Assembly (NCBI RefSeq): GCF_014695725.1
Contig: NZ_JACJOU010000023.1
Coordinates: 52,348 to 116,347 of the forward strand
From: Microcoleus sp. FACHB-672
GTDB taxonomy: Bacteria; Cyanobacteriota; Cyanobacteriia; Cyanobacteriales; Oscillatoriaceae
DNA: 64,000 bases
Direction: 5' to 3'
The notes under the pieces are model-generated. The model searched no databases, was not told the DNA's origin, and saw nothing but the letters and a program-made list of their open reading frames with translations. How positions within the stretch are numbered: position 1 is the first letter of the stretch; each line of letters starts with the position of its first letter. Positions 1-64,000 of the stretch are shown piece by piece. The position numbers and the translations under genes are program-made.

Positions 1-1058
1 GCTACCCAAATATCTCCTTGAGCGTGAATATAAACTTCAAAGAAATCGCCTCCCACTTCTCGCGCCGGATAGCAGCAAGCTTGGACCTTCGCACTCTCCA
101 TCTCTGGCCAACTTTGGCGCAGCAGGTTCGTTTGAATTTGACGCGCCACTTCTAGCTCAGCTCGCATTTGCTGGGCTTGTTCTTGGCTGCGCTGGTAAAG
201 CTTGGCTTGCGAAAGCGCGAGGGCGGCTTGTTCTGCCATCCCTTCAATTAGCTGGACATCTTCAGATGACCAAGCAGCAGCGTGGTTGTCTTGGTAAAGC
301 GATAAAACCGCCAGAAAATCCTTTTGGTAGAGCAGTGGCAACACCAGCCGATTTGCACTGTTGCTGTCTTCTTCACCCAGGCTAACTTGGCGCTGCCGGC
401 TTTCTAGGACTGTGTGAAGCAGGGGATCTTCGTGATAGAGGGGCGTTTCCGAGTTAAGCGCTTGATAAGAAAAGGTTTCTGGCATCAAGCGATCACTTTC
501 CACCGGACGCAGGATGCCGGCGCTAGCATGAAAAGTCCGGCCCATCGTCTCCACAATGGTTTGGAGCATACTGCGATAGTCCAGTGACTCGCGGATCGCA
601 CTCATCACGTCGTTAAAGAGTAATTCCCGCCGCAAAGCTCTTTGCAGTTCGTTGGTTCGTTGCTTGATAACTTTATAAGTTTCCGAAGCTTGTTGAACCA
701 CCGCCTTTAGTTCTTCAGGCTGCCACGGTTTAGTAATGTATTTAAAGACTTGGCCTGAGTTAATTGCCTCCACCAAATCTTCCACATCGGTGTAGCCTGT
801 CAGTAAGATGCGAATCGTATCGGGATAACGATCTACCGTTTTTCCCAAAAACTCTGTGCCATTCATTTCTGGCATTCGCTGGTCAGAGATGATGACAGCC
901 ATTTCCCCCTGCTGATCCAGCGTTTCCAGGGCACTCAAGGCACTGTCGGCTCTGTAGACCTGAAAATCTCGCCGAAACGTCCGGTACAGCAAGTCTAGGT
1001 TGTCTGCCTCGTCATCAACTACCAAGAGTTTGAGTTTGCTTCGATTTCCTTGACTCAT
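1..1058 (-). CDS. Response regulator with GAF and PP2C-type (RsbU/SpoIIE) phosphatase domains, 3' part missing
   Basis: This is a cytoplasmic signalling protein, read on the complement from an ATG at 1058 and running off the left edge; about 352 residues are visible. A receiver domain comes first (residues 9-125), with the DD pair at 15-16, phospho-acceptor Asp59 in ISDQRMPE and the KPW motif near its end. A coiled linker follows, then a GAF-like region (about 160-290), then the start of a PP2C-type serine phosphatase, seen as EVARQIQTNLL and VGGDFFE, which carries the first metal-binding Asp. By family, phosphorylation of the receiver controls dephosphorylation of an anti-sigma-antagonist-like partner; no partner lies in the window. 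The catalytic second half is outside the window, so activity cannot be judged. Confidence 0.85.
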   Translation of the reverse strand, partial: MSQGNRSKLKLLVVDDEADNLDLLYRTFRRDFQVYRADSALSALETLDQQGEMAVIISDQRMPEMNGTEFLGKTVDRYPDTIRILLTGYTDVEDLVEAINSGQVFKYITKPWQPEELKAVVQQASETYKVIKQRTNELQRALRRELLFNDVMSAIRESLDYRSMLQTIVETMGRTFHASAGILRPVESDRLMPETFSYQALNSETPLYHEDPLLHTVLESRQRQVSLGEEDSNSANRLVLPLLYQKDFLAVLSLYQDNHAAAWSSEDVQLIEGMAEQAALALSQAKLYQRSQEQAQQMRAELEVARQIQTNLLRQSWPEMESAKVQACCYPAREVGGDFFEVYIHAQGDIWV

Positions 1059-1405
1059 GCAAGACCCCACTTCCCGGCTAATCCATCAACTCGCGCTCGA
1101 AGATCCATTATCCAAACACTATAAGTTCGGGTCACAGGAAGATATCCGGGATGTTTGGACAATGGATCTTCAACTAAAGATACAGCCAATAGCATCAGTA
1201 CATCCGGCTTTATGCCAATATGTTTGCGACACGTCTGGCAAATAGCTAGCGAGATATTCCCTTAAAGAAAGTACCCTAAAATTGGGTGTCTCTAACAGGT
1301 AGAAGTTGCCCAGTTAAAACCGGCATTCCCAGTTTTAGCTCTCGTCATCGCTTCTAGCTCTGTGCAATTCCCATTGGGTGAGGGGTGTTACCCCCTATTT
1401 TTATA
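1059..1405. other. Non-coding gap between the phosphatase start and the rsmH end
   Basis: No convincing gene is seen. A 62-codon frame begins next to the phosphatase start on the opposite strand but has no recognisable domain and no ribosome-binding site. The gap should hold the phosphatase promoter on the minus strand. Confidence 0.4.
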
Positions 1406-2317
1406 TCACGCACTTGATTTTTCGGCTAACCTGAGTTTTGCCGAGCGTGATCGAGGATTGATTCCCAGTTCATCAGCTTGCGGCAAAATGGGCTTTTTCG
1501 TCAAGACCTTTAGCAGGGGGGAGTCTCGCAGGCGATGTTTTACGATCCGGTCTTCCAGACTGTGAAAACTGATAACTCCCAATCGGCCTCCTGGTTTTAG
1601 CCAATTGGGGGCGAGGTTAATAAATGTTTCTAAAGAGGTTAGCTCTTGGTTAACCACGATTCGCAAGGCTTGAAAGACGCGGGTAGCTGGGTGGATGCGA
1701 CCATGACGGTATTTAGGGGGAACGCTGCCGGAGATCGCATCTGCGAGTTCTGTGGTGGTGTGGAAGGGACGCCGGCCTACAATTTGACGCGCTAGCCGGC
1801 GCGACAGGCGTTCTTCTCCATAGGTGTAAAAAATATTGGCTAGTTCAGTTTCATCCCAGTGATTGATAATTTCTGCGGCTGTCAGGGATTGCCGGCAATC
1901 CATCCGCATATCTAGCTCAGCCTTGTGGCGAAAGCTAAATCCTCGTGCCGGTGTATCAAGCTGGCCAGAACTTACGCCCAAATCTGCAATAATTCCGTCA
2001 AATAGAGTGTTATTTGGCTTAAATTCGGCATAGTTTCCCCGCCAAAAATTGACACGTTCGCTATATTGTGCAAGATGGGCCTTGGCAGTAGCGAGTGCTT
2101 GCTCATCCCGGTCAATTGCCGTTACTCTGACACCAGGAGACAGGGCCAAAAGCAAACTGCTGTGGCCGCCGGCACCCACCGTTGCATCCAAATAATGACC
2201 ATCCGCAACGATCACCACACCCTCAAGCAATTCCCGACTCAACACCGGCACATGGACAAATCCAGGTGTTTGCGTGTCTGTCTTCTCTTCCAAATCTCTC
2301 AATTCTTCATCCTTCAT
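1406..2317 (-). CDS. rsmH: 16S rRNA (cytosine(1402)-N4)-methyltransferase
   Basis: RsmH methylates N4 of C1402 in the decoding centre of 16S rRNA, using SAM. The product is about 303 residues, the usual length. It has the family N-terminus [13 protein letters not shown], the SAM-binding [10 protein letters not shown], the family block [10 protein letters not shown] followed by [19 protein letters not shown] and the late [13 protein letters not shown] motif. An upstream in-frame GTG at 2335 exists, but the ATG at 2317 is preferred. That ATG lies inside the end of the upstream protease gene as ATGAAGGATGA, an 11-base overlap that suggests translational coupling. The usual dcw neighbours (ftsL, pbp, mur genes) are absent here, as is common in cyanobacteria. 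Confidence 0.95.
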
Positions 2318-4223
2318 GTTTGTAAATAGCCGCACCCTGTATTTCTCGCAAGATTTGTTCTAAATTTTTGAAGTTTTTCTCTTGAGAATTAAGAAGAATA
2401 ACATAAGCTTGTCCGGGAAGCTTTACTTCAGACACAAACTGGTTGAAAAATTGTTGATCACTGTCCGAACTTTGGAATTTATACCAAGTCCGACGTAATT
2501 TTATTCCTAACACATAAAAAGGCTTTTCGGGAAAATAGATCACCCTTTTCCGGACTAAATAGACCTCTTTAACTTGAGTGTAACGAGAAACTAGCTGCCG
2601 CAGAGGTTCTAGAGCTGGTGATGGCAGATCGTGAGGCAGAAACGTGTCACTTTCCTGCACAAAAGACCGCTCTTGCTGAGCTATTAACAGTAACTCATAA
2701 TGTTGTTGAGCGCGTGCTTGGTAAGCTTTTGCTTTTTCGATCTGTCCCTGCTCTTTGAAAAAAGCATAAATCAACTCACACCCAGGCAGCACTTTTTCCG
2801 GGTCTTTTTCCATCGCTTTCTCGATGTGACCGATGCCAGAAAGTTCATTTTTCTCTAATAAAATTTGACCTAGTAAAAAGTGTGTTGAAGGATGTGCCGG
2901 CGCAGTCGTGAGGATTTCTCTCAAAAGTGGAATCGCTGCTTCATTTCCCTTAAATTCTGCCGTCCAAGCGGCGTGATCCCAAGCGTCCTCCGGCGTGAGC
3001 TGCTGAGTTTTAGCTTTCTTCTCAAGGATTTTTAACTGATTTTGTGCTTCTTTAGCGTAGGCATAGCGTTGCCGCCAAGGCGTTTCCATTTCCTGTTTCC
3101 AGGTATGGTCAAAATCTGCGAGAAACTGTTTAAATTTACTTTCTAAAAATTCTTGAGCTGCACTAATTTTGATATCAGCCGGCAGGGGAAGTTGCTTGGG
3201 TTTGCCTTTGAGATAACCTAAAGCAGAAAGTCTGTCTGTTAGGCAAGGATGGGTGTCATCCAGATCGGTCTTTTGTGCAAGCGCTCGGTCTAGCCAAATA
3301 GTCGCCTCATCAGCCGGAATACCTGCAGCCAAGGCTTTGACCAAATCCGTATAAATTGTTGCCGGCGGCTCGACTTGATGAATTACTTGTTTGTCAATAT
3401 TTGGCCAGAAAGAATTGTGCAAAAATCTAGCGCTGATTGTAGTATTAATCAGGGCTTCAGCCACATTTTGCGCTCCTGCGAGGGCCGCCGCACATCGATC
3501 TGCTTCATATTCATCCATTCGCGCTAAAACAAACGAGTAAGCGTAAAAAAATGGAGCATACCAGTTAAAAAAATTCTGAAAAAGAACGGAAGATCCCCCG
3601 TGATTGCTTTGTTGTAATCTTTCTAATATTTGAACATAAATTTGCCTAACGCGATAAATCCAGCCGGCAAAGCGACTGTGGTTACCAGATAAATGTCCTA
3701 ATTCATGAGCAAGAACCGCACGCAACTGTTCTGGAGAAAGCGCTTGCATTAAAGGCAGTCCCACGCGTAAATAGTTTTGCTGCCATCCAAATATTCCTAA
3801 ACGAGGTCTTTGGGTAACCCCTGCACTGAACTCTTCGGTGAGCAAGATGTGATGAAAACGTGGCGCTTCCAACTTTAACGTGAGTTCGTCAACCAGCTCA
3901 AACAAGCGAGGGACATCTTGCTGGCGCAATTCTAAACCCGTAGGTGGGGGAAAATGCACCCACAGGGATTTGAGGACGATGAATGTGGGAACGAGAATCA
4001 GAATAGCGAATTTGATCATGTAACCATTGAGTCTGCCGGTTGAGATCACCATCGCCACAAGCAGTCCTAGGATAGCCAGTAGCAGTGCCAGGATGGTGAA
4101 GATGTAGGCGTAGCCAAGCATTGCAAGCAACGCTACACAAAGCTTGTAGAGTGCCGGCTGCTGATGAGCAAACTTTTCAAGGCGCTGGATGAGCGCATCA
4201 AACTGTGGTTGAGTTATGGCCAT
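2307..4223 (-). CDS. M48-family membrane metalloprotease with TPR-like C-terminal region
   Basis: This is a zinc metallopeptidase predicted to sit in the cytoplasmic membrane. Two long hydrophobic stretches at residues 28-60 and 69-90 form a membrane hairpin. HELGH at 173-177 gives two zinc ligands and the catalytic Glu, and the downstream DEYEAD gives the third ligand Glu. These are the layout and motifs of HtpX/Ste24-type M48 enzymes. After about residue 380 the protein is helical with TPR-like repeats (for example [20 protein letters not shown]). The C-terminal 150 residues are unassigned. The ATG at 4223 ([10 protein letters not shown]) is chosen over the one 13 codons upstream because it opens a normal cytoplasmic N-terminus. 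The gene overlaps rsmH by 11 bases. The likely role is quality control of membrane proteins, inferred from the family. Confidence 0.85.
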
Positions 4224-4467
4224 GAGACATATTCTTTTGTTGGGAAGATCGAAGCTGATCAATCTTGCCGATAGCTTTGTTTAATCTTGGCCTATTCCCT
4301 TACCCTTCAATCCATATAATTAGAAGAAGTGCAACAAAAATCAATATTAGGTGCTAGACCTGCCGGCTCACCGAGGATTGGAGATGGGCGATTTTATCCA
4401 ACATCCACAATCCAACATAAACTGGGTGCGGCGGCTCGAAACTGTATAAAGGGGAGAATGCTGAGCG

Positions 4468-5652
4468 ATGTCAAGGATTGAAACAAGAACAGAACCCATG
4501 ATCCTCAACATGGGTCCCCACCACCCTTCCATGCACGGGGTGCTGCGGTTAATTATGACTCTCGACGGTGAGAACGTGGTGGATTGTGAGCCGGTGATCG
4601 GCTACTTGCACCGAGGAATGGAAAAGATCGCCGAAAACCGCACCAACATCATGTACGTTCCCTACGTCAGCCGGTGGGACTACGCCGAGGGAATGTTCAA
4701 CGAGGCAGTTACCGTTAATGCGCCGGAAAAATTGGCTGATATTGCCGTTCCCAGACGCGCCAGCTACATCCGCGTGATTATGCTGGAGTTGAACCGGATC
4801 GCCAACCACTTGCTCTGGCTTGGGCCATTTATGGCTGACGTTGGTGCTCAGACACCCTTTTTCTACATTTTCCGGGAACGTGAGCTGATTTATGACTTGT
4901 GGGAAGCTGCCACCGGCTACCGGATGGTAAATAATAACTACTTCCGCATTGGGGGAGTTGCGGCAGATCTGCCTTACGGTTGGGTTGATAAGTGCGAAGA
5001 TTTTTGCGACTATTTCGATCCCAAAGTTGATGAATATGAGCGCTTAATTACAGATAACCCAATTTTCCGCCGGCGCGTTGAGGGAATTGGCACGATCAGC
5101 CGTGAAGAAGCCATTAACTGGGGACTTTCTGGCCCAATGTTACGCGCTTCTGGCGTTAAGTGGGACTTGCGAAAGGTTGACCATTACGAGTGCTACGATG
5201 ACTTCGACTGGGAAATCCACTGGGAAACTGCCGGCGACTGTATGGCGCGTTACGTGGTGCGAATTCGAGAAATGCGCGAGTCGGTGAAGATTATTCGCCA
5301 AGCTTTGAAAGCATTGCCTGGTGGCCCATTTGAGAATTTGGAAGCCAAACGCATGGCAGAAGGGCCAAAATCTGAGTGGAACAGCTTTGATTACCAGTTT
5401 ATTGGTAAGAAAATTGCTCCTACTTTCAAGATTCCTAAAGGCGAACATTATGTCCGTGTTGAAAGCGGCAAAGGTGAGTTAGGAATTTACATTATCGGAG
5501 ATGATAATGTCTTCCCCTGGCGCTGGAAAATTCGGGCTGCTGATTTCGTCAATTTGCAAATTTTGCCTCAGCTATTGCGGGGCATGAAAGTTGCAGATAT
5601 TGTCACAATTTTGGGCAGTATTGACGTGATCATGGGATCGGTTGACAGATAA
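4468..5652 (+). CDS. ndhH: NAD(P)H-quinone oxidoreductase subunit H (49 kDa/NuoD-type subunit of NDH-1)
   Basis: NdhH is a peripheral-arm subunit of thylakoid NDH-1 and forms part of the quinone-binding site next to cluster N2. It serves cyclic electron flow and respiration. At 394 residues it is full length. Hallmarks are the N-terminal [49 protein letters not shown] and the C-terminal [14 protein letters not shown] ending, here [10 protein letters not shown]. The ATG at 4468 is preceded by a GGGGAG ribosome-binding site ending 11 bases upstream. Arg49 in YLHRG corresponds, by my alignment from memory, to the Arg of mitochondrial NDUFS2 methylated by NDUFAF7. A homologue of that methyltransferase is the next gene downstream on the same strand. 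Confidence 0.98.
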
Positions 5653-5668
5653 GATATTTTCAACCACA

Positions 5669-5826
5669 GATGATAGCGCAGCGTGGCGCTAGGCATACGC
5701 AGATGAACACAGATAACTTGTCTTCATCTGCGTATGCCTGCGGCACACTTCGCTATCATTTGAGGTTAAAAGCTAAAGATAACTTGTCTTCATCTGCGTA
5801 TGCCTAACGGCACGCTGCGCTATCAT
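5669..5826. repeat. Cluster of dispersed repeats in direct and inverted copies
   Basis: A unit starting GATGATAGCGCAGCGTG and ending GGCATACGCAGATGAA lies at 5669-5707. Inverted copies lie at 5723-5759 and 5789-5826. The stretch GATAACTTGTCTTCATCTG also occurs twice, near 5711 and 5779. The first direct copy and the first inverted copy can fold into a long hairpin just after ndhH. Related copies occur at 38811-38848, 59453-59488 and 59533-59568. The third copy runs into the apparent 5' end of the next reading frame. Confidence 0.85.
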
Positions 5827-5865
5827 ATGCGTTTATCGGCGGTTAAAAAAATTCCAAGTATTCTT

Positions 5866-7056
5866 ATGGATGAGAGCAACCGGCAGCTTTGCGAAATCAT
5901 TGGTCAGCAAATTGCCGAGAGTCCCAACAAGCGTATTACATTTGCTGAGTATATGGATTTGGTGCTGTATCACCGACAGCACGGTTATTATGCGACAAAT
6001 CAAGTCAATATTGGGACGAAAGGTGATTTTTTTACCTCGCCGCATCTCGGTGCTGATTTTGGTGAATTACTGGCAGAGCAATTTTTTGAAATGTGGGAAA
6101 TTCTGGGGAAACCGGCCCCGTTTCAATTAGTAGAAATGGGTGCTGGACAAGGATTGTTAGCGGCGGATGTGCTCAAATATTTGCACAAACACTATTTTGA
6201 TTTTTTTGAAGTTTTAGAATATGTGATTGTTGAAAAAGCTGCGGCGCTGATTGAAGAACAAAAACATATTTTATCAAAGTTATTAAGATTTGGCGCTAAT
6301 TTGCGCTGGTGCCGATGGGAAGAGATGCCGGCAGAATCGATCACAGGTTGCTTTTTTTCTAATGAGTTAGTAGATGCGTTGCCGGTGCATCAGTTTTTGA
6401 TTAAAGACGGACAATTAAAAGAAATTTATATAACGAACAACTCCATATCCCCCGCTTTATTTAAGGAGGAGACGGGCGAACTTTCTACCCCGGAGATTGC
6501 CAAGTATTTTGAATTTGTGGGGATTGATTTGCTGGGAGGTAGCTATGAAGATGGCTATCGCAGCGAGGTAAATTTAGCAGCTTTAGAGTGGATGCAAACG
6601 GTGGCAAATCGGCTGCAACGCGGGTATGTGCTAACGATTGATTACGGCTATCTGGCTGAGCGATATTACAGCCGGCAACGACGCGAGGGAACCTTGCAAT
6701 GTTACTATCAGCACGCCCATCATAACGATCCTTATATTAATGTGGGCCGGCAGGATATTACGGCTCATGTCGATTTTACGGCTTTGCAGCGTCAGGGAGC
6801 ATTGTGCCGGTTGCAGCCGGTGGGATTTGCTCAGCAGGGATTGTTTTTGATGGCGCTGGGTTTGGGAGATCGCATTGCAGCGCTTTCCAATATGCAGACA
6901 CAAGATATTTCAGATTTACTGCGCCGGCGCGAGGCGTTGCACCAGTTGATGAATCCGATGGGATTGGGTAATTTTGGGGTATTAATCCAGAGTAAGGGGT
7001 TAAATGAGGAAGAGAAGGGGCGCAGTTTGAAGGGATTGAGCGTGCCGGTGATGTAA
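5866..7056 (+). CDS. Class I SAM-dependent methyltransferase, MidA/NDUFAF7 family
   Basis: This is a homologue of the mitochondrial complex I assembly factor NDUFAF7 (MidA), which dimethylates an Arg of the NDUFS2/49 kDa subunit. It is 396 residues from the ATG at 5866 (MDESNRQLCE). Landmarks are the ITFAEYMDLVLYH N-terminal block, GDFFTSPHLGADFGELLA, the SAM-binding motif I LVEMGAGQGLLAADVL, ELVDALPVHQ, LTIDYGY, and the late NVGRQDITAHVDFTAL motif. The open frame extends 22 codons further upstream to 5800, but those codons lie in dispersed repeat DNA, so I treat the extension as spurious. It follows ndhH on the same strand and precedes ahcY. NdhH as substrate is inference. Confidence 0.9.
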   Translation: MDESNRQLCEIIGQQIAESPNKRITFAEYMDLVLYHRQHGYYATNQVNIGTKGDFFTSPHLGADFGELLAEQFFEMWEILGKPAPFQLVEMGAGQGLLAADVLKYLHKHYFDFFEVLEYVIVEKAAALIEEQKHILSKLLRFGANLRWCRWEEMPAESITGCFFSNELVDALPVHQFLIKDGQLKEIYITNNSISPALFKEETGELSTPEIAKYFEFVGIDLLGGSYEDGYRSEVNLAALEWMQTVANRLQRGYVLTIDYGYLAERYYSRQRREGTLQCYYQHAHHNDPYINVGRQDITAHVDFTALQRQGALCRLQPVGFAQQGLFLMALGLGDRIAALSNMQTQDISDLLRRREALHQLMNPMGLGNFGVLIQSKGLNEEEKGRSLKGLSVPVM

Positions 7057-7211
7057 GAATTTGCCAAAGATTTATTTTCTTCCCATAATCAGAATTATTG
7101 CTCCCCATTATTCTTTCTACCCTATCCCCCTCTCCCCGATCAGTATTCTTTAAGTGGGAAGGGAGTAGCAACGGGCTTTTTAGTCTGTGCAGGAAGAAAG
7201 TTATTTGCTAA

Positions 7212-8516
<1,305 letters not shown>

Positions 8517-8744
8517 GAGATATAACGATCAGCTTTGAGCGGTCTTCGTGTTGGTTATTTCTCTTTTTTTGAGGCGGTGCTTTGCGCCGGTCTCAAGAAT
8601 GCTCTATCTAAAAATAATTGCCGCCCGATAATGCCGGTAATTATTTTATAGGGAAACGAGAAATAATTTTCTACACGCTAAAGTTTTGATTCTTGCGTTC
8701 TCAAGTAAAATTCTTGGGAACGCAAAAAATTGAGAATTTAAAAA

Positions 8745-8811
8745 GGGCAAAGCATTCGCGTCATAAATCTTGAGTTGAAACCCTTACATCTCGCCCTCAA
8801 ATGCTTTGCCC
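8745..8811. repeat. MITE-like inverted repeat, family GGGCAWAGCATT
   Basis: A perfect 12-base inverted repeat, GGGCAAAGCATT (8745-8756) and AATGCTTTGCCC (8800-8811), with a 43-base loop. Similar elements lie at 32149-32200 and 61171-61236, always between genes. The rest of the 8517-8852 gap holds no gene. It carries the ahcY 3' region and the promoter side of the DedA gene. Confidence 0.8.
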
Positions 8812-8852
8812 CTACCTTGATAAATCACCACTAACCACTAACAAATAATCCT

Positions 8853-9458
8853 ATGCAGGAATGGATAACGAACATCATGGTTTCCCTTGGCTACTTGGGA
8901 ATTGGGTTGCTGATGTTCTTGGAAAACTTGTTTCCCCCCATCCCCTCAGAGTTAATCATGCCGCTGGCCGGTTTCACAGTCTCCCAAGGCAAAATGGAGT
9001 TTGCGCCGGCCCTTTTGGCGGGAGTATTGGGCACTATCCTAGGGGCGCTGCCGTGGTATTATGCCGGCAAACTGTTAGGTGATGAGAAATTGCAGGGTTT
9101 GGCCGATAAGTACGGCAAGTGGATTTCTGTATCCGGTAAAGATATTCAAAAAGCAAATAACTGGTTTAAAAAATATGGCAAGCAAGCTGTATTTTTTGGC
9201 CGGCTTGTGCCTGGAGTTCGCACCCTAATTTCCATTCCTGCCGGTATTAACGGCATGGCTTTGCTGCCCTTTCTATTTTACTCAACCATCGGCACAGTCT
9301 TGTGGGTGGGTTTACTCACCTTTGCCGGCTTTGTTTTAGGTGATAACTATGAACTTGTAGAAACCTACATCGGCCCGCTTAGTAAAATCGTTCTGGCTAT
9401 TTTAATCGCTGGATTTATTATCTGGGTCGTTAGAAAAAGAATGAGAATGAACACTTAA
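8853..9458 (+). CDS. DedA-family (VTT/SNARE-associated domain) membrane protein
   Basis: A polytopic inner-membrane protein of 201 residues, typical for DedA. Members of this family flip undecaprenyl phosphate or phospholipids and support membrane homeostasis. Seen here are the re-entrant-loop block FLENLFPPIPSELIMPLAGF near residues 22-41, the GxxxGxxxxY-type segment LGTILGALPWYYAGKLLG, the FFGRLVPGVRTLISIPAGI block near 115-135 containing the conserved Arg pair, and three to four hydrophobic helices, ending with VRKRMRMNT. The substrate cannot be told from the sequence. The gene stands alone, with the ABC exporter starting 77 bases downstream on the same strand, so co-transcription is possible. 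Confidence 0.9.
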   Translation: MQEWITNIMVSLGYLGIGLLMFLENLFPPIPSELIMPLAGFTVSQGKMEFAPALLAGVLGTILGALPWYYAGKLLGDEKLQGLADKYGKWISVSGKDIQKANNWFKKYGKQAVFFGRLVPGVRTLISIPAGINGMALLPFLFYSTIGTVLWVGLLTFAGFVLGDNYELVETYIGPLSKIVLAILIAGFIIWVVRKRMRMNT

Positions 9459-9535
9459 ATATAATCTTGCAATACTGATTAATTAAACCTGAAAGCTGAT
9501 AGCTTAATACAGGATATTTTTGTAGTAAAAACCGC

Positions 9536-11308
9536 TTGAAAACGCGATCTAGTTATTGGCAACTACTGCCCTACATCAAAACCCAATGGCCAACGATTGC
9601 TAAAGCACTGGCTTGTACTTTGGGGTTTACCGTATTTTGGCCCATCTTAGCTTGGCTAGCCGGTCGCATGGCCAATTTTATCGGAGAAGGAAATGTCGTG
9701 GCTATCCTGCAACTAGCAGGAGTCGCCGCGATCATTTTTCTGATCCGAGGTACTGTCCAATATGGGCAAGATGCTTTAATGGCTAAAGCTGCTTTGAGGA
9801 TTGCTTTAGACCTCCGTAAACAAGTTTATGCTCACTTGCAACAACTGAGTATTGACTACTTTGCGACTGCAAAAACCGGCGATCTTTCCTACCGGCTAAC
9901 TGAAGATATTGATCGCATCGGGGAAATTATCAATAAAGTCTTTCATCAGTTCATTCCCTGCATTTTGCAACTGATTGTCGTCTTGGGTTACATGGTTTGG
10001 CTAAACTGGCAGCTAACCCTTGCCGCGCTGATTATTGCGCCACTGATGGCTTTTTTAATTGGCTGGTTTGGGGAACGGCTGCTTGTTTTCTCCCGCAGCA
10101 GTCAAAATCGCACGTCTAATTTATCTTCCCTCCTCACAGAATTGTTTAGTGGTATTCGCTTGGTGCAAGCTTTTGCTGCGGAAGAGTACGCCATTAATAG
10201 TTTTAGTAAAGAAGCCGAACACAATCGGCAGGCAAAATACCTGGCAGAAAGAGTCAAAGCGCTTCAATTTGTCGTGGTTGGCTTTCTGGAAGCGATGAGT
10301 ATCTTACTACTCTTTTTCTTGGGAGGCTGGCAAATATCCCAAGGAAATTTAACAGGGGCCGGCTTTATTAGCTACGTCACAGCCGTCGCACTGTTAATTG
10401 ATCCGATTTCCCTAACGACCAGCAATTACAGTGAGTTTAAGCAAACTGAAGCATCGGTAGACCGAATTTTTGAACTATTTGCCATTCAACCAACCGTTCA
10501 AGAGAAGCCCGATGCGATCGCCCTGCCTCATGTCACCGGCAAAGTAGAATATCGCAATGTTTCCTTTGCCTATCAGAAGCAAACCGCAGGAGACGAGGAA
10601 AACGCCCCTTCTCCAAATCCTGAAACTTCAACGCCAGTTTTGCAAAACTTAAATTTGCTGGTGCAGCCGGGGGAAGCGATCGCATTGGTGGGTGCATCGG
10701 GTGCCGGTAAAACAACGCTGGTTAATTTATTACCGCGTTTCTATGATCCCCAAGCCGGTGAAATTTTCATTGATGGCGTAAAGATTCAAGATGTGACCCT
10801 TCGCAGTCTGCGCCGGCAGATCGGCATTGTCCCCCAAGAACTTACGCTTTTTTCGGGTAGCATTGCCCAAAATATTGCTTTCGGTCAGGCTCAATTTGAT
10901 CTCAAAGATGTTCAAGAAGCCGCTAAAATCGCGAATGCTCACGATTTTATTACCCAACTGAGCGATGGCTATCATACTTGGGTGGGTGAACGGGGTGTCA
11001 ACTTATCCGGGGGACAGCGTCAGCGACTTGCGATCGCCCGCGCTGTGCTGTTAAACCCTCGAATTCTCATTCTGGATGAAGCCACCTCAGCCCTTGACTC
11101 TGAATCTGAAGCCCTTGTGCAGCAAGCTTTGGAACGCTTAATGCAAGACCGCACAGTGTTTATCATCGCCCACCGGCTGGCTAGTGTGCGCCGCGCTGAC
11201 CGGATTTTAGTCATGGAACAGGGGCGCATTGTGGAGTCTGGCACTCATCAGGAATTGCTGGATCGGGCCGGTCGTTATGCCCGTTTTTACGCCCAGCAAT
11301 TCAGTTAA
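9536..11308 (+). CDS. ABC exporter half-transporter, MsbA/lipid-multidrug type (fused permease-ATPase)
   Basis: A homodimeric ABC export half-transporter of 590 residues. The N-terminal membrane domain (about 15-320) has six hydrophobic helices; GDLSYRLTEDIDRIGEIIN at 115-133 is the usual cytoplasmic coupling region. The nucleotide-binding domain has Walker A GASGAGKT at 386-393, signature LSGGQ at 490-494, Walker B LILDEA at 511-516 and the H-loop in IIAHR. The start is a TTG at 9536; no ATG gives a full first helix. A 20-residue acidic/proline insertion (about 350-368) sits between the first beta strand and Walker A. The substrate is unknown; lipid or lipophilic compounds are typical for this family. 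Confidence 0.92.
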   Translation: MKTRSSYWQLLPYIKTQWPTIAKALACTLGFTVFWPILAWLAGRMANFIGEGNVVAILQLAGVAAIIFLIRGTVQYGQDALMAKAALRIALDLRKQVYAHLQQLSIDYFATAKTGDLSYRLTEDIDRIGEIINKVFHQFIPCILQLIVVLGYMVWLNWQLTLAALIIAPLMAFLIGWFGERLLVFSRSSQNRTSNLSSLLTELFSGIRLVQAFAAEEYAINSFSKEAEHNRQAKYLAERVKALQFVVVGFLEAMSILLLFFLGGWQISQGNLTGAGFISYVTAVALLIDPISLTTSNYSEFKQTEASVDRIFELFAIQPTVQEKPDAIALPHVTGKVEYRNVSFAYQKQTAGDEENAPSPNPETSTPVLQNLNLLVQPGEAIALVGASGAGKTTLVNLLPRFYDPQAGEIFIDGVKIQDVTLRSLRRQIGIVPQELTLFSGSIAQNIAFGQAQFDLKDVQEAAKIANAHDFITQLSDGYHTWVGERGVNLSGGQRQRLAIARAVLLNPRILILDEATSALDSESEALVQQALERLMQDRTVFIIAHRLASVRRADRILVMEQGRIVESGTHQELLDRAGRYARFYAQQFS

Positions 11309-11334
11309 TCATTGATGATGAGTCGTTTAATCGG

Positions 11335-11688
11335 TTAAAGCTTTTCAAGATAGTTGAGCAAATCGGCCATTTCTTGGGCACTAGGCTGGAACTGGGGCAT
11401 GGGTGGGGTTTTTCCGCTGATAACTTGTTTGATGAGGCGAACGCGAGACTTGCGCTGGGAGATGCTATCTAGGCTTGGCCCAACACGGCCTTGTGCTTGC
11501 ACGCCATGACAGCCGGCACAGTTCATTTGAAAGATAGCGTGACCCTGAACTGCATCGCCATTCATGGATAAAACGCTTTTAACGTAAGGATCGGATGTCT
11601 GAATGTGGTAAAAGCCGACAACTCCCAACACAGCGAGCAATATCGCCGCCAGCCCCACGACGGCGGTTCGCTGGAGAAGACTTTCCAT
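11335..11688 (-). CDS. cytM: Membrane-anchored c-type cytochrome, cytochrome cM-like
   Basis: A small monohaem cytochrome c of 117 residues from the ATG at 11688 (MESLLQRTAV). An uncleaved hydrophobic anchor spans residues 8-27, and SDPYVKSVLSMNGD leads into the haem domain. CAGCH at 57-61 is the haem attachment site, and Met97 in PPMPQF is the probable axial ligand. The size, single N-terminal anchor and the SDPYVxxVLS block fit cytochrome cM, which in cyanobacteria affects partitioning between photosynthesis and respiration. An open frame extends 26 codons upstream to 11766, but it would bury the anchor behind an unlikely leader. It is transcribed divergently from petG, 377 bases away. Confidence 0.8.
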   Translation of the reverse strand: MESLLQRTAVVGLAAILLAVLGVVGFYHIQTSDPYVKSVLSMNGDAVQGHAIFQMNCAGCHGVQAQGRVGPSLDSISQRKSRVRLIKQVISGKTPPMPQFQPSAQEMADLLNYLEKL

Positions 11689-12065
11689 TTCAGGTTTGGC
11701 CAGCTGGTTATTCAAAAGCTGAGAATTTAAAGAAAGATGTACAAAAAGCTTTTCGTTTAATAACATAGCTTAAAAGATAGGGAGAGTGTAAGCAAGCTCA
11801 GAGAGTTCTATCGGCCTGCCGATCACTTCTAAAGAATATTGAGGCGGAGAGGACTTTGGCGATTAGCGGGGAATGTGAAACCCTAGGAGTGGGTGAGACG
11901 GGTTACAAGATGGGAGGTTTACCCGCTGGGGTGGCTGTCATACTTGCCTCCAGTGCCTTTGTGGCAAAGTCTTCGCAGGTCTCTCCTGTTTTGCCGCTAG
12001 AGCTAGTAGTATGAGAATCAGGAAAAAAACCTTAATCAATCGCTCAGGACTCAAGGAGAATTAAC
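11689..12065. other. Divergent cytM/petG intergenic region
   Basis: No gene is seen in this 377-base gap between the divergent cytM and petG starts. It must hold both promoters. No clear -10/-35 pair stands out by eye. Confidence 0.5.
12054..12059 (+). promoter_or_regulatory. Ribosome-binding site of petG
   Basis: AGGAGA lies six bases before the GTG at 12066. This supports the non-ATG start of this very short gene. Confidence 0.75.
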
Positions 12066-12179
12066 GTGGTAGAACCGTTACTGTCAGGCATTGTACTCGG
12101 ACTGATTGCCATCACCCTTGCCGGTTTGTTTTTCAAGGCTTATGAGCAGTTCAAACGGGGCAATAAGTTGGGTATTTAG
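12066..12179 (+). CDS. petG: Cytochrome b6f complex subunit V
   Basis: PetG is a single-helix subunit at the periphery of the cytochrome b6f complex in the thylakoid membrane and is needed for its assembly or stability. The 37-codon frame begins with GTG. It reads [14 protein letters not shown] at the N-terminus, one hydrophobic helix (about 5-24), then [13 protein letters not shown], closely matching the canonical PetG pattern of MVEPLLxGIVLGL and a charged C-terminus. A good AGGAGA ribosome-binding site stands six bases upstream. It is divergent from cytM; rsmD lies downstream on the opposite strand. Confidence 0.95.
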
Positions 12180-12233
12180 GCCGATCTAAATGGGCAAGCA
12201 CGGGCGATGCCAGCGTTTTCGCCCCGACAGATG

Positions 12234-12809
12234 TTATTCGCTAGCATCTGTCAGTAAAGGATCGTCACTGGTTGGCCGGTAGAAGGTTAAGGCGGTGTTG
12301 CCGTAGACTTTCTGCCGGCATATTTCTAGGGCGGGAATGGGTGAACCTGGCAACCGAGCGGGACTGTGTTCGGCTGCGAGTTCGCCAGCCGGTGCGAGGA
12401 GTTGGTAATTGGCAATCGCCTCTAACACCGGCTTGTAAAGATTGCTAGCATAAGGGGGATCGAAGTATATCCGATCAAACTGCTGGCCGGCAAGGGTTTT
12501 CAATCGTTTGACGACGTCTCCCTGCACAACCTGAAATGTCTGATCCTCCCCAGCGACTTGTTGTAAATTTTCCTCAATGATGATGCAGGCGCGATTCCAT
12601 TTTTCAATGGCTATCACCTCAGCAGCACCCCGACACAAAGCTTCTGCTGCCATTGCGCCGGTGCCGGCACACAAATCCAACCAACGACAGTCAATGATCG
12701 TGCCTTGCCAGATATTAAATACAGCTTCTCGCACCCGTGCCACTGTCGGTCGGGTATCCAAAGTCGCTAAAGTTTTGATCTGCCGGTTGCCGTAAATTCT
12801 CAGGCTCAT
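12234..12809 (-). CDS. rsmD: 16S rRNA (guanine(966)-N2)-methyltransferase
   Basis: RsmD methylates N2 of G966 in 16S rRNA during small-subunit assembly. The 191-residue product has the family N-terminus with RPTVARVREAVFNIW (about 20-35), the SAM site WLDLCAGTGAMAAEALCRGA, an acidic motif VIAIEK and the N6/N2 methyltransferase catalytic IYFDPPYAS. It faces petG tail to tail, and its start is separated from the hisH stop by about 219 bases, so an independent promoter is likely. In that gap a short stem, TATCCC with GGGATA, near 12918-12935 and two copies of GCCGGCACTTT are visible, but no gene. Confidence 0.93.
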   Translation of the reverse strand: MSLRIYGNRQIKTLATLDTRPTVARVREAVFNIWQGTIIDCRWLDLCAGTGAMAAEALCRGAAEVIAIEKWNRACIIIEENLQQVAGEDQTFQVVQGDVVKRLKTLAGQQFDRIYFDPPYASNLYKPVLEAIANYQLLAPAGELAAEHSPARLPGSPIPALEICRQKVYGNTALTFYRPTSDDPLLTDASE

Positions 12810-13028
12810 AAGTCCCTAGGATGTTTGTTAAGATAGTCTACCCATCCTCTGTTATTAACGACACAAAGACATTGCCCTAAGGGGAGGATTTCGCAAAATG
12901 CTGTGAAAATATTTGTTATCCCCGATTGGGATAAGAGATAAATTCTTTTTTTCTAAATTTCTGCGCCGGCACTTTAATTTAAATCGAGATAACTGAAAAT
13001 GCCGGCACTTTTTCAACTGCACAAAAAC

Positions 13029-13667
13029 TCAATGCACGTTTGCCGGCACATTCACTAAGCTGACAAAATTCGCTAGCATTTGTAAGCCGGCACTCGAAGA
13101 TTTTTCTGGGTGAAATTGCACAGCCATCACGTTATCACGGGCGATCGCAGCCGTTACAGTCTGGCTGCCGTGAGTCACCGTTGCTGCCTTCACGCTGGGA
13201 TCAATCGGATCAACATAATAGGAATGCACAAAATAAACCCAAGGCTGAGGCGCAAGTTTCTGCCACAGGGGGACGTCTGGCTGTGGAAATTCTAGCTGGT
13301 TCCAGCCCATGTGAGGAATCGTCAGCTTCGGTTCATGCTTAAACCGGCGCACCACACCAGGGATAACACCTAAACCCGGTTCTTTGCCTTCTTCGCTACT
13401 GTCAAAGAGTATTTGCATCCCCAGGCAGATGCCTAAAAATGGTTTACCGGAGGCAATCGCATTTTTCACGGGTTCGATTAAATTGCGATCTCGCAAGTGC
13501 TGAATGGCTGGATCAAACGCACCAACTCCAGGCAGCAAAACCGCAGCGGCGGACTCGATCACCTTTGGATCGTCCGTAATTTTTGGCGATCCGCCGGCAT
13601 TCTCTAACCCTTTGCAGACTGAGTGCAAATTTCCCATGTCATAGTCTACGACAGCGATGACTGGCAT
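13029..13667 (-). CDS. hisH: Imidazole glycerol phosphate synthase, glutamine amidotransferase subunit
   Basis: HisH releases ammonia from glutamine and channels it to HisF for imidazole glycerol phosphate formation in histidine and purine metabolism. The 212-residue product is the expected size. It opens VIAVVDYDMGNLHSVCKGLE, has the oxyanion strand LPGVGAFDPA, the nucleophile elbow GICLGMQ with catalytic Cys, HMGWNQLEF, YFVHSYY, and the His-Glu pair in VQFHPEKSS. No other his gene is in the window, so the pathway is dispersed. The start region overlaps, on the opposite strand, the upstream extension of the C15-like frame, which is one reason to shorten that frame. Confidence 0.97.
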   Translation of the reverse strand: MPVIAVVDYDMGNLHSVCKGLENAGGSPKITDDPKVIESAAAVLLPGVGAFDPAIQHLRDRNLIEPVKNAIASGKPFLGICLGMQILFDSSEEGKEPGLGVIPGVVRRFKHEPKLTIPHMGWNQLEFPQPDVPLWQKLAPQPWVYFVHSYYVDPIDPSVKAATVTHGSQTVTAAIARDNVMAVQFHPEKSSSAGLQMLANFVSLVNVPANVH

Positions 13668-13734
13668 TGATCGGGTTCCTTTATTTATAGTAGTGATCGC
13701 TCCTAATTATTATAAAACGTCCCGACTGGTTTTT

Positions 13735-14247
13735 ATGCGCCGAAAAATATTGTTAACATCCTTTGATACTTGGCTTCCCCATCAAATCTCGAATTCTTCT
13801 GACGATTTATTAGAAAGAGTTTCCCAACTTGATTGTCTTCCCTCATCACTAACTTTTTTGCGGAAGCTGCCGGTTGATTTTGAATTAGCTCCTGCTCTTG
13901 CGCTCGCTAAAATTGAGGAATTGCAACCGGATATTATTCTCTGTTGCGGTATGGCTGAAGGTAGAGAAAAATTAACGATAGAATCGAGGGCAGTGTGTGG
14001 GAATGATACGCTACAAACTTCTGTTGATCTAGAAAAAATTATATTGGGTTTATCGGTGACGGAAATTAGCCATGAGGCAGGAAAATTTGTGTGTGAGGCG
14101 CTTTATTATTCTGTACTAAATTTATGCAGTTCGTCTTGTTCCCAATCTCAATGTATTTTTGTTCATGTGCCGATTTTGAAAGATGAAAATCTGGAGCAAA
14201 TTTTAGCAGATTTTTTATTGATTATTAGAAGGGTGGATTTTTTTTAG
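13735..14247 (+). CDS. Shortened pyrrolidone-carboxylate peptidase (C15)-like protein
   Basis: This resembles cysteine peptidase family C15, which removes N-terminal pyroglutamate. From the ATG at 13735 it has 170 residues against about 205-215 for typical Pcp. The opening RRKILLTSFDTW matches the family's ILLTGFEPF strand. QPDIILCCGMAEGREKLTIESRA holds the candidate catalytic Glu83, EAGKFVCEALYYSVL holds Cys120, and FVHVP holds His144. The Cys-to-His spacing of 24 equals that of classic Pcp, while the Glu-to-Cys stretch is about 26 residues shorter, as if a lid were removed. The triad is complete, so activity is possible. An upstream in-frame ATG at 13657 would overlap hisH and is rejected. 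Its 3' end is duplicated downstream of the MntA/HepT pair. Confidence 0.75.
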   Translation: MRRKILLTSFDTWLPHQISNSSDDLLERVSQLDCLPSSLTFLRKLPVDFELAPALALAKIEELQPDIILCCGMAEGREKLTIESRAVCGNDTLQTSVDLEKIILGLSVTEISHEAGKFVCEALYYSVLNLCSSSCSQSQCIFVHVPILKDENLEQILADFLLIIRRVDFF

Positions 14248-14366
14248 AAAAATCGGGTCGGTTACAGGGGTTTTATTGATTGAACTAGAGATATACACAG
14301 ATGAATAACTGATGGGCTTATGGGGTTGTCGGCATAAAATTACCGAAATTTGAGATTCTTTTTCTC
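14204..14366 (+). repeat. Left copy of a direct duplication flanking the MntA/HepT genes
   Basis: This segment covers the last codons of the C15-like gene and about 120 bases of downstream DNA. It aligns, at roughly three quarters identity by eye with one gap of about 12 bases, to 15151-15303. Shared blocks include GCAGATTTTTTA, ACACAGATGAATAA, TTATGGGGTTG and GATTCTTT. Confidence 0.75.
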
Positions 14367-14463
14367 CTCTCTTCTCGGTTGCACTTGCCGCTGATGCCGG
14401 TGGGGAATTAGGCTAATAGTAGAGCGGGGTATTAACTGGATACAGGATGAGGATGAATAAAAT

Positions 14464-14793
14464 ATGGTTGAGCAAACGCTTGAACTCTCTATTGATTTTC
14501 CCAAAGAACAAATTACCGATTTTTGTTTGCGCTGGCAGATTAAGAAATTTGCATTATTTGGTTCTGTTTTGCGGGAAGATTTTCGCGACGATAGCGATAT
14601 TGATGTGCTGGTTACTTTTGATTTAGATGCCCATTGGGGGCTACTCGATCATGTGAGAATGGAACGAGAGTTATGCGAAATATTTGGACGAGAAGTTGAT
14701 TTAATTGAACGATTATCTATTGAGGAAAGTCCGAACTGGATACGACGCAAAGAAATTTTAAACACGGCACAGAATTTTTATGTTAAGGGATAG
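14464..14793 (+). CDS. mntA: MNT-type nucleotidyltransferase antitoxin (MntA-like)
   Basis: Minimal nucleotidyltransferase of a HEPN/MNT toxin-antitoxin module. Known MntA enzymes add AMP units to a Tyr of the HEPN toxin and so silence it. The 109-residue product has the active-site helix GSVLREDF starting at Gly33, the catalytic pair in DSDIDVLV (Asp45, Asp47) and a third acidic residue, Asp79, in REVDLIE. The pattern GSx10DxD is complete. The following hepT frame starts 14 bases before this gene stops, a tight overlap typical of coupled modules. The ATG at 14464 is the only sensible start. Direct duplications flank the pair. Confidence 0.92.
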   Translation: MVEQTLELSIDFPKEQITDFCLRWQIKKFALFGSVLREDFRDDSDIDVLVTFDLDAHWGLLDHVRMERELCEIFGREVDLIERLSIEESPNWIRRKEILNTAQNFYVKG

Positions 14794-15121
14794 CGCTGCT
14801 CTTTTAGATATTGCGAGATTTGCCAATCAAATTCTAGAATTAACTTTGGGAATGAGTCGAGAAGAATTTGAGGCGGACATCAGAACTCAATTAGCGGTGT
14901 TATATGAAATTGCCGTTCTGGGAGAAGCAGTAAAGCGTTTATCTTTTGAGTTTCGCGCACAGTATCCAGATATCCCTTGGGTGGAAATTGCTGGGATGAG
15001 AGATAAAGTTATCCATCAATACGATAAAGTTAGAGTGGAGGTGGTTTGGCTCACGATTCAGAATGATATGCCGGCTCTTTTGGCAATGATTGAGCCATTA
15101 TTGCCGGTAGAGGAAAATTAA
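14780..15121 (+). CDS. hepT: HEPN-domain ribonuclease toxin (HepT-like)
   Basis: HEPN toxin partner of the upstream nucleotidyltransferase. HepT proteins cleave RNA or tRNA when not modified. The 113-residue helical protein carries the catalytic Rx4HxY motif as RDKVIHQY, with Arg74, His79 and Tyr81. Tyr81 is the residue expected to be AMPylated by MntA. LGEAVKRLSFEFRAQYPDIPW is the usual helix before the active site. It overlaps mntA by 14 bases on the same strand. A 9-base-stem hairpin lies about 190 bases behind the stop codon. Function is inferred from family and pairing. Confidence 0.92.
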   Translation: MLRDSAALLDIARFANQILELTLGMSREEFEADIRTQLAVLYEIAVLGEAVKRLSFEFRAQYPDIPWVEIAGMRDKVIHQYDKVRVEVVWLTIQNDMPALLAMIEPLLPVEEN

Positions 15122-15150
15122 ATATTTCATTTTTGATCGACTGTCGGTGT

Positions 15151-15303
15151 TGGCAGATTTTTTAGAAATTATTAAAAGGGTGGGATTTATTTAAGAGGAT
15201 AAGGCCTGTTGTAGGGATTTTATTGATTTAAACACAGATGAATAAGTAATGGGATTATGGGGTTGCCAGCATCAAGTTACCGATGTTGATGATTCTTTCT
15301 GTT
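15151..15303 (+). repeat. Right copy of the direct duplication flanking MntA/HepT
   Basis: A degenerate copy of 14204-14366. The first 45 bases would still encode a tail resembling the end of the C15-like protein (LADFLEIIKRV against LADFLLIIRRV) but have no gene in front. This looks like a leftover of a duplication that bracketed the toxin-antitoxin pair. Confidence 0.75.
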
Positions 15304-15307
15304 TCTT

Positions 15308-15346
15308 CCTCACTCATCCGCAGCCGACGTGTGAGTGAGGGCTTTT
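15308..15346 (+). terminator. Rho-independent-like terminator behind the MntA/HepT region
   Basis: A perfect 9-base stem, CCTCACTCA (15308-15316) with TGAGTGAGG (15332-15340), is followed by GCTTTTG. The remainder of the 15122-15528 gap holds the duplicated repeat and the promoter side of the ATP-grasp gene, but no other gene. Confidence 0.6.
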
Positions 15347-15528
15347 GTTAAAAAACTTATCCCTAATGATAGGCGTGCTGTATTCCCAGCTACAGTTAAG
15401 CAATGCGGCTAACATCTATACCAATTTAAAGATGACACGGTTGCCGGTGTTGATATGCTAGTGGTGCGATTGATTGGTTAATCAATTGCGTCAATCAGAA
15501 AAAAGTTAAGACAGGTGGATGGCTGGAA

Positions 15529-16962
15529 GTGCGATTTGATAGTTACGATCCAGGGGATTTCTACGATGAACTGTTCGTCGGCGAGGGCACACCCCGCCCA
15601 GAAGCGACTCCTTTGATAGAAAGAATTCACTCACTATCTGAAGGGGAATTGAAGCGGCGGCAGCAGGCAGCACAAATTGCGCTGTTTAAGCAAGGCGTCA
15701 CGTTTAGTGTCTACGGTGATAGTGAGGGGACGGAGCGAATTTTTCCTTTTGACATTATCCCGCGCATTGTTGCAGCCGGCGAATGGGCAAAACTCGAACG
15801 GGGACTCAAGCAACGGATTTTTGCCTTAAATCTGTTCATCGCAGACATCTACGACGAACAGAAAATTATTAAAGATGGCATTATTCCAGCAGAATTAATT
15901 CACTCGGCGAAAGGGTTTCTCCCGCCTTGCATGGGGTTGAAACCACCGGCAGGGATTTGGTGTCACATCACCGGCACTGATCTGGTGCGTGATAGAGATG
16001 GACAATGGTATGTCTTGGAAGACAATCTTCGCTGTCCTTCAGGGGTTTCCTACGTTCTAGAAAACCGGCGGGTGATGAAAACCACCTTTCCCCAAGTGTT
16101 TCGGACAATGGAAATTGAGCCGGTGCATAAATATCCCGGCCATCTCCTAGAAACCTTACTGAATTTAGCCCAAAAAAATTTAGCAGATCCGACCGTTGCT
16201 GTTCTCACTCCAGGCATTTATAATTCCGCCTATTTTGAGCATTCTTTCCTCGCTCAGCAGATGGGCGTAGAATTAGTCGAAGGGCGCGATTTAGTGGTGG
16301 CGGATGGTTACTTACAAATGCGAACCACAAAAGGCTTGCAGCGGGTGGATGTGCTTTACCGGCGCATTGACGACGACTTCATTGATCCCAAAGTTTTCCG
16401 TCCCAACTCCTTAATCGGAATTCCCGGTTTCATGGAAGTTTATCAAGCCGGTCGGGTTGGTATTGCCAACGCATTAGGTACAGGGGTTGCAGATGATAAA
16501 GTCATCTATGCCTACGTGCCCCAAATGATTCACTATTACCTCAATGAAGACCCTATTTTGCCCAACGTTCCTACCTATTTATGTTGGGAATCAAAGCAGT
16601 TAGAACACGTTCTGTGTAACCTCGACAAATTTGTTGTCAAAGCAGCCAATGAATCCGGCGGTTACGGAATGTTAGTTGGCCCTCACGCTTCCCAAGAAGA
16701 ACGAGAAGAATTTGCCCAACGAATTCAAGCAAATCCTCGCAATTATATCGCCCAGCCCACTCTTTGCTTGTCACGAGTTCCCACACTCGTAGACGATCAT
16801 TTTGAAGGATGCCATGTAGACTTGCGGCCTTATATTCTTTATGGCAAAGAAATCTACGTCAATCCCGGTGGCTTAACCCGCGTCGCCCTCAAAAAAGGCT
16901 CCTTAGTCGTAAACTCCTCCCAAGGAGGCGGATCAAAAGATACTTGGGTACTCACTCACTAA
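15529..16962 (+). CDS. Circularly permuted ATP-grasp protein (DUF404/DUF407 type)
   Basis: A predicted ATP-dependent carboxylate-amine ligase with a circularly permuted ATP-grasp fold. The 477-residue product has the family blocks [65 protein letters not shown] (residues 145-176, with the metal-binding Asn), [11 protein letters not shown], and a C-terminal [16 protein letters not shown]. Start is a GTG at 15529; the ATG ten bases upstream is out of frame. This family is normally found beside an alpha-E protein and often a transglutaminase, and is predicted to make or modify small peptides. Here the alpha-E partner is present at 18504 but a symporter gene lies between them. The substrate is unknown. 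Confidence 0.92.
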
Positions 16963-16984
16963 CCTTTTTAACCATAGATAAATA

Positions 16985-17105
16985 GTGCCGGCATCCAGCC
17001 ATAATCAATCAGCGATATCTGCGTTTATCTGCAGTTAAAAACAACTCAAATAGTGCCGGCAACCGACCATTATTTATTTTGGTTATCTGCGGTTAAAAAT
17101 AAAAA
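16985..17105. repeat. Two diverged copies of the TTATCTGCGGTTAAAAA dispersed repeat
   Basis: Two units begin AATAGTGCCGGCA and end TTATCTGC(A/G)GTTAAAAA, about 65 bases apart, in the gap before the symporter gene. The same GTTAAAAA motif with an ATCTGCG-like lead recurs near 5829, 20593, 29085, 32106 and, inverted, near 38735, 38803 and 40420. Confidence 0.6.
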
Positions 17106-17113
17106 AATCAAAC

Positions 17114-18412
17114 ATGGAAAAGCCAGAAAGCAAAGCCCGCCCATTGTGGCAGCGCATCCCACTTTACTTGCAGATACTCATTGCCCTAATTCTGGCAGTC
17201 TTATTAGGAATTGCTTTAGGTGCCGGCCAACCCAGCCCTAACAATATTGTCTTTATCAACAACCTGGCAATTCCCTGCAACCTGGTACTGAAAGCCCTCC
17301 GCGCCCTCGCCACCCCGCTGATTTTGTTGGCAGTGATCCATGCCTTTATGACCGCCACGATCCCCGGCAGATCGGGCCGGCGTCTGGCAATTCTTCTGAT
17401 AAGCAATACCCTAGCCGCAATTCTCATCGGGCTTTTGGTCGCAAACGTCCTGCAACCGGGTAAGTGGGGCAAATTAGCTACCCCCTCAGACGCCTCTGAA
17501 GTCAGCAAAACCCTTGATCCGTGGGGATTACTTCAGGATATGGTGCCAGAGGCCGTTCTCGCGCCTTTGGTGGATAACAATGTCATTCAGCTCATTTTTC
17601 TCGCTTTGGCGTTTGGAATCGTGCTGCGGGGCTTAAAAGCTGAGCAAACTGCCCAAGGGAAGACAGATTACATAGCAGTTGAACAGGGCATCACCCTGTT
17701 ATTTGAAGCGGTGATCCGCATTTTGCACTGGGTAATTGCTCTCGTCCCCTTAGCTGTTTTTGGAATTGTTGCCAAAACCGTCGCGTTGCAAGGATTTGAA
17801 CCGTTTAAAGCTTTAGGTGCTTTTATTGTAGCAGTGCTGCTGGCTTTGTTCTTGCAACGTTGCTATTACCTCAGCCGAGTGTACCTTCAATCGTTGGCGA
17901 GTCCGCAAAAATTCTTGGCAGGAGGATCGGATGCGCTGCTGACTGCTTTCTCTACTGCTTCCTCAACCGCAACGATGCCAATCACCTATGAGGCAATGTT
18001 GGAAAAAGTTGGTTTGCGAGAAGCTTCTGCTTCCTTGGGGGTGCTGGTTGGCAGCAATTTCAATAATGATGGCACGGCACTTTATGAGGCGATGTCCGCT
18101 TTGTTTGTCGCCCAAGTTCTGGGAATTAATCTTTCCCTGCCCCAGCAGTTTATTGTTGTGATTACATCCATTTTTGCCTCGGTGGGTGCCGCCGGCATTC
18201 CTGAAGCCGGTTTGGTAACCATGACGTTGGTATTTTCTGCGGTTGGTTTGCCCACCCAATACATTGCGTTATTAATCTCGGTTGATTGGTTCCTTGATCG
18301 CTGCCGCACTGCTATCAATGTTATGGGAGACATGACAGTTAGCGCGATACTCGACGGGAAAAAACGTCAACTTCTGCCGGCAGAGGAATTAACTTTGCAA
18401 AGTGAAGAGTGA
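17114..18412 (+). CDS. Dicarboxylate/amino acid:cation symporter (DAACS/GltP family)
   Basis: An inner-membrane secondary transporter that brings in glutamate, aspartate or C4-dicarboxylates with Na+ or H+. The 432-residue product is family-sized, with eight or so hydrophobic helices and two hairpins. Hairpin 1 is the serine-rich segment LTAFSTASSTATMPITYEA, and NFNNDGTALYEAM is the cation-site region that in classical members reads NMDGT; here it has an extra Asn. DRCRTAINVMGD near the C-terminus matches the substrate-binding DRxRTxxNVxGD motif, including the Asp and Arg that hold the carboxylate. It sits between the ATP-grasp and alpha-E genes, all on one strand, suggesting import of an amino acid used by that pair; this is inference. 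Confidence 0.93.
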   Translation: MEKPESKARPLWQRIPLYLQILIALILAVLLGIALGAGQPSPNNIVFINNLAIPCNLVLKALRALATPLILLAVIHAFMTATIPGRSGRRLAILLISNTLAAILIGLLVANVLQPGKWGKLATPSDASEVSKTLDPWGLLQDMVPEAVLAPLVDNNVIQLIFLALAFGIVLRGLKAEQTAQGKTDYIAVEQGITLLFEAVIRILHWVIALVPLAVFGIVAKTVALQGFEPFKALGAFIVAVLLALFLQRCYYLSRVYLQSLASPQKFLAGGSDALLTAFSTASSTATMPITYEAMLEKVGLREASASLGVLVGSNFNNDGTALYEAMSALFVAQVLGINLSLPQQFIVVITSIFASVGAAGIPEAGLVTMTLVFSAVGLPTQYIALLISVDWFLDRCRTAINVMGDMTVSAILDGKKRQLLPAEELTLQSEE

Positions 18413-18503
18413 GCCAGGTAGCAATTTAGTTTTTTTAACGCAAAAACCGCCAAGGTTCACTGTGTTAAAAAAGGTTTTTATAAAATAGGGGGAAGTTTCG
18501 TAA

Positions 18504-19454
18504 ATGTTGAGCCGCGTTGCTAATTCTATTTATTGGCTCACTCGCTATGTTGAGCGAGCCGAAAATATTGCCCGATTTATTGATGTGAATTTGAATTTAC
18601 TTCTCGATTCTCCTGCCGGCACCACCCAGCAGTGGGAACCTTTAGTGGTAACAACCGGCGATTTGCCTTTGTTTCAAGAACGTTACGGTGAGGCAACCGC
18701 AGAAAATGTCATTCAATTTCTAACTTTTGATAGAAAATATTCTAATTCTATCCTCTCATGCCTCCAGAGAGCTAGAGAAAACGCTCGCTCAATTCGAGAA
18801 ATTATTTCCTCAGAAATGTGGGAACAAGTCAATGCCTTTTATCTAATGGTCAAAGAGGCCGATCCCGACCAATCTTTATCGGCTCTGCATGAGTTTTTTA
18901 CGCAAGTAAAAATGGCAAGTCACCTATTTGCCGGTGTGATGGATGCCACAATGTCCCATAATGAAGGGTGGAATTTCGGTCAGATGGGACGTCTTTTAGA
19001 ACGTGCAGATAAAATAACTCGCATCTTAGATGTGAAGTATTTTATTTTGCTTCCTTCGGCAAAAGATGTGGGCACAACCCTGGATGAAATTCAGTGGATC
19101 GCGTTACTTCGTTCGGCAAGTGCTTACGAAATGTATCGCAAATGTCAGCATCGAATTACCCCCACCGGCGTTGTAGAATTTTTGATTTTAGATCAAAATT
19201 TTCCGCGATCAATTCGATTTTGCTTGTTGCGTTCAGAACGTGCGCTTCATAAAATAACGGGGACGCCGGGGGGAACGTGGAGAGATCCGGGCGAAAGAGC
19301 TTTAGGACGCTTGCGTTCGGAGCTGGATTATCTGACAATTGATGAAATCATTCAACAAGGTTTGCATGAATTTTTGAATGACTTACAAATCCAGTTGAAT
19401 GGTGTCGGCAACCAAATTTTTAAAACGTTCTTTGCTTTGGAACCCATTCATTAA
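18504..19454 (+). CDS. Alpha-E domain protein (DUF403)
   Basis: An alpha-helical protein of 316 residues. It opens MLSRVANSIYWLTRYVERAENIARFIDVN, then has FDRKYSNSILSCLQRARENARSIRE, SSEMWEQVNAFYL, GWNFGQMGRLLERADKITRILD and LLRSASAYEMYRK. These are the standard blocks of the alpha-E family, named for its conserved glutamates. The family is tied by gene neighbourhood to the circularly permuted ATP-grasp protein and is predicted to work with it in peptide ligation; no activity is firmly established as far as I know. The usual order is immediately behind the ATP-grasp gene, so the intervening symporter is unusual. It is convergent with era and shares a probable bidirectional terminator. Confidence 0.92.
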   Translation: MLSRVANSIYWLTRYVERAENIARFIDVNLNLLLDSPAGTTQQWEPLVVTTGDLPLFQERYGEATAENVIQFLTFDRKYSNSILSCLQRARENARSIREIISSEMWEQVNAFYLMVKEADPDQSLSALHEFFTQVKMASHLFAGVMDATMSHNEGWNFGQMGRLLERADKITRILDVKYFILLPSAKDVGTTLDEIQWIALLRSASAYEMYRKCQHRITPTGVVEFLILDQNFPRSIRFCLLRSERALHKITGTPGGTWRDPGERALGRLRSELDYLTIDEIIQQGLHEFLNDLQIQLNGVGNQIFKTFFALEPIH

Positions 19455-19494
19455 AATAAAAATGGGAGATGCCGATTTTAATCGAACGCTGATC

Positions 19495-19522
19495 TGCCCC
19501 TACAGCTTTTTAAGAAGGGGCA
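19495..19522. terminator. Hairpin between convergent alpha-E and era genes
   Basis: TGCCCCT (19495-19501) pairs with AGGGGCA (19516-19522), with a loop containing CTTTTT. It sits between two gene ends and could serve both strands. The arm sequence also resembles the termini of the GGGCA repeat family. Confidence 0.5.
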
Positions 19523-19543
19523 ATTAATCCTCAATAAGTTATC

Positions 19544-20476
19544 TTATTCCTCAACTCGATAACCCAAATCAGCTAGATGTTGGCGCGATTGTCGCCATTT
19601 GGGCTGCACTTTAACAAACAGCTCTAAATAGACTTTACCATCAATTAACTTTTGCATTTGTTCACGGGCAGCACTGCCAATTTCTTTGAGCATACTGCCG
19701 CCTTTACCAATGAGAATTCCTTTTTGAGAATCGCGTTCGACGTGAATTGTGGCTAAAATTCGGGTTATTTTGGGTGTCTCTTCCACAATATCAATAACGA
19801 CAGCGACTGAGTGGGGAACTTCTTCGCGGGTGAGAAGTAAAATTTGCTCCCGGATCAGTTCGCCCATGATAAAGCGTTCAGGTTGATCGGTGACTAAGTC
19901 GGGAGGATAATAATAGGGACCGGCTTCTAAATGGTCGATTAAGAGTGTTTGCAGGGTGTCCAGTCCAGTGCCGGTGATAGCGGAGAATTTCACAATGGGC
20001 CATTTGTGGCCGGCAATCAATTGCTGATAACTCTCATCCAACTGTTCAGACTCTGAGGGTTGCTGGTCGATTTTGTTCAACCCTAAGATAACCGGCGTTT
20101 CAATGTTGTTCAAAAGTTCTGCAATGTAACGATCTCCGCCGCCGGCTGGGACGGAAGCATCCACAACAAACAAAATGACATCAACGGATCGGATGGCAAT
20201 TTGGGCGTTTTGCACCAGCACTTCCCCTAACTGGTGGTGGGGTTTGTGGATACCTGGAGTATCGACGAAAATCAACTGAGCTTCTGGAGTCGTTAGGATG
20301 CCTCTGAGCCGGTTGCGGGTGGTTTGCGCGACAGGCGAAGTAATTGCAATTTTTTGCCCCACCAGATAATTCATCAGGGTAGATTTGCCGACATTCGGGC
20401 GTCCGATAATGCCGATGAAGCCGGATTTAAACCCGGCAGGTGGGGTAGGGATTGGCGTAATATCTGAGATATTCAG
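19544..20476 (-). CDS. era: GTPase Era, with an irregular start
   Basis: Era is an essential GTPase that binds 16S rRNA and assists 30S maturation. G1 is read from the complement as GRPNVGKST, just ahead of the first ATG at 20374. Downstream are the switch region ending TTRNRLRGI, G3 VDTPG, G4 NKID, G5 FSAITG and a C-terminal KH domain with GILIGKGGSMLKEIG. The in-frame stretch upstream of the P-loop runs back to a TGA at 20510-20512. It has no ATG, GTG or TTG, only CTG, ATT and ATC codons. The CTG at 20476 has GAGG nine bases ahead and is used here. Alternatively, a one-base frameshift joins an ATG at 20513 (MTLEPITHEETDPEY). Starting at 20374 would delete the P-loop. Confidence 0.9.
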   Translation of the reverse strand: MNISDITPIPTPPAGFKSGFIGIIGRPNVGKSTLMNYLVGQKIAITSPVAQTTRNRLRGILTTPEAQLIFVDTPGIHKPHHQLGEVLVQNAQIAIRSVDVILFVVDASVPAGGGDRYIAELLNNIETPVILGLNKIDQQPSESEQLDESYQQLIAGHKWPIVKFSAITGTGLDTLQTLLIDHLEAGPYYYPPDLVTDQPERFIMGELIREQILLLTREEVPHSVAVVIDIVEETPKITRILATIHVERDSQKGILIGKGGSMLKEIGSAAREQMQKLIDGKVYLELFVKVQPKWRQSRQHLADLGYRVEE

Positions 20477-20756
20477 GATCAGTTTCCTCGTGCGTAATCG
20501 GCTCCAGTGTCATTTTATGCTAAGTGCCGGCAAAGCGACTGAACCTCTTGCTACAACCTTAAAAGCTTAAACTCGCTCACATCTAACTGTTTCCCTTATC
20601 TGCGGTTAAAAAACTTAAACACTCAACGTTTGTAAAAATTTACTTTGGGGATGAAAAAGCAAGACAATTCTTAGGCAATTTTCAACTTATCCTTGCCTAG
20701 CGAGAAGAGCGCACCTCGACTCATTCAGAAATTAGCTATTTTGGACGTTGCTTCTG

Positions 20757-21293
20757 TCAGACGATGTCAGTAGATTTTCTTTTTAAATCATAAGACACTT
20801 GCAACAATCCCGATTCAAATGTTTTAACGTCCTTCAACTCAAGTTCTGTTTCTAAGCTCGGATCTCGCACAATCAGTGGAATGCCATCTCCTAGAACTTT
20901 TGGGTGTATTGAAAGAATTAATTCATGTACAAACCCATGCTTCATAAAATAATAAATTGTTTCGGCTCCCCCAACTAACCAAATATCACCCCCACTTTGG
21001 TTAAGCAGCTTGTTAAGGAAGCTTTTTAAATCGCCACCCACAAATTCTACGTTATTATCTCTTTCACCGGCACGAGTTTTTGATAAAACCAACCCTTCCT
21101 TCCCTTTATATGGGTATTCTCCAAAACTCAAGGCTTGCTGATAGGTCTTATTCCCCATAATCAACGTGTCAATTTGGGTATAGAAGTCTGTGTAACCGTA
21201 ATCTTGATCTGTGAACAACCAATCCACATCGCCTGATGTTCTCGCAATGTATCCGTCAAGACTAGAAGCAATGAATAATCGGATTTTTCTCAT
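20757..21293 (-). CDS. Dihydrofolate reductase/RibD C-terminal family protein
   Basis: A small NADPH-dependent reductase-fold protein of 178 residues. It begins MRKIRLFIASSLDGYIAR, the family N-terminus, followed by DVDWLF, TLIMGNKTYQQAL and the nucleotide-binding DIWLVGGAETIYYFM. It ends in the HELILSIHPKVLGDGIPL strand pair. It is of the stand-alone RibD_C type rather than FolA: the substrate residues of true DHFR are not obvious, so the substrate is unknown. The frame can be read from 21404, but the ATG at 21293 gives the conserved N-terminus. It is a single gene in an AT-rich neighbourhood. Confidence 0.88.
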   Translation of the reverse strand: MRKIRLFIASSLDGYIARTSGDVDWLFTDQDYGYTDFYTQIDTLIMGNKTYQQALSFGEYPYKGKEGLVLSKTRAGERDNNVEFVGGDLKSFLNKLLNQSGGDIWLVGGAETIYYFMKHGFVHELILSIHPKVLGDGIPLIVRDPSLETELELKDVKTFESGLLQVSYDLKRKSTDIV

Positions 21294-22094
21294 GATTTTG
21301 CCACAAATCTTTAAACTTTGATCGAGAAATAAGGGCATTGAGCGTGATGATTTTATCACAAACGTGATTACATTTAAGGTAAGGACATTACTTGCAAATT
21401 TCAATACTTTAATTAATTATTAAATATTGTTGATTATAAAAATGTGTTTTTACTTAAAAGCCGATTAGTTTACAGTTCATCTAGATTTATACATTTTTAC
21501 AAAGTTAAACATAAAATAAAATTTAAAAGTATAAGCATCAAGTCTTTTTTATGACATAAATAAAAAATATTTATTTAAAAAATAACAGGAAAGTTCTAGG
21601 CGTAAACTCATGCGCTACAGAGGTAATGAGGGATTGCGCCGGCTCCACAGATCAAGGTAAAACTCTGAACTCCTCGATAATTTACTTTTAGGATTTATCC
21701 AAGTCAAGTAAAGTAGGTTGACTGAGTGCAAGAGACTGCTGCTGATATCTGGCAGGTTAAGAATGTGCTATCAGTAATTAAGTGTATGTTGGCATAATCA
21801 GCAAAGCCGGCACAAACGTGTGACCCACTGGCCATGCATCTAGCACACAAAATCGACGTTTGATAAATATAGCCGCCCTCGGCGCTCCAGAGTTGAGATA
21901 CCTAGAAAAACCTCTCCGCCTATAGATACCTTCAAACCTTGCAATACCCCTATCATCAAGAATTAAGACACTTTATTATCATGAATCTAGAACCGGCTAA
22001 AGCAATCAATGCGCTCAAGTTAGGTTGTGCACCATAAAAATAGAGACTTTTGAGCTTGTACAAGACAACATTACCCTAACGGGGAGAATCATCC
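21294..22094. other. Long non-coding gap upstream of the CHASE3/PAS kinase
   Basis: About 800 bases. The first 320 are very AT-rich and include runs of T and A; the rest is mixed, with several GCCGGC sites. No frame with a recognisable product is seen. An 18-codon frame at 21981 is too short to support. It may hold the kinase promoter or a small RNA; neither is shown. Confidence 0.4.
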
Positions 22095-25067
22095 ATGAAT
22101 GCCTTCGCGCCCAAACACCGGCGCTCCCGATGGTTTAATCTAGAGGTGCGCCGGCAAGGAGCGCTGATTATTGCCATCCCGGTCACCTGTCTGGTTACCT
22201 CATTGATTGCAATCGCTTGTTTGCGGGATATCGTTTCTAATGGTCGAAAACAAGAAGATCACAGCAGGCAAGTTGTGATAGAAGTCAATCGCGCACTCAC
22301 AAATATTGTGAGTGCTGAAACCGGCATCCGGGCTTACGCCCTTACCAAGCGTCCTGAATTTCTAGAACCCTATCAAGCGGCCAAGAGCAATTTGCCTGAG
22401 TCGCTAAAAAAACTTAGGAGTTTGGTTCAAAACAATCCCTCCCAAGCGCAACAAATCAAACAAATTCAACAAAGCGCTCAAGAAAGGATGAGCAGCTTTG
22501 AGCAAACGCTGATATTAATCAATCGTTTGGGCAAAACAACCAGCACATCGCCACAACTGAACGCTCAGCTGGTTGAGGGCAAATTGAGAATGGATACCTT
22601 GCGCCGGGAGATCGCTCAGTTTAGCACTGAAGAAGAAACCCGGTTGGGTCAGCTCAAGCGTTACGTCGTGCGAATGCGGGATCTCACCACCGGCTTTCAG
22701 TGGTTCGCCTTATTTTTTGGCTTGATCGGTGCGGGGACAGCTTGGCAATTATTTGACCGTTTAGAGCGCCAGCTCAGGAAGCGAGAAATAAGTTTGCAAG
22801 AAAGTAAAATTCGCATCCAAGCCGTTGTAGACAACGCCGCAGATGGAATTATCACCCTCGATGAGCGAGGGAACATTGAGTCTTTCAACCCTGCTGCAGA
22901 GCGGATCTTTGGCTATAAAATGGCACAAGTCACAGGGATGAATATCAGGCAGCTAATAGCGGAGCCGGCTCGCGAAGGTACGAGCAGCGATTCATTCAAC
23001 TACTTTTTAGCCACCCCAACCGCTAAAATCAGCTGCTGCCAGCGAGAAACCACGGGACGGCGCGAGGACGGCATCAGCTTCCCAATGGATTTAGCCATCA
23101 GCGAAATGCATCTCGCCCCAGAGCGCCTGTTCATTGCGATTTGCCGCGACATTACCGAGCGCCAGCAAGCCGATGAAACCGTGCGAAGCCAAGCACAACT
23201 GCTCGATTTGGCCAATGACAGCATCATCGTGCGCGACTTAAACGATAGAATTACCTACTGGAATCAGGGTGCCAGACATCTGTACGGATGGAAAAGTAAA
23301 GAAATACTCGGCCAAGAAGTTCACACGCTGTTAAAAACAGAATTTCCCCAACCCCTGGAGGCAATTAAACAAACGTTGCTCAATCAAGGCCGGTGGGAAG
23401 GACAGCTGGAACACACCAAGCGAGATGGGACAAAAGTGACCGTTTCCAGCCGGTGGACGCTACAGCGAGACGAAGAAGGCCAGCCGGCAGCCATCTTAGA
23501 AATTAATAACGATGTTACAGAGCGCCAGCGTTGGGTGCAAGTGCTGCGCGACTCACAGCAAATGTTACAGCTGGTGATGGACAACATCCCCCAGTTTATC
23601 TTTTGGAAAGATTGCAATTCCGTTTACCTGGGCTGCAATGACAACATTGCGTCGCTATTCGATTTAAATAGTCGCGCAGATATCATTGGGCTGACTGACT
23701 ACGATTTGCCGCTCAATCGCGAGGAAGCAGAACGCTATCATGCCCTTGACCGGCAGGTAATGGAAACAAACACGCCCATCTATCACATGGTTGAACCGTT
23801 ATCCTTAAATTTGCCTGATCGCAAAACGATTTGGGTCGATGCTAATAAAGTTCCCCTCACCGATGGAGCCGGCAATGTCGTGGGAATTTTAGGAACCTTT
23901 GAGGATATCACGGAGCGCCTGCACTCGGAGGCGGCTTTAGCCGAGAGCGAACAGCGCTTCCGTGTCAGCTTCGAGCAGGCGGCTGTGGGGATGGCCCAAG
24001 CCAACCTAGAGGGCCGGTTGATTATGGTGAATCAAAAGCTCTGTGAAATTATCGGTTACAGCCGCGAAGAACTTCTGCAAATGAAGTTTCAAGAGTTTAC
24101 TCACCCAGACGACCTCAACGCAGAGCTAGAATCCTTGCATCAACTGTTAGCCGGTGAAATTGAAAACTACTCGATAGAGAAGCGTTACATCCGCAAAGAT
24201 CGATTGCCGGTGTGGGTCAATATTAGTGTCTCGCTGCTGCGCGATTCCAATGGTGAACAAACGCTGATGGGAGCCGTTGAAGACATTACGTTTCGCAAGC
24301 AGGCGGAAGAAGCACTGCGAGGGCGAGCAGAAGAACTTTCACGCACCACAGCAATTTTGGCAAGAACTACCGCAAATTTAAAGAAACGCAATCAGGAACT
24401 CGACCAGTTTGCCTATGTCGTCTCCCACGACTTGAAAGCACCGCTACGGGCGATCTCTAACCTCAGCAGCTGGATAGAAGAAGACCTTGAAGAACACTTA
24501 ACCGAGGATACCCGGCATCAAATGAACCTGCTGCGCGGGCGCGTTCACCGCATGGAAGCGCTGATTGAGGCGCTGTTGCAGTATTCTCGTGTTGGGCGCA
24601 TAAAAAGTGCGTTAGAAACTGTCAGCGTTGCTGATTTGCTAGAAGATGTGCTTGATTCTCTGGCTCCACCGGCATCGTTCACTGTCGAAGTTGAACCGGA
24701 AATGCCGGCACTGGAGACAGAACGGTTACTCTTAGAGCAGGTTTTTGCCAATTTGATTGGCAATGCCATTAAACATAACCACCGGCAAGCCGGTCATGTG
24801 AAAATATCAGTAAAAGACCTCGGAGATTTTTACGAGTTTGCTGTGGCTGATGACGGCCCTGGCATTGCCCCTGAATATCATGAAAAAGTGTTTGTTATCT
24901 TTCAGACTTTGGAAGCTCGCGATAAGGTCGAGAACACCGGCATCGGTCTGTCGCTTGTTAAAAAAACTGTAGAAAACCAGGGGGGAACCGTCAAGCTAGC
25001 ATCCCAGGCAGGTCAAGGCGCTACTTTTAGCTTTACCTGGCCAAAGCAACCTATTGAACACCACTAA
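22095..25067 (+). CDS. CHASE3-PAS multi-domain sensor histidine kinase
   Basis: A membrane sensor kinase of 990 residues. A first membrane helix lies at about 22-45. A CHASE3 domain follows with the diagnostic ETGIRAYALTKRPEFLEPY, and a second helix at about 200-215. Four PAS units follow: near 240-355 (DNAADGIITLDERGNIESFNPAAERIFGY), 365-480, 490-610 and 618-740, each closing with a DITER-like motif. The kinase core has phospho-acceptor His778 in YVVSHDLKAPLRA, an N-box NLIGNAIKHN, and G-boxes DDGPGIAPEY and NTGIGLSLVKK. The core resembles phytochrome-type kinases. The next gene, a response regulator, nearly abuts it, so they are a likely cognate pair. Confidence 0.93.
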   Translation: MNAFAPKHRRSRWFNLEVRRQGALIIAIPVTCLVTSLIAIACLRDIVSNGRKQEDHSRQVVIEVNRALTNIVSAETGIRAYALTKRPEFLEPYQAAKSNLPESLKKLRSLVQNNPSQAQQIKQIQQSAQERMSSFEQTLILINRLGKTTSTSPQLNAQLVEGKLRMDTLRREIAQFSTEEETRLGQLKRYVVRMRDLTTGFQWFALFFGLIGAGTAWQLFDRLERQLRKREISLQESKIRIQAVVDNAADGIITLDERGNIESFNPAAERIFGYKMAQVTGMNIRQLIAEPAREGTSSDSFNYFLATPTAKISCCQRETTGRREDGISFPMDLAISEMHLAPERLFIAICRDITERQQADETVRSQAQLLDLANDSIIVRDLNDRITYWNQGARHLYGWKSKEILGQEVHTLLKTEFPQPLEAIKQTLLNQGRWEGQLEHTKRDGTKVTVSSRWTLQRDEEGQPAAILEINNDVTERQRWVQVLRDSQQMLQLVMDNIPQFIFWKDCNSVYLGCNDNIASLFDLNSRADIIGLTDYDLPLNREEAERYHALDRQVMETNTPIYHMVEPLSLNLPDRKTIWVDANKVPLTDGAGNVVGILGTFEDITERLHSEAALAESEQRFRVSFEQAAVGMAQANLEGRLIMVNQKLCEIIGYSREELLQMKFQEFTHPDDLNAELESLHQLLAGEIENYSIEKRYIRKDRLPVWVNISVSLLRDSNGEQTLMGAVEDITFRKQAEEALRGRAEELSRTTAILARTTANLKKRNQELDQFAYVVSHDLKAPLRAISNLSSWIEEDLEEHLTEDTRHQMNLLRGRVHRMEALIEALLQYSRVGRIKSALETVSVADLLEDVLDSLAPPASFTVEVEPEMPALETERLLLEQVFANLIGNAIKHNHRQAGHVKISVKDLGDFYEFAVADDGPGIAPEYHEKVFVIFQTLEARDKVENTGIGLSLVKKTVENQGGTVKLASQAGQGATFSFTWPKQPIEHH

Positions 25068-25083
25068 AATGATGGAAGAAACG

Positions 25084-25500
25084 ATGATTCATCTCCTGCT
25101 TGTAGAGGACGATGAGGTTGATGTGATGAATGTCCGACGAGCATTTAAAAAAAACAACATCACGAATCCTCTCTACGTGGCAAATAATGGTTTAGAAGCG
25201 CTGTTTATGTTACGCGGCAATGGGGAAGCGCCGTTGATTCCGGCTAAGCGCCGCCTAATTTTGCTCGATATCAATATGCCCAAAATGAATGGAATTGAGT
25301 TTTTACGGGAATTGCGTGCGGACAATTCCCTGAAATCCATCCCAGTGATTGTCCTGACGACCTCGAATGAAGATAAAGATAAGGTGGAAGCTTATCACTT
25401 AAATGTTGCGGGATACATTCTTAAACCCGTAACATTCTCTAGCTTTGTTGATGCGATTGCGACGCTTAACAAATATTGGACACTGAGTGAAATTCCTTAG
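25084..25500 (+). CDS. Single-domain response regulator, Rcp1-like
   Basis: A stand-alone receiver domain of 138 residues with no output domain. It has the acidic pair in LLVEDDEVDVMNVRRAF, phospho-acceptor Asp in LILLDINMPKMNGIEFL, the switch Thr in VIVLTTSNED and the Lys in YILKPVTF. It resembles Rcp1, the partner of cyanobacterial phytochrome Cph1. The frame is open from 25054, inside the end of the kinase gene. The ATG at 25084 is preferred because GGAAG stands six bases ahead and the domain begins right after it. Placement directly behind the CHASE3-PAS kinase makes it the probable phosphate acceptor. Confidence 0.92.
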   Translation: MIHLLLVEDDEVDVMNVRRAFKKNNITNPLYVANNGLEALFMLRGNGEAPLIPAKRRLILLDINMPKMNGIEFLRELRADNSLKSIPVIVLTTSNEDKDKVEAYHLNVAGYILKPVTFSSFVDAIATLNKYWTLSEIP

Positions 25501-25826
25501 GGAAAAGCGGTTTTTCAGGGCTGGATGCTGAATTTGATCAGGTTATCCGGAAAGATTGAGTGGGGCGATGTAATGCGTGCCTGCAACCACACCCACTCAT
25601 CCTAAACACAGGTAGGCTGAGTGCCGGCATCCAACAAGCTTAGAATTTTCAGTTAATTTGTGAGTTTATTTAATTTTCAATGCTTAATTTATAAGTTTTC
25701 TCCTGTCATGAACCCTAAGTTTTTAGATAGGAATTGCTTACTTTAACCGACATTAAATCCCCCTTGGGGGGGATGGCACCGCAGGGCAACTACCAATTAA
25801 ATCGAAGGAAGCACAGCTGAAAGCGG
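25501..25826. other. Gap between the response regulator and the cyanobacteriochrome gene
   Basis: About 326 bases without a gene. A short C-rich/G-rich palindrome (CCCCCTTGGGGGG) lies near 25762. It separates the first kinase/regulator pair from the next sensor, so transcription of the latter may be independent. Confidence 0.4.
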
Positions 25827-28163
25827 ATGGTCATGGAAGAAACTTTTGAAATCTTAGTGGTTGATGATGATGAAGTGGATCGCATGGCAGTCTGCCGAGC
25901 GCTGAAAGCTGCGGGTTTGGCGGTGGAAGTTTCGGAAGCTGCTGATTATGCGGGAGCGATCGCCGCGTTGAAACTACAATCTTTTGATTGCGTGTTGGTT
26001 GACTACTGCCTGCCAGATGCGGATGGCATCGCTCTGGTGCAAGCGGTGCGTGATGCCGGCATCAATGTTGCAGTCATTGCCCTAACAGGTCAGGAAGACG
26101 CGCAAGTTGCGGTTGAGCTAATGAAAGCTGGAGCGTCTGACTATCTTTCTAAGGGGAAACTCTCACCAGAAATTTTATCGAGCCGGCTGCACAATGTTAT
26201 TCGCATTCACCGAGCTGAAATCCAAGCAGCCCAAGCAACCGAAAAGCTGAAGGAAAGTGAAGAGCGCTATCGGCTAGTTTTGGAAGGCTCTAACGATGGC
26301 ATTTGGGATTGGGATATTTCTCACAATAAGCTTTATTCTAATGATCGATTTTTTGAGATTATAGGTGTTCCTAGAAGTGAATTTTATTACGGAAGTTTAG
26401 AATATTTTTACGAACGCATTCACCCGGACGATCAGCTTAGAATTAAAGATGCCATTGTCTCCCATTTAGAGTTGGGAGGAGATTGCAATTTAGAGTTACG
26501 CATTCGCCACGCTAACGGACAATACCGCTATTGCTCCTGTCGGGGAAAAGCTCAGCGAAATGAGCAGGGAATGGCGGTGCGAGTCGCCGGCACGATTAGT
26601 GATATCACAGAGCGCAAGCAAGCGGAAAAAGAGTTACTGAAGCAGCACCAACGGTCGCACTTATTTGCTGAATTGACACTTAAAATCCGCCAGTCTTTGC
26701 AAATTGAAGAAATTCTTCAAACCACAGTTAACGAAATTCTCCAACTGCTGGGAACTGATCGAGTGGTTATTTACCGGATCTGGCAAGATGGTTCAGGAAC
26801 GGTGGTTACAGAAGCAGCGCTTCCCGGCATTAAAGCAATTGAGGGACAAAATATTATAGACACTTGTTTTCGAGAGTCATACATAGAGCGATACCGGGGG
26901 GGGCGAATTAGTGCGATCACTGACGTGGCACAGGCGAACCTGCAACCTTGCCATGCGGAATTGTTAAACCGGCTGGATGTGAAAGCAAACTTGGTGGTGC
27001 CGATTCTGCAACGGGACGAATTGTGGGGCTTGTTGATCGCCCATCAGTGCGCCAATGCACGCCAGTGGACAAGCTTTGAGACTGAACTTTTGCAACAATT
27101 GGCTGATCAAGTGAGCATTGCGTTGGCTCAAGCTCAACTTCTAGAGAGAGAAACGCGTGCCTCCCAGCAACTAGCTGAGCAAAATATCACGCTAGGGCAA
27201 GCTTTAGAGGATCTCAAACAAACGCAAGCCCAGCTGATTCAAGCAGAAAAAATGTCTGGTTTGGGACAGTTGGTTGCCGGCATCGCTCATGAAATTAACA
27301 ACCCAGTAACGTTTATTTACAGCAATATTACGCCGGCACAACAATATATTCAAGATTTATTAGCTCTGCTGAATCTGTACCAGGAATACTATCCCGACCC
27401 GGTGCCGGCAATTCAAGTTGCCGCCGAAGAACTTGACATCGATTTCATAATATCAGATTTAATTAAGGTGCTGTCGTCAATGAAAGTCGGGGCTGAACGT
27501 ATTCGCCAGATCGTGTTATCTTTACGAAACTTTTCACGACTGGATGAAGCGAAAATGAAGCCGGTTGATATTCACGAAGGACTTGATAATACTTTATTGC
27601 TGTTGCAACACCGGCTAGAAGAAAAGACGGATTCTCACAATATAGAGATTGTCAAAGAATATGGCAACTTACCGCCGGTTGAATGTCATGCCGGCCAGCT
27701 CAACCAAGTGTTTATGAATATCCTCAGCAATGCGATTGAAGTCCTGGAGGAAGCAGAGAAGCATGAGGTCTCTGAGGGAAATGGAAATCATCATTCTAAA
27801 GCTGCCTTGCCTTGTATTCGCATTCGCACGGAAGCAGCCGGTTCTGAGTACGTGAGTATCTCAATTTCTGACAACGGTCCCGGTATGACGGAAGAAGTGT
27901 GCCGGCGTCTGTTTGAGCCGTTTTTTACAACGAAGCCGGTGGGTAAAGGGACGGGGTTGGGATTGGCGATCAGTTATCAAATTGTGGTTGAAAAACACGG
28001 GGGTGAACTGCAATGTATTTCAGCCCCCGGAGAGGGGGCAACGTTTGTGATTAAAATCCCAATTCAGCAAGACTCGCCGGCACGTAACATTCAAGGAGAT
28101 AGTTGTCCTTTGCTGTCACACCCTCAGAGAAAAGCCGTTGAAGTTTTGGAACCGAACAGTTAA
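25827..28163 (+). CDS. REC-PAS-GAF-histidine kinase with a DXCF-type cyanobacteriochrome GAF
   Basis: A soluble sensor kinase of 778 residues. A receiver domain (about 8-125) has the acidic DDDE and Asp59 in LVDYCLPDADG. PAS (about 145-265) ends in SDITERKQAE. The GAF (about 285-435) carries DTCF with Cys347 and PCH with Cys375-His376, followed by VKANLVVPIL and LWGLLIAHQC. These are signature blocks of cyanobacteriochromes. DXCF plus the canonical Cys, 28 residues apart as in TePixJ from memory, predicts a bilin with two thioether links. A helical linker leads to the kinase with His488 in GIAHEINNP, N-box NILSNAIEV and G-boxes DNGPGM and GKGTGLGLAI. It follows another kinase and regulator, pointing to a light-signalling locus. 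Confidence 0.9.
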   Translation: MVMEETFEILVVDDDEVDRMAVCRALKAAGLAVEVSEAADYAGAIAALKLQSFDCVLVDYCLPDADGIALVQAVRDAGINVAVIALTGQEDAQVAVELMKAGASDYLSKGKLSPEILSSRLHNVIRIHRAEIQAAQATEKLKESEERYRLVLEGSNDGIWDWDISHNKLYSNDRFFEIIGVPRSEFYYGSLEYFYERIHPDDQLRIKDAIVSHLELGGDCNLELRIRHANGQYRYCSCRGKAQRNEQGMAVRVAGTISDITERKQAEKELLKQHQRSHLFAELTLKIRQSLQIEEILQTTVNEILQLLGTDRVVIYRIWQDGSGTVVTEAALPGIKAIEGQNIIDTCFRESYIERYRGGRISAITDVAQANLQPCHAELLNRLDVKANLVVPILQRDELWGLLIAHQCANARQWTSFETELLQQLADQVSIALAQAQLLERETRASQQLAEQNITLGQALEDLKQTQAQLIQAEKMSGLGQLVAGIAHEINNPVTFIYSNITPAQQYIQDLLALLNLYQEYYPDPVPAIQVAAEELDIDFIISDLIKVLSSMKVGAERIRQIVLSLRNFSRLDEAKMKPVDIHEGLDNTLLLLQHRLEEKTDSHNIEIVKEYGNLPPVECHAGQLNQVFMNILSNAIEVLEEAEKHEVSEGNGNHHSKAALPCIRIRTEAAGSEYVSISISDNGPGMTEEVCRRLFEPFFTTKPVGKGTGLGLAISYQIVVEKHGGELQCISAPGEGATFVIKIPIQQDSPARNIQGDSCPLLSHPQRKAVEVLEPNS

Positions 28164-28263
28164 GCTAATTCGGGTTTATTTTTGTTTTTTTACCCCAGAT
28201 AGGTTAACCGTTGGGGTCTAGGGATTATAAGTTTTAAAATTTTTGTCATAGTTTTTTTTCTGT

Positions 28264-28776
28264 TTATGAATCCCAAGCGCCGGCGTTTTGAATGCCATAC
28301 TCTTGTCGCAGGGAATTTAAGTCTTGATCCATTACGGTATTCGCATCAATATAAGCATCAATCTTTTTGCGAACTGTACCGCCTTGAGCAACGCCTTGCC
28401 AGTAAAATTGCCAGACTTGCAGAGGATCGTAATAAGTAGAACCCCAAGATTTCCCGCGCAGCGACTGCCAAAGCAGTTCTAGAAATACAAGAAAACTCTG
28501 AGCGTAATAATACCAGGGTCTGCGCCAAGTCAGGGCGCTGAGCAAAAAGCCGATTAGCCGTAATTCTTGCTCTAAATTGGTGTTATAGCCGGTGACAACG
28601 TGCATGATATCGTGCCGCTGCAAGTCACGCCAGGGAATGCGAATTCTTCCTACCCAAAGGTCTTGATTTTGGACAAAACTAGGATTCGCTCGGTAATATT
28701 TTTCCAAACCCTGGCGCAGCGTCAAGCTTTCCGGTTTGCCGGTTGTATCGGGGTCAGGGGTAACAGTTTCACTCAT
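28264..28776 (-). CDS. COQ4-like protein
   Basis: A soluble helical protein of 170 residues from the ATG at 28776 (MSETVTPDPD). It contains HDIMHVVTGY and, eleven residues after the second His, a Glu in NLEQE. This matches the HDxxHx11E metal-binding motif of COQ4, which in eukaryotes acts in coenzyme Q biosynthesis. Other family-like segments are LRQGLEKYYRANP and the aromatic WRRPWYYYAQSFLVFLELLWQSLRG. Cyanobacteria make plastoquinone rather than ubiquinone, so the reaction here is not known. The frame can be read 19 codons further up, but that part lacks family features. It stands alone, convergent with the cyanobacteriochrome gene and divergent from the ketosynthase operon. Confidence 0.75.
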   Translation of the reverse strand: MSETVTPDPDTTGKPESLTLRQGLEKYYRANPSFVQNQDLWVGRIRIPWRDLQRHDIMHVVTGYNTNLEQELRLIGFLLSALTWRRPWYYYAQSFLVFLELLWQSLRGKSWGSTYYDPLQVWQFYWQGVAQGGTVRKKIDAYIDANTVMDQDLNSLRQEYGIQNAGAWDS

Positions 28777-29194
28777 CAGGCAAGAATTTTTGATGATTTT
28801 TACTGTGCCGATTCTGCCTGGAGGTTGTGTCAAAGCTAAAGACCGTATGACAGTTTTAAAATTGTCCGGTAAAAGTTTAACTTTTAGCCCTAGTTCTCAA
28901 TTTTTATAAAAAGCTTGGTTCTCAATCAAAGCTAGGTTTCCACTCTGATTTTAGCAGATTTATCAATAGTCGATTAAACAATTTGTTATTCTGTCTAACG
29001 GGTGCCAGTTGCGAAAACTGCCACATGAATTTAAATTTTAACGGCTCAGCTCTCTACATTCAAATCATGTTCACTGGGTTATTTATCAGCGGTTAAAGCT
29101 ATAACTCCGGAATTTTAGCGCTTCCAATCGCTTGAAAATCTTCAACTCAGATGATTTCATAGAAACTGGTTTACTTTTACCCAAATAATTTACT
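28777..29194. other. Divergent promoter region of the COQ4-like gene and the ketosynthase operon
   Basis: About 418 bases with no gene. It contains a dispersed-repeat fragment, TTATCAGCGGTTAAAG, near 29085. It should hold both divergent promoters; no confident boxes can be assigned by eye. Confidence 0.45.
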
Positions 29195-31114
29195 ATGTAC
29201 AGTGCTTACATCAACAGCATCGGTAAGTTTTTGCCTGGAAATCCGGTTAGTAATGATCAAATGGAAGACTACCTGGGTAAAGTTGGGGGACGCCCTTCTA
29301 AAGTTAAGAACCGAATTCTCAAAAGCAATGGTATTCAGCAGCGCTATTACGCTCTTGATAGCCAGCAAAATACCACCTATCTTAACAGTCAAATGGCGGC
29401 TTCTGCGGTGCGAGATGCCCTTTCTCAAATCGATCTAGAACCGACAGCAATTGATTTACTGGCTTGCGGCACAAGTTGGCCAGATTTATTGGTTCCGGGA
29501 TTTGCGAGTATGGTACATGGGGAATTACCTGAATTCTCTCCTTTGGAAACGCTTTCTAGTCAAGGGGTGTGCTGTGCCGGCGTGGCTGCTTTGAAATATG
29601 CCACTTCTCAAGTTCAGCTAGGGACAAAACGGGCAGCTTTTGCTGTGGCGTCTGAATTAGCTTCTCGCTTGTTTAAACACACTAATTTTGAAGCAGAGGA
29701 AGCGGTTAAATCAGGACAGCCGCTTTCATTTGATACCGAGTTTTTGCGTTGGATGCTTTCGGATGGTGCCGGGGCAGTTTTACTACAAAATCATCCGAAT
29801 GCAACAGGCATTAGTTTGAAAATTGAGTGGATTGAACTAATTTCTCACGCCAATGCTTACCCGGTTTGTATGTATGCCGGCGCGGAAGATGCCACGGCTC
29901 AAAAAAGTTGGATGGATTATTCCTCTTATGTATCTGCGGCAACAGCAGGGGCAATCAACTTACGACAGAATATTCGCTTGCTCGATAATGTCATTAAATT
30001 AGGCGTTGAAGGTTGGCTGAAGTTAATAGAATTAGGCCGGGTTTGTCCTGAAGACATTGATTGGTTACTCTGCCATTACTCTTCGCATTTCTTCCGGGGT
30101 CAAATTGTTGAGTTGCTAGAAAAAGCCGGCTGCATGATTCCGGAAGAAAAATGGTTTACAAATCTCTACACACGGGGCAACACCGGCTGTGCTTCTATTT
30201 ACTTAATGCTGGAAGAACTTTTCCATTCTGGCAAGTTGCAACCTGGTCAAAAAATCTTCTGCTTTGTGCCAGAAAGCGGGCGATTTACAACGGCTTATAT
30301 GATGTTGAGTGTAGTTGACTCGTCTTCTGGGGTGGGAGTTGCGCCTGTGACATCGCAACCGGCATCAACTGCCCTTTTTGCAGCCGGCAAGGGAGAATCG
30401 GATATGTCTATGAATTTCTATGAAACTACGCCACTAGAGAGCATCAAACTCGGAAATGAAGAATCCTCCCAAGCTTATTTGTTGCGTGAGCTAGCGCAAG
30501 TTTGGTTAGGATTTGAGCGCCAAATTCGTTCTGTGCCGGTGGTGCGAAAATTACACCGGGGTGAATTCACTCTCGAAGACTATAAAGCACTGTTGCGAAA
30601 CCTCCGTCCTCAAGTCGTGGAAGGCGCACGATGGATTGCTCGCGCCGCTTCAAATATGATAGATTTCCGCTTACGTTCCACCTTCATCGGTCATGCACAG
30701 GACGAGCATCGCGACTATCAAATGCTTGAACGTAATTATACCTCTGTGGGAGGTGCCTTAGACGAAATTGTGAACGCTGAGAAAAACATCGGAAGTGAAG
30801 CGCTTTCAGCATTTATTTTTCATCAGGCATCGCGAGAAAATCCGGTAGATTTAATCGGCAGTATGTTTATTATTGAAGGTTTAGGAAATCAGCTTGCCGG
30901 CCAATGGGCTGTCCAGATTAAACAAACTCTGGGATTGCGAGATGAGCAAGTTTCTTTCTTAGCTTATCACGGCACGAATGATGAATTGCATATCGGTAAA
31001 TTGGAAGCTTTAATCAATGCAGAATGGATGACGGAAGAGATTGCCCGCCGCATTGTGAAAACGGCTCAAGTAACGGCTCGTTTGTACTTGCTGCAACTAG
31101 AGGAAATCCATTAA
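29195..31114 (+). CDS. Ketosynthase III-like enzyme fused to a haem-oxygenase-like diiron domain
   Basis: A two-domain protein of 639 residues. Residues 1-375 form a FabH/KAS III-type thiolase fold with a complete triad: Cys127 in VCCAG, His294 in CHYSSH and Asn329 in RGNTGCAS. DGAGAVLL and the final SGRFTTAYM are further landmarks. A loose linker (about 376-405) leads to a helical domain (about 410-639) of the iron-containing redox/TenA-like kind. It carries HAQDEH (500-505), Glu561 in IIEGLGNQLAG and HGTNDELH, where His592, Asp596 and His599 match the Hx3Dx2H ligands of CADD/UndA-type oxidases. Predicted: condense an acyl thioester with malonyl-ACP, then oxidise or cleave the product. Product unknown. 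The stop overlaps the next start (TAATG). Confidence 0.85.
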   Translation: MYSAYINSIGKFLPGNPVSNDQMEDYLGKVGGRPSKVKNRILKSNGIQQRYYALDSQQNTTYLNSQMAASAVRDALSQIDLEPTAIDLLACGTSWPDLLVPGFASMVHGELPEFSPLETLSSQGVCCAGVAALKYATSQVQLGTKRAAFAVASELASRLFKHTNFEAEEAVKSGQPLSFDTEFLRWMLSDGAGAVLLQNHPNATGISLKIEWIELISHANAYPVCMYAGAEDATAQKSWMDYSSYVSAATAGAINLRQNIRLLDNVIKLGVEGWLKLIELGRVCPEDIDWLLCHYSSHFFRGQIVELLEKAGCMIPEEKWFTNLYTRGNTGCASIYLMLEELFHSGKLQPGQKIFCFVPESGRFTTAYMMLSVVDSSSGVGVAPVTSQPASTALFAAGKGESDMSMNFYETTPLESIKLGNEESSQAYLLRELAQVWLGFERQIRSVPVVRKLHRGEFTLEDYKALLRNLRPQVVEGARWIARAASNMIDFRLRSTFIGHAQDEHRDYQMLERNYTSVGGALDEIVNAEKNIGSEALSAFIFHQASRENPVDLIGSMFIIEGLGNQLAGQWAVQIKQTLGLRDEQVSFLAYHGTNDELHIGKLEALINAEWMTEEIARRIVKTAQVTARLYLLQLEEIH

Positions 31115-32052
31115 TGGAAAATTTGAATTATGAGACGGTTGTGAGCCAACAAAATGCCGAACTCACAACCACAGCAGAAGCAACGGAAATTTATACACCC
31201 AAACCCCGTGATCGCAGAAATCCGAATACTTGGGACACGCTTTATTTAGATGGTGCAATTCCCGTGAATCCCGTAGCAAAAGCTTACATGATTCAGGATT
31301 TGCAAAGCTGGACGCGCAACTATTTGCTCATTCCCATAAAGTTGTTAGCCAATGTGATGCTGGCAGTAATTATGACGGTTAAGCGCTTGCTGCCGTTTCA
31401 ATTTAACGCTTACGGGTTGATGCACAAATCGGCAGCTTTTTTCCTTAACAATTTTGTCTCACCGGCAGCGTGTTATCTAATTGTAAGACACATTTGTATC
31501 GGCTCTAATATTATCAATTTCCTCATTGATAATGGCCCTGATCCAACTCTAGAAAAATCCACCCTTTATCCTCGCACTGTTGATGATTTAGCAGACAGTG
31601 CCTTTCTGGAGCATGACCTAATTCTCTACAATTTTGTTTTAGATTATAATGAGGCGGAGCGAGCCAACCCCCAATGGCTGCAGCAAGTCAAACAGCGGGG
31701 TATTAACTACGATAGTATTGAGCCGGTGACGGTAGAAATTGACTTTCACAGCCGGCGTTGGTTGAGGATTCTGGATTTAGAATCTGCCATTGAGTTGTTT
31801 AAAGTATTTTACTCGCTGTGTTTAACCAGCGATGAATTTGCCAGAGCGGTTTTGTCGCTCCAACTTGATGAAAATATAGGAGTTTACATTGGCAGGCTCA
31901 CGGACGATTATGACTGGCATCATGTCATTGCAAATCGTCATCCCCTTGCCCCTAACAGCCCTTTTAATGCGGCTCGTGACTTATTTTTGCACGGTATCAT
32001 CAGTGAATATCTCTACCGCTATTTAGAGCTTCGCAAACAGCTAAGTTCTTAG
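31114..32052 (+). CDS. Conserved protein of unknown function, coupled to the ketosynthase-diiron fusion
   Basis: A 312-residue protein from the ATG at 31114, whose first base is the last base of the upstream stop codon. AGAGGAAA lies close ahead, so translation is surely coupled. I do not recognise a named domain. Visible features: a polar, Thr/Glu-rich start (1-40), a hydrophobic segment LLIPIKLLANVMLAVIMTV (about 71-89), the acidic and histidine-containing FLEHDLILYNFVLDYNEAE, DFHSRRWLRILDLE, and RLTDDYDWHHVIANRHP near the C-terminus. Clustered His, Asp and Glu suggest a metal-binding helical bundle, but this is only an impression. Operon position suggests it acts on the product of the fusion enzyme, or anchors it at a membrane. 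Confidence 0.8.
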   Translation: MENLNYETVVSQQNAELTTTAEATEIYTPKPRDRRNPNTWDTLYLDGAIPVNPVAKAYMIQDLQSWTRNYLLIPIKLLANVMLAVIMTVKRLLPFQFNAYGLMHKSAAFFLNNFVSPAACYLIVRHICIGSNIINFLIDNGPDPTLEKSTLYPRTVDDLADSAFLEHDLILYNFVLDYNEAERANPQWLQQVKQRGINYDSIEPVTVEIDFHSRRWLRILDLESAIELFKVFYSLCLTSDEFARAVLSLQLDENIGVYIGRLTDDYDWHHVIANRHPLAPNSPFNAARDLFLHGIISEYLYRYLELRKQLSS

Positions 32053-32148
32053 GCAGTTAATGTGCCGGTTGATATTGAGGGATAGGAACTTATCTTTCCG
32101 CTATGTTTATCTGCGGTTAATAAATCAAAAAAATCAACCTTTCCAAAA

Positions 32149-32200
32149 AGTAAGGGCATCATATTCGGTACAATCAGTTCCCGAATGCGATGCCCTTACT
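32149..32200. repeat. MITE-like inverted repeat of the GGGCA family
   Basis: The left arm (32149-32168, AGTAAGGGCATCATATTCGG) and the right arm (32181-32200) are inverted repeats matching at 18 of 20 bases, with a 12-base loop. It lies between the convergent unknown gene and asparaginase gene, so it may also act as a terminator. Confidence 0.8.
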
Positions 32201-32226
32201 CTCAGGTGGAACAAACGTTTCTACAC

Positions 32227-33180
32227 CTAAAGCATAGAGAGTTCCCCAACGACATCCAAACGCATAAAGTCGTTCAGACTTGTGTAACTCTCCGAAAGCA
32301 TTTCCGCCATCGAAGGAGTAATCCAACCCATTTGCTTGAGTAAGTGAATCGCGACGGCATATTTCGCCCGCTTAGCACCGTCGATTGCCTTGATCGCCAA
32401 ACCCATGCCTTCGCCCACTCTGCCGATACACTGAATTCCTTCAGCGCCAGATTTACTCACCAACTCTCCCTCACTCAAGCGCATCAGTTGGGTATCAAAT
32501 TCACCCTCTCCCGCCACCATGACTGGATGATGCGTCATGGCGCGGACAATGCGCTCCATATCCAAACTGCTGCCAGACGCCAACTGAGCGTACAGGGACG
32601 CCATTTGCGCCAGCTGCATAAAATAGGTGGGTGCGCCGCAGTCATCTCGTGCGCTGATAAATTCGGCTGCCGGCATCCGCAGCAGTTCGGCAACTTTCGT
32701 CAAAATCAGCTGCTGCACAGGATGGTTGCGCTGCAAATAAGAGGTGAGCGGCCAATTTCGCTGCCGGCTGACTGCAAGCATCCCGGCGTGTTTGCCTGAG
32801 CAGTTGTATTCCAACCGGCTGCGTTTACCTTCTGGAATCGGGCACTGCAGCGCAGACGGATCAACATCCGCTCGCCAGAGGATGTTAAAAGCTTGCCGCG
32901 ATTGCTCAATAGTCCCTTTGTGAGAGCTACAGATAATCGCCAAGTCTTTGTCAGTTAAGCCGAAGCGTTCGAGGGTGCCGGTTGTGAGTACCGCTAGGGC
33001 TTGAAACGGCTTAAGGGCCGAACGTACAAAGGCGGCAGTTTCCGCATTGCCGGCCACAGATAAGACACGCCCCCGGCTGTCACATACGACGGCCTGGACT
33101 TGATGCTTCGATTCAATAATGCCTTCCCGCAACAGTCTGACTTCCAGTTGTGCGGCTTGAGTTCGTTTTCCCATTGTCAT
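32227..33180 (-). CDS. Asparaginase (PF06089, rhizobial-type)
   Basis: A cytoplasmic L-asparaginase of the AnsA/PF06089 family, unrelated to the E. coli-type enzymes. It converts asparagine to aspartate and ammonia. The 317-residue product shows VRLLREGIIESKHQVQAVVCD, the conserved RSALKPFQAL, AIICSSHKGT, LEYNCSGKHAGMLA (the central motif of the family) and RDDCGAPTYFMQLAQMA near residue 180. The C-terminal KSGAEGIQCIG and GLAIKAIDGAKRA are also typical. Two near starts exist (MTMGKRTQ); the first is used. It is last in a minus-strand run yqeK-rsfS-CGLD27-asparaginase, 74 bases behind the CGLD27 gene. The gap holds heptanucleotide repeats. Confidence 0.93.
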   Translation of the reverse strand: MTMGKRTQAAQLEVRLLREGIIESKHQVQAVVCDSRGRVLSVAGNAETAAFVRSALKPFQALAVLTTGTLERFGLTDKDLAIICSSHKGTIEQSRQAFNILWRADVDPSALQCPIPEGKRSRLEYNCSGKHAGMLAVSRQRNWPLTSYLQRNHPVQQLILTKVAELLRMPAAEFISARDDCGAPTYFMQLAQMASLYAQLASGSSLDMERIVRAMTHHPVMVAGEGEFDTQLMRLSEGELVSKSGAEGIQCIGRVGEGMGLAIKAIDGAKRAKYAVAIHLLKQMGWITPSMAEMLSESYTSLNDFMRLDVVGELSML

Positions 33181-33219
33181 GGGTTAGACTTTATCACTTG
33201 AGGGGACAGGAAAATTATC

Positions 33220-33247
33220 AATTAAGAATTAAGAATCAAGAATTAAG
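33220..33247. repeat. Heptanucleotide tandem repeat (AATTAAG x4)
   Basis: Four heptads, AATTAAG twice, AATCAAG, then AATTAAG, between the asparaginase and CGLD27 genes. Short tandemly repeated heptamers of this kind are known from filamentous cyanobacterial genomes. Confidence 0.75.
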
Positions 33248-33254
33248 AATTCAT

Positions 33255-33767
33255 TCAAAACTTAAAACTTAAAAATTGCCAAGTTAGGCTACCGACAACG
33301 ATTGCGAGTGCTAAAACTCCGAATGTGCGATGGAGCCGGCCTAAAATCGGTTGAATTTGGTGGGCGACAACGAGCCGGTCTCGCAGCAGCATTTCCGGGG
33401 TTTTTTGCCAGCACTGACCGTCATACCACCCGGACTCTTCATACACAACGGTAGAATCCAGCAGGCGATTTCGCACATACCACCAGCCTAAATACAGCCG
33501 CAGCAGCACCAGTGCCAGAATTAAACTGGCACCGGCTGCCCCGCTGAGGATAAATTGGCCAAGATACTTCTTTGGGACAAAACTCGATGCCGCTACCGGC
33601 CCTGAAATTGCCCAGCTGATGCCCCATACCCAGGCGATCCCGGTTAGATAACCCCGCAGATCGCTGATGCCCCAGCGAAAAAACCAAGACTCTTTCAGCT
33701 CTTGATACTCATTGAGCGGTTGCTGTTCGTCGGGGACGGGACATACAGACACAGAAGTATCCTTCAT
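33255..33767 (-). CDS. CGLD27 family protein (Ycf36 homologue)
   Basis: A small membrane protein of the green-lineage and cyanobacterial CGLD27/Ycf36 family, of uncertain biochemical role. The 170-residue product starts with a polar region containing CPVPDEQQPLNEYQEL. It has two hydrophobic helices in the first half (about 42-62 and 75-95), then the family signature YVRNRLLDSTVVYEESGWYDGQCWQKTPEMLLRD split around residues 97-130, and a final hydrophobic helix. The start lies four bases behind the rsfS stop, so the two are surely co-transcribed. The family is restricted to oxygenic phototrophs, which supports the organism assignment. Confidence 0.9.
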   Translation of the reverse strand: MKDTSVSVCPVPDEQQPLNEYQELKESWFFRWGISDLRGYLTGIAWVWGISWAISGPVAASSFVPKKYLGQFILSGAAGASLILALVLLRLYLGWWYVRNRLLDSTVVYEESGWYDGQCWQKTPEMLLRDRLVVAHQIQPILGRLHRTFGVLALAIVVGSLTWQFLSFKF

Positions 33768-33771
33768 GGCG

Positions 33772-34188
33772 CTACTCTCTCCCTGGGCCGGCTGCTGAAA
33801 ATTCTATCCGTTCGGCGTGGCCCCAAAAAGCCTCTAGATTGTAAAATTCTCGTTCTTTCGCCATCAAGACGTGAACAATCACTTCGCCGTAGTCTAGTAG
33901 CACCCAGCTGCCCTCTGCTTGCCCTTCAACACGCAAGGGAAGGCGCTGCCACTCGATTTCTATCTTGTCTTGAACAGACTGGGAAATTGCCCGTACCTGC
34001 ACCCTGGAAAAGCCGGTGGCCATGACAAAATAATCTGCTAGGTAAGACACTTCTGCCACTCCCAGCAAAACAATATCCCCAGCTTTGCGGTCATCCGCCC
34101 CCTGGGCAGCCGTCATGGCAATGGCTCGACTGGTATCTGAGTTGAGCGTGCCGGTGTTGACTAAATCGACTTTGGAATAATCTGACAT
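33772..34188 (-). CDS. rsfS: Ribosomal silencing factor
   Basis: RsfS binds ribosomal protein uL14 and blocks subunit joining, damping translation when nutrients are scarce. The 138-residue product has the family core: KAGDIVLLGVAEVSYLADYFVMATGFSRVQVRAI split across residues 33-66, RVEGQAEGSWVLLDYGEVIVHV and FYNLEAFWGHAERI. The gene sits between yqeK and the CGLD27 gene on the minus strand; rsfS next to yqeK is a widespread bacterial arrangement. The gap to the yqeK stop is about 120 bases, and the gap to the next gene is four bases. Confidence 0.95.
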   Translation of the reverse strand: MSDYSKVDLVNTGTLNSDTSRAIAMTAAQGADDRKAGDIVLLGVAEVSYLADYFVMATGFSRVQVRAISQSVQDKIEIEWQRLPLRVEGQAEGSWVLLDYGEVIVHVLMAKEREFYNLEAFWGHAERIEFSAAGPGRE

Positions 34189-34311
34189 TAAATCTCCAAA
34201 ATCACTATCTGTGGTAAATTCATGCTTGATGTTAATAACATCCCTAAATAATTTGGTGAAAGCGGGCCGAGCGATTTAAACATTCTATTCTGCCTTATTT
34301 GCCCACACAAA

Positions 34312-34929
34312 TTATGCAGAAATGCAGCGATTTTCAGGGCTTGTGACTTTCTGCCCTTGAAGGGCTGTCAGTTGCAAAGCCCAGTTTCGGGTCAGTATGG
34401 TTCGGGGGTGAATCATCTGACGGGTTTCTAACAAGAATCCTAGCGAATAATCGCTGGTTCGCCAAACTGCTTGATAGAGATTTTGCCGGCTCACTTGCCG
34501 CATGGCGTTCAATTCCGCCGTGTCCCCACGACTGGGTTCTAAACTATCAGCGACAAACACCGCACAACAAAGCAAACTCATCGCCGGCCGGCCTAATGTG
34601 TGGTTGCGGATAGCTTGCAAGACTTCCGCGTCCCGCACCTCAAACTGATCCCTCGCGACAATGGCACTGACATCAGCATGGAGCAAATGCGGATTGGCTT
34701 CTAAGACTGAGTCTATCTCCAATCCTTCTTCCCGCGCCATCCCCAACAGTTTTTGGGGCTTAAAATATTTCGCCAGATCGTGCATTAAACCGGCTTGCGC
34801 TGCTTTTTCGGCATCAAGACCGTGATGATCGGCTAGCTCGACCGCCATTGCTTCCACGCCCAGAATATGTCTCAGGCGAGGTGGGGGAACGTTATCTGCT
34901 AACCAGGCTAAAACCCGATCTCGCATCAC
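34312..34929 (-). CDS. yqeK: YqeK-type HD-domain hydrolase (symmetrical Ap4A hydrolase family)
   Basis: YqeK enzymes hydrolyse diadenosine tetraphosphate to two ADP. The 205-residue product carries the HD-domain metal motif as an early His in LRHILGVEAMAVELA, then GLMHDLAKYF, LLHADVSAIVA, AIRNHTLGRPAMS and CAVFVADSLEPSRG, all typical of YqeK. The usual N-terminal NadD partner is not in the window. It heads the minus-strand cluster with rsfS. Two adjacent ATGs (MMRDR) offer a start; the first is used. The C-terminal 30 residues are not conserved. Confidence 0.9.
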   Translation of the reverse strand: MMRDRVLAWLADNVPPPRLRHILGVEAMAVELADHHGLDAEKAAQAGLMHDLAKYFKPQKLLGMAREEGLEIDSVLEANPHLLHADVSAIVARDQFEVRDAEVLQAIRNHTLGRPAMSLLCCAVFVADSLEPSRGDTAELNAMRQVSRQNLYQAVWRTSDYSLGFLLETRQMIHPRTILTRNWALQLTALQGQKVTSPENRCISA

Positions 34930-35261
34930 ATTGGATAACTCCTTAAGCTCATTAATGACAAGGGTGAAGGTAAAGCTGTTAATACAGGATATTTGTATAT
35001 TTTTCTTTCATTTTAGCCAAAATTTCTCGGAGAGTATTTGCCCTGCTTCAAAAACCAGCAACAGCAATTTAAGTATTTTAACGTATTTTTTCTGCCGGCC
35101 CGCGTCCCACCGGCTCGCCACGATTCAGCAGATTTGCGATAGAGTTGCACCCGATTTTCCCCGTGAAGGTCAAAGGCCGAAATAACTTGGCAACTTCGGA
35201 CGCTGCTTGCCAGTTTGACCTTCAACTGTCCGCCCCTATTGCGCTTGTCATCTGCCATTCC
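34930..35261. other. Gap between yqeK start and the glycosyltransferase end
   Basis: About 332 bases. An 81-codon minus-strand frame (35013-35258) starts three bases after the glycosyltransferase stop, but it is rich in Arg, Lys and Cys and has no recognisable domain. I do not accept it as a gene. Confidence 0.4.
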
Positions 35262-36503
35262 CTATTTGCCGGTGCTGGCTTTTACGGCCTCAAACAACGC
35301 TTCATAGCGATCTAAAGCTTGCTCAAATCCATAATGCTCGATGGCGTACTGCCGGCCTTGACGACCGAACGCTTCAGCTTTATCGGGATTCTTGTACAAA
35401 TCTAGAATGGCCGCTGCCAATGCCTCTGCGTCTTCTGGAGGCACGACGATGCCGCCACCGCTTTCCTTAACGGCTTTTGCCGCAGTGCCGGTGGCGGGAA
35501 CCGAGGCCACGATCGGGCGACCACTCGCAAGATGCAGGGGAATCTTGGACGGCATATTGAAGGAAATCACATTATGCTTTTGCAAGACTAAAGCCACATC
35601 AGCCCCTGCCAGAAGATCCGGCAAATGTTCGCGGTCTTGAAATGGCAAGAGCAAAACGGGAGGCGCACCACAGGCTTTGCGATAATCGCGCAATTCATGA
35701 ATGGCGCTGGGTTCTCCCACAATCACAAAGGCAATCTCTGGAATGTGGCGCAAGCGGACGGATGCCTCAATAACGGTTTCTAAGCCTTGGGTGAGTCCTA
35801 TATTGCCGGAGTAGAGCACCACAAATTTGTTGTTGAGCTGATGGGCGGCGCGGAAGGGGTTGTCTTCTTTGGGCATCGGGCGGATGAAATTAACATCAAC
35901 CCAGTTGGAAATTTTGACAATTTTACTGGCCGGCACTCCCTTCTGGAGCAAATTATCCACAAATCCATCCGCAATCACGCTGATCGTGTGTGCGTTGTGG
36001 TAGGCAAATTTTTCCAGGGATTCAAAGACGCCAATCATCGCTTTGTTTTTGAGCAAACCCACGTGGACGGCGGCTTCTGGCAGAATGTCTTGAACATTAA
36101 GCACGACAGGACACTGGCGAATCCACCCCAGCATACTTGCCGGCAAGCCAATGGGCAGGGGTGGCACAGTCGCTAAGATGACTTCCGGCGGCCAACTTTT
36201 GAGGGCGTGTACCATGCTGGTACAGACAAAGCTGGCATCCAGCAATATCCGGTCAACCAGGTTAGGATGCGGCCCACGAATCCACAGGGTGCTGCGCTGG
36301 ATGGTGACATCGTTTCTGCGTTCGGTCATGTACCACCGGCCTTGGTAGCCTTGGTAGATTCGGCGTTCCGGATAGTTGGGCATCCCGGTGACGACGCGCA
36401 GTTGATGGCCTCGCGCCACTAAACCTTCTGCCAGTTCGGTCATCAGGGGGGCGATGCCGATTGGCTCTGGGTGGTAGTTGTAGGAATAAATTAAAATACG
36501 CAT
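35262..36503 (-). CDS. Family 4 glycosyltransferase, WcaI-like
   Basis: A retaining GT-B glycosyltransferase, 413 residues, of the WcaI type used in exopolysaccharide synthesis. The N-terminal domain begins MRILIYSYNYHPEPIGIAPL and contains VVTGMPNYPERRIYQGYQGRW. The LNVQDILPEAAVHVGLL block near 140 is typical of WcaI. The C-terminal nucleotide-sugar domain has FVVLYSGNIGLTQGLETVIEA, FVIVGEP, LLPFQDREHLPDLLAGADVALV and NMPSKIPLHLASGRPIVASV, with the EX7E-like acidic site partly replaced. It is a solitary minus-strand gene with no linked polysaccharide cluster, so the donor and acceptor are unknown. Confidence 0.92.
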   Translation of the reverse strand: MRILIYSYNYHPEPIGIAPLMTELAEGLVARGHQLRVVTGMPNYPERRIYQGYQGRWYMTERRNDVTIQRSTLWIRGPHPNLVDRILLDASFVCTSMVHALKSWPPEVILATVPPLPIGLPASMLGWIRQCPVVLNVQDILPEAAVHVGLLKNKAMIGVFESLEKFAYHNAHTISVIADGFVDNLLQKGVPASKIVKISNWVDVNFIRPMPKEDNPFRAAHQLNNKFVVLYSGNIGLTQGLETVIEASVRLRHIPEIAFVIVGEPSAIHELRDYRKACGAPPVLLLPFQDREHLPDLLAGADVALVLQKHNVISFNMPSKIPLHLASGRPIVASVPATGTAAKAVKESGGGIVVPPEDAEALAAAILDLYKNPDKAEAFGRQGRQYAIEHYGFEQALDRYEALFEAVKASTGK

Positions 36504-37137
36504 TGTCTGTAATCTATACCCGGTTGGCGGGGAAAGTGCTTGACTCAGTCTATATGGGGAGTGGGAGATTGAGTATGCTGCTGCCTGCCACTATCATGCC
36601 TCCTCTGGGTTCTGCGGCAGCAAGCGTGCGAATTGTATTAATTTTTATCTATTTATGTTTAACAATCAGTCGTGATTAATAGGCAATCGGTTATTTAAAT
36701 AAAAGGTGGTAATTTGGGAGTTAAACGGTGCCGGTTGAGATCACGTGTATGTACAATAACTGCACTCTGAAAGAATTGCCGATTAACGGAGAGAGGGCCG
36801 GCATCAGCGCTGGCTCAGACACGATGGCCGGTGTAGTGCACGCTCTAGAGGCGTTTAATTGCCAAGCCAGAAACTGAGTGGCTCAGGGCTAGAGGCACAG
36901 ACTAGAAGATGTGCGGGATATCGCATCGGCAAACCCTGAGCGGCGAATAGTGTTAAGAAAATCCTAGCTCAAGTGGGCCGGCACTCGGTTTGAGAGCAGT
37001 TGAATGCTTCTAGAGAGAGAGATTAACGAGCAGAGCCGATCACTCATCTGGAAAATCGCTTTAATGATAGCAGTATGATTCGCAACCACGCTCCAACACT
37101 GGAGCCACCTAAAAGAACAGAATCAAAGGAGCCTGCG
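36504..37137. other. Gap with a GC-richer, possibly structured stretch
   Basis: About 634 bases without a supported gene. The part 36770-36990 is richer in G and C than its flanks and has complementary blocks. GCTCAGGG (36881-36888) pairs with CCCTGAGC (36934-36941) around a smaller TGCG/CGCA stem. A small RNA or leader of the lipoprotein gene is possible; there is no family match I can name. Confidence 0.35.
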
Positions 37138-37683
37138 ATGATTTTTTCTCGTTTGCATAGAATTTTAGCGCCCTTGCTACTGTGTGTTTTGCTGCTGGTG
37201 ACGGCTTGCACTGAAGCCAAAGCGCCCTCTCGCTGGGACGCGGCCCAACAAACCAGCACGCAGAAGCAACGCCCGCAGCAGCCCAGAGATGGGGCTGCCC
37301 CTGGCCAACCTGTCGCCGGCAAACCTGTAACAGGTGGCAACTTCAACAAATTCTTCCCCAAAGGCAGCGCTGGCTATAGCACTGTGCCGGCTCAGGAAAA
37401 AACCGGCTTTGCTGAGTATAAGTTGAACCAAGGTGGCAAAAATGTTGCCATGCTGTCTATTAATGACCTGGCCAATAACCCCACTGCCGCTCAGAAATTC
37501 CAGCAACCCAGCAAAACCATAGCCGGCTATCCTGCGGTCAACCAGGGGAATAACATCACGGCCCTTCTTGTCGGAGGTCGTTACCAAGTCAAGGTGCAAT
37601 CCCGCGATCCCTCTTTTACACCGCAAGATCGCGAAGCTTGGCTGCAAAAATTTAACCTCAGCGGACTCTCCCGAGTCAAGTAA
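37138..37683 (+). CDS. Predicted lipoprotein of unknown function
   Basis: A secreted, lipid-anchored protein of 181 residues. A basic start, MIFSRLHR, and a hydrophobic core, LLLCVLLLVTAC, with Cys near residue 22, form a lipobox. The next 60 residues are rich in Gln, Pro and Ala and disordered-looking, followed by a compact domain with FNKFFPKG, TGFAEYKLNQGGKNVAMLSI, AGYPAVNQGNN and VGGRYQVKVQSRDP. I recognise no named domain; the pattern is that of a cyanobacterial conserved protein. The ATG at 37138 is chosen because AAAGGAG ends seven bases ahead; the longer frame from 37075 would put a polar leader before the signal. Confidence 0.8.
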   Translation: MIFSRLHRILAPLLLCVLLLVTACTEAKAPSRWDAAQQTSTQKQRPQQPRDGAAPGQPVAGKPVTGGNFNKFFPKGSAGYSTVPAQEKTGFAEYKLNQGGKNVAMLSINDLANNPTAAQKFQQPSKTIAGYPAVNQGNNITALLVGGRYQVKVQSRDPSFTPQDREAWLQKFNLSGLSRVK

Positions 37684-37791
37684 TTTTAGGTGTTAGTGGT
37701 TAGTTGCCAGTTGTTTAACTGCACTAACAATTTTCTCCTATTTCTAACCCTGACTTTGCTTCGCTTACAAAACTCAAACAAGGAGCTAAAA

Positions 37792-38679
37792 ATGAGCAAA
37801 CCGATTTTTGAATTGGTTGATGAGTTGCCAACCAGCAACATGACTACGTTTGTCCTAAAATCGCTTGATTTTGCCGTGCCCGGTCAGTGGGAAAATGTTG
37901 TCGGTTTTACGAATACCATCAGGAAAGTTACTGGTGAAACTGACGAAGATTTGATTCAACAAATTGGTGAACGTGCGATTTTTCTTTACAACGATAAGTC
38001 ACAAGGCTATCAGCGGGCGATGTGGCTTTACCAAACGGTTGACAGAACGGATAGAGCTTTAGGTGCAGCGGCGCTGGCTAATAAAGTCGGTGAAAAAATT
38101 CCCTTATTAGGTTTGTTAAACCGAGTCACTCCGAAAGCAAATAAAGCGCAAGCGATTGACTTGACTATTAAGCTGGTCGTTGAATTGGTGGCTTTTTGTC
38201 AAATCAACGGTATTCCTGGCGACAGTATTGGAGATTTTGTAGCATCCTTGGCTGACTACAGTGGCGAGTCTTTAATGCGGATGGCTGCTTTAGTTTGCAT
38301 TGATGGTTTAGTTCCTCTCGGCCCTGATTTTATCCTGCAAGCACAATCAGCTATTTCTGGGATGAAGCCGGCAGAGTTAGAAGAAAATCAGACATTCCGG
38401 GATGTTAATGATTTGATCCCCGGAAATAATTCCGCTAGCAAGTTGGGCTTTATTGGCGAGAGTTTTAATTCCGTCACCGGCTGGATGAGTGGGTTTGTTT
38501 CTTCTCGCGGTTTGACGCCAGATAAGGTGGTTAGCAATTTGCAACGATTTGTTGAAATTTCTAATGATAAGTTGGACTATCTCGGTGCGTTTCTCGACGT
38601 GAGTACCAACTATTACGAACACACCGGCACTCAAACTTTGGCGCGTCGCTTAATTGAACGCGCTGTGGCTGAGATTTAG
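37792..38679 (+). CDS. Conserved protein of unknown function, predicted helical
   Basis: A protein of 295 residues from the ATG at 37792 (MSKPIFELVDELP), which has AAGGAG at good spacing. The frame is open from 37690, but the extra codons lack a ribosome-binding site. No named domain is recognised. The protein is predicted mostly alpha-helical, acidic, without a signal peptide. Recurrent features are LPTSNMTTFVLKSLDFAVPGQWENVVGF, LYNDKSQGYQRAMWLYQTVDR and KIPLLGLLNRVTPKANKAQ, each given in part here, plus one weak hydrophobic stretch near 140. It lies about 110 bases behind the lipoprotein gene and ends in a strong terminator, so the two may form one transcript. Confidence 0.75.
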   Translation: MSKPIFELVDELPTSNMTTFVLKSLDFAVPGQWENVVGFTNTIRKVTGETDEDLIQQIGERAIFLYNDKSQGYQRAMWLYQTVDRTDRALGAAALANKVGEKIPLLGLLNRVTPKANKAQAIDLTIKLVVELVAFCQINGIPGDSIGDFVASLADYSGESLMRMAALVCIDGLVPLGPDFILQAQSAISGMKPAELEENQTFRDVNDLIPGNNSASKLGFIGESFNSVTGWMSGFVSSRGLTPDKVVSNLQRFVEISNDKLDYLGAFLDVSTNYYEHTGTQTLARRLIERAVAEI

Positions 38680-38695
38680 GAATCTGGTTCTGTAA

Positions 38696-38730
38696 CCTCC
38701 TCTCCGGGTGCGGGGAGGGGGGTTTTTTTT
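38696..38730 (+). terminator. Rho-independent terminator
   Basis: A C-rich arm (CCTCCTCTCC) and a G-rich arm (GGGGAGGGGGG) around a six-base loop are followed by eight T residues. It sits just behind the stop of the unknown helical gene at 38679. Confidence 0.85.
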
Positions 38731-38905
38731 AACCGCAGATGCACGCAGATAAACGCAGATGGGTTAACTGTTGGTGGCACAGATGGTTGGGAGGGGATTT
38801 TTTAACCACAGATGATAGCGCAGCGTGCCGCAGGCATACACAGATGAACAAAGATGAACGCAGATAAACGCAGATGGGTTAACTGTTGGTGTTTGAGATA
38901 ATTTT
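38731..38905. repeat. Dispersed CGCAGAT/GGTTAACTGTTGG repeats
   Basis: Direct copies of units containing TTAACCGCAGATG, ACGCAGATAAACGCAGATGG and GTTAACTGTTGGTG fill most of the gap before the first KGK gene. They include one GATGATAGCGCAGCGTG core at 38811. Another unit with the same TTAACTGTTGGTGTTTGAG end lies at 40420-40525. Confidence 0.75.
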
Positions 38906-38991
38906 TAAGATGAACCCGACATCAAGGGGGATAATTTTATATGGCTTCGCGGGTGACAGCCCCAAGCCCCTATCCCTTATGAGGAACAGCA

Positions 38992-39300
38992 ATGCCATTT
39001 GAACCATTAGATGATGCTGAAAATGTCGTTTCGATAGAAGGGGGAGAAGACGCCAAGCAACTTATTCAACGCTTCGCCAGAACACTTTTAATAACACCAG
39101 ATTTATTTGCGCGTTTTAATGAAGTCTTAAGCAATTACACAGGCCCGCAGTGGATGGCAGAAGGAGTAAAAGTTAGACTCCTAAAATTAGGAAATCTGCA
39201 ATGGGTCACAGGAAGGATGAGGTTCAGAATAATTATTGAATTCTGCCCTGATGAACCCGAACCCTCTCCTACCTCCGAGTTAGAAGAGTTCCGTCAATAA
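38992..39300 (+). CDS. KGK-domain protein, first of a tandem pair
   Basis: A small soluble protein of 102 residues with a KGK-type domain, a cyanobacterial family of unknown function. Seen are MPFEPLDDAENVVSIE, the middle QWMAEGVKVRLLKLG, and the C-terminal block WVTGRMRFRIIIEFCPDEP, where the family usually has W..GK(V/I)RI..EF.PDEP, followed by SELEEFRQ. The signature Lys-Gly-Lys has drifted to TGR here. The next gene is a paralogue with the same start and end sequences, and both are preceded by nearly identical leaders containing AAGCCCCTATCCCTTA and GAGGAACAGC or AAGGAACAGC, so the unit was duplicated as a whole. Confidence 0.82.
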   Translation: MPFEPLDDAENVVSIEGGEDAKQLIQRFARTLLITPDLFARFNEVLSNYTGPQWMAEGVKVRLLKLGNLQWVTGRMRFRIIIEFCPDEPEPSPTSELEEFRQ

Positions 39301-39460
39301 CCCCACTTCCTCACAGGTCGGCTTGTCGTCTTTGGGCGAGAACAATTCAGGGCTGATGAAAAGTCAGTTGTGACCTAGCATTTAATCAAGTGAAATAATA
39401 TTGGATGACTTCGCAGGTTGTCGCGTCGGCAAGCCCCTATCCCTTACATAAGGAACAGCA

Positions 39461-39760
39461 ATGCCATTTGAACCGATAGATGAAGGTGATCACGTTTTCT
39501 CCATAGAAGAAAAAATCAGACTTTCTAACAACAATCCAGATAAGGTGTACATAACAAGTGATCTTTCAAAGCTTGTGTCTGATTATGTAGTAAGAAACCT
39601 CACGGGGAATCCACAGTGGACGACTGACGGTGTAAAAGGCCGGCTATTGAAAATGGGCAGCTCTCGGTGGATTCTAGGAAAAATAAGGATCAAAATAGCC
39701 GTTGAATTCTGCCCTGATGAACCTCCCAGCACCTCAGAGCTGGAAGAGTTCCGTCAATAA
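39461..39760 (+). CDS. KGK-domain protein, second of a tandem pair
   Basis: A 99-residue paralogue of the preceding gene. It keeps MPFEPIDEGDHVFSIEE, QWTTDGVKGRLLKMG and WILGKIRIKIAVEFCPDEPP, closer to the family's GK(V/I)RI signature, and ends SELEEFRQ. The first third has diverged most (KIRLSNNNPDKVYITSDL against a different helix in copy one), as expected if binding specificity changed. The starts are 469 bases apart, which equals the duplication unit. AAGGAACAGC before the ATG is the ribosome-binding site in both. A strong hairpin follows. Function unknown. Confidence 0.82.
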   Translation: MPFEPIDEGDHVFSIEEKIRLSNNNPDKVYITSDLSKLVSDYVVRNLTGNPQWTTDGVKGRLLKMGSSRWILGKIRIKIAVEFCPDEPPSTSELEEFRQ

Positions 39761-39763
39761 AAG

Positions 39764-39806
39764 GCGCAGGCAAGCCGCCCTTCCTCAAAGACCGGCTTGC
39801 CTGCGC
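39764..39806 (+). terminator. Perfect 14-base-stem hairpin behind the KGK pair
   Basis: GCGCAGGCAAGCCG (39764-39777) and CGGCTTGCCTGCGC (39793-39806) pair perfectly across a 15-base loop. There is no T tract, so it may be an RNA-stabilising or attenuating structure rather than a classic terminator. A decayed version follows copy one near 39316. Confidence 0.7.
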
Positions 39807-39993
39807 TGAGCATGAACTATCCCCCGATACATCTCCAGAAATCTCCCCGACGTGTCGTTGATTTTTGGCTAATTCTTCTATCGCAACCCTAGTCGCACAA
39901 ACCCTAGATTTACCCCAATCTCTAACTTAAGTGAGTCCCCAAGTAAACGGAACCGCTCTAAAATTTGGGTTTAGTCGCATTGAGGCAGAGTAG

Positions 39994-40317
39994 ATGTCGT
40001 CCCAATTGAACCCTGATTCAGCAGAGGTTAAGGTACAGGGAACCACCTTGTTTGATCGCACTTTTCGAGACAGTGAGGGCAACATTGTCATTGCTCAGAT
40101 GCCCAATCTGCCGCTTCTAGTAGGGTTGGCAGCTAGCCTACTTCAACTTGTCCTCCCCGGCGGCAATCTCCAGACAGGATTTGATTTAGTGGCGTTCGGT
40201 GCTTTGTTCACCTGGGCGTGGCAGGAGTTGTTTGATGGGGTTAACTACTTCCGTCAGGCGCTGGGATTGGTGGTGCTTGGGGGCATGATCGCGCTCAGAC
40301 TCCATATTATCGGTTGA
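39994..40317 (+). CDS. Small conserved membrane protein of unknown function
   Basis: A 107-residue protein without a recognised named domain. A polar N-terminus (1-35) contains TLFDRTFRDSEGNIVIAQMPNLP, followed by three hydrophobic segments: about 39-55 (LPLLVGLAASLLQLVLP), 63-78 (FDLVAFGALFTWAWQEL) and 87-105 (ALGLVVLGGMIALRL). The acidic WQELFDGVNYFR loop between helices two and three is the most distinctive part. It is likely an inner-membrane protein. It is flanked by an intergenic hairpin upstream and by dispersed repeats downstream. No ribosome-binding site is obvious. Confidence 0.65.
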   Translation: MSSQLNPDSAEVKVQGTTLFDRTFRDSEGNIVIAQMPNLPLLVGLAASLLQLVLPGGNLQTGFDLVAFGALFTWAWQELFDGVNYFRQALGLVVLGGMIALRLHIIG

Positions 40318-40419
40318 GCTTGAACCGGCAACTTCCTCTTTGTAAGAACACACTCTTCCAACTACGTTACGGGGTGTGAGTAGCAGTCGAATAAAAATGT
40401 CACACCGGATTTTTTTTAC

Positions 40420-40525
40420 CGCAGATTCCGCAGGTGAAACTTGAATGACGAGCGTAGCAGATTCCAGTTTCACCTGCGTCCACAGATAAACGCAGATGGA
40501 TTAACTGTTGGTGTTTGAGATAAAT
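40420..40525. repeat. Dispersed repeat unit with internal inversion
   Basis: CCGCAGATTCCGCAGGTGAAACTTGAA is followed about 30 bases later by an inverted GTTTCACCTGCG segment, then ACAGATAAACGCAGATGG and ATTAACTGTTGGTGTTTGAG. It shares its right half with 38850-38900. (The first string is 40421-40447.). Confidence 0.65.
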
Positions 40526-40536
40526 TGGCTAGTGGT

Positions 40537-40884
40537 TTATTCTGCAAAATGGTCTGTTTTGCCTTCTTCATATTGAATGCCCCATTCGTGGATTGAGTTG
40601 AGAACGGGTTTGAGTGATTCTCCTAGGGGTGTGAGGGAGTATTCTACCTTGGGGGGGACTTGTAAATAAACTTGCCGGTGAACGATGCCGTCTTGTTCCA
40701 TCTCTCGCAACTGCTGAGTGAGCATCTTCTGGGTGATGCCGTGCATTGCGCGATGTAATTCCCCGAAGCGTTTGACTCCTTGAAATAATTCTCGAATAAT
40801 TAAAACTTTCCAGCGTCCCCCAATGACTTTGAGGGCGGTTTCCACTGCACAGGTGGGTTTCTCGCTGTGAGCGCGGCTTTCCAT
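40537..40884 (-). CDS. HxlR-family winged-helix transcriptional regulator
   Basis: A 115-residue DNA-binding regulator. The family core is complete: a conserved Cys in PTCAVETALKVIGGRWKVLIIREL, the recognition region GVKRFGELHRAMHGITQKMLTQQLREME, the wing HRQVYLQVPPKVEYSLTPLGESL and a dimerisation helix. HxlR/YodB/HypR members sense quinones, diamide or aldehydes through the N-terminal Cys, here Cys12. Downstream, in divergent orientation, are pirin and FMN-reductase genes that fit an electrophile/quinone stress response. AAGGAG stands seven bases before the ATG at 40884. Two direct repeats overlap the promoter region and probably allow autoregulation. Confidence 0.93.
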   Translation of the reverse strand: MESRAHSEKPTCAVETALKVIGGRWKVLIIRELFQGVKRFGELHRAMHGITQKMLTQQLREMEQDGIVHRQVYLQVPPKVEYSLTPLGESLKPVLNSIHEWGIQYEEGKTDHFAE

Positions 40885-40896
40885 GTTTTCGCTCCT

Positions 40897-40940
40897 TAGT
40901 ATCTTTTTGGGTAGTATCTTACTTTAAAGTGCATTCTTTA
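40897..40940 (-). promoter_or_regulatory. Putative HxlR operator
   Basis: On the minus strand AAGATACTA occurs twice with six bases between (plus-strand 40897-40905 and 40912-40920), immediately ahead of the hxlR-type ribosome-binding site. A TAAAG/CTTTA inverted repeat (40925-40929, 40936-40940) lies just upstream. YodB/HxlR-type operators contain TACT/AGTA elements, so this is a good operator candidate. The rest of the 369-base gap has no gene. Confidence 0.55.
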
Positions 40941-41253
40941 CATTAAAGCTGTACTTATTTTACAGTGTATATAGAAGAAAGCAGGGGCAAGGAAAGTTAT
41001 AAATACAACCTAAAACCTGCGATGAATATTTGAGGATAATTTATGAATAAACCAGCGCAGAATTAGGGCAAATTCTCGTTTTTGTAACGGTGTCAACACT
41101 CAACTTTAAGTTAGCGATCTGTTGAGGTTGAGTGGTTAGAAGAAATGAGGGGCCGGCGAAAGTAAATTCTCACGAAACTCGTAACCAGGCTGTAGGGGCG
41201 GTGCTTCTGTGCCGGCACTCTTGAAGAGACATTTAAATCATTAGGAGGCGACA

Positions 41254-41952
41254 GTGATTACACTACGGAAATCTGAAGAACGGGGACACGCAAATCACGG
41301 CTGGCTGGATTCTTATCACTCGTTTTCATTCGCAAATTATTACGATCCCAATAACATGGGATTTAGGGCTTTACGAGTGATTAACGAAGATTGGGTGCAA
41401 CCGGCTAAGGGTTTTGGCACGCATCCCCACAGAGACATGGAAATTATTACTTATGTGTTGGAAGGGGCGCTAGAACACAAAGATAGTTTGGGAACCGGCT
41501 CAATTATTCGTCCGGGTGAGGTGCAAAAAATGAGTGCCGGTACTGGCGTAACTCACAGCGAATACAACCCTTCTAAAACCGAACAGGTGCATTTGCTGCA
41601 AATCTGGATCGTGCCAGATCAAAAAAATTTACCCCCAAGTTATGAGCAAAAAACCTACTCAACCGCAGAAAAGCGGAATCAGTTGCGTTTGATTGCATCC
41701 CCAGGAGGGCAGGATGGTTCTGTGACGGTTCATCAAGATGCCAAGTTGTATGCGAGTGTGCTTGATGCTGGGGAAAAGGTTGTTCATGAACTTAGCCCAA
41801 ACCGGCACATTTGGGTACAGGTGGCGCAGGGTGAAATTACGGTGAACGGTTTGTCTCTCAGTGCCGGTGATGCTGCGGCAATTAGTGAGGAAAATCGTGT
41901 GGTTGTCATGGCGAATACAGCCTCAGAAATTCTGTTGTTTGACTTGGCATAG
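41254..41952 (+). CDS. Pirin family protein
   Basis: A bicupin protein of 232 residues. It opens with an iron-binding cupin: the blocks [36 protein letters not shown] and [18 protein letters not shown] carry the His/Glu ligands (HPHRDMEI, then THSE). [16 protein letters not shown] starts the second half. Bacterial pirins can act as quercetin dioxygenases or redox regulators; the natural substrate is not readable here. The start is GTG at 41254 with a strong AGGAGG five bases ahead. It is divergent from the HxlR regulator and 200 bases ahead of an NADPH-dependent FMN reductase, suggesting a shared redox or quinone stress function. Confidence 0.95.
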
Positions 41953-42155
41953 TTAATGTATTGCCGGCAAAAAATATACCTGTCATTGATCGGTAGCAAG
42001 CGCTTTAATGGATTCAGCCGGCTTTTCAATTTATTCACTGCCGGTTGTTTCCTCTTAACTCGCTGCTGCCGATTAACATAAAAACAGTGTAATATTTTGT
42101 TAAGAACTGAGCTGCATTGACCGTTTTACTCATCACAATCTAAACGGACTGATCT

Positions 42156-42740
42156 ATGACTTACTCGCCAAAAATTTTAGCATTTGCCGGCAGCACCCGG
42201 ATGGATTCTTACAATAAAAAGCTGGTGAAGGTTGCTGCACAAGGAGCGCGATCTGCCGGCGCTGAGGTAACTTATTTGGATTTGCGCGATTTCCCCATGC
42301 CCCTTTATGATGGGGATTTAGAAGCTCAAGAAGGACTGCCTCAAAATGCTCTGAAATTAAAAGAATTGATGATGGCGCACCAGGGCTTTTTAATTGCTTC
42401 TCCGGAGTACAATAGTTCATTTTCTGCAGTTTTAAAAAATGCCATTGATTGGGCTTCGCGTCCAGCTTCTCCAGATGAACCGATGCTTGCTTGTTTTTCG
42501 GATAAAGTTGCAGCAATTATGAGTGCTTCACCGGGAGGATTAGGAGGTTTACGTGGGTTAGTTTCTCTACGTTCGCTTCTTGGCAATATTAAAGTTATTG
42601 TGCTTCCCGATCAAGTGGCGATTCCCAAGATTCATGAAGCGTTTAATGCAGATGGAACATTGAAAGATCTCCAACAACAAGCTTCTATTGAGAAGTTGGG
42701 TGAAAATGTGACGAAGGTGGTATCTAAATTGAACGGTTGA
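42156..42740 (+). CDS. NAD(P)H-dependent FMN reductase/quinone reductase
   Basis: A flavodoxin-fold reductase of 194 residues. The FMN phosphate loop is AFAGSTRMDSYNKKL (about 8-22), and YLDLRDFPMPLYDGDLE and FLIASPEYNSSFSAVLKNAIDWASRP (around residues 77-102) are family signatures for flavin and dimer contacts. GSPGGLGGLRGL-like SASPGGLGGLRGL binds the second flavin edge. Such enzymes reduce FMN, quinones, azo dyes or chromate with two electrons. It follows the pirin gene on the same strand and shares the HxlR neighbourhood. The ATG at 42156 opens the conserved N-terminus directly. Confidence 0.94.
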   Translation: MTYSPKILAFAGSTRMDSYNKKLVKVAAQGARSAGAEVTYLDLRDFPMPLYDGDLEAQEGLPQNALKLKELMMAHQGFLIASPEYNSSFSAVLKNAIDWASRPASPDEPMLACFSDKVAAIMSASPGGLGGLRGLVSLRSLLGNIKVIVLPDQVAIPKIHEAFNADGTLKDLQQQASIEKLGENVTKVVSKLNG

Positions 42741-42882
42741 AGTTTCTAATCGTTTTTTGTGCGATTAAGGGCAAGCCGGGGTAAAGAGTGGGTTTTCCCT
42801 TAATCGAAATTTGTCATATTTTAACGGTTTTTTAAAGGGAAAGTAGTTAAAGCCGGCGCACGTTCAACTATCCACTTCTTCT

Positions 42883-43920
42883 TTAGTTCACTTTTTCCAT
42901 AGTTGGTTTCAGTTTAGGAACTACTGGCTTTTTTTTAGAGGTTTTCAAAATTTTGTCTTGAAGCATTTTCTCCATAACAAGACTGCTTAAGATTTTAGCG
43001 CCATGTGGAGTCAGATGCACGCCATCATTGGCTTTTACATATCCTCGCTTACCCGATTTGTCTGCAAGGATTGGAGCAAACTTACCACCAACAGAAAACT
43101 TTTCCCAAGAAGAAATATATTCAATTTTAGGATAATTTTTACTTACTTCCCTATAAATTTCATTAAAAATTAAGAAAAATTTGCTATAACGAGGCTTGCT
43201 AGAAATGGGTTGCCCAATCCAGTAAACTTTTCTGACTGGGGGTGAGGAAACTAATTTTGCATACTTCTCTACTCTTTCTCGATAGGCTTGTTTCCATTCA
43301 GTTGTAAGGATGCGTCTATATTTACCCTGAAAGTCTGTGATGTCTTGATCGTCATTTCCGCCAAACATAACCACAAGCACATCGGGTTTATAAGCATTGA
43401 TTAGTTGGTTCGTTCTAGCATACCAGTCGTAATAATCTATTCTATTTAAGCCGGTAGAAATTTTATAGTCAATTTTTATATGACTGATTTTATAAGATTT
43501 TTGCAGAGTGGATTGGAGTTGAACTCCAACATCAAGCACTATCGAGTCTCCCACAACTAAAAAGCGAGAATAAGGTTTTTCTACTTTACTTTTTGAGATT
43601 TTTTGCTGCTTATTTGGTTTTTTTATTGTTTGTTTAGGCTTATTATTTGGGACTTGTTTGGGTTTGTATTCTGGCGGTTTTTCTACGACTACAGTTTCTG
43701 AAGTTGTATTAATTTGATCAGTATTAACTTCTTTTATTTTGCTCCAAAACGCTTGTTCATTTTTTCTATAACTCTCGATTTTTAAATGTTCGGCGGCTTG
43801 TTTAAGCTGAGGACTGGCAAATTTACTGGACGCTAAGCTTTTTATAAATAAAGTCAAGTTAGAAAGGATCAAAACTAAAGTAACTGAAGTAACAATCAGT
43901 AAAAAATCGTGATCTTTCAT
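42883..43920 (-). CDS. Membrane-anchored SGNH hydrolase (DUF459-like), probable O-acetyltransferase partner
   Basis: A 345-residue protein with an N-terminal hydrophobic anchor (about 7-29). A Lys/Pro/Gln-rich disordered stalk follows (about 75-115), with low-complexity KPKQ runs, then an SGNH domain. Catalytic landmarks are block I RFLVVGDSIVLDVG, block III MFGGNDDQD and block V NDGVHLTPHGAK with the Asp-His pair. These are as in DUF459/AlgJ-like acyl-transfer esterases. The stop of the upstream MBOAT gene is five bases away. MBOAT plus SGNH is the known pairing for exporting and attaching acetyl groups on polysaccharides. The DNA is distinctly AT-rich. Confidence 0.88.
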   Translation of the reverse strand: MKDHDFLLIVTSVTLVLILSNLTLFIKSLASSKFASPQLKQAAEHLKIESYRKNEQAFWSKIKEVNTDQINTTSETVVVEKPPEYKPKQVPNNKPKQTIKKPNKQQKISKSKVEKPYSRFLVVGDSIVLDVGVQLQSTLQKSYKISHIKIDYKISTGLNRIDYYDWYARTNQLINAYKPDVLVVMFGGNDDQDITDFQGKYRRILTTEWKQAYRERVEKYAKLVSSPPVRKVYWIGQPISSKPRYSKFFLIFNEIYREVSKNYPKIEYISSWEKFSVGGKFAPILADKSGKRGYVKANDGVHLTPHGAKILSSLVMEKMLQDKILKTSKKKPVVPKLKPTMEKVN

Positions 43921-43925
43921 GGATT

Positions 43926-45341
43926 TTAAAAATTAAAGTAAATAAAAGGTGGAACCGTGTTTGGACCTAGCATTAGAATAGAATATACAAGCAGGGAAAC
44001 TAAAACAACTTGAAAGAGTAAGCTTCTAACTGAAAGTACGGTTAAAAATAGCTTATTTAACTGATTTCCGTAAAAGTTGATTAGGGCAACAATTGCAATA
44101 GCTAAATATAACTGCCAAAAATTAAATTGAAAGGTGTTAACTTCTGAGTGAAGAATGCTAGATAGAAAAATCATAGCGCTTTCAGAACTGCTACTATTAA
44201 AAAATACCCAGCTATAGGTGATAAAGCAAAATGTGATAACCCAGTAAAAAAATGGAGCAAGTGAAGAAAGAAAAGGAATTTTAGTAAAGCAAACAAATTT
44301 TGACAAATCTTGCCACAGATGATTCACAATTAATCCTAAGCCATGAATCGCCCCCCAAACAATAAAATTTAAACCGGCACCATGCCAAAACCCACCGATT
44401 AGCATTGTCAACAACAAATTTATATATTTACTAAACTTACCATTTTTGTTACCTCCTAAAGGAATATAGACATAATCTCTCAACCATTCAGAAAGACTGA
44501 TATGCCATCTTCTCCAAAATTCTTGCAGGCTTAAAGCGCGGTAAGGCATATTAAAGTTTGGGATAGGTTTAAACCCCAGCAAACAGGAAATTCCATTTGC
44601 TAAATCTGAATAGCCGCTAAAATCTACATAAATTAAGCAAGAATAGGAAATTGCTGCCAAGATCAGATCGATGCTGGAATATTGCTGAGGCGAGAGGAAA
44701 GGAAGTTGAGTAAAATTAAATAAAAAACTAGATAAAGTGTATTTCTTAAATAATCCTGATAAAATTAAAGTCATAGCCTCTTCAATTTGATAATCATATT
44801 TATCAGAAGCATTAAGTTGAAGATAAAAATCTTTTGCTCTGGCAATTGGGCCTGAAGCAATTTGAGGAAAATAGGTAATATAAACGGCATAGTCGATAAA
44901 ACTAGGGCAATCAATTTTTTGATTGTAGCAATCTGTTAAATGGGATATTATTCTAAAAGTATAGAATGAGACGCCAACGGGAGCGATTATTTGTAATAAT
45001 TGTAAATTTGATTGAATATGAAGGGTATTTAAAAGATTGAACAAAGTGTCTGTAAAGAAATTGTAGTATTTAAAAATTCCTAAAAATCCAACATTAAAAG
45101 TCAAGCCCATTATTAAAAATATCTGTTTGTCGTTAGTTACAAATAGAGTTTGAATAAGCAAATAATTAACTATTGTAGTCGTCACTAGCAACGCTAAAAA
45201 AGAAAAATCCCAAAATGAATAAAAGATTAGATTTGTTACAAGTAAAAATATTTTATACGCAACAACTTGTCTTTTTAAGAAAATTGCAATTATAAAAGTT
45301 ATAAAGAAAAATACTAAAAATTGGTAAGTTGTAAATAACAT
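43926..45341 (-). CDS. MBOAT family O-acyltransferase (AlgI/DltB-like)
   Basis: A polytopic membrane acyltransferase of 471 residues that passes acyl groups across the membrane. Conserved parts are FKYYNFF, APVGVSFYTFRIISHLTDCYNQ, YITYFPQIASGPIARAKDF, the active-site-region FWRRWHISLSEWLRDYVYIPLGG (from about 265) and LIGGFWHGAGLNFIVWGAIHG, with the catalytic His in FWHGA. About ten hydrophobic helices are visible. The enzyme is typically paired with a periplasmic SGNH protein, here the next gene five bases on. The substrate polysaccharide is unknown; no alginate genes are near. Both genes are AT-rich relative to the rest of the window. Confidence 0.94.
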   Translation of the reverse strand: MLFTTYQFLVFFFITFIIAIFLKRQVVAYKIFLLVTNLIFYSFWDFSFLALLVTTTIVNYLLIQTLFVTNDKQIFLIMGLTFNVGFLGIFKYYNFFTDTLFNLLNTLHIQSNLQLLQIIAPVGVSFYTFRIISHLTDCYNQKIDCPSFIDYAVYITYFPQIASGPIARAKDFYLQLNASDKYDYQIEEAMTLILSGLFKKYTLSSFLFNFTQLPFLSPQQYSSIDLILAAISYSCLIYVDFSGYSDLANGISCLLGFKPIPNFNMPYRALSLQEFWRRWHISLSEWLRDYVYIPLGGNKNGKFSKYINLLLTMLIGGFWHGAGLNFIVWGAIHGLGLIVNHLWQDLSKFVCFTKIPFLSSLAPFFYWVITFCFITYSWVFFNSSSSESAMIFLSSILHSEVNTFQFNFWQLYLAIAIVALINFYGNQLNKLFLTVLSVRSLLFQVVLVSLLVYSILMLGPNTVPPFIYFNF

Positions 45342-45652
45342 AACTTCAAGCGATTGCTCGTTTTAAGCAAAGTAACTTTTAGGAATTAATAATTGATGCA
45401 ACTCTATTCTTAAATAGGGTTGATGCTATAGGTTGCAAGAATTAATATGCAGAATGAACCCTGAATGCACCAGTGGTAAGACGAGTCTAGCAAACTATAG
45501 CAAGAATACAAGAATACCCGCAAACTCGATAGCGGTTTTTAGTAGGGGGATAAGGATCGTAATTGCTCAGATTAAGGTTTCAGCGGCAAAACCGGCATTA
45601 TCTAATTTCATCCCATTGCAACCGCTACAGTCAGTGCTCAACTGGCAACTAA
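45342..45652. other. Gap upstream of the MBOAT gene
   Basis: About 311 bases. An 80-codon plus-strand frame here has no domain or ribosome-binding site and is not accepted. The part next to the MBOAT start is AT-rich and presumably carries its promoter. Confidence 0.4.
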
Positions 45653-46099
45653 TTACCTTGAAAGTGCGTATTTAGATCCGTCATAGCACCAGGTTGCCAC
45701 AGCATCAGGTGGAACCGGAAAATTGAGGCAAGGCAGTCCATTTTGTACCTGGTTAGATGCTGTGATATTAGATTCCGTTAGATAGACTCCCAAGACTCGC
45801 TGAAAAGTTTGGCCGGCAGGAATATACCCCACATGAAGGCATCCTGTCGCACCACAAAGATTCGCACTTTTGAATTCAATAAGATAGAGTGGTACTTGTT
45901 GACCCGGTTGGCGCACCGTTTCGATGGTAGTTTTATCAGGTTCAACCTCACCGGAAGCATTTTCAGAAATGGCTTGTTCGATTAAACCGTCAGGTATACC
46001 TTGTTCATCTTGCCACTGTGCTGTTGTGTAGGACTGTAGGCTAAACAAAAACAGTGATGATAAGGATACCACACCTAAAAGCCGTTTTGTTATTAACAT
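45653..46099 (-). CDS. Secreted protein of unknown function
   Basis: A 148-residue exported protein. A signal peptide is clear: MLITKRLLGVVSLSSLFLFSLQSYTTA, with likely cleavage near residue 27. The mature part is small and acidic at first (PDGLIEQAISENASGEVEPDKT). Then come LYLIEFKSANLCGATGCLHVGYI, with two Cys around a Gly-rich turn, and GLPCLNFPVPPDAVATWCYDGSKY with two more. Four Cys could form two disulfides. I recognise no named domain. It sits between the AT-rich acyltransferase pair and the LprI-type genes, which are also secreted. Confidence 0.75.
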   Translation of the reverse strand: MLITKRLLGVVSLSSLFLFSLQSYTTAQWQDEQGIPDGLIEQAISENASGEVEPDKTTIETVRQPGQQVPLYLIEFKSANLCGATGCLHVGYIPAGQTFQRVLGVYLTESNITASNQVQNGLPCLNFPVPPDAVATWCYDGSKYALSR

Positions 46100-46493
46100 A
46101 TTCCCTCAATTTTCTTTCAGGGTTATCTATGGCAATTATTTTAAACGGCAAATGCGTGTTTAGTGGGAGCCGGCTTTTAAGAAAGTTTAAATAAAGTTAA
46201 AGATCGAGGGGGATTTGATACCGGCTCTTTATTCTCTCCAGTTTAACTCAGGTAACTCCCTATCTAGCGTCCTGCCGGCTTTGTCGTACCCTAACCCAAG
46301 TCACTTTTGATCTGTAACATTATAAATCTTTGACTTTGCCCTGTGTCTGTTGAGGCTTTAAAGTTTTAATAAATCTTATAAAAATTACCAAATTTATCAT
46401 GTTTAATTGAGGTGAGACGCAGAGAGCGTAATACCAGAGCGCCTAAACCCAGGTAAGCGATTTCGCTGCCGGTGTAACACTAAAGGAGAAGAA
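46100..46493. other. Divergent gap between two secreted-protein genes
   Basis: About 394 bases without a gene, holding promoters on both strands. It has several GCCGGC sites and AAAGGAGAAGAA directly before the ATG at 46494. Confidence 0.45.
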
Positions 46494-47021
46494 ATGCTTA
46501 AGAATATCTCAAAACTTGATAGCCGTCGGATAGCTGTACTCACAAAACAGATAATTTCCGTTATTCTAATCGCAATTGTGCTTTTATCAGTCCTCTCTAC
46601 TCCTAGCCTAGCGGCACCGGAAAACATCGATTGCTCTAAACCCACCTCAGAAGTCGAACTCAAATATTGCGCCGGCTTGTCTTATGAAGCCGCAGACAAA
46701 CGTTTAAATGAGATTTATCAGCAAGTCATTTTAACCTTAAGCCCCGATAAAAAAAATCAACTCACTGAGATTCAGCAAACTTGGATTAAATTGCGAGACG
46801 GCAGCTGCAACTTTGAAACTTATCTTTACCGAACCTCAACAGGATATGGAACTGCACTCCTCCAATGCCTTGAACGACTGACGAGGCGACGCACTGCTAG
46901 TTTAGAAGAGTATCTATCTTTTCGAGGCGGCACGAATCTGCCGAAAACTTTAAACCTTTTGACAAAAGGGGAAAATATTAAAAAGCAACAAAACCTATTA
47001 AACGAGCCAAAAGAATCGTGA
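46494..47021 (+). CDS. LprI-domain (DUF1311) secreted protein, first of two
   Basis: A 175-residue exported protein. A long signal segment contains IISVILIAIVLLSVLSTPSLAA (about 20-41). The mature domain shows the LprI/DUF1311 pattern: IDCSKPTSEVELKYCAGLSYEAADKRLNEIYQQV given in part, then WIKLRDGSCNFE and LLQCLERLTRRRTASLEEYL, with four Cys spaced as in the family. The mycobacterial LprI protein inhibits lysozyme, which gave the family its name, but most members are uncharacterised. An AAAGGAG site lies just ahead. A paralogue with an added C-terminal domain follows 166 bases downstream. Confidence 0.85.
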   Translation: MLKNISKLDSRRIAVLTKQIISVILIAIVLLSVLSTPSLAAPENIDCSKPTSEVELKYCAGLSYEAADKRLNEIYQQVILTLSPDKKNQLTEIQQTWIKLRDGSCNFETYLYRTSTGYGTALLQCLERLTRRRTASLEEYLSFRGGTNLPKTLNLLTKGENIKKQQNLLNEPKES

Positions 47022-47187
47022 GATGCTGTCAATTTGGCAGTTTAGGTATTGCTCGTCCTCAGTTAACTTCCACCTTTTCCTTGGCAAAATCAGAGCTATT
47101 GCACTAATTTTTTGCTTGAGGTGAGTGCAACGCTAATGAAAAGGTGATGATCAAAAATTATCATAATCTTGAAAAATAGAGAAAACT

Positions 47188-48054
47188 ATGCTTAGAAAAT
47201 TCCGAACTTCCGCCATTCTGGCAGTCATTGCACTCTTATCATTCTTAGCAAGTTTAAGCATTGCGGCATCAGGGGACATCATTGCCCAAAATGTTGATTG
47301 CAAAAATGCCACAACTACGCAAGATTTGATAGCTTGTTCTACTCAGTCTTATCAAGCCGCAGATAAACAGTTAAATGAGGTTTATCAAAAAGTTCTTGCG
47401 GTGGTAAGTGGGGAGCAAAAAGACCGTCTCATCGAGGTGGAGAATACATGGATTAAGTTTCGCGATAGCAGTTGCGGTTTTGAAATCCCTGCTTCCCCAG
47501 ATGGACGGGAATATCCAATATTTCGGAATGGATGCTTTGAAAAACTGACGAAAGAACGCACGGAAGATTTACAAAGGTATCTGACTCTACTCAATGATTT
47601 TGATCCGGCAAAGGCACCCAATAATAGTTCTCCTGTTGGAACTCTCCCGGATGGAAATTATCGCTATGTTACCGCTCAACTCTCGTCAAAAGTTGTGAGT
47701 GACCAAGAATTAGTGAAAGCGGGAGGCTTTTACTTTTTATTCCGTAAGAAAGGAAATCAAATTGTTGGCTACTACAATCAAATTGACTCAGGAAACACAA
47801 TTTGCATTGACGGCAAAGTAAACGGAAATACTGTTGCCGGCCAAGCTGTAGAAACTTCTGAGCCACCTTTCAATGCGAAGGAAACAGTGATTAGCACCGG
47901 CGAACAATTTGTGAAGTGGGATCTGGCGAGAAATTTGGATGTTCGTCGAGGTCAAAAAATGGGCAATAAGATTCGGTATAGGAGCGCATTGTTGAATCTG
48001 AAGGGGTTTAATCGCATCAACGCCGGCAATCAACAACCCCCGAGAAGCTGTTAG
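47188..48054 (+). CDS. LprI-domain protein with an extra C-terminal domain, second of two
   Basis: An exported protein of 288 residues. The signal peptide is AILAVIALLSFLASLSIAASG. The LprI-type domain (about 35-135) runs from VDCKNATTTQDLIACSTQSY through AADKQLNEVYQKVL and WIKFRDSSCGF to GCFEKLTKERTEDLQRYL, with the same four Cys as the upstream gene. A second domain follows (about 150-270) with LPDGNYRYVTAQLS, FYFLFRKKGNQIVGYYNQIDSGNTICIDG (in part) and KWDLARNLDVRRGQKMG. It looks beta-rich and resembles the small surface domains that some cyanobacterial proteins carry; I cannot name it. Tandem arrangement points to duplication and domain gain. Confidence 0.83.
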   Translation: MLRKFRTSAILAVIALLSFLASLSIAASGDIIAQNVDCKNATTTQDLIACSTQSYQAADKQLNEVYQKVLAVVSGEQKDRLIEVENTWIKFRDSSCGFEIPASPDGREYPIFRNGCFEKLTKERTEDLQRYLTLLNDFDPAKAPNNSSPVGTLPDGNYRYVTAQLSSKVVSDQELVKAGGFYFLFRKKGNQIVGYYNQIDSGNTICIDGKVNGNTVAGQAVETSEPPFNAKETVISTGEQFVKWDLARNLDVRRGQKMGNKIRYRSALLNLKGFNRINAGNQQPPRSC

Positions 48055-48144
48055 TAAGTTATGAACATTGGAGATTGAAGCCGGGATTAGGAGTTGAGGG
48101 TTTTCACAATTTTTTTGTTCCGCCTTTCCTTCGCCGGCTCAAAT

Positions 48145-49716
48145 TTAAATCTCAAAGGAGTCGCTTTCGTGAGCTGTCCATTGCCGCTGAAATCGTTCGG
48201 AAATAAACGGACGGACGATAAACTTAGGCGGACAGCCCTCCTTAACATCAATTCGCAGAAAAGAATAAGGCCGGCGCTTTTTAGAACCTTGTCCGTTGCG
48301 ACCGATAAAAAGCTGAGACTTTGCGACTTTTAGTATATCCTTGCCTTCACTTTCCCAGAAAGTTTCCATCAAATCTGGCCCTTCTTCCCGCTGCCGGCGC
48401 AGACTGTAACCACTGCCACCGCAAACAATCCAATTAAGATTAGAATCTGCGTGGCCGGTGTCATCGCTGCGAAGATATTCCAAGCAGTGAGCGTGACCGT
48501 TTAAAATTAAATCGACAAGGGGACGTCCCTGCGTCTGATCTCCAACGACCACAGACACCCCATCCAACACCCAACGCAGATGCCGGCGAACCGTTAAAGT
48601 CTGTGCCTGCTGCCACTTTGTTGCCTCAGTCACATAGGGAGGATGGTGAAAATAAATCACCCGTCCGCGCACTTCTTCAGTATTCCATGATTCAATAAGT
48701 TTTTGTTTGAGCCAATCGAGTTGTTCAAAATCAGTAACCGTTGTTGCGTCGGCTGCCAGTTGTTTATTAATATCAATCGTTAACTCTTCAATTTGCTCTA
48801 ACTTAGTCCGTAAATCGTCGAGATGTTCTGCTTCATCAGGTACATTACGGTTAAGACGAGACGAAGTTGCGGCAATTTCAACTTTTTGTCGCTCTAATTC
48901 ATCTCGGCGCTTTTCTAGCAGTTGGCGGTAAGCATCCCCTTCTTTAGTTGCCGGTAAAGGTGGGGGTCCATTAAAGGTATTGGAATCAAGCGCAAAAAAG
49001 TCAATTCCGCCGTAACGAAACGTATAATAACGGTTGGGTAAACGAGTAAAACGTCCGGGTTCATAACGCAGACATCGCCCGGTTTCAGTTTTGGCAGTGT
49101 AATGCTGGTCTAAATGATTTCCCAGCTCCCAATCGTTGACGCCTTGAAGGTAATCGAGGAACGCTTTTGCATACGCTTTACCTTGCTCTGAACCATGCAA
49201 ACCCACATCAAGATCCAGCCGAGATTGCAGTAGCCGGCGGATTGGCATCGCAGCGAAGGCCACCAGACCGTAGAGTAAAGGCAAGTCATAGTAATCGTGA
49301 TTGCCCAACACCGGCAGAAACGGCAAGTTAAACACCATCTTGTCATAAGTGATGCGGTCAGGATGCTCGCCGCCGGCAAGAAACTCGCGATAAGGCTTGA
49401 TAAAGTTTTCTGAGTAATATTCCTTCGATCCCACGAGATAAATTACGTCGCCGGTGTGCAGCACGAAACGGCAAGAGTCTCGCTGTGCCGCCATTTGTTC
49501 TGCAATCTGCCGTTGCGGGTTTTGACTGCCATGCCGGCCCGATCCGCTATCCCCCACAACCAAAAATGAAAAGTCTGGAGAGTCGTCTTTGCCATCGTCC
49601 ACAACCATTCGGGTTTGATCGATAGAACGTTCGGCAATCAGGGAGTGCCGCCACCGCACCCGTTCATTCATCTTGCGGATTTTCACGGTGATCGGTGGGT
49701 CGGACACAAATTGCAT
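48145..49716 (-). CDS. Calcineurin-like metallophosphoesterase
   Basis: A protein of 523 residues with the dimetal phosphoesterase fold. Motif I is LVVGDSGSGRHG (GDxG), motif II LHTGDVIYL (GDxxY), motif III LPVLGNHDYYD (GNHD), then a His-containing VIYFHHPPY and the closing LNGHAHCLEYL (GHxH). All five metal-binding blocks are present. Between motifs III and IV lies a long insertion (about 180-330) with a predicted coiled coil around LEKRRDELERQKVEIAATSS. No signal peptide is visible, so it is probably cytoplasmic. The substrate is unknown; purple acid phosphatase-like architecture is one option. It is a single gene. Confidence 0.9.
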   Translation of the reverse strand: MQFVSDPPITVKIRKMNERVRWRHSLIAERSIDQTRMVVDDGKDDSPDFSFLVVGDSGSGRHGSQNPQRQIAEQMAAQRDSCRFVLHTGDVIYLVGSKEYYSENFIKPYREFLAGGEHPDRITYDKMVFNLPFLPVLGNHDYYDLPLLYGLVAFAAMPIRRLLQSRLDLDVGLHGSEQGKAYAKAFLDYLQGVNDWELGNHLDQHYTAKTETGRCLRYEPGRFTRLPNRYYTFRYGGIDFFALDSNTFNGPPPLPATKEGDAYRQLLEKRRDELERQKVEIAATSSRLNRNVPDEAEHLDDLRTKLEQIEELTIDINKQLAADATTVTDFEQLDWLKQKLIESWNTEEVRGRVIYFHHPPYVTEATKWQQAQTLTVRRHLRWVLDGVSVVVGDQTQGRPLVDLILNGHAHCLEYLRSDDTGHADSNLNWIVCGGSGYSLRRQREEGPDLMETFWESEGKDILKVAKSQLFIGRNGQGSKKRRPYSFLRIDVKEGCPPKFIVRPFISERFQRQWTAHESDSFEI

Positions 49717-49933
49717 GACTCTTTACTCCCAGATTCCCAACTTCAACAAGCCTTGTACCTTTGTAACCATAATGGATACCAAAGGGCGATTACATTCCAT
49801 CTTCCCAGATGTGCGTAAAAACTTGTCTTTTGTCTTTTTTATTAATGGTTTTTCCAGCAACTTCGAGCGATCACCAATATGCAATAAATTTCAATCGCAC
49901 TCTCCCACTTTCTGCCATTTTCCCACTCAAGAC

Positions 49934-51637
49934 TTAAAACCCCCGCGCCGCACCTTCCCCACGCGGATCGGCTGCTCCTTCTAATGTCCCATCCGGCGTT
50001 ACCACAACCGCATTGGCATTTCCCCAAACGGGTTGCACGTCAATTTGATGACCCCGCCGACGCAATTCGTCTAGCGTTGCCGGATCAAACCCCCAAGGTT
50101 CCACCCGCAGTTGATCAGGCAACCACTGATGATGCAAACGCGGCGCAGAAACCGCAGCACCGGCATCCATCTCATAAACCAGCACATTTAACACAATTTG
50201 CAACACTGTAGTGATAATGGTACTGCCACCCGGAGCGCCGGCAGCCATCCGTAATTTGCCATTTTCCCTGACAATCACCGGCGTCATACTGGAAAGCGGC
50301 GTTTTCCCCGGTGCGATCGCATTGGCTTCGCTTCCCACTAATCCGAAAAGATTCGGCGTATTCAATGCGATCGCAAAATCATCCATCTCATTGTTAAGCA
50401 GAATGCCGGTTCCTGCCGCCACGACGCCGGCACCAAAGCGACCGTTCACGGTAAAGGTTAAGCTGACAACATTGCGCTCTGCATCCACCACGGTTAAATG
50501 CGTGGTATCTTGAGATTCGCCCTTAGCAAACCGGCTCAGCGTCTCGGCATCTACCGGCTTCACTTCCGTTGCCAGTCTGGCTCGTCCCATCTCGATTTCC
50601 TGACGCCGTAATTTAGCATAATCTGGGCTAATCAGCGACGCCACCGGCACCTTCACAAAGTCTGGATCACCCAAATGCTTAGACCGATCCGCATAAGCAA
50701 TTTTCATGGCTTCCGCCATTAGGTGCAATGCGTCTGGATGGTGCCAACCGAGAGATTTTAAATCCGTATCTCCGATAATATTTAAAATTTCCAACAGGTG
50801 AACCCCACCCGAAGAAGGCGGCGGCATCGAGCAAATTTCCACTTGCAACGCCACCCCACACAGCGGTTCGCGCCAGATCGGTTTATAAGCTTTCAGGTCT
50901 TCTAGGGTGATTAAACCGCCATTTTTCGCCATATCTGCGGCGATTGCCTGGGCAGTGACGCCGGTGTAAAAACTCTGGGGATCTGCGGCAATATTCCGCA
51001 AGGTTTGGGCCAAACTCCACTGCTGCAAACGCTCTCCCACCGCATACATCCTCCCATTGAGGGTGAAAATCTCGCGGGCGGCTGGGTTACTCAGCAGTAC
51101 CTCTTTGCGAGCTTCTGCTGAGGTCACGTACTGCCGGCCTACCACAAACCCTTGATCCGCCAGACGAATCGCCGGCTGCACCACCGTTTTCCAGGGTAAT
51201 TTCCCATACTGCTGGTGAACTTCATACAAACCGGCAACCGTTCCCGGCACACCCGCCGCCAAATGTCCGTTAATACTCAAATTCGGGCGCACCTTGCCGG
51301 TTTCATCCAGATACATATCTCGCGTTGCCGCCAGTGGTGCGCGTTCCCGAAAGTCCAACGCCTTCACATCCCCCGTACCGGCTTGGTGCAGCAGCAAAAA
51401 CCCACCGCCCCCGATGCCGGCGGAAAATGGCTCAACCACAGAAATTGCAAAAGCCGTCGCCACTGCTGCATCGACTGCATTGCCACCCTGTTGCAACATT
51501 GCCAAACCGCTATCGCTTCCCGAAGGATGAGCCGAGACAACCATGCCTTTTTGACTGCGTTCTGGTTGCACAAACGCTGCCGGTGCTGGTGCTGGTAAAA
51601 GCAAGATGGAAACTGCAATCAGGAAGATATCTTTCAA
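49934..51637 (-). CDS. ggt: Gamma-glutamyltransferase/glutathione hydrolase
   Basis: A periplasmic N-terminal-nucleophile hydrolase that cleaves gamma-glutamyl bonds of glutathione. From a TTG at 51637 the product has 567 residues and a clean signal peptide, KDIFLIAVSILLLPAPAPAAF. The frame extends 73 codons further to an ATG at 51856, but that part reads like non-coding sequence. Landmarks are GMVVSAHPSGSDSGLAMLQQGGNAVDAAVA, here in part, GGGGFLLLHQAG, LDFRERAP and PPPSSGGVHLLEI. The autocleavage Thr lies in SQDTTHLTVVD, and the catalytic GAPGGSTIITTV loop near the C-terminus completes the site. Autoproteolysis into two subunits is expected. Confidence 0.93.
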   Translation of the reverse strand: MKDIFLIAVSILLLPAPAPAAFVQPERSQKGMVVSAHPSGSDSGLAMLQQGGNAVDAAVATAFAISVVEPFSAGIGGGGFLLLHQAGTGDVKALDFRERAPLAATRDMYLDETGKVRPNLSINGHLAAGVPGTVAGLYEVHQQYGKLPWKTVVQPAIRLADQGFVVGRQYVTSAEARKEVLLSNPAAREIFTLNGRMYAVGERLQQWSLAQTLRNIAADPQSFYTGVTAQAIAADMAKNGGLITLEDLKAYKPIWREPLCGVALQVEICSMPPPSSGGVHLLEILNIIGDTDLKSLGWHHPDALHLMAEAMKIAYADRSKHLGDPDFVKVPVASLISPDYAKLRRQEIEMGRARLATEVKPVDAETLSRFAKGESQDTTHLTVVDAERNVVSLTFTVNGRFGAGVVAAGTGILLNNEMDDFAIALNTPNLFGLVGSEANAIAPGKTPLSSMTPVIVRENGKLRMAAGAPGGSTIITTVLQIVLNVLVYEMDAGAAVSAPRLHHQWLPDQLRVEPWGFDPATLDELRRRGHQIDVQPVWGNANAVVVTPDGTLEGAADPRGEGAARGF

Positions 51638-51918
51638 CCTGAAATTTTTGCCGGCATCCTGTGTTGTTGTAATATTTTCCTTTTGCCGGCCCACCCCCTT
51701 GAAACTAGAATCCCCGACTACTAGCCCCAGTTGGATCAATCCAACTGACGAGAAAAAATTATTCTGCCCAGCGGCATTTATAAGCCGTGTTTTTAGGCTT
51801 TTGCTATTAGCCAGAGAATTTATTTTTGGGGGAGTGAGCATTACTTTCGGTTTCATGTTTTAGAAAATTTACACAAACAAAACGATTGTCTCTTTTCCTC
51901 TTTTTAGCCTAACTTTCT

Positions 51919-53334
51919 TTAGTTAGAATAGCCGATACTGCGAAGGAATCCGCGTAAATTTTCTAAATATTGTGTGCGATCACTGCCGCCATAATTACTC
52001 TGCACGTCACTCCAAGCTTCGCGACCTTGACCGAGTAAGAATTGATTAGCTAGATAGGCGGCTAGAACTGGCCTCACATCCTGACCTTGACTGAGCCGGT
52101 CTTCATAATCTTGCAATAACTTACTAGAATTATCTGCAACTAAACTCGGATATTGACGGGTAACATCAAACATCTGCCCTTGCCGGTATTGCCAGATTTG
52201 AATCGGAGCTGCTGCTTCCTCATAAGTCGAAGCAAATTGCAAGCCAAATCGCGGATCTTGACTTTCAAATTCAGGGACACCATCCTGATTGAAATCTCTG
52301 AGATTGTAGCCGGCATATCCCCACGGTTGTTGCAGATAGGTATACTGCCCAGAGGCAGGAAGATAGCGATAAATCAAGGAATAAGTACAGCAGCCTTCCC
52401 CGCGTGGAAATAAATCAATTAAGACTTCCGGTTCCGTATCTCCATCTAAATCAACCAATCGAAATGCTAGAGAAGAACTGACACCGCTACCAATCGGCAA
52501 CGGAGTATCTAGCAACGTTTGGCCGGCTCGTTCAACTTTGACGCTTAGGTTGCTGAACACATAATTTTCTTTCTGATAAGTAAGTTGCGCCCGCACTTGT
52601 CCGTTGGGAGAGGTTTGAACATTGGTTTGGACGCCTCCAGAACTTGGGGGGGCGACGACATACTGCTGCGCCACCGGCGAAGCTTTTCCCGCACTAGCAA
52701 GCGCTTGACAGACAAAGGCTGCGACTTCCCCCCGTGTTGCCGGCTGATTGGGTTGAAGGAAGCGGATTTCCGGATAGTTAACAATCAGACCTCTTTCTGT
52801 TGCCGCCACGACTGAATTTAGGGCATAATTTGGAATCGATTTCGCATCATCATAAACCAGCCCCAACTCGCTGACGGCAAAGTTAGTCGGTGCCAAGTTT
52901 AATCCATTGGCTAAGGAAACGATTGCTTGAACACGAGTCAGGGGTTCATTGGGTTGGAAGACGCCACTGGGAAAGCCGTCAAGAAAGCCGGTTTGACGGG
53001 CAGTGCGAACTGCGGTGCCGGTGCGGGTACGGGTGGGAACATCAAAAAATGGGGCATCTTGGCCGACTGCCGGCGCACTAAAAAACCCTTGAGCGACGAT
53101 TGTGGCAAATTCGCCCCGCGACATCAGCGCATTCGGACGGAATGTACCATCGAGATAACCAGTGACAACCCCTTGCTGTGCCAATCGTTCAATGCACAAT
53201 TGCGCCCAATGCCCTTGCACATCTTCAAAGGTTGTGCGGGCTAAGGCTGGGGTGTGAATTGCCAAGGGAGCGAGGCTGCCGGTTGTCAGTCCCAAGGCTG
53301 CAAGGAATGCCGAGCCTGTTTGCCATCTGCCCAT
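51919..53334 (-). CDS. S-layer homology (SLH) domain protein
   Basis: A secreted or envelope protein of 471 residues. A signal peptide, FLAALGLTTGSLAPLAIHTPALA, is followed by three SLH repeats (about 34-95, 96-150 and 160-215). Typical patterns are FEDVQGHWAQLCIERLAQQGVVTGY, here in part, TFRPNALMSRGEFATIV, FQPNEPLTRVQAIVSLANG and QPNQPATRGEVAAFVCQA. SLH repeats bind peptidoglycan-linked polymers. The C-terminal half holds a beta-rich domain with LVDLDGDTEPEVLIDLFPRGEGCCTYSLIYRY in part and NQDGVPEFESQDPRF, resembling FG-GAP/VCBS-like calcium loops. The ATG at 53334 has GAGGTGG ahead; the upstream 20 codons are unlikely. Confidence 0.92.
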   Translation of the reverse strand: MGRWQTGSAFLAALGLTTGSLAPLAIHTPALARTTFEDVQGHWAQLCIERLAQQGVVTGYLDGTFRPNALMSRGEFATIVAQGFFSAPAVGQDAPFFDVPTRTRTGTAVRTARQTGFLDGFPSGVFQPNEPLTRVQAIVSLANGLNLAPTNFAVSELGLVYDDAKSIPNYALNSVVAATERGLIVNYPEIRFLQPNQPATRGEVAAFVCQALASAGKASPVAQQYVVAPPSSGGVQTNVQTSPNGQVRAQLTYQKENYVFSNLSVKVERAGQTLLDTPLPIGSGVSSSLAFRLVDLDGDTEPEVLIDLFPRGEGCCTYSLIYRYLPASGQYTYLQQPWGYAGYNLRDFNQDGVPEFESQDPRFGLQFASTYEEAAAPIQIWQYRQGQMFDVTRQYPSLVADNSSKLLQDYEDRLSQGQDVRPVLAAYLANQFLLGQGREAWSDVQSNYGGSDRTQYLENLRGFLRSIGYSN

Positions 53335-54000
53335 TTTTACCACCTCTATAAAATTACACGCTGACCGATAATATTTTTTATGAGGGCAAGCCAAATTTTT
53401 TGGTTGCCAGAACCCAGCCCACTGTCTTTGTTTGGATCTTACCGAATTCTTGAGTGGGTGTGCCGGCCATCTATCTTACAGTAATGTTGTTTCCTTTGTC
53501 TTGAGATGATTTTATAGATTGCTTACAGCGAGTAGTCACCTACCCAAAACAAGCCGGTTTCAGGATTAACATATCCGCAGTTGTCCAAACCAGTCCTTCC
53601 ACTCACTTGCTGCTCATAAAAGTGACTAATAAAACAATTTTTATGGAATATTTATGCTAAATTCTACTGCATCCTGTGTTGCAATAATGGTACATACGCC
53701 AGCCGTAAAATCCTTCAATAACAAGATGAAAAATAAAGTTATTTCAGCTATTTATAGAAGATTTTACTTTTAGGTTTAAGTATAAACACTAGCTTTGTCA
53801 GCAAAAAACAGCTATTGATTGGTTTTGGTCAGTAATTCAATCATTATAGAAGAATAGTAAGTGTTATAAAAATTTAAAATCAATATGTATTATTAAATTC
53901 TTTTTACATTGTCTTTTATTTTCTAACACTCTGGGCTAACCCATATAAGGCTTGTGCAACTCCCTTATACTTTTTTTTACAGCATACTCGGCTCACCCCC
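53335..54000. other. Divergent gap before the adenylate cyclase gene
   Basis: About 666 bases with no gene, strongly AT-rich from 53640 onward, between the divergent SLH and cyclase genes. It presumably holds both promoters. No repeat of the dispersed families is seen. Confidence 0.5.
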
Positions 54001-57000
54001 ATGTCAACGCAATTTTTAAACCGTTTAGTTGCCCGATTTCCTAGGCAGATTCCTTTGCAAGCCGTTCTCATTGTTCCTTTCATCCTGCAAATCTTTGCCG
54101 CAGTGGGATTGACCGGCTGGCTGTCGTTTCGCAACGGCCAAAAGGCAGTCAATGAGCTGACTGCTCAGTTGCAAAGCGCTGCCACAGCTCGCATTGAAGA
54201 ACGCTTTCGTCCCTACCTAGAAACCCCCCACATTGTCAATCAGATCAACCTAGATGCTATCGAGGAGGGTTTATTGCGCCCGCGAGACTTAAGGAGCATC
54301 GAGAGCTACTTATTGAAACAGCTCAACTTGTTTCAAGCGGTGGGCTATATTCAATGGGGTAATGAGTTTGGAGAGTTTCTTGGGGTCGCGCGAGTTCGTG
54401 ATGATGGCACCCTTAACATTGAAGCCGCCGACGCCTCCACCAAATATCGCTTGTCTACCTACACGGTAAATAGCAAAGGCCACCGAGACAAACTTTTAAG
54501 AGATAATGGAGCCTACGATCCTCGAAAACGCCCTTGGTATAAATCCGCGATGCAACAAGGTAAACCGGGATGGAGTCCCGTTTACCTCGGCTATGGTACA
54601 GAGGAAGTTGTAACCGATGCCATTGTTCCTGTTTACGACAAGAAAGGCAGGAAGTTAGGCGTTTTAGGAACGACGTTATTTCTCTCACAAATTGGTGACT
54701 TTCTCCGCAACTTAAAAATTAGCCCTTCCGCACAGAGCTTCATCATTGAACGTTCCGGATTGTTGATTGCTTCTTCTACGCTTGATAAACCGTTTGTCAT
54801 GCGAAATGGTCAAGCAGAACGGGTGAAAGCGACCGAAAGCAAAGATATTTTAATTCGCTCCACCGCAGAGCATTTAATTAAGCACTTTGGCAACCTTAAG
54901 GAAATTAATAGTAGCCAGTCTCTCACCTTCGAGCTAAAGAACCAGCAGGAATTTCTTCAGATAACTCCGTTACGTGACAATCGAGGTCTAGATTGGTTGA
55001 TTGTTGTAGTGGTTCCAGAAGCAGATTTTATGGAACAGATAAACCACAATACCCGCACCACAATTGTGCTGTGTATTGTTGCTTTATGCGGGGCCACCGG
55101 CATCGGCATTCTCACAGCCGGCTGGATTACCCGACCAGTTTTCAAATTAAACCAAGCCTCGCAAGCCATTGCCAAAGGGGAATTTGATCGTGTGATTGTC
55201 GTCAAAGGGATTAGCGAACTAAAAACCCTAGCCCAGTCCTTCGCCGGCATGGCTGGACAATTGAAATCATCATTTGTCAGGTTAGAATCACAAAACGAAG
55301 AATTAAAGCGCCTAGATCAACTCAAAGATGAATTTTTAGCAAATACTTCTCACGAACTGCGAACACCCCTCAACGGCATCATTGGCATTGCCGAATCTCT
55401 CATAGATGGAGCAACCGGCCAATTGCCGGCAGCCACCACAGCAAACCTTAGCTTAATTGCCTCTAGTGGTCGTCGCCTATCAAGGTTAATCAATGATATT
55501 CTCGACTTCTCTAAACTCAGGCACAAGAACTTAGAACTACAACTTAAACCCGTAGACTTACGAGCTGTTACCCAGGTAGTTTTAACCCTGAGTAACCCCT
55601 TAATCGCCAATAAAAAATTGCAACTCGTGAACACCATTCCCGTTGCTTTACCCCTCGTAGAAGCGGACGAAGATCGTCTGCAACAAATTTTGCACAACCT
55701 CATCGGCAACGCGATTAAATTCACCCCCTATGGAACCATCACCCTCTCAGCAGAAGCCGTCAACACTCAGCCAGAATTAACAACTGAAACCGGAAAAATA
55801 GCAATTACTGTCTCTGACACAGGAATAGGTATTCCTGAAGATAAATTTGAGAGTATTTTTGAATCCTTTGAACAAGCCGAAGGTTCTACCGCTAGAGAAT
55901 ATGGGGGCACGGGGCTTGGACTTGCTGTGACGAAAAAACTGGTGGAATTGCACGGAGGGGAAATTAGGGTTAAATCTCAATTAGGATACGGTTCGCAATT
56001 TACATTTACCTTACCTATTTCCCAATGTCAAGTTAAATCGGCTCAATCGACATCTGCTATTTCTGATAGTATTCCTTTAGAGTTAGTGTTTCCTTTAGCA
56101 CGACAAGATTCTGAAACAACGCTGAATGAAAAGCAATTCAAAGTATTAATTGTTGATGATGAACCCGTTAATCTTCAGGTACTTGTCAACATTCTCTCTC
56201 TCTACAATTATGCAATTACCAAAGCCAGTAACGGACAAGAAGCTCTGGAAATTATTCAAGAAGGTTTTATTCCCGACCTCATCTTACTGGATGTGATGAT
56301 GCCGAAAATGACGGGTTATGAAGTGTGCCAACAAATTCGCGAACGCTTTCCCGCACATGAACTCCCGATTGTGATGTTAACCGCCAAAAATCAAGTTGCA
56401 GATATTGTGGCAGGATTTGAATCGGGAGCCAATGATTATCTCTGCAAGCCGATTCAAAAGCAAGAAATGCTAGCTCGAATTAAAACGCATTTGTATTTAG
56501 CTAAATTAACTTCTGCTTATGGGCGATTTGTTCCACATAATTTTCTCAAATTCTTAGAAAAAGAAAGCATTATTGATGTCAACCTTGGGGATCAAATGCA
56601 ACAAGAAATGACCGTCATGTTTTCTGATATTCGCTCCTTTACAGCGCTGTCAGAGTCCATGACTACCCAGGAAACTTTTAGCTTTATCAACTCTTATTTA
56701 AGCCGCGTTAGCCCCTTAATTCGCCAGCATAAAGGATTTATTGATAAATACATCGGTGATGCGATTATGGCTTTGTTTCCTGAGTCAGCTTCGGACGCTG
56801 TCTCGGCAGCACTGGCGATGCAAAAAGAAGTGAGTATCTATAACCAACATCGTCTGAAAGTCGGTTATGCTCCCATTAAAATTGGCCTAGGCTTGCATAC
56901 GGGAAATTTAATGCTCGGAACCGTTGGTGAATCAGAACGCATGGACACAACCGTGATTTCTGATGCCGTTAACTTAGCATCTCGGTTGGAAGGATTAACT

Positions 57001-57375
57001 AAGGTTTATGGAGCAGGTATTTTGGTGAGCGAACAGACAATTGCTCAATTGGCTATTTTGCCAAACATTAACTATCGCTTTCTAGATCGGGTTCGGGTAA
57101 AAGGGAAAAGTGAAGCGGTTGCAGTCTATGAAGTGTATGATGAAGAATTGAATTCGTCAAACTCGTTAAAGAGCAAAACAAGAGAGCTTTTTGAACTAGC
57201 TTTTAAGGTTTATAGCCGGCAAGATTTTGTGGGAGCAAAACAACAGTTTCAAGAACTATTAACGATAAATCCCCAGGATAAGGCTGCCATGCTTTATGTA
57301 AAACGATGCCAGGAATATCTGCACTATGGTGTTCCTCAAGGGTGGGAAGGTGTGACGCATCTCGATTTTAAGTAG
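54001..57375 (+). CDS. Cache-HAMP-histidine kinase-REC-adenylate cyclase
   Basis: A 1124-residue membrane signal protein. Helices at about 18-42 and 350-375 bracket an extracytoplasmic dCache domain with the signature DPRKRPWYKSAMQ. HAMP follows (about 375-430), then the kinase: His451 in NTSHELRTPLNG, N-box NLIGNAIKF, G-boxes DTGIGIPEDKF and GGTGLGLAV. A receiver (about 715-835) has Asp764 in LLDVMMPKM. The C-terminal class III cyclase (about 865-1060) has metal Asp876 in FSDIRSF and Asp920 in GDAIMALF, and the catalytic SDAVNLASRLE with Asn and Arg. The order resembles CyaC-type cyanobacterial cyclases, where phosphorylation of the receiver controls cAMP production. The C-terminus has a short TPR-like tail. 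Confidence 0.93.
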   Translation: MSTQFLNRLVARFPRQIPLQAVLIVPFILQIFAAVGLTGWLSFRNGQKAVNELTAQLQSAATARIEERFRPYLETPHIVNQINLDAIEEGLLRPRDLRSIESYLLKQLNLFQAVGYIQWGNEFGEFLGVARVRDDGTLNIEAADASTKYRLSTYTVNSKGHRDKLLRDNGAYDPRKRPWYKSAMQQGKPGWSPVYLGYGTEEVVTDAIVPVYDKKGRKLGVLGTTLFLSQIGDFLRNLKISPSAQSFIIERSGLLIASSTLDKPFVMRNGQAERVKATESKDILIRSTAEHLIKHFGNLKEINSSQSLTFELKNQQEFLQITPLRDNRGLDWLIVVVVPEADFMEQINHNTRTTIVLCIVALCGATGIGILTAGWITRPVFKLNQASQAIAKGEFDRVIVVKGISELKTLAQSFAGMAGQLKSSFVRLESQNEELKRLDQLKDEFLANTSHELRTPLNGIIGIAESLIDGATGQLPAATTANLSLIASSGRRLSRLINDILDFSKLRHKNLELQLKPVDLRAVTQVVLTLSNPLIANKKLQLVNTIPVALPLVEADEDRLQQILHNLIGNAIKFTPYGTITLSAEAVNTQPELTTETGKIAITVSDTGIGIPEDKFESIFESFEQAEGSTAREYGGTGLGLAVTKKLVELHGGEIRVKSQLGYGSQFTFTLPISQCQVKSAQSTSAISDSIPLELVFPLARQDSETTLNEKQFKVLIVDDEPVNLQVLVNILSLYNYAITKASNGQEALEIIQEGFIPDLILLDVMMPKMTGYEVCQQIRERFPAHELPIVMLTAKNQVADIVAGFESGANDYLCKPIQKQEMLARIKTHLYLAKLTSAYGRFVPHNFLKFLEKESIIDVNLGDQMQQEMTVMFSDIRSFTALSESMTTQETFSFINSYLSRVSPLIRQHKGFIDKYIGDAIMALFPESASDAVSAALAMQKEVSIYNQHRLKVGYAPIKIGLGLHTGNLMLGTVGESERMDTTVISDAVNLASRLEGLTKVYGAGILVSEQTIAQLAILPNINYRFLDRVRVKGKSEAVAVYEVYDEELNSSNSLKSKTRELFELAFKVYSRQDFVGAKQQFQELLTINPQDKAAMLYVKRCQEYLHYGVPQGWEGVTHLDFK

Positions 57376-57988
57376 GAAGTCTGCCAGGACTGATATCTTA
57401 TTGGTTGCATTCCCCAGAAAAGTATTCGGTCTTATCTCCATAAACGGGCTAATCAATAAAGTCGCTTATCTCCATAAACGGACTAATCAATAAAGTTGCC
57501 GGCATGACTCTCCCCTATGAATCTTGATTCGTGGCTGCCGGCAAAAATTTATCAGCCTCATCAAAACTTGAGAACTTAATGCTCTGCCTGATCGATATTG
57601 CGCTTATGCTGATGCACAAATGCTGGGACAATGCCTGATTTTCCTGAAAATACTCGTAAAATTTAGAACTTCCTCAGAAATATCCTCCAATTTATACAGA
57701 TTACTGCTTGTTTGTTGAACCGGCTCTCTTGCTTCTAAGTTTCGCATCTGGTATCTGATAAACCGCTTGAGGACGCTCTTATACTGGGTAGTACCGACTA
57801 GATTTATGGAACTTTCAAATTTTTTGATGCAAATAACTCTTTGAAAAGATAGCACCGGCACGGTATTTATCCGATTGTTGTCTTCTTACCAAAGACCGAT
57901 ATTTCTCGATTGTGGCCGCTTATTTACATCCCCCCTAGTCGGCAGCCACTCAGTTAGAACGGTATGATATAAAAGTTGAAACTTCTTA
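57376..57988. other. Gap between adenylate cyclase and BT1 transporter
   Basis: About 613 bases. It holds a 34-base tandem duplication (57432-57499) and several GCCGGC sites. An 85-codon minus-strand frame (57604-57861) has no recognised domain, no clear ribosome-binding site and low support, so it is not called. Confidence 0.45.
57432..57499. repeat. 34-base tandem duplication
   Basis: Two adjacent 34-base units starting CTTATCTCCATAAACGG differ at only two positions (G/A at the eighteenth base and C/T near the end). They lie just behind the cyclase gene. Confidence 0.85.
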
Positions 57989-59482
57989 ATGAATTTTAAT
58001 CAAATGTTGATTTCTTCCTCTGGCATAGCCAAGTTCAAAGAATCAATAACAGAAAAAGTGTTTTTTGGCAATGAGCCAACCCCAGAATTAATCGCAATCT
58101 TACTTGTTTATTTCGTTCAAGGAATTCTGGGGTTATCGCGTCTCGCCGTCAGTTTCTTTCTCAAAGACGAACTGGGGTTGAGTCCTGCCGAAGTGTCTGT
58201 TTTGTTTGGAGTCGTGGCTTTGCCCTGGATCGTCAAACCTCTGTTTGGCTTTATTTCCGATGGCTTACCCATTCTTAGCTACCGCCGGCGTCCCTACCTT
58301 ATTCTATCAGGGCTGTTAGGGACATCCGCTTGGGTAGCCCTCGCGACTGTCGTTCATAACGCCTGGGCTGCTACCGCTGTGATCGCCCTGAGTTCTCTTT
58401 CCGTTGCCGTGAGTGACGTGATTGTAGACTCCCTGGTGGTGGAACGGGCGCGGCACGAATCTGCCAGCACTGCCGGCTCGCTGCAATCTGTCTGCTGGGG
58501 CGCTTCTTCTCTAGGCGCATTAATCACAGCCTACTTTAGCGGTGCCTTACTCCAACATTTCAGCACCCACACCATCTTTCTGATCACGGCATCCTTCCCC
58601 CTCATCGTCTCAGCCGTCGCTTGGTTAATTGCCGAGTCGCCGGTGACTGAGCAACCCAACTTCGACACAGTCAAGCAGCAAATTGGGCAACTGCGTCAAG
58701 CGATTACCCAGAAAGCGATCTGGATGCCTACGGCTTTTCTCTTTATCTTGCAAGTCACGCCAACCGCAGATGCTGCCTTTTTCTACTTCACCACCAATGA
58801 ATTAGGCTTTCAACCGGAATTTCTGGGTCGTGTGCGCCTTGTCACCAGCCTTGCCTCTCTCGCCGGCGTCTGGTTATTTCAGCGCTTCTTTAAATCTGTC
58901 CCCTTTCGCACCATTTTCGGCTGGTCAACTTTAATTTCAGCCGCTTTGGGGATGACAACTCTATTGTTGGTTACCCATGCTAACCGCGCATTAGGAATTG
59001 ATGACCATTGGTTTAGCTTGGGCGACAGCTTGGTGCTGACAGTCATGGGGCAAATCGCTTATATGCCGGTGTTGGTGTTAGCTGCACGTCTTTGTCCACC
59101 CGGTGTTGAAGCGACTTTGTTCGCTTTGCTAATGTCTGTAACGAATTTGGCAGGGCTGCTTTCTTATCAATTTGGTGCGCTGTTGATGCACTGGTTTGGT
59201 ATCACTCAGACTAATTTTGACAAACTTTGGTTGTTGGTTCTGATTACTAATCTTTCGACGCTTCTGCCGCTTCCTTTTCTGGGTTTGCTGCCGGCAAGTA
59301 GTGCTCAAAGTGATGGAGAAGGTGCGGCTGCAGAATCATTACCGGCTCTTGAACCTGGGTTTAGCGGTGCTAAGCCGGTGGGACAGCATCTTGCCCCGGA
59401 TTTTATGCCGGAGTTGTTGCCGGTGGGGGGTTTGTCTGATAAGCACTCGACTGATGATAGCGCAGCGTGCCGTGAGGCGTAG
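57989..59482 (+). CDS. Folate/biopterin transporter, BT1 family (MFS)
   Basis: A 12-helix carrier of 497 residues. It has EKVFFGNEPTPELIAILLVYFVQGILGLSRLAVSFFL in part, the DELGLSPAEVSVLFGVVALPWIVKPLFGFISDG block (in part), RRRPYLILSG and SDVIVDSLVVERARHESASTAG. All are hallmarks of BT1 carriers, which include Synechocystis folate transporters. The hydrophobic pattern ends near residue 445; the last 50 residues are polar. The final codons (DDSAACREA) are encoded by a copy of the GATGATAGCGCAGCGTG repeat, so the stop codon is supplied by repeat DNA. A carotenoid oxygenase follows 148 bases later on the same strand. Confidence 0.9.
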   Translation: MNFNQMLISSSGIAKFKESITEKVFFGNEPTPELIAILLVYFVQGILGLSRLAVSFFLKDELGLSPAEVSVLFGVVALPWIVKPLFGFISDGLPILSYRRRPYLILSGLLGTSAWVALATVVHNAWAATAVIALSSLSVAVSDVIVDSLVVERARHESASTAGSLQSVCWGASSLGALITAYFSGALLQHFSTHTIFLITASFPLIVSAVAWLIAESPVTEQPNFDTVKQQIGQLRQAITQKAIWMPTAFLFILQVTPTADAAFFYFTTNELGFQPEFLGRVRLVTSLASLAGVWLFQRFFKSVPFRTIFGWSTLISAALGMTTLLLVTHANRALGIDDHWFSLGDSLVLTVMGQIAYMPVLVLAARLCPPGVEATLFALLMSVTNLAGLLSYQFGALLMHWFGITQTNFDKLWLLVLITNLSTLLPLPFLGLLPASSAQSDGEGAAAESLPALEPGFSGAKPVGQHLAPDFMPELLPVGGLSDKHSTDDSAACREA

Positions 59483-59568
59483 GCAGATAATCTGCTAAGG
59501 GTTTGTGTCTTTGGAGTTTAGGAATTAACCGCAGATAATAGCGCAGCCTGCCACAGGCTAACGCAGAT
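59453..59568. repeat. Two dispersed-repeat copies at the end of and behind the BT1 gene
   Basis: Copy one (59453-59488) starts GATGATAGCGCAGCGTGCCG and spans the BT1 stop codon. Copy two (59533-59568) starts AGATAATAGCGCAGCCTGCC and ends AACGCAGAT. Both belong to the family seen at 5669 and 38811. Confidence 0.8.
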
Positions 59569-59630
59569 TTTTGTTTAGTTAATCTGCCTAATTCTGCTGC
59601 TCAAAAATTAGAAAACAAGAGGTTTTAATC

Positions 59631-61130
59631 ATGCAGGATCTACAGATTATTAAGCCAGCACCCACTTCTGAAAAAGTGCCCTACAACCGCAATGACTGGC
59701 AGCGCGGTTATGAATCTCAACCGAATGAACATGACTACTGGATTGATGACATAGAAGGTAAAATTCCGCCGGAACTTCACGGGACTTTCTTTCGTAATGG
59801 ACCCGGTTTGCTGGATGTTAATGGTGAACGCATCCACCATCCGTTTGATGGCGATGGCATGGTGTGTTCAGTTGGGTTTTCTAATGGTCGCGCCCACTTC
59901 CGCAACCGCTTTGTCCATACTGAGGGTTATTTAGCAGAAAAGAAAGCCGGTAAAATTCTCCATCGGGGCGTGTTCGGCACGCAAAAAGCCGGGGGTTGGT
60001 TGGCTAATATTTTTGATATCAAGATGAAGAATATTGCCAATACTCACATTATTTATTGGGGTGGCAAACTTCTGGCATTATGGGAAGCTGCTGAACCTCA
60101 TCGGCTCAATCCTCATACCTTAGAAACAATTGGGTTAGATTCGCTGGATGGTGTTTTAAAAGCCGGGGACGCTTTTGCTGCTCATCCCCGAATTGAAAAG
60201 AGGCCGGAAAATGGGGAGCAGAGATTGGTTAATTTCTCTGTCAAACCCGGACTTTCCACCACGATTACGATTTACGAATTAGACGCCGATGGCAAGGTTG
60301 TAAAGCGTCATGCTCACTCGGTTCCTGGTTTTGCTTTCCTGCATGATATGGCGATTACGCCGAATTACTGCATCTTTTTCCAAAATCCTGTCTCGCTAAA
60401 TCCTCTGCCTTTCTTGTTAGGAATGCGGAGCGCCGGCCAATGTTTGCAATTTAACCCTAATCAACCGACGCGAGTAATTATTATTCCCCGTGATGGTAAA
60501 AGTGAGGTTCAAGTTTTAGACACTGAGCCTTGTTTTGTCTTCCACCATGCGAATGCTTGGGAAGAAGGGGATAACATCTTTGTGGACTCGGTTTGTTATG
60601 AGTCTTTCCCCAGCGTCGATCCAGATGGAGACTTCCGCGACGTTGATTTTGATGCAATTCCTGCCGGCGAATTGTGGCGGTTGCAGGTGAATTTGCAGGA
60701 TAAATCGGTACGGCATCAGGTGGTGGAAAGCCGGTGTTGTGAGTTTCCGACGTTGCATCCTGATAATGTGGGACGCGCTTACCGATACTTATATATTGGT
60801 GCGGCGGATGCTCCCACCGGCAATGCGCCGTTGCAAGCTGTGCTAAAAATTGATTTGGTAACAGGAGCTCGCCAAATTTGGAGTGCGGCACCACGGGGGT
60901 TTGCGGGTGAGCCGGTGTTTGTACCGCGCCCGGGTAGTATGGCTGAGGATGATGGCTGGCTAATTATGTTGGTTTATGATAGCGCTCACCATCGTTCTGA
61001 TGTGGTGATTTTAGATGCGCGTGACTTAAATAAAGGGCCGGTGGCGCGTCTGCATTTAAAGCATCATGTGCCTTATGGGTTGCATGGAAGTTTCACGCCT
61101 GAGTATTTTGGCCCTGATGCCGGTGTGTAA
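59631..61130 (+). CDS. Carotenoid cleavage oxygenase (ACO/RPE65 family)
   Basis: A non-haem Fe(II) dioxygenase of 499 residues that cleaves a carotenoid or apocarotenoid. The four iron-binding His are His185 (AAHPR), His238 (FLHDM), His305 (FVFHHANAW) and His485 (YGLHGSF), a spacing nearly identical to that of the Synechocystis apocarotenal oxygenase. Second-shell Glu residues (EPCFVFHH and VCYESFPS) are also present. GTFFRNGPGLL and HPFDGDGM are family blocks near the N-terminus. Substrate choice cannot be read from sequence, though similarity to the ACO type suggests apocarotenals cleaved at 15-15'. The ATG at 59631 is used; it lies just behind dispersed repeats. Confidence 0.95.
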   Translation: MQDLQIIKPAPTSEKVPYNRNDWQRGYESQPNEHDYWIDDIEGKIPPELHGTFFRNGPGLLDVNGERIHHPFDGDGMVCSVGFSNGRAHFRNRFVHTEGYLAEKKAGKILHRGVFGTQKAGGWLANIFDIKMKNIANTHIIYWGGKLLALWEAAEPHRLNPHTLETIGLDSLDGVLKAGDAFAAHPRIEKRPENGEQRLVNFSVKPGLSTTITIYELDADGKVVKRHAHSVPGFAFLHDMAITPNYCIFFQNPVSLNPLPFLLGMRSAGQCLQFNPNQPTRVIIIPRDGKSEVQVLDTEPCFVFHHANAWEEGDNIFVDSVCYESFPSVDPDGDFRDVDFDAIPAGELWRLQVNLQDKSVRHQVVESRCCEFPTLHPDNVGRAYRYLYIGAADAPTGNAPLQAVLKIDLVTGARQIWSAAPRGFAGEPVFVPRPGSMAEDDGWLIMLVYDSAHHRSDVVILDARDLNKGPVARLHLKHHVPYGLHGSFTPEYFGPDAGV

Positions 61131-61170
61131 GTTTCGTAACCCACCAAGCCGATAAATTGAGCAGTCCACA

Positions 61171-61236
61171 GGGCATAGTGTTCGGGTACAAAAATCATCG
61201 CTGATCGTGATCAATTGTTCCCCAAATGCTATGCCC
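61171..61236. repeat. MITE-like inverted repeat of the GGGCA family
   Basis: GGGCATAGTGTTCGGG (61171-61186) and CCCAAATGCTATGCCC (61221-61236) match as an inverted repeat at 13 of 16 positions, with a 34-base loop. Third member of the family also found at 8745 and 32149. Confidence 0.75.
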
Positions 61237-61395
61237 CTACAGTATTTAAGTTTTTTTATATTTGTCAAACAGTTCTACGAGACTGGTGTTCTATGCTGAG
61301 CTTACTCGGTTGAGTGATGAGTGGCTGATCGAGGTAAGATACTAGATGCCATCAATCAAAAATTAAGCCGATAAAACTGGTAGCAAATTTTAATT

Positions 61396-63843
61396 ATGAA
61401 AATCAAGGTGAAGGGGCATTGTTTTGCAAGTGCCCTTGTTTGGCTTGCTACCGGCACCGTTGTAGGAAAAACTCTGGCTCAGCCTATCGTCCCCGCCAAT
61501 GATGGCACCGGCACCACCGTCACCCCTGCCGGCAATCGTTATGACATCTCTGGAGGCCAAACTTCTGGGGATGGAAGAAATTTATTTCACACTTTTCAAA
61601 AGTTTGGACTCTCAAATGAGCAAATCGTAAACTTTCTTTCTACTCCTAATGTTCATAATATATTAACACGAATTAACGGAAAGGAACCTTCTTTAATTAA
61701 TGGGTTAATTACTGTAACAGGTGGCAACCCTAACTTATTTTTAATCAATCCTGCCGGCATAGTATTTGGCCCCAGCGCCACTTTGAATGTTCCGGCTTCT
61801 TTCACGGCAACAACGGCAACGTCTATAGGATTTAATTCTGGGCTGTTTCGGGCGTTTGGGACAAATGATTATGCAAGTTTAGTGGGTGATCCGCTTGCCT
61901 TCGATTTTGCATCAATTCCAACGGGAAGTATTCTTAATTTGGGTAATTTAACGGCTGCAAAAGATTTAAATTTGCTGGGCGGTACAGTGCTTAGCACCGG
62001 CACTCTTTCTGCACCCCAAGGAAATATCACGATTGCCTCAGTTTCGGGGACAAATCGGATTCGGATTTCCCAAACTGGACAAGTTTTGAGTTTAGAACTT
62101 CCCGCGATAGCCAGCATAGAACCGGCACAAATTTCGCCGCTGACTTTGCCAGAATTGCTCACCGGCACTCCTCTTGGCCACGCAACACAAATTATCGTCA
62201 CGGAGGCAGGTGAAGTGAGGCTAACCGGCATGACATCTTCTTTGAATGCTCAAACAGAAGTGCCGGTGAAACCTGGAGATATTGCGATCGCCGGCAATCC
62301 ACTTTCTCTGAGTCATCGCCCTTTACTATCTGCCGGCAGCGCTACCCTATCTGCTGCACAAACCCTCACCCTCACCACCGGCACCTTGGAAAGTACCGGC
62401 AACTTGAACTTGCTGGCGGGAGATACGATTCGAGTCCGAGACAGTCTTTACCAACCCTTCAACGCCCGAACCGGCGGCGATCTTACACTTCGCGGGAATT
62501 TGGGCATCGATATTCTCGCCCTCAACCACCCGCAAGCCGCTTTGCAAGCCGGCCAAAATCTTAGCTTAATCAGCGATGGCGCAATTTCGGGAGACGCTCA
62601 CTTTTTGTCGGGGGGTGATGTTTCAATCATCAATTTAAAGGGAGAATTCGGTAATTTTCTCAGCTTGTATGACCCAATTATCCGCGCCACCGGCAATGTT
62701 AACTTTGGTAACTACACTGGCACTTCACTGAAAGTGGAAGCCACAGGCGAGATTGTCGCGGGAAATATCAACATCACCGGCCCAGATACAGCACTGCCAG
62801 ACGCTTCTGACCCTGATGCAGCTACTCTCAGCAGCAGCGCGGCTTTGATTTTGCGGTCAGGGGTGCCGGCCCTTGGAGATGTGGCCAACGTGCCACCGAA
62901 CCAGACATCCGGCGGGACTGCATTTGTCCCATCAGCGTCACCCTTGGCTAATGGCATTACGGCTGGGGAAATCTCAACAGCTGGGGGACCGGCAATTTTG
63001 CAAGCTGCCGGTGAAATTACCATCGACACGCTTGCGACTGCTGGGGGTAACGTTGACTTCACTGCCGGCGCAGATATTACCGTTCTCGGTGCAATTAACA
63101 CCGGCAACAATGGCGGCAATAGCGGTAGCGTTAACCTTAATTCTGCAACAGATATCGATTTGTCTGCGATTGATACGCAGGGGGTGGGAGATTTTGCCGG
63201 CGGTGAAGTTAACTTGCAAGCCGGCAATTTTTTGCGCGTGGGTAATGGCTTTAGGGATGGCAATAACGTTAATGCCAGCATTTCCTCTGTGGATGCGTTT
63301 GGTGGAGGAGATATTAGCATCCGTCATGCCGGCGGAAGAACGGCCCCATTTGTGGTGGGGGATGGGGCAACAAACGGAACGGCGGCGGCGATCACAACAG
63401 GATCGTCCTTGATTTCGCCTCGCTTTGAGGTGCCGATGTCTCCCACAGGTGTTTACCGGCAAGGAAATATTACGATCTCGACAAACGGGTTTAACCGTTC
63501 ATCAAGAATGTCAGAAATTCCCTCGCAAAGATTGTCAAACATTGCCTCGGATTTGGCAGGGCGGGATGTGCTGGTGCAACGGAATATAATTCAGCCTCAA
63601 GAGTCAGAAATTCAGACGAAATTGCGAACGCTCAGCCGTGTGGATATTGCTAAGGCAATTGATAATCTTGAGATTCCAGAAGCTATACTTTTTATCGATA
63701 TTTTATTCACCGAAGAAGTTGGTTATTACATCCAAGAAAATATTAAGCGAGAAGTGCAATCTTTTAAGCAGGTGCAAGAAAAACTCGCGCCGATTGCGGC
63801 TAAAACCGGCTTAAAGCCTGCTATTATAGCGTTCCTCAAATAG
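61396..63843 (+). CDS. Filamentous haemagglutinin N-terminal domain exoprotein (TpsA-like), C-terminus apparently truncated
   Basis: A two-partner secretion passenger of 815 residues. After a signal peptide (about 1-28), the TPS domain shows NRYDISGGQTSGDGRNLFHTFQKFGLS in part, NVHNILTRINGKEPSLINGLI in part, and NLFLINPAGIVFGPSATLNVPASF (with the NPAGIxFG motif). A long beta-helix-forming region follows, rich in Gly, Asn and Thr. The last 70 residues change character to a helical segment, KEL-like VQSFKQVQEKLAPIAAKTGLKPAIIA. In cyanobacterial FHA/TPR-CHAT proteins this leads into a caspase-like CHAT domain. The frame stops almost at once, where an IS630 element begins. Secretion would need an outer-membrane TpsB, not in view. 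Confidence 0.85.
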   Translation: MKIKVKGHCFASALVWLATGTVVGKTLAQPIVPANDGTGTTVTPAGNRYDISGGQTSGDGRNLFHTFQKFGLSNEQIVNFLSTPNVHNILTRINGKEPSLINGLITVTGGNPNLFLINPAGIVFGPSATLNVPASFTATTATSIGFNSGLFRAFGTNDYASLVGDPLAFDFASIPTGSILNLGNLTAAKDLNLLGGTVLSTGTLSAPQGNITIASVSGTNRIRISQTGQVLSLELPAIASIEPAQISPLTLPELLTGTPLGHATQIIVTEAGEVRLTGMTSSLNAQTEVPVKPGDIAIAGNPLSLSHRPLLSAGSATLSAAQTLTLTTGTLESTGNLNLLAGDTIRVRDSLYQPFNARTGGDLTLRGNLGIDILALNHPQAALQAGQNLSLISDGAISGDAHFLSGGDVSIINLKGEFGNFLSLYDPIIRATGNVNFGNYTGTSLKVEATGEIVAGNINITGPDTALPDASDPDAATLSSSAALILRSGVPALGDVANVPPNQTSGGTAFVPSASPLANGITAGEISTAGGPAILQAAGEITIDTLATAGGNVDFTAGADITVLGAINTGNNGGNSGSVNLNSATDIDLSAIDTQGVGDFAGGEVNLQAGNFLRVGNGFRDGNNVNASISSVDAFGGGDISIRHAGGRTAPFVVGDGATNGTAAAITTGSSLISPRFEVPMSPTGVYRQGNITISTNGFNRSSRMSEIPSQRLSNIASDLAGRDVLVQRNIIQPQESEIQTKLRTLSRVDIAKAIDNLEIPEAILFIDILFTEEVGYYIQENIKREVQSFKQVQEKLAPIAAKTGLKPAIIAFLK

Positions 63844-64000
63844 ATGAAGTACAGTAACAGCAGTGAGTAAACCAATTAAGAAGGTCCTGAGAGGACACTT
63901 GTTGGTAGGCTAGTGTAATCGCTTCATCCAAGGCTCGATAAGTTCTTGCTCCTATCGTCCGCAATATCCCTTTGATTTTTGACCAGCAATTCTCGATGGG
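63836..64000 (-). mobile_element. IS630-family transposase, C-terminal end of an insertion sequence
   Basis: Read on the complement, 54 codons plus a stop (63836-63838) encode the end of a DDE transposase: PIENCWSKIKGILRTIGART, then YRALDEAITLAYQQV and NWFTHCCYCTSSI. The NPIE.W segment holds the last catalytic Glu, and the HCCYC ending is typical of cyanobacterial IS630 enzymes. The 5' part lies beyond the window. The stop overlaps the last codons of the exoprotein gene on the other strand by eight bases. The element's end is probably near the TATA at 63825-63828, as IS630 elements insert at TA; this is inference. Confidence 0.88.

What the first reader, a model, noticed from the sequence alone, without database searches (positions are those of the whole stretch)
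29195..32052. Operon for a ketosynthase III fused to a haem-oxygenase-like diiron domain plus an unknown coupled protein
The first domain has the full KAS III triad (Cys127, His294, Asn329). The second has Glu561 and the Hx3Dx2H ligands His592, Asp596 and His599 found in CADD/UndA-type oxidases. The usual first-helix ligand pair is replaced by HAQDEH. The partner gene starts on the last base of the stop codon (TAATG). Carbon-chain extension joined to oxidative C-C or C-N chemistry suggests a lipid-derived small molecule. I know of no described product.
Basis: partly seen in the sequence, partly recalled or inferred. Interest (0 to 1): 0.78.

Follow-up and report, generated by a model that had tools for sequence, protein, structure and literature searches.

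The report
Lipid-ring ketosynthase fused to diiron oxidase
A cyanobacterial protein joins a ketosynthase of the StlD/DarB family to a haem-oxygenase-like domain, and the gene right after it is of unknown function (DUF6999); this set recurs in several bacterial phyla and is predicted to make an oxidised ring lipid, likely using oxygen where known relatives use a flavin enzyme.

Summary

Ketosynthase, PF14518 domain and DUF6999 lie together in 46 of 48 intact loci (Cyanobacteria, Bacteroidota, a Paenibacillus, acidobacterial, melainabacterial and euryarchaeal MAGs) and on a Pseudoalteromonas plasmid. These ketosynthases split 100/100 from stand-alone DarB. All 7 stand-alone-DarB genomes carry the flavodoxin-like gene that I read as DarA, none carries DUF6999; none of 36 cyanobacterial fusion genomes carries DarA, though 4 of 12 others do. 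I read the PF14518 domain as an O2-dependent replacement for DarA. A Coq4-like gene beside the fusion in some cyanobacteria hints at a quinone. Activity, metal and product are untested.

The parts
29195..31114 (+). 639-aa fusion: StlD/DarB-family ketosynthase + low-confidence linker + PF14518 haem-oxygenase-like domain
29195..30319 (+). Ketosynthase domain (residues 1-375); Cys126 (29570-29572), His294 (30074-30076), Asn329 (30179-30181)
30332..30454 (+). Linker, residues 380-420, pLDDT under 50; length varies strongly between relatives
30467..31102 (+). Haem-oxygenase-like domain (residues 425-636): His500, Glu504, Asp507 on helix 491-517; Glu561; His592, Asp596, His599
   Evidence: PF14518 32.8 bits vs cut-off 28.9; profile match to 3dde E 8e-10; invariance
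31112..31116 (+). TAATG stop/start overlap
31114..32052 (+). DUF6999 protein (312 aa), predicted all-helical, one strongly hydrophobic stretch at residues 71-89; R68, K90, R125, H126, S131, N140, H167, D168, D221, D252, N274, H293 and E298 invariant
   Evidence: PF22523 353.4 bits vs cut-off 27; model pLDDT 87.8, pTM 0.86; hydropathy and conservation in 146 rows
28264..28776 (-). Divergent Coq4-like gene with HDIMH-x11-E motif; lies beside the fusion in a subset of the cyanobacteria, possibly an accessory part
   Evidence: Pfam Coq4 18.8 bits, below cut-off 22.9; linkage; alignment

Best explanation
This is a two-gene unit in which a StlD/DarB-type ketosynthase domain is fused to a haem-oxygenase-like domain and followed at once by a DUF6999 gene; it is predicted to condense two fatty-acyl thioesters into a dialkyl-cyclohexanedione and would then likely oxidise that ring with O2 at a putative di-iron site, standing in for the flavin aromatase DarA. 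Shown here: the family of each domain, conservation of the KS triad and of the candidate metal ligands, conservation of the three-part set over several phyla, the phylogenetic split from stand-alone DarB, and the presence of the DarA-like gene with stand-alone KS and of DUF6999 with HO-linked KS. Inferred: that the flavodoxin-like gene is DarA (position and recalled description; no call names it so), ring formation (from family), metal binding (from residues), O2-dependent aromatisation or hydroxylation (from partner replacement), and hand-over of a membrane-soluble intermediate to DUF6999, which with its invariant His/Asp/Glu residues is likely a second enzyme rather than a scaffold.
Against: 4 of 12 non-cyanobacterial genomes of the set (L042, L043, L044, L046, all Flavobacteriales by record title or genus) do carry a DarA-like gene (the copy of L046's genome has one stop inside); in the two read it sits beside its own separate DarB-type KS, the other two were not read. 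The first-helix His ligand is not at a known spacing, so metal binding is less sure than in typical HDOs; flavobacterial members have a 2-residue insert between Asp596 and His599. The NF005293 margin is narrow (3 bits) and the DarB-specific model is failed (399 against 550 bits), so the exact substrate may differ. I have no activity, metal or product data.
Confidence: 0.5

Rival explanations
1. The KS makes an open-chain beta-keto product and the HO-like domain performs UndA/BesC-like oxidative C-C cleavage or decarboxylation, giving an olefin or ketone; this is.
For: Characterised HDOs act mainly on fatty- and amino-acid substrates (PMC13108848 section 4); the domain keeps the alpha-2 Glu and the HxxxDxxH of HDOs.
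Confidence: 0.2
2. The HO-like domain no longer binds metal and acts as a PqqC/TenA-like or binding/docking domain that shapes or releases the KS product; DUF6999 does the chemistry.
For: First-helix His not at the canonical place; about 9% of HDO groups have no strong ligand prediction (PMC11363339 section 10); DUF6999 has 13 invariant polar or charged residues spread over several predicted helices.
Against: Seven candidate ligands are invariant in 168 rows and in the split HO proteins of three distant lineages, which a pure docking role does not need.
Confidence: 0.15
3. The unit makes a fatty-acid-derived hydroxyquinone: the ring carboxylate is kept, the HO-like domain aromatises it and the Coq4-like protein replaces COOH by OH.
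For: Close Coq4-like homologue in 3 of 194 genomes, all three with the fusion and within 2 kb of it, and in 11 of 37 genomes reached through cyanobacterial loci (36 intact, one broken fusion), each time beside it (one genome is in both samples); order differs in G170. Human COQ4 acts as an oxidative decarboxylase (PMC11495197, passages read).
Against: No match in 25 of those 37 genomes and only a weak one (E 8e-4) in another; Pfam Coq4 cut-off not passed by the window gene; no HDxxH-x11-E protein in the stretches of L045 and L047, and none so named in L063 (not scanned for the motif).
Confidence: 0.15

Closest known systems
StlD / DarB ketosynthases (stilbene and dialkylresorcinol pathways)
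   Different: Fused or adjacent to a PF14518 domain and DUF6999; no DarA-like gene beside it; split 100/100 from stand-alone DarB-type KS; fails the DarB-specific model
DarA (label 'DAR-aromatase' in PMC3949708 Table 1; flavodoxin-like nature recalled)
   Same: Would occupy the same place in the pathway if the model is right
   Different: The gene read as DarA here has weak flavodoxin matches below cut-off, not PF14518; not found in 36 cyanobacterial fusion genomes
Haem-oxygenase-like dimetal oxidases (HDO: UndA, CADD, BesC, SznF, PolF, AetD)
   Same: PF14518, alpha-2 Glu, HxxxDxxH on alpha-3, alpha-1 Glu
   Different: alpha-1 His not at a known spacing; joined to a ketosynthase (PMC13108848 has no occurrence of 'ketosynthase' or 'polyketide')
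Cyanobacterial dialkylresorcinol clusters with CylC halogenases (PMC8406957)
   Same: Cyanobacterial DarB-type KS
   Different: Those contain DarA and DarB homologues (passages read); the window's genome has no DarA match
COQ4
   Same: HDxxH-x11-E motif in the neighbouring gene (motif recalled as Coq4's)
   Different: Below the Pfam cut-off; cyanobacteria use plastoquinone, not ubiquinone (recalled)

Membership tests
StlD/DarB-family beta-ketosynthase (NF005293) | Score above the curated cut-off | tested here: met
   453.1 bits against 450; narrow margin
StlD/DarB-family beta-ketosynthase (NF005293) | Cys-His-Asn triad and StlD fold | tested here: met
StlD/DarB-family beta-ketosynthase (NF005293) | Forms a 1,3-cyclohexanedione from two acyl thioesters | not testable with these tools
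   Needs an enzyme assay
DarAB dialkylresorcinol pathway | DarB-specific model NF053539 | tested here: not met
   399.2 bits against 550
DarAB dialkylresorcinol pathway | DarA aromatase encoded with the KS | tested here: not met
   No match to the DarA-like protein of L049 in the window's genome nor in 36 cyanobacterial fusion genomes; present in 7 of 7 stand-alone-KS genomes, the query's own included. That this protein is DarA is inferred
PF14518 (Haem_oxygenas_2) | Pfam gathering score | tested here: met
   32.8 bits against 28.9
HDO dimetal oxidases | alpha-2 Glu and alpha-3 H-D-H ligands | tested here: met
   E561, H592, D596, H599 invariant, aligned with those of a CADD-like protein of G129
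HDO dimetal oxidases | alpha-1 Glu-His pair (E then H) | tested here: not met
   E504 kept; the His position carries D507 (alignment to 3dde) or M510/L511; invariant H500 lies 4 residues before E504. Rests on sequence alignment only
HDO dimetal oxidases | Haem-oxygenase fold by structure comparison | tested here: inconclusive
HDO dimetal oxidases | Bound di-iron or Mn/Fe centre | not testable with these tools
   Needs metal analysis
DUF6999 (PF22523) | Pfam gathering score | tested here: met
   353.4 bits against 27
COQ4 (PF05019), for the neighbouring gene | Pfam gathering score | tested here: not met
   18.8 bits against 22.9; 3msq (putative ubiquinone biosynthesis protein) only E 0.056
COQ4 (PF05019), for the neighbouring gene | HDxxH-x11-E motif (recalled as the Coq4 metal motif) | tested here: met
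   H53, D54, H57 and E69 invariant in 14 of 14 aligned rows, 11 cyanobacterial and 3 flavobacterial

The most novel reading that the evidence does not exclude
A new, widely spread bacterial route to redox-active lipids: two fatty-acyl chains are closed to a ring by a StlD/DarB-type ketosynthase, oxidised by an attached HDO with a permuted first-helix ligand pair (H-x3-E instead of E-xn-H), and finished by DUF6999 and, in some cyanobacteria, a Coq4-like decarboxylative hydroxylase to a dialkyl-hydroxyquinone, that is, a lipoquinone made wholly from fatty acids.
Probability: 0.15. Interest if true: 0.82.

Novelty: new variant of a known kind. Interest (0 to 1): 0.62.

Why it matters
Dialkylresorcinol-type ketosynthases are known with a dedicated aromatase, DarA. 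If the reading is right, a second, O2-dependent solution exists, kept over several phyla in fused and in split form. It gives a concrete function hypothesis to a Pfam family without one (DUF6999), adds a ring-lipid substrate class to the HDO superfamily, and offers a two-gene system that can be expressed in E. coli to look for a new lipid.

Tried and rejected
Ordinary KAS III (FabH-like) chain extension: rejected, since StlD stands far above the other KAS III structures listed and the FabH models are far below their cut-offs.

DarAB dialkylresorcinol cluster: rejected, no DarA-like gene in the window's genome or in 36 cyanobacterial fusion genomes. In the phylum sample 18 of 194 genomes match the DarA-like protein at E up to 1e-3, but only G076 and G093 strongly (8e-48, 3e-50); the other 16 are at 1e-6 to 7e-4 and match about 60 to 140 residues, so I do not count them. 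None of the six genomes with an intact fusion is among the 18.

Coq4-like gene as a core part: not accepted, only 11 of 37 genomes have a close copy. A Coq4-family cluster near four flavobacterial loci (L041, L043, L044, L046; motif seen in three; Pfam tested and passed for L043 only) lies, in L043, in another gene block (HTH_34, DUF4153, DUF1361) and is not taken as linked.

Membrane partners: an FA_hydroxylase (PF04116) directly upstream in flavobacteria and a small His-rich membrane protein upstream in L045, L047 and L063 were considered as a common hydroxylase step; they share no Pfam match, and the small protein has no significant Pfam or NCBIfam match, so I leave them as leads.

First tree was wrong: I translated L070 on the wrong strand and the FabH outgroup was unusable; ended in script errors; one search replaces it. 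It uses 14 fused rows (13 of the 46 fused loci plus the window), 3 split rows and 8 stand-alone KS rows.

Full report
WHAT IS THERE. The window lies on contig C23 of a 6.37-Mb genome; the nearest named protein to the fusion is from a Microcoleus (97% identity) and the nearest locus is a MAG called Microcoleus vaginatus WJT46-NPBG5 (95%). ORF 29195-31114 encodes 639 aa and ORF 31114-32052 encodes 312 aa; the second ATG begins on the last base of the first stop. The tool lists a longer second ORF from 31024, but the start at the overlap agrees with the start in many relatives.

DOMAIN 2. Residues about 425-636 are predicted helical and the protein passes PF14518; a profile of 19 such domains finds one PDB sequence with a good E-value, 3dde, a haem-oxygenase-like protein (8e-10). 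HDOs usually carry E-H-X-H-D/E-H on three helices; about 85% of the analysed groups do (PMC11363339 section 10; PMC13108848 section 4). Here alpha-2 Glu561 and alpha-3 His592-Asp596-His599 align with those of a CADD-like protein of genome G129. On alpha-1, Glu504 aligns with a Glu of both references, but the position of the canonical His is Asp507 (alignment to 3dde) or Met510/Leu511 (alignment to the CADD-like protein). Known E-to-H spacings are 3, 7 and 10 (FlcD E181/H191 from a passage; UndA and CADD recalled). An invariant His500 lies four residues before Glu504 on the same predicted helix, so a 3H/3C or 3H/4C set is still possible with the pair in reverse order. Flavobacterial members have two extra residues between Asp596 and His599.

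PARTNER. The second protein is DUF6999 (353 bits). No paper in the library holds the word DUF6999. The model is confident (pLDDT 87.8, pTM 0.86) and all helical; Foldseek found no PDB match below E 0.8. One stretch (71-89) is strongly hydrophobic (2.25, Kyte-Doolittle), and R68, K90, R125, H126, S131, N140, H167, D168, D221, D252, N274, H293 and E298 are invariant in 146 rows. I infer a membrane-facing enzyme.

THE CONSERVED SET. A scan of the species-genome collection with six short peptide patterns gave 54 loci. 48 hold an intact KS plus PF14518 domain; 46 of them hold DUF6999 in the same stretch (L025 only as a fragment at the contig end). L026 has DUF6999 elsewhere in the genome, L023 has none found and its contig ends just after the fusion. 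The set occurs in Cyanobacteria, Bacteroidota, a Paenibacillus, an acidobacterial MAG, a melainabacterial MAG, a euryarchaeal MAG (contamination not excluded) and, found by another search, on a Pseudoalteromonas plasmid, the only one of 72,556 plasmid records with a match. In the last three KS and HO are separate genes in the same order. Caulobacter vibrioides, a control genome, passes both PF14518 and DUF6999; its loci could not be read. Outside the pair the cyanobacterial neighbours vary, with some blocks kept in near relatives. In 194 cyanobacterial genomes six hold the intact fusion and the same six hold DUF6999. Two genomes with a broken fusion (L054, G099) have no DUF6999.

THE DARA TEST. 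Five loci of the 54, and two cyanobacterial genomes (G076, G093), have a stand-alone KS. In all seven a gene of about 300 codons stands beside it; it has weak flavodoxin matches below cut-off. From its place, and from recalled descriptions, I read it as DarA; no call names it so. With the copy of L049 as query, all seven genomes match (one is the query itself) and none of the seven holds DUF6999. None of 36 cyanobacterial genomes with an intact fusion matches. Of 12 non-cyanobacterial genomes of the set, four (L042, L043, L044, L046) match; in the two that I read (Kriegella L085, Ulvibacterium L108) the gene stands beside its own DarB-type KS. Of the Pseudoalteromonas genome only the plasmid was searched (no match). 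An unrooted tree of 25 KS domains splits 17 with the HO partner from 8 stand-alone ones at 100/100. So two branches of one KS family go with two different partner sets. From this I infer that the HO-like domain, with DUF6999, does the work of DarA, using O2.

A POSSIBLE FURTHER STEP. Upstream and divergent lies a Coq4-like gene (28264-28776, minus). A close homologue occurs in 3 of 194 cyanobacterial genomes, all three with the fusion; three more genomes have weak matches (E 1e-6 to 1e-4) and no fusion. Of 37 genomes reached through cyanobacterial loci (36 intact fusions, one broken) 11 have a close copy, each beside the fusion, and one has a weak match. In G170 the order is different: fusion, DUF6999, a 155-aa ORF, Coq4-like, all on one strand, so linkage is not just inherited synteny. 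The window gene lies below the Pfam Coq4 cut-off but keeps HDxxH-x11-E. Human COQ4 replaces a ring COOH by OH (PMC11495197, passages). As the StlD/DarB reaction passes through a ring beta-keto acid (recalled), this suggests a hydroxyquinone in these strains; this is the novel case, not the main claim.

LITERATURE. Six searches for papers that tie these parts together listed none whose title or abstract start describes a KS-HDO fusion or DUF6999; I opened only those named here. The library lacks most subscription papers. PMC8406957 describes cyanobacterial DarA/DarB clusters with CylC halogenases (passages), a different arrangement. PMC13108848 holds no 'ketosynthase', 'polyketide' or 'resorcinol'.

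VERDICT. The finding is real and wider than stated: not a lone operon but a conserved module, a further kind of context for StlD/DarB ketosynthases. Mechanism confidence 0.5; product unknown.

Noticed in passing
L063:12624-13181, L045:4641-5237, L047:9426-10001: A 185-198-aa protein with several hydrophobic stretches and HE-x3-H-x-D and E-x-H-x-H motifs directly precedes the split KS gene in three distant lineages; 591 relatives were found (120 listed), the named ones mostly gammaproteobacterial and often called 'diguanylate cyclase' although no Pfam domain is recorded.
   Followed up: partly
L043:9258-9989 and L039:9246-9989: In flavobacteria an FA_hydroxylase (PF04116) gene overlaps the start of the fusion gene and is preceded by an alanine-dehydrogenase-like gene.
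   Followed up: partly
L036:12145-14986: In an acidobacterial MAG two related proteins (479 and 446 aa, one cluster) without a Pfam match over cut-off stand between the fusion and DUF6999.
   Followed up: no
   Followed up: partly
L101:6008-6475 (-): A 155-aa ORF with one hydrophobic stretch lies between DUF6999 and the Coq4-like gene in G170.
   Followed up: no
window 22095-28163: Two large ORFs (990 and 778 aa) that look like sensor histidine kinases, with a response-regulator-like ORF between them, lie upstream on the same strand (judged by eye, no family search).
   Followed up: no
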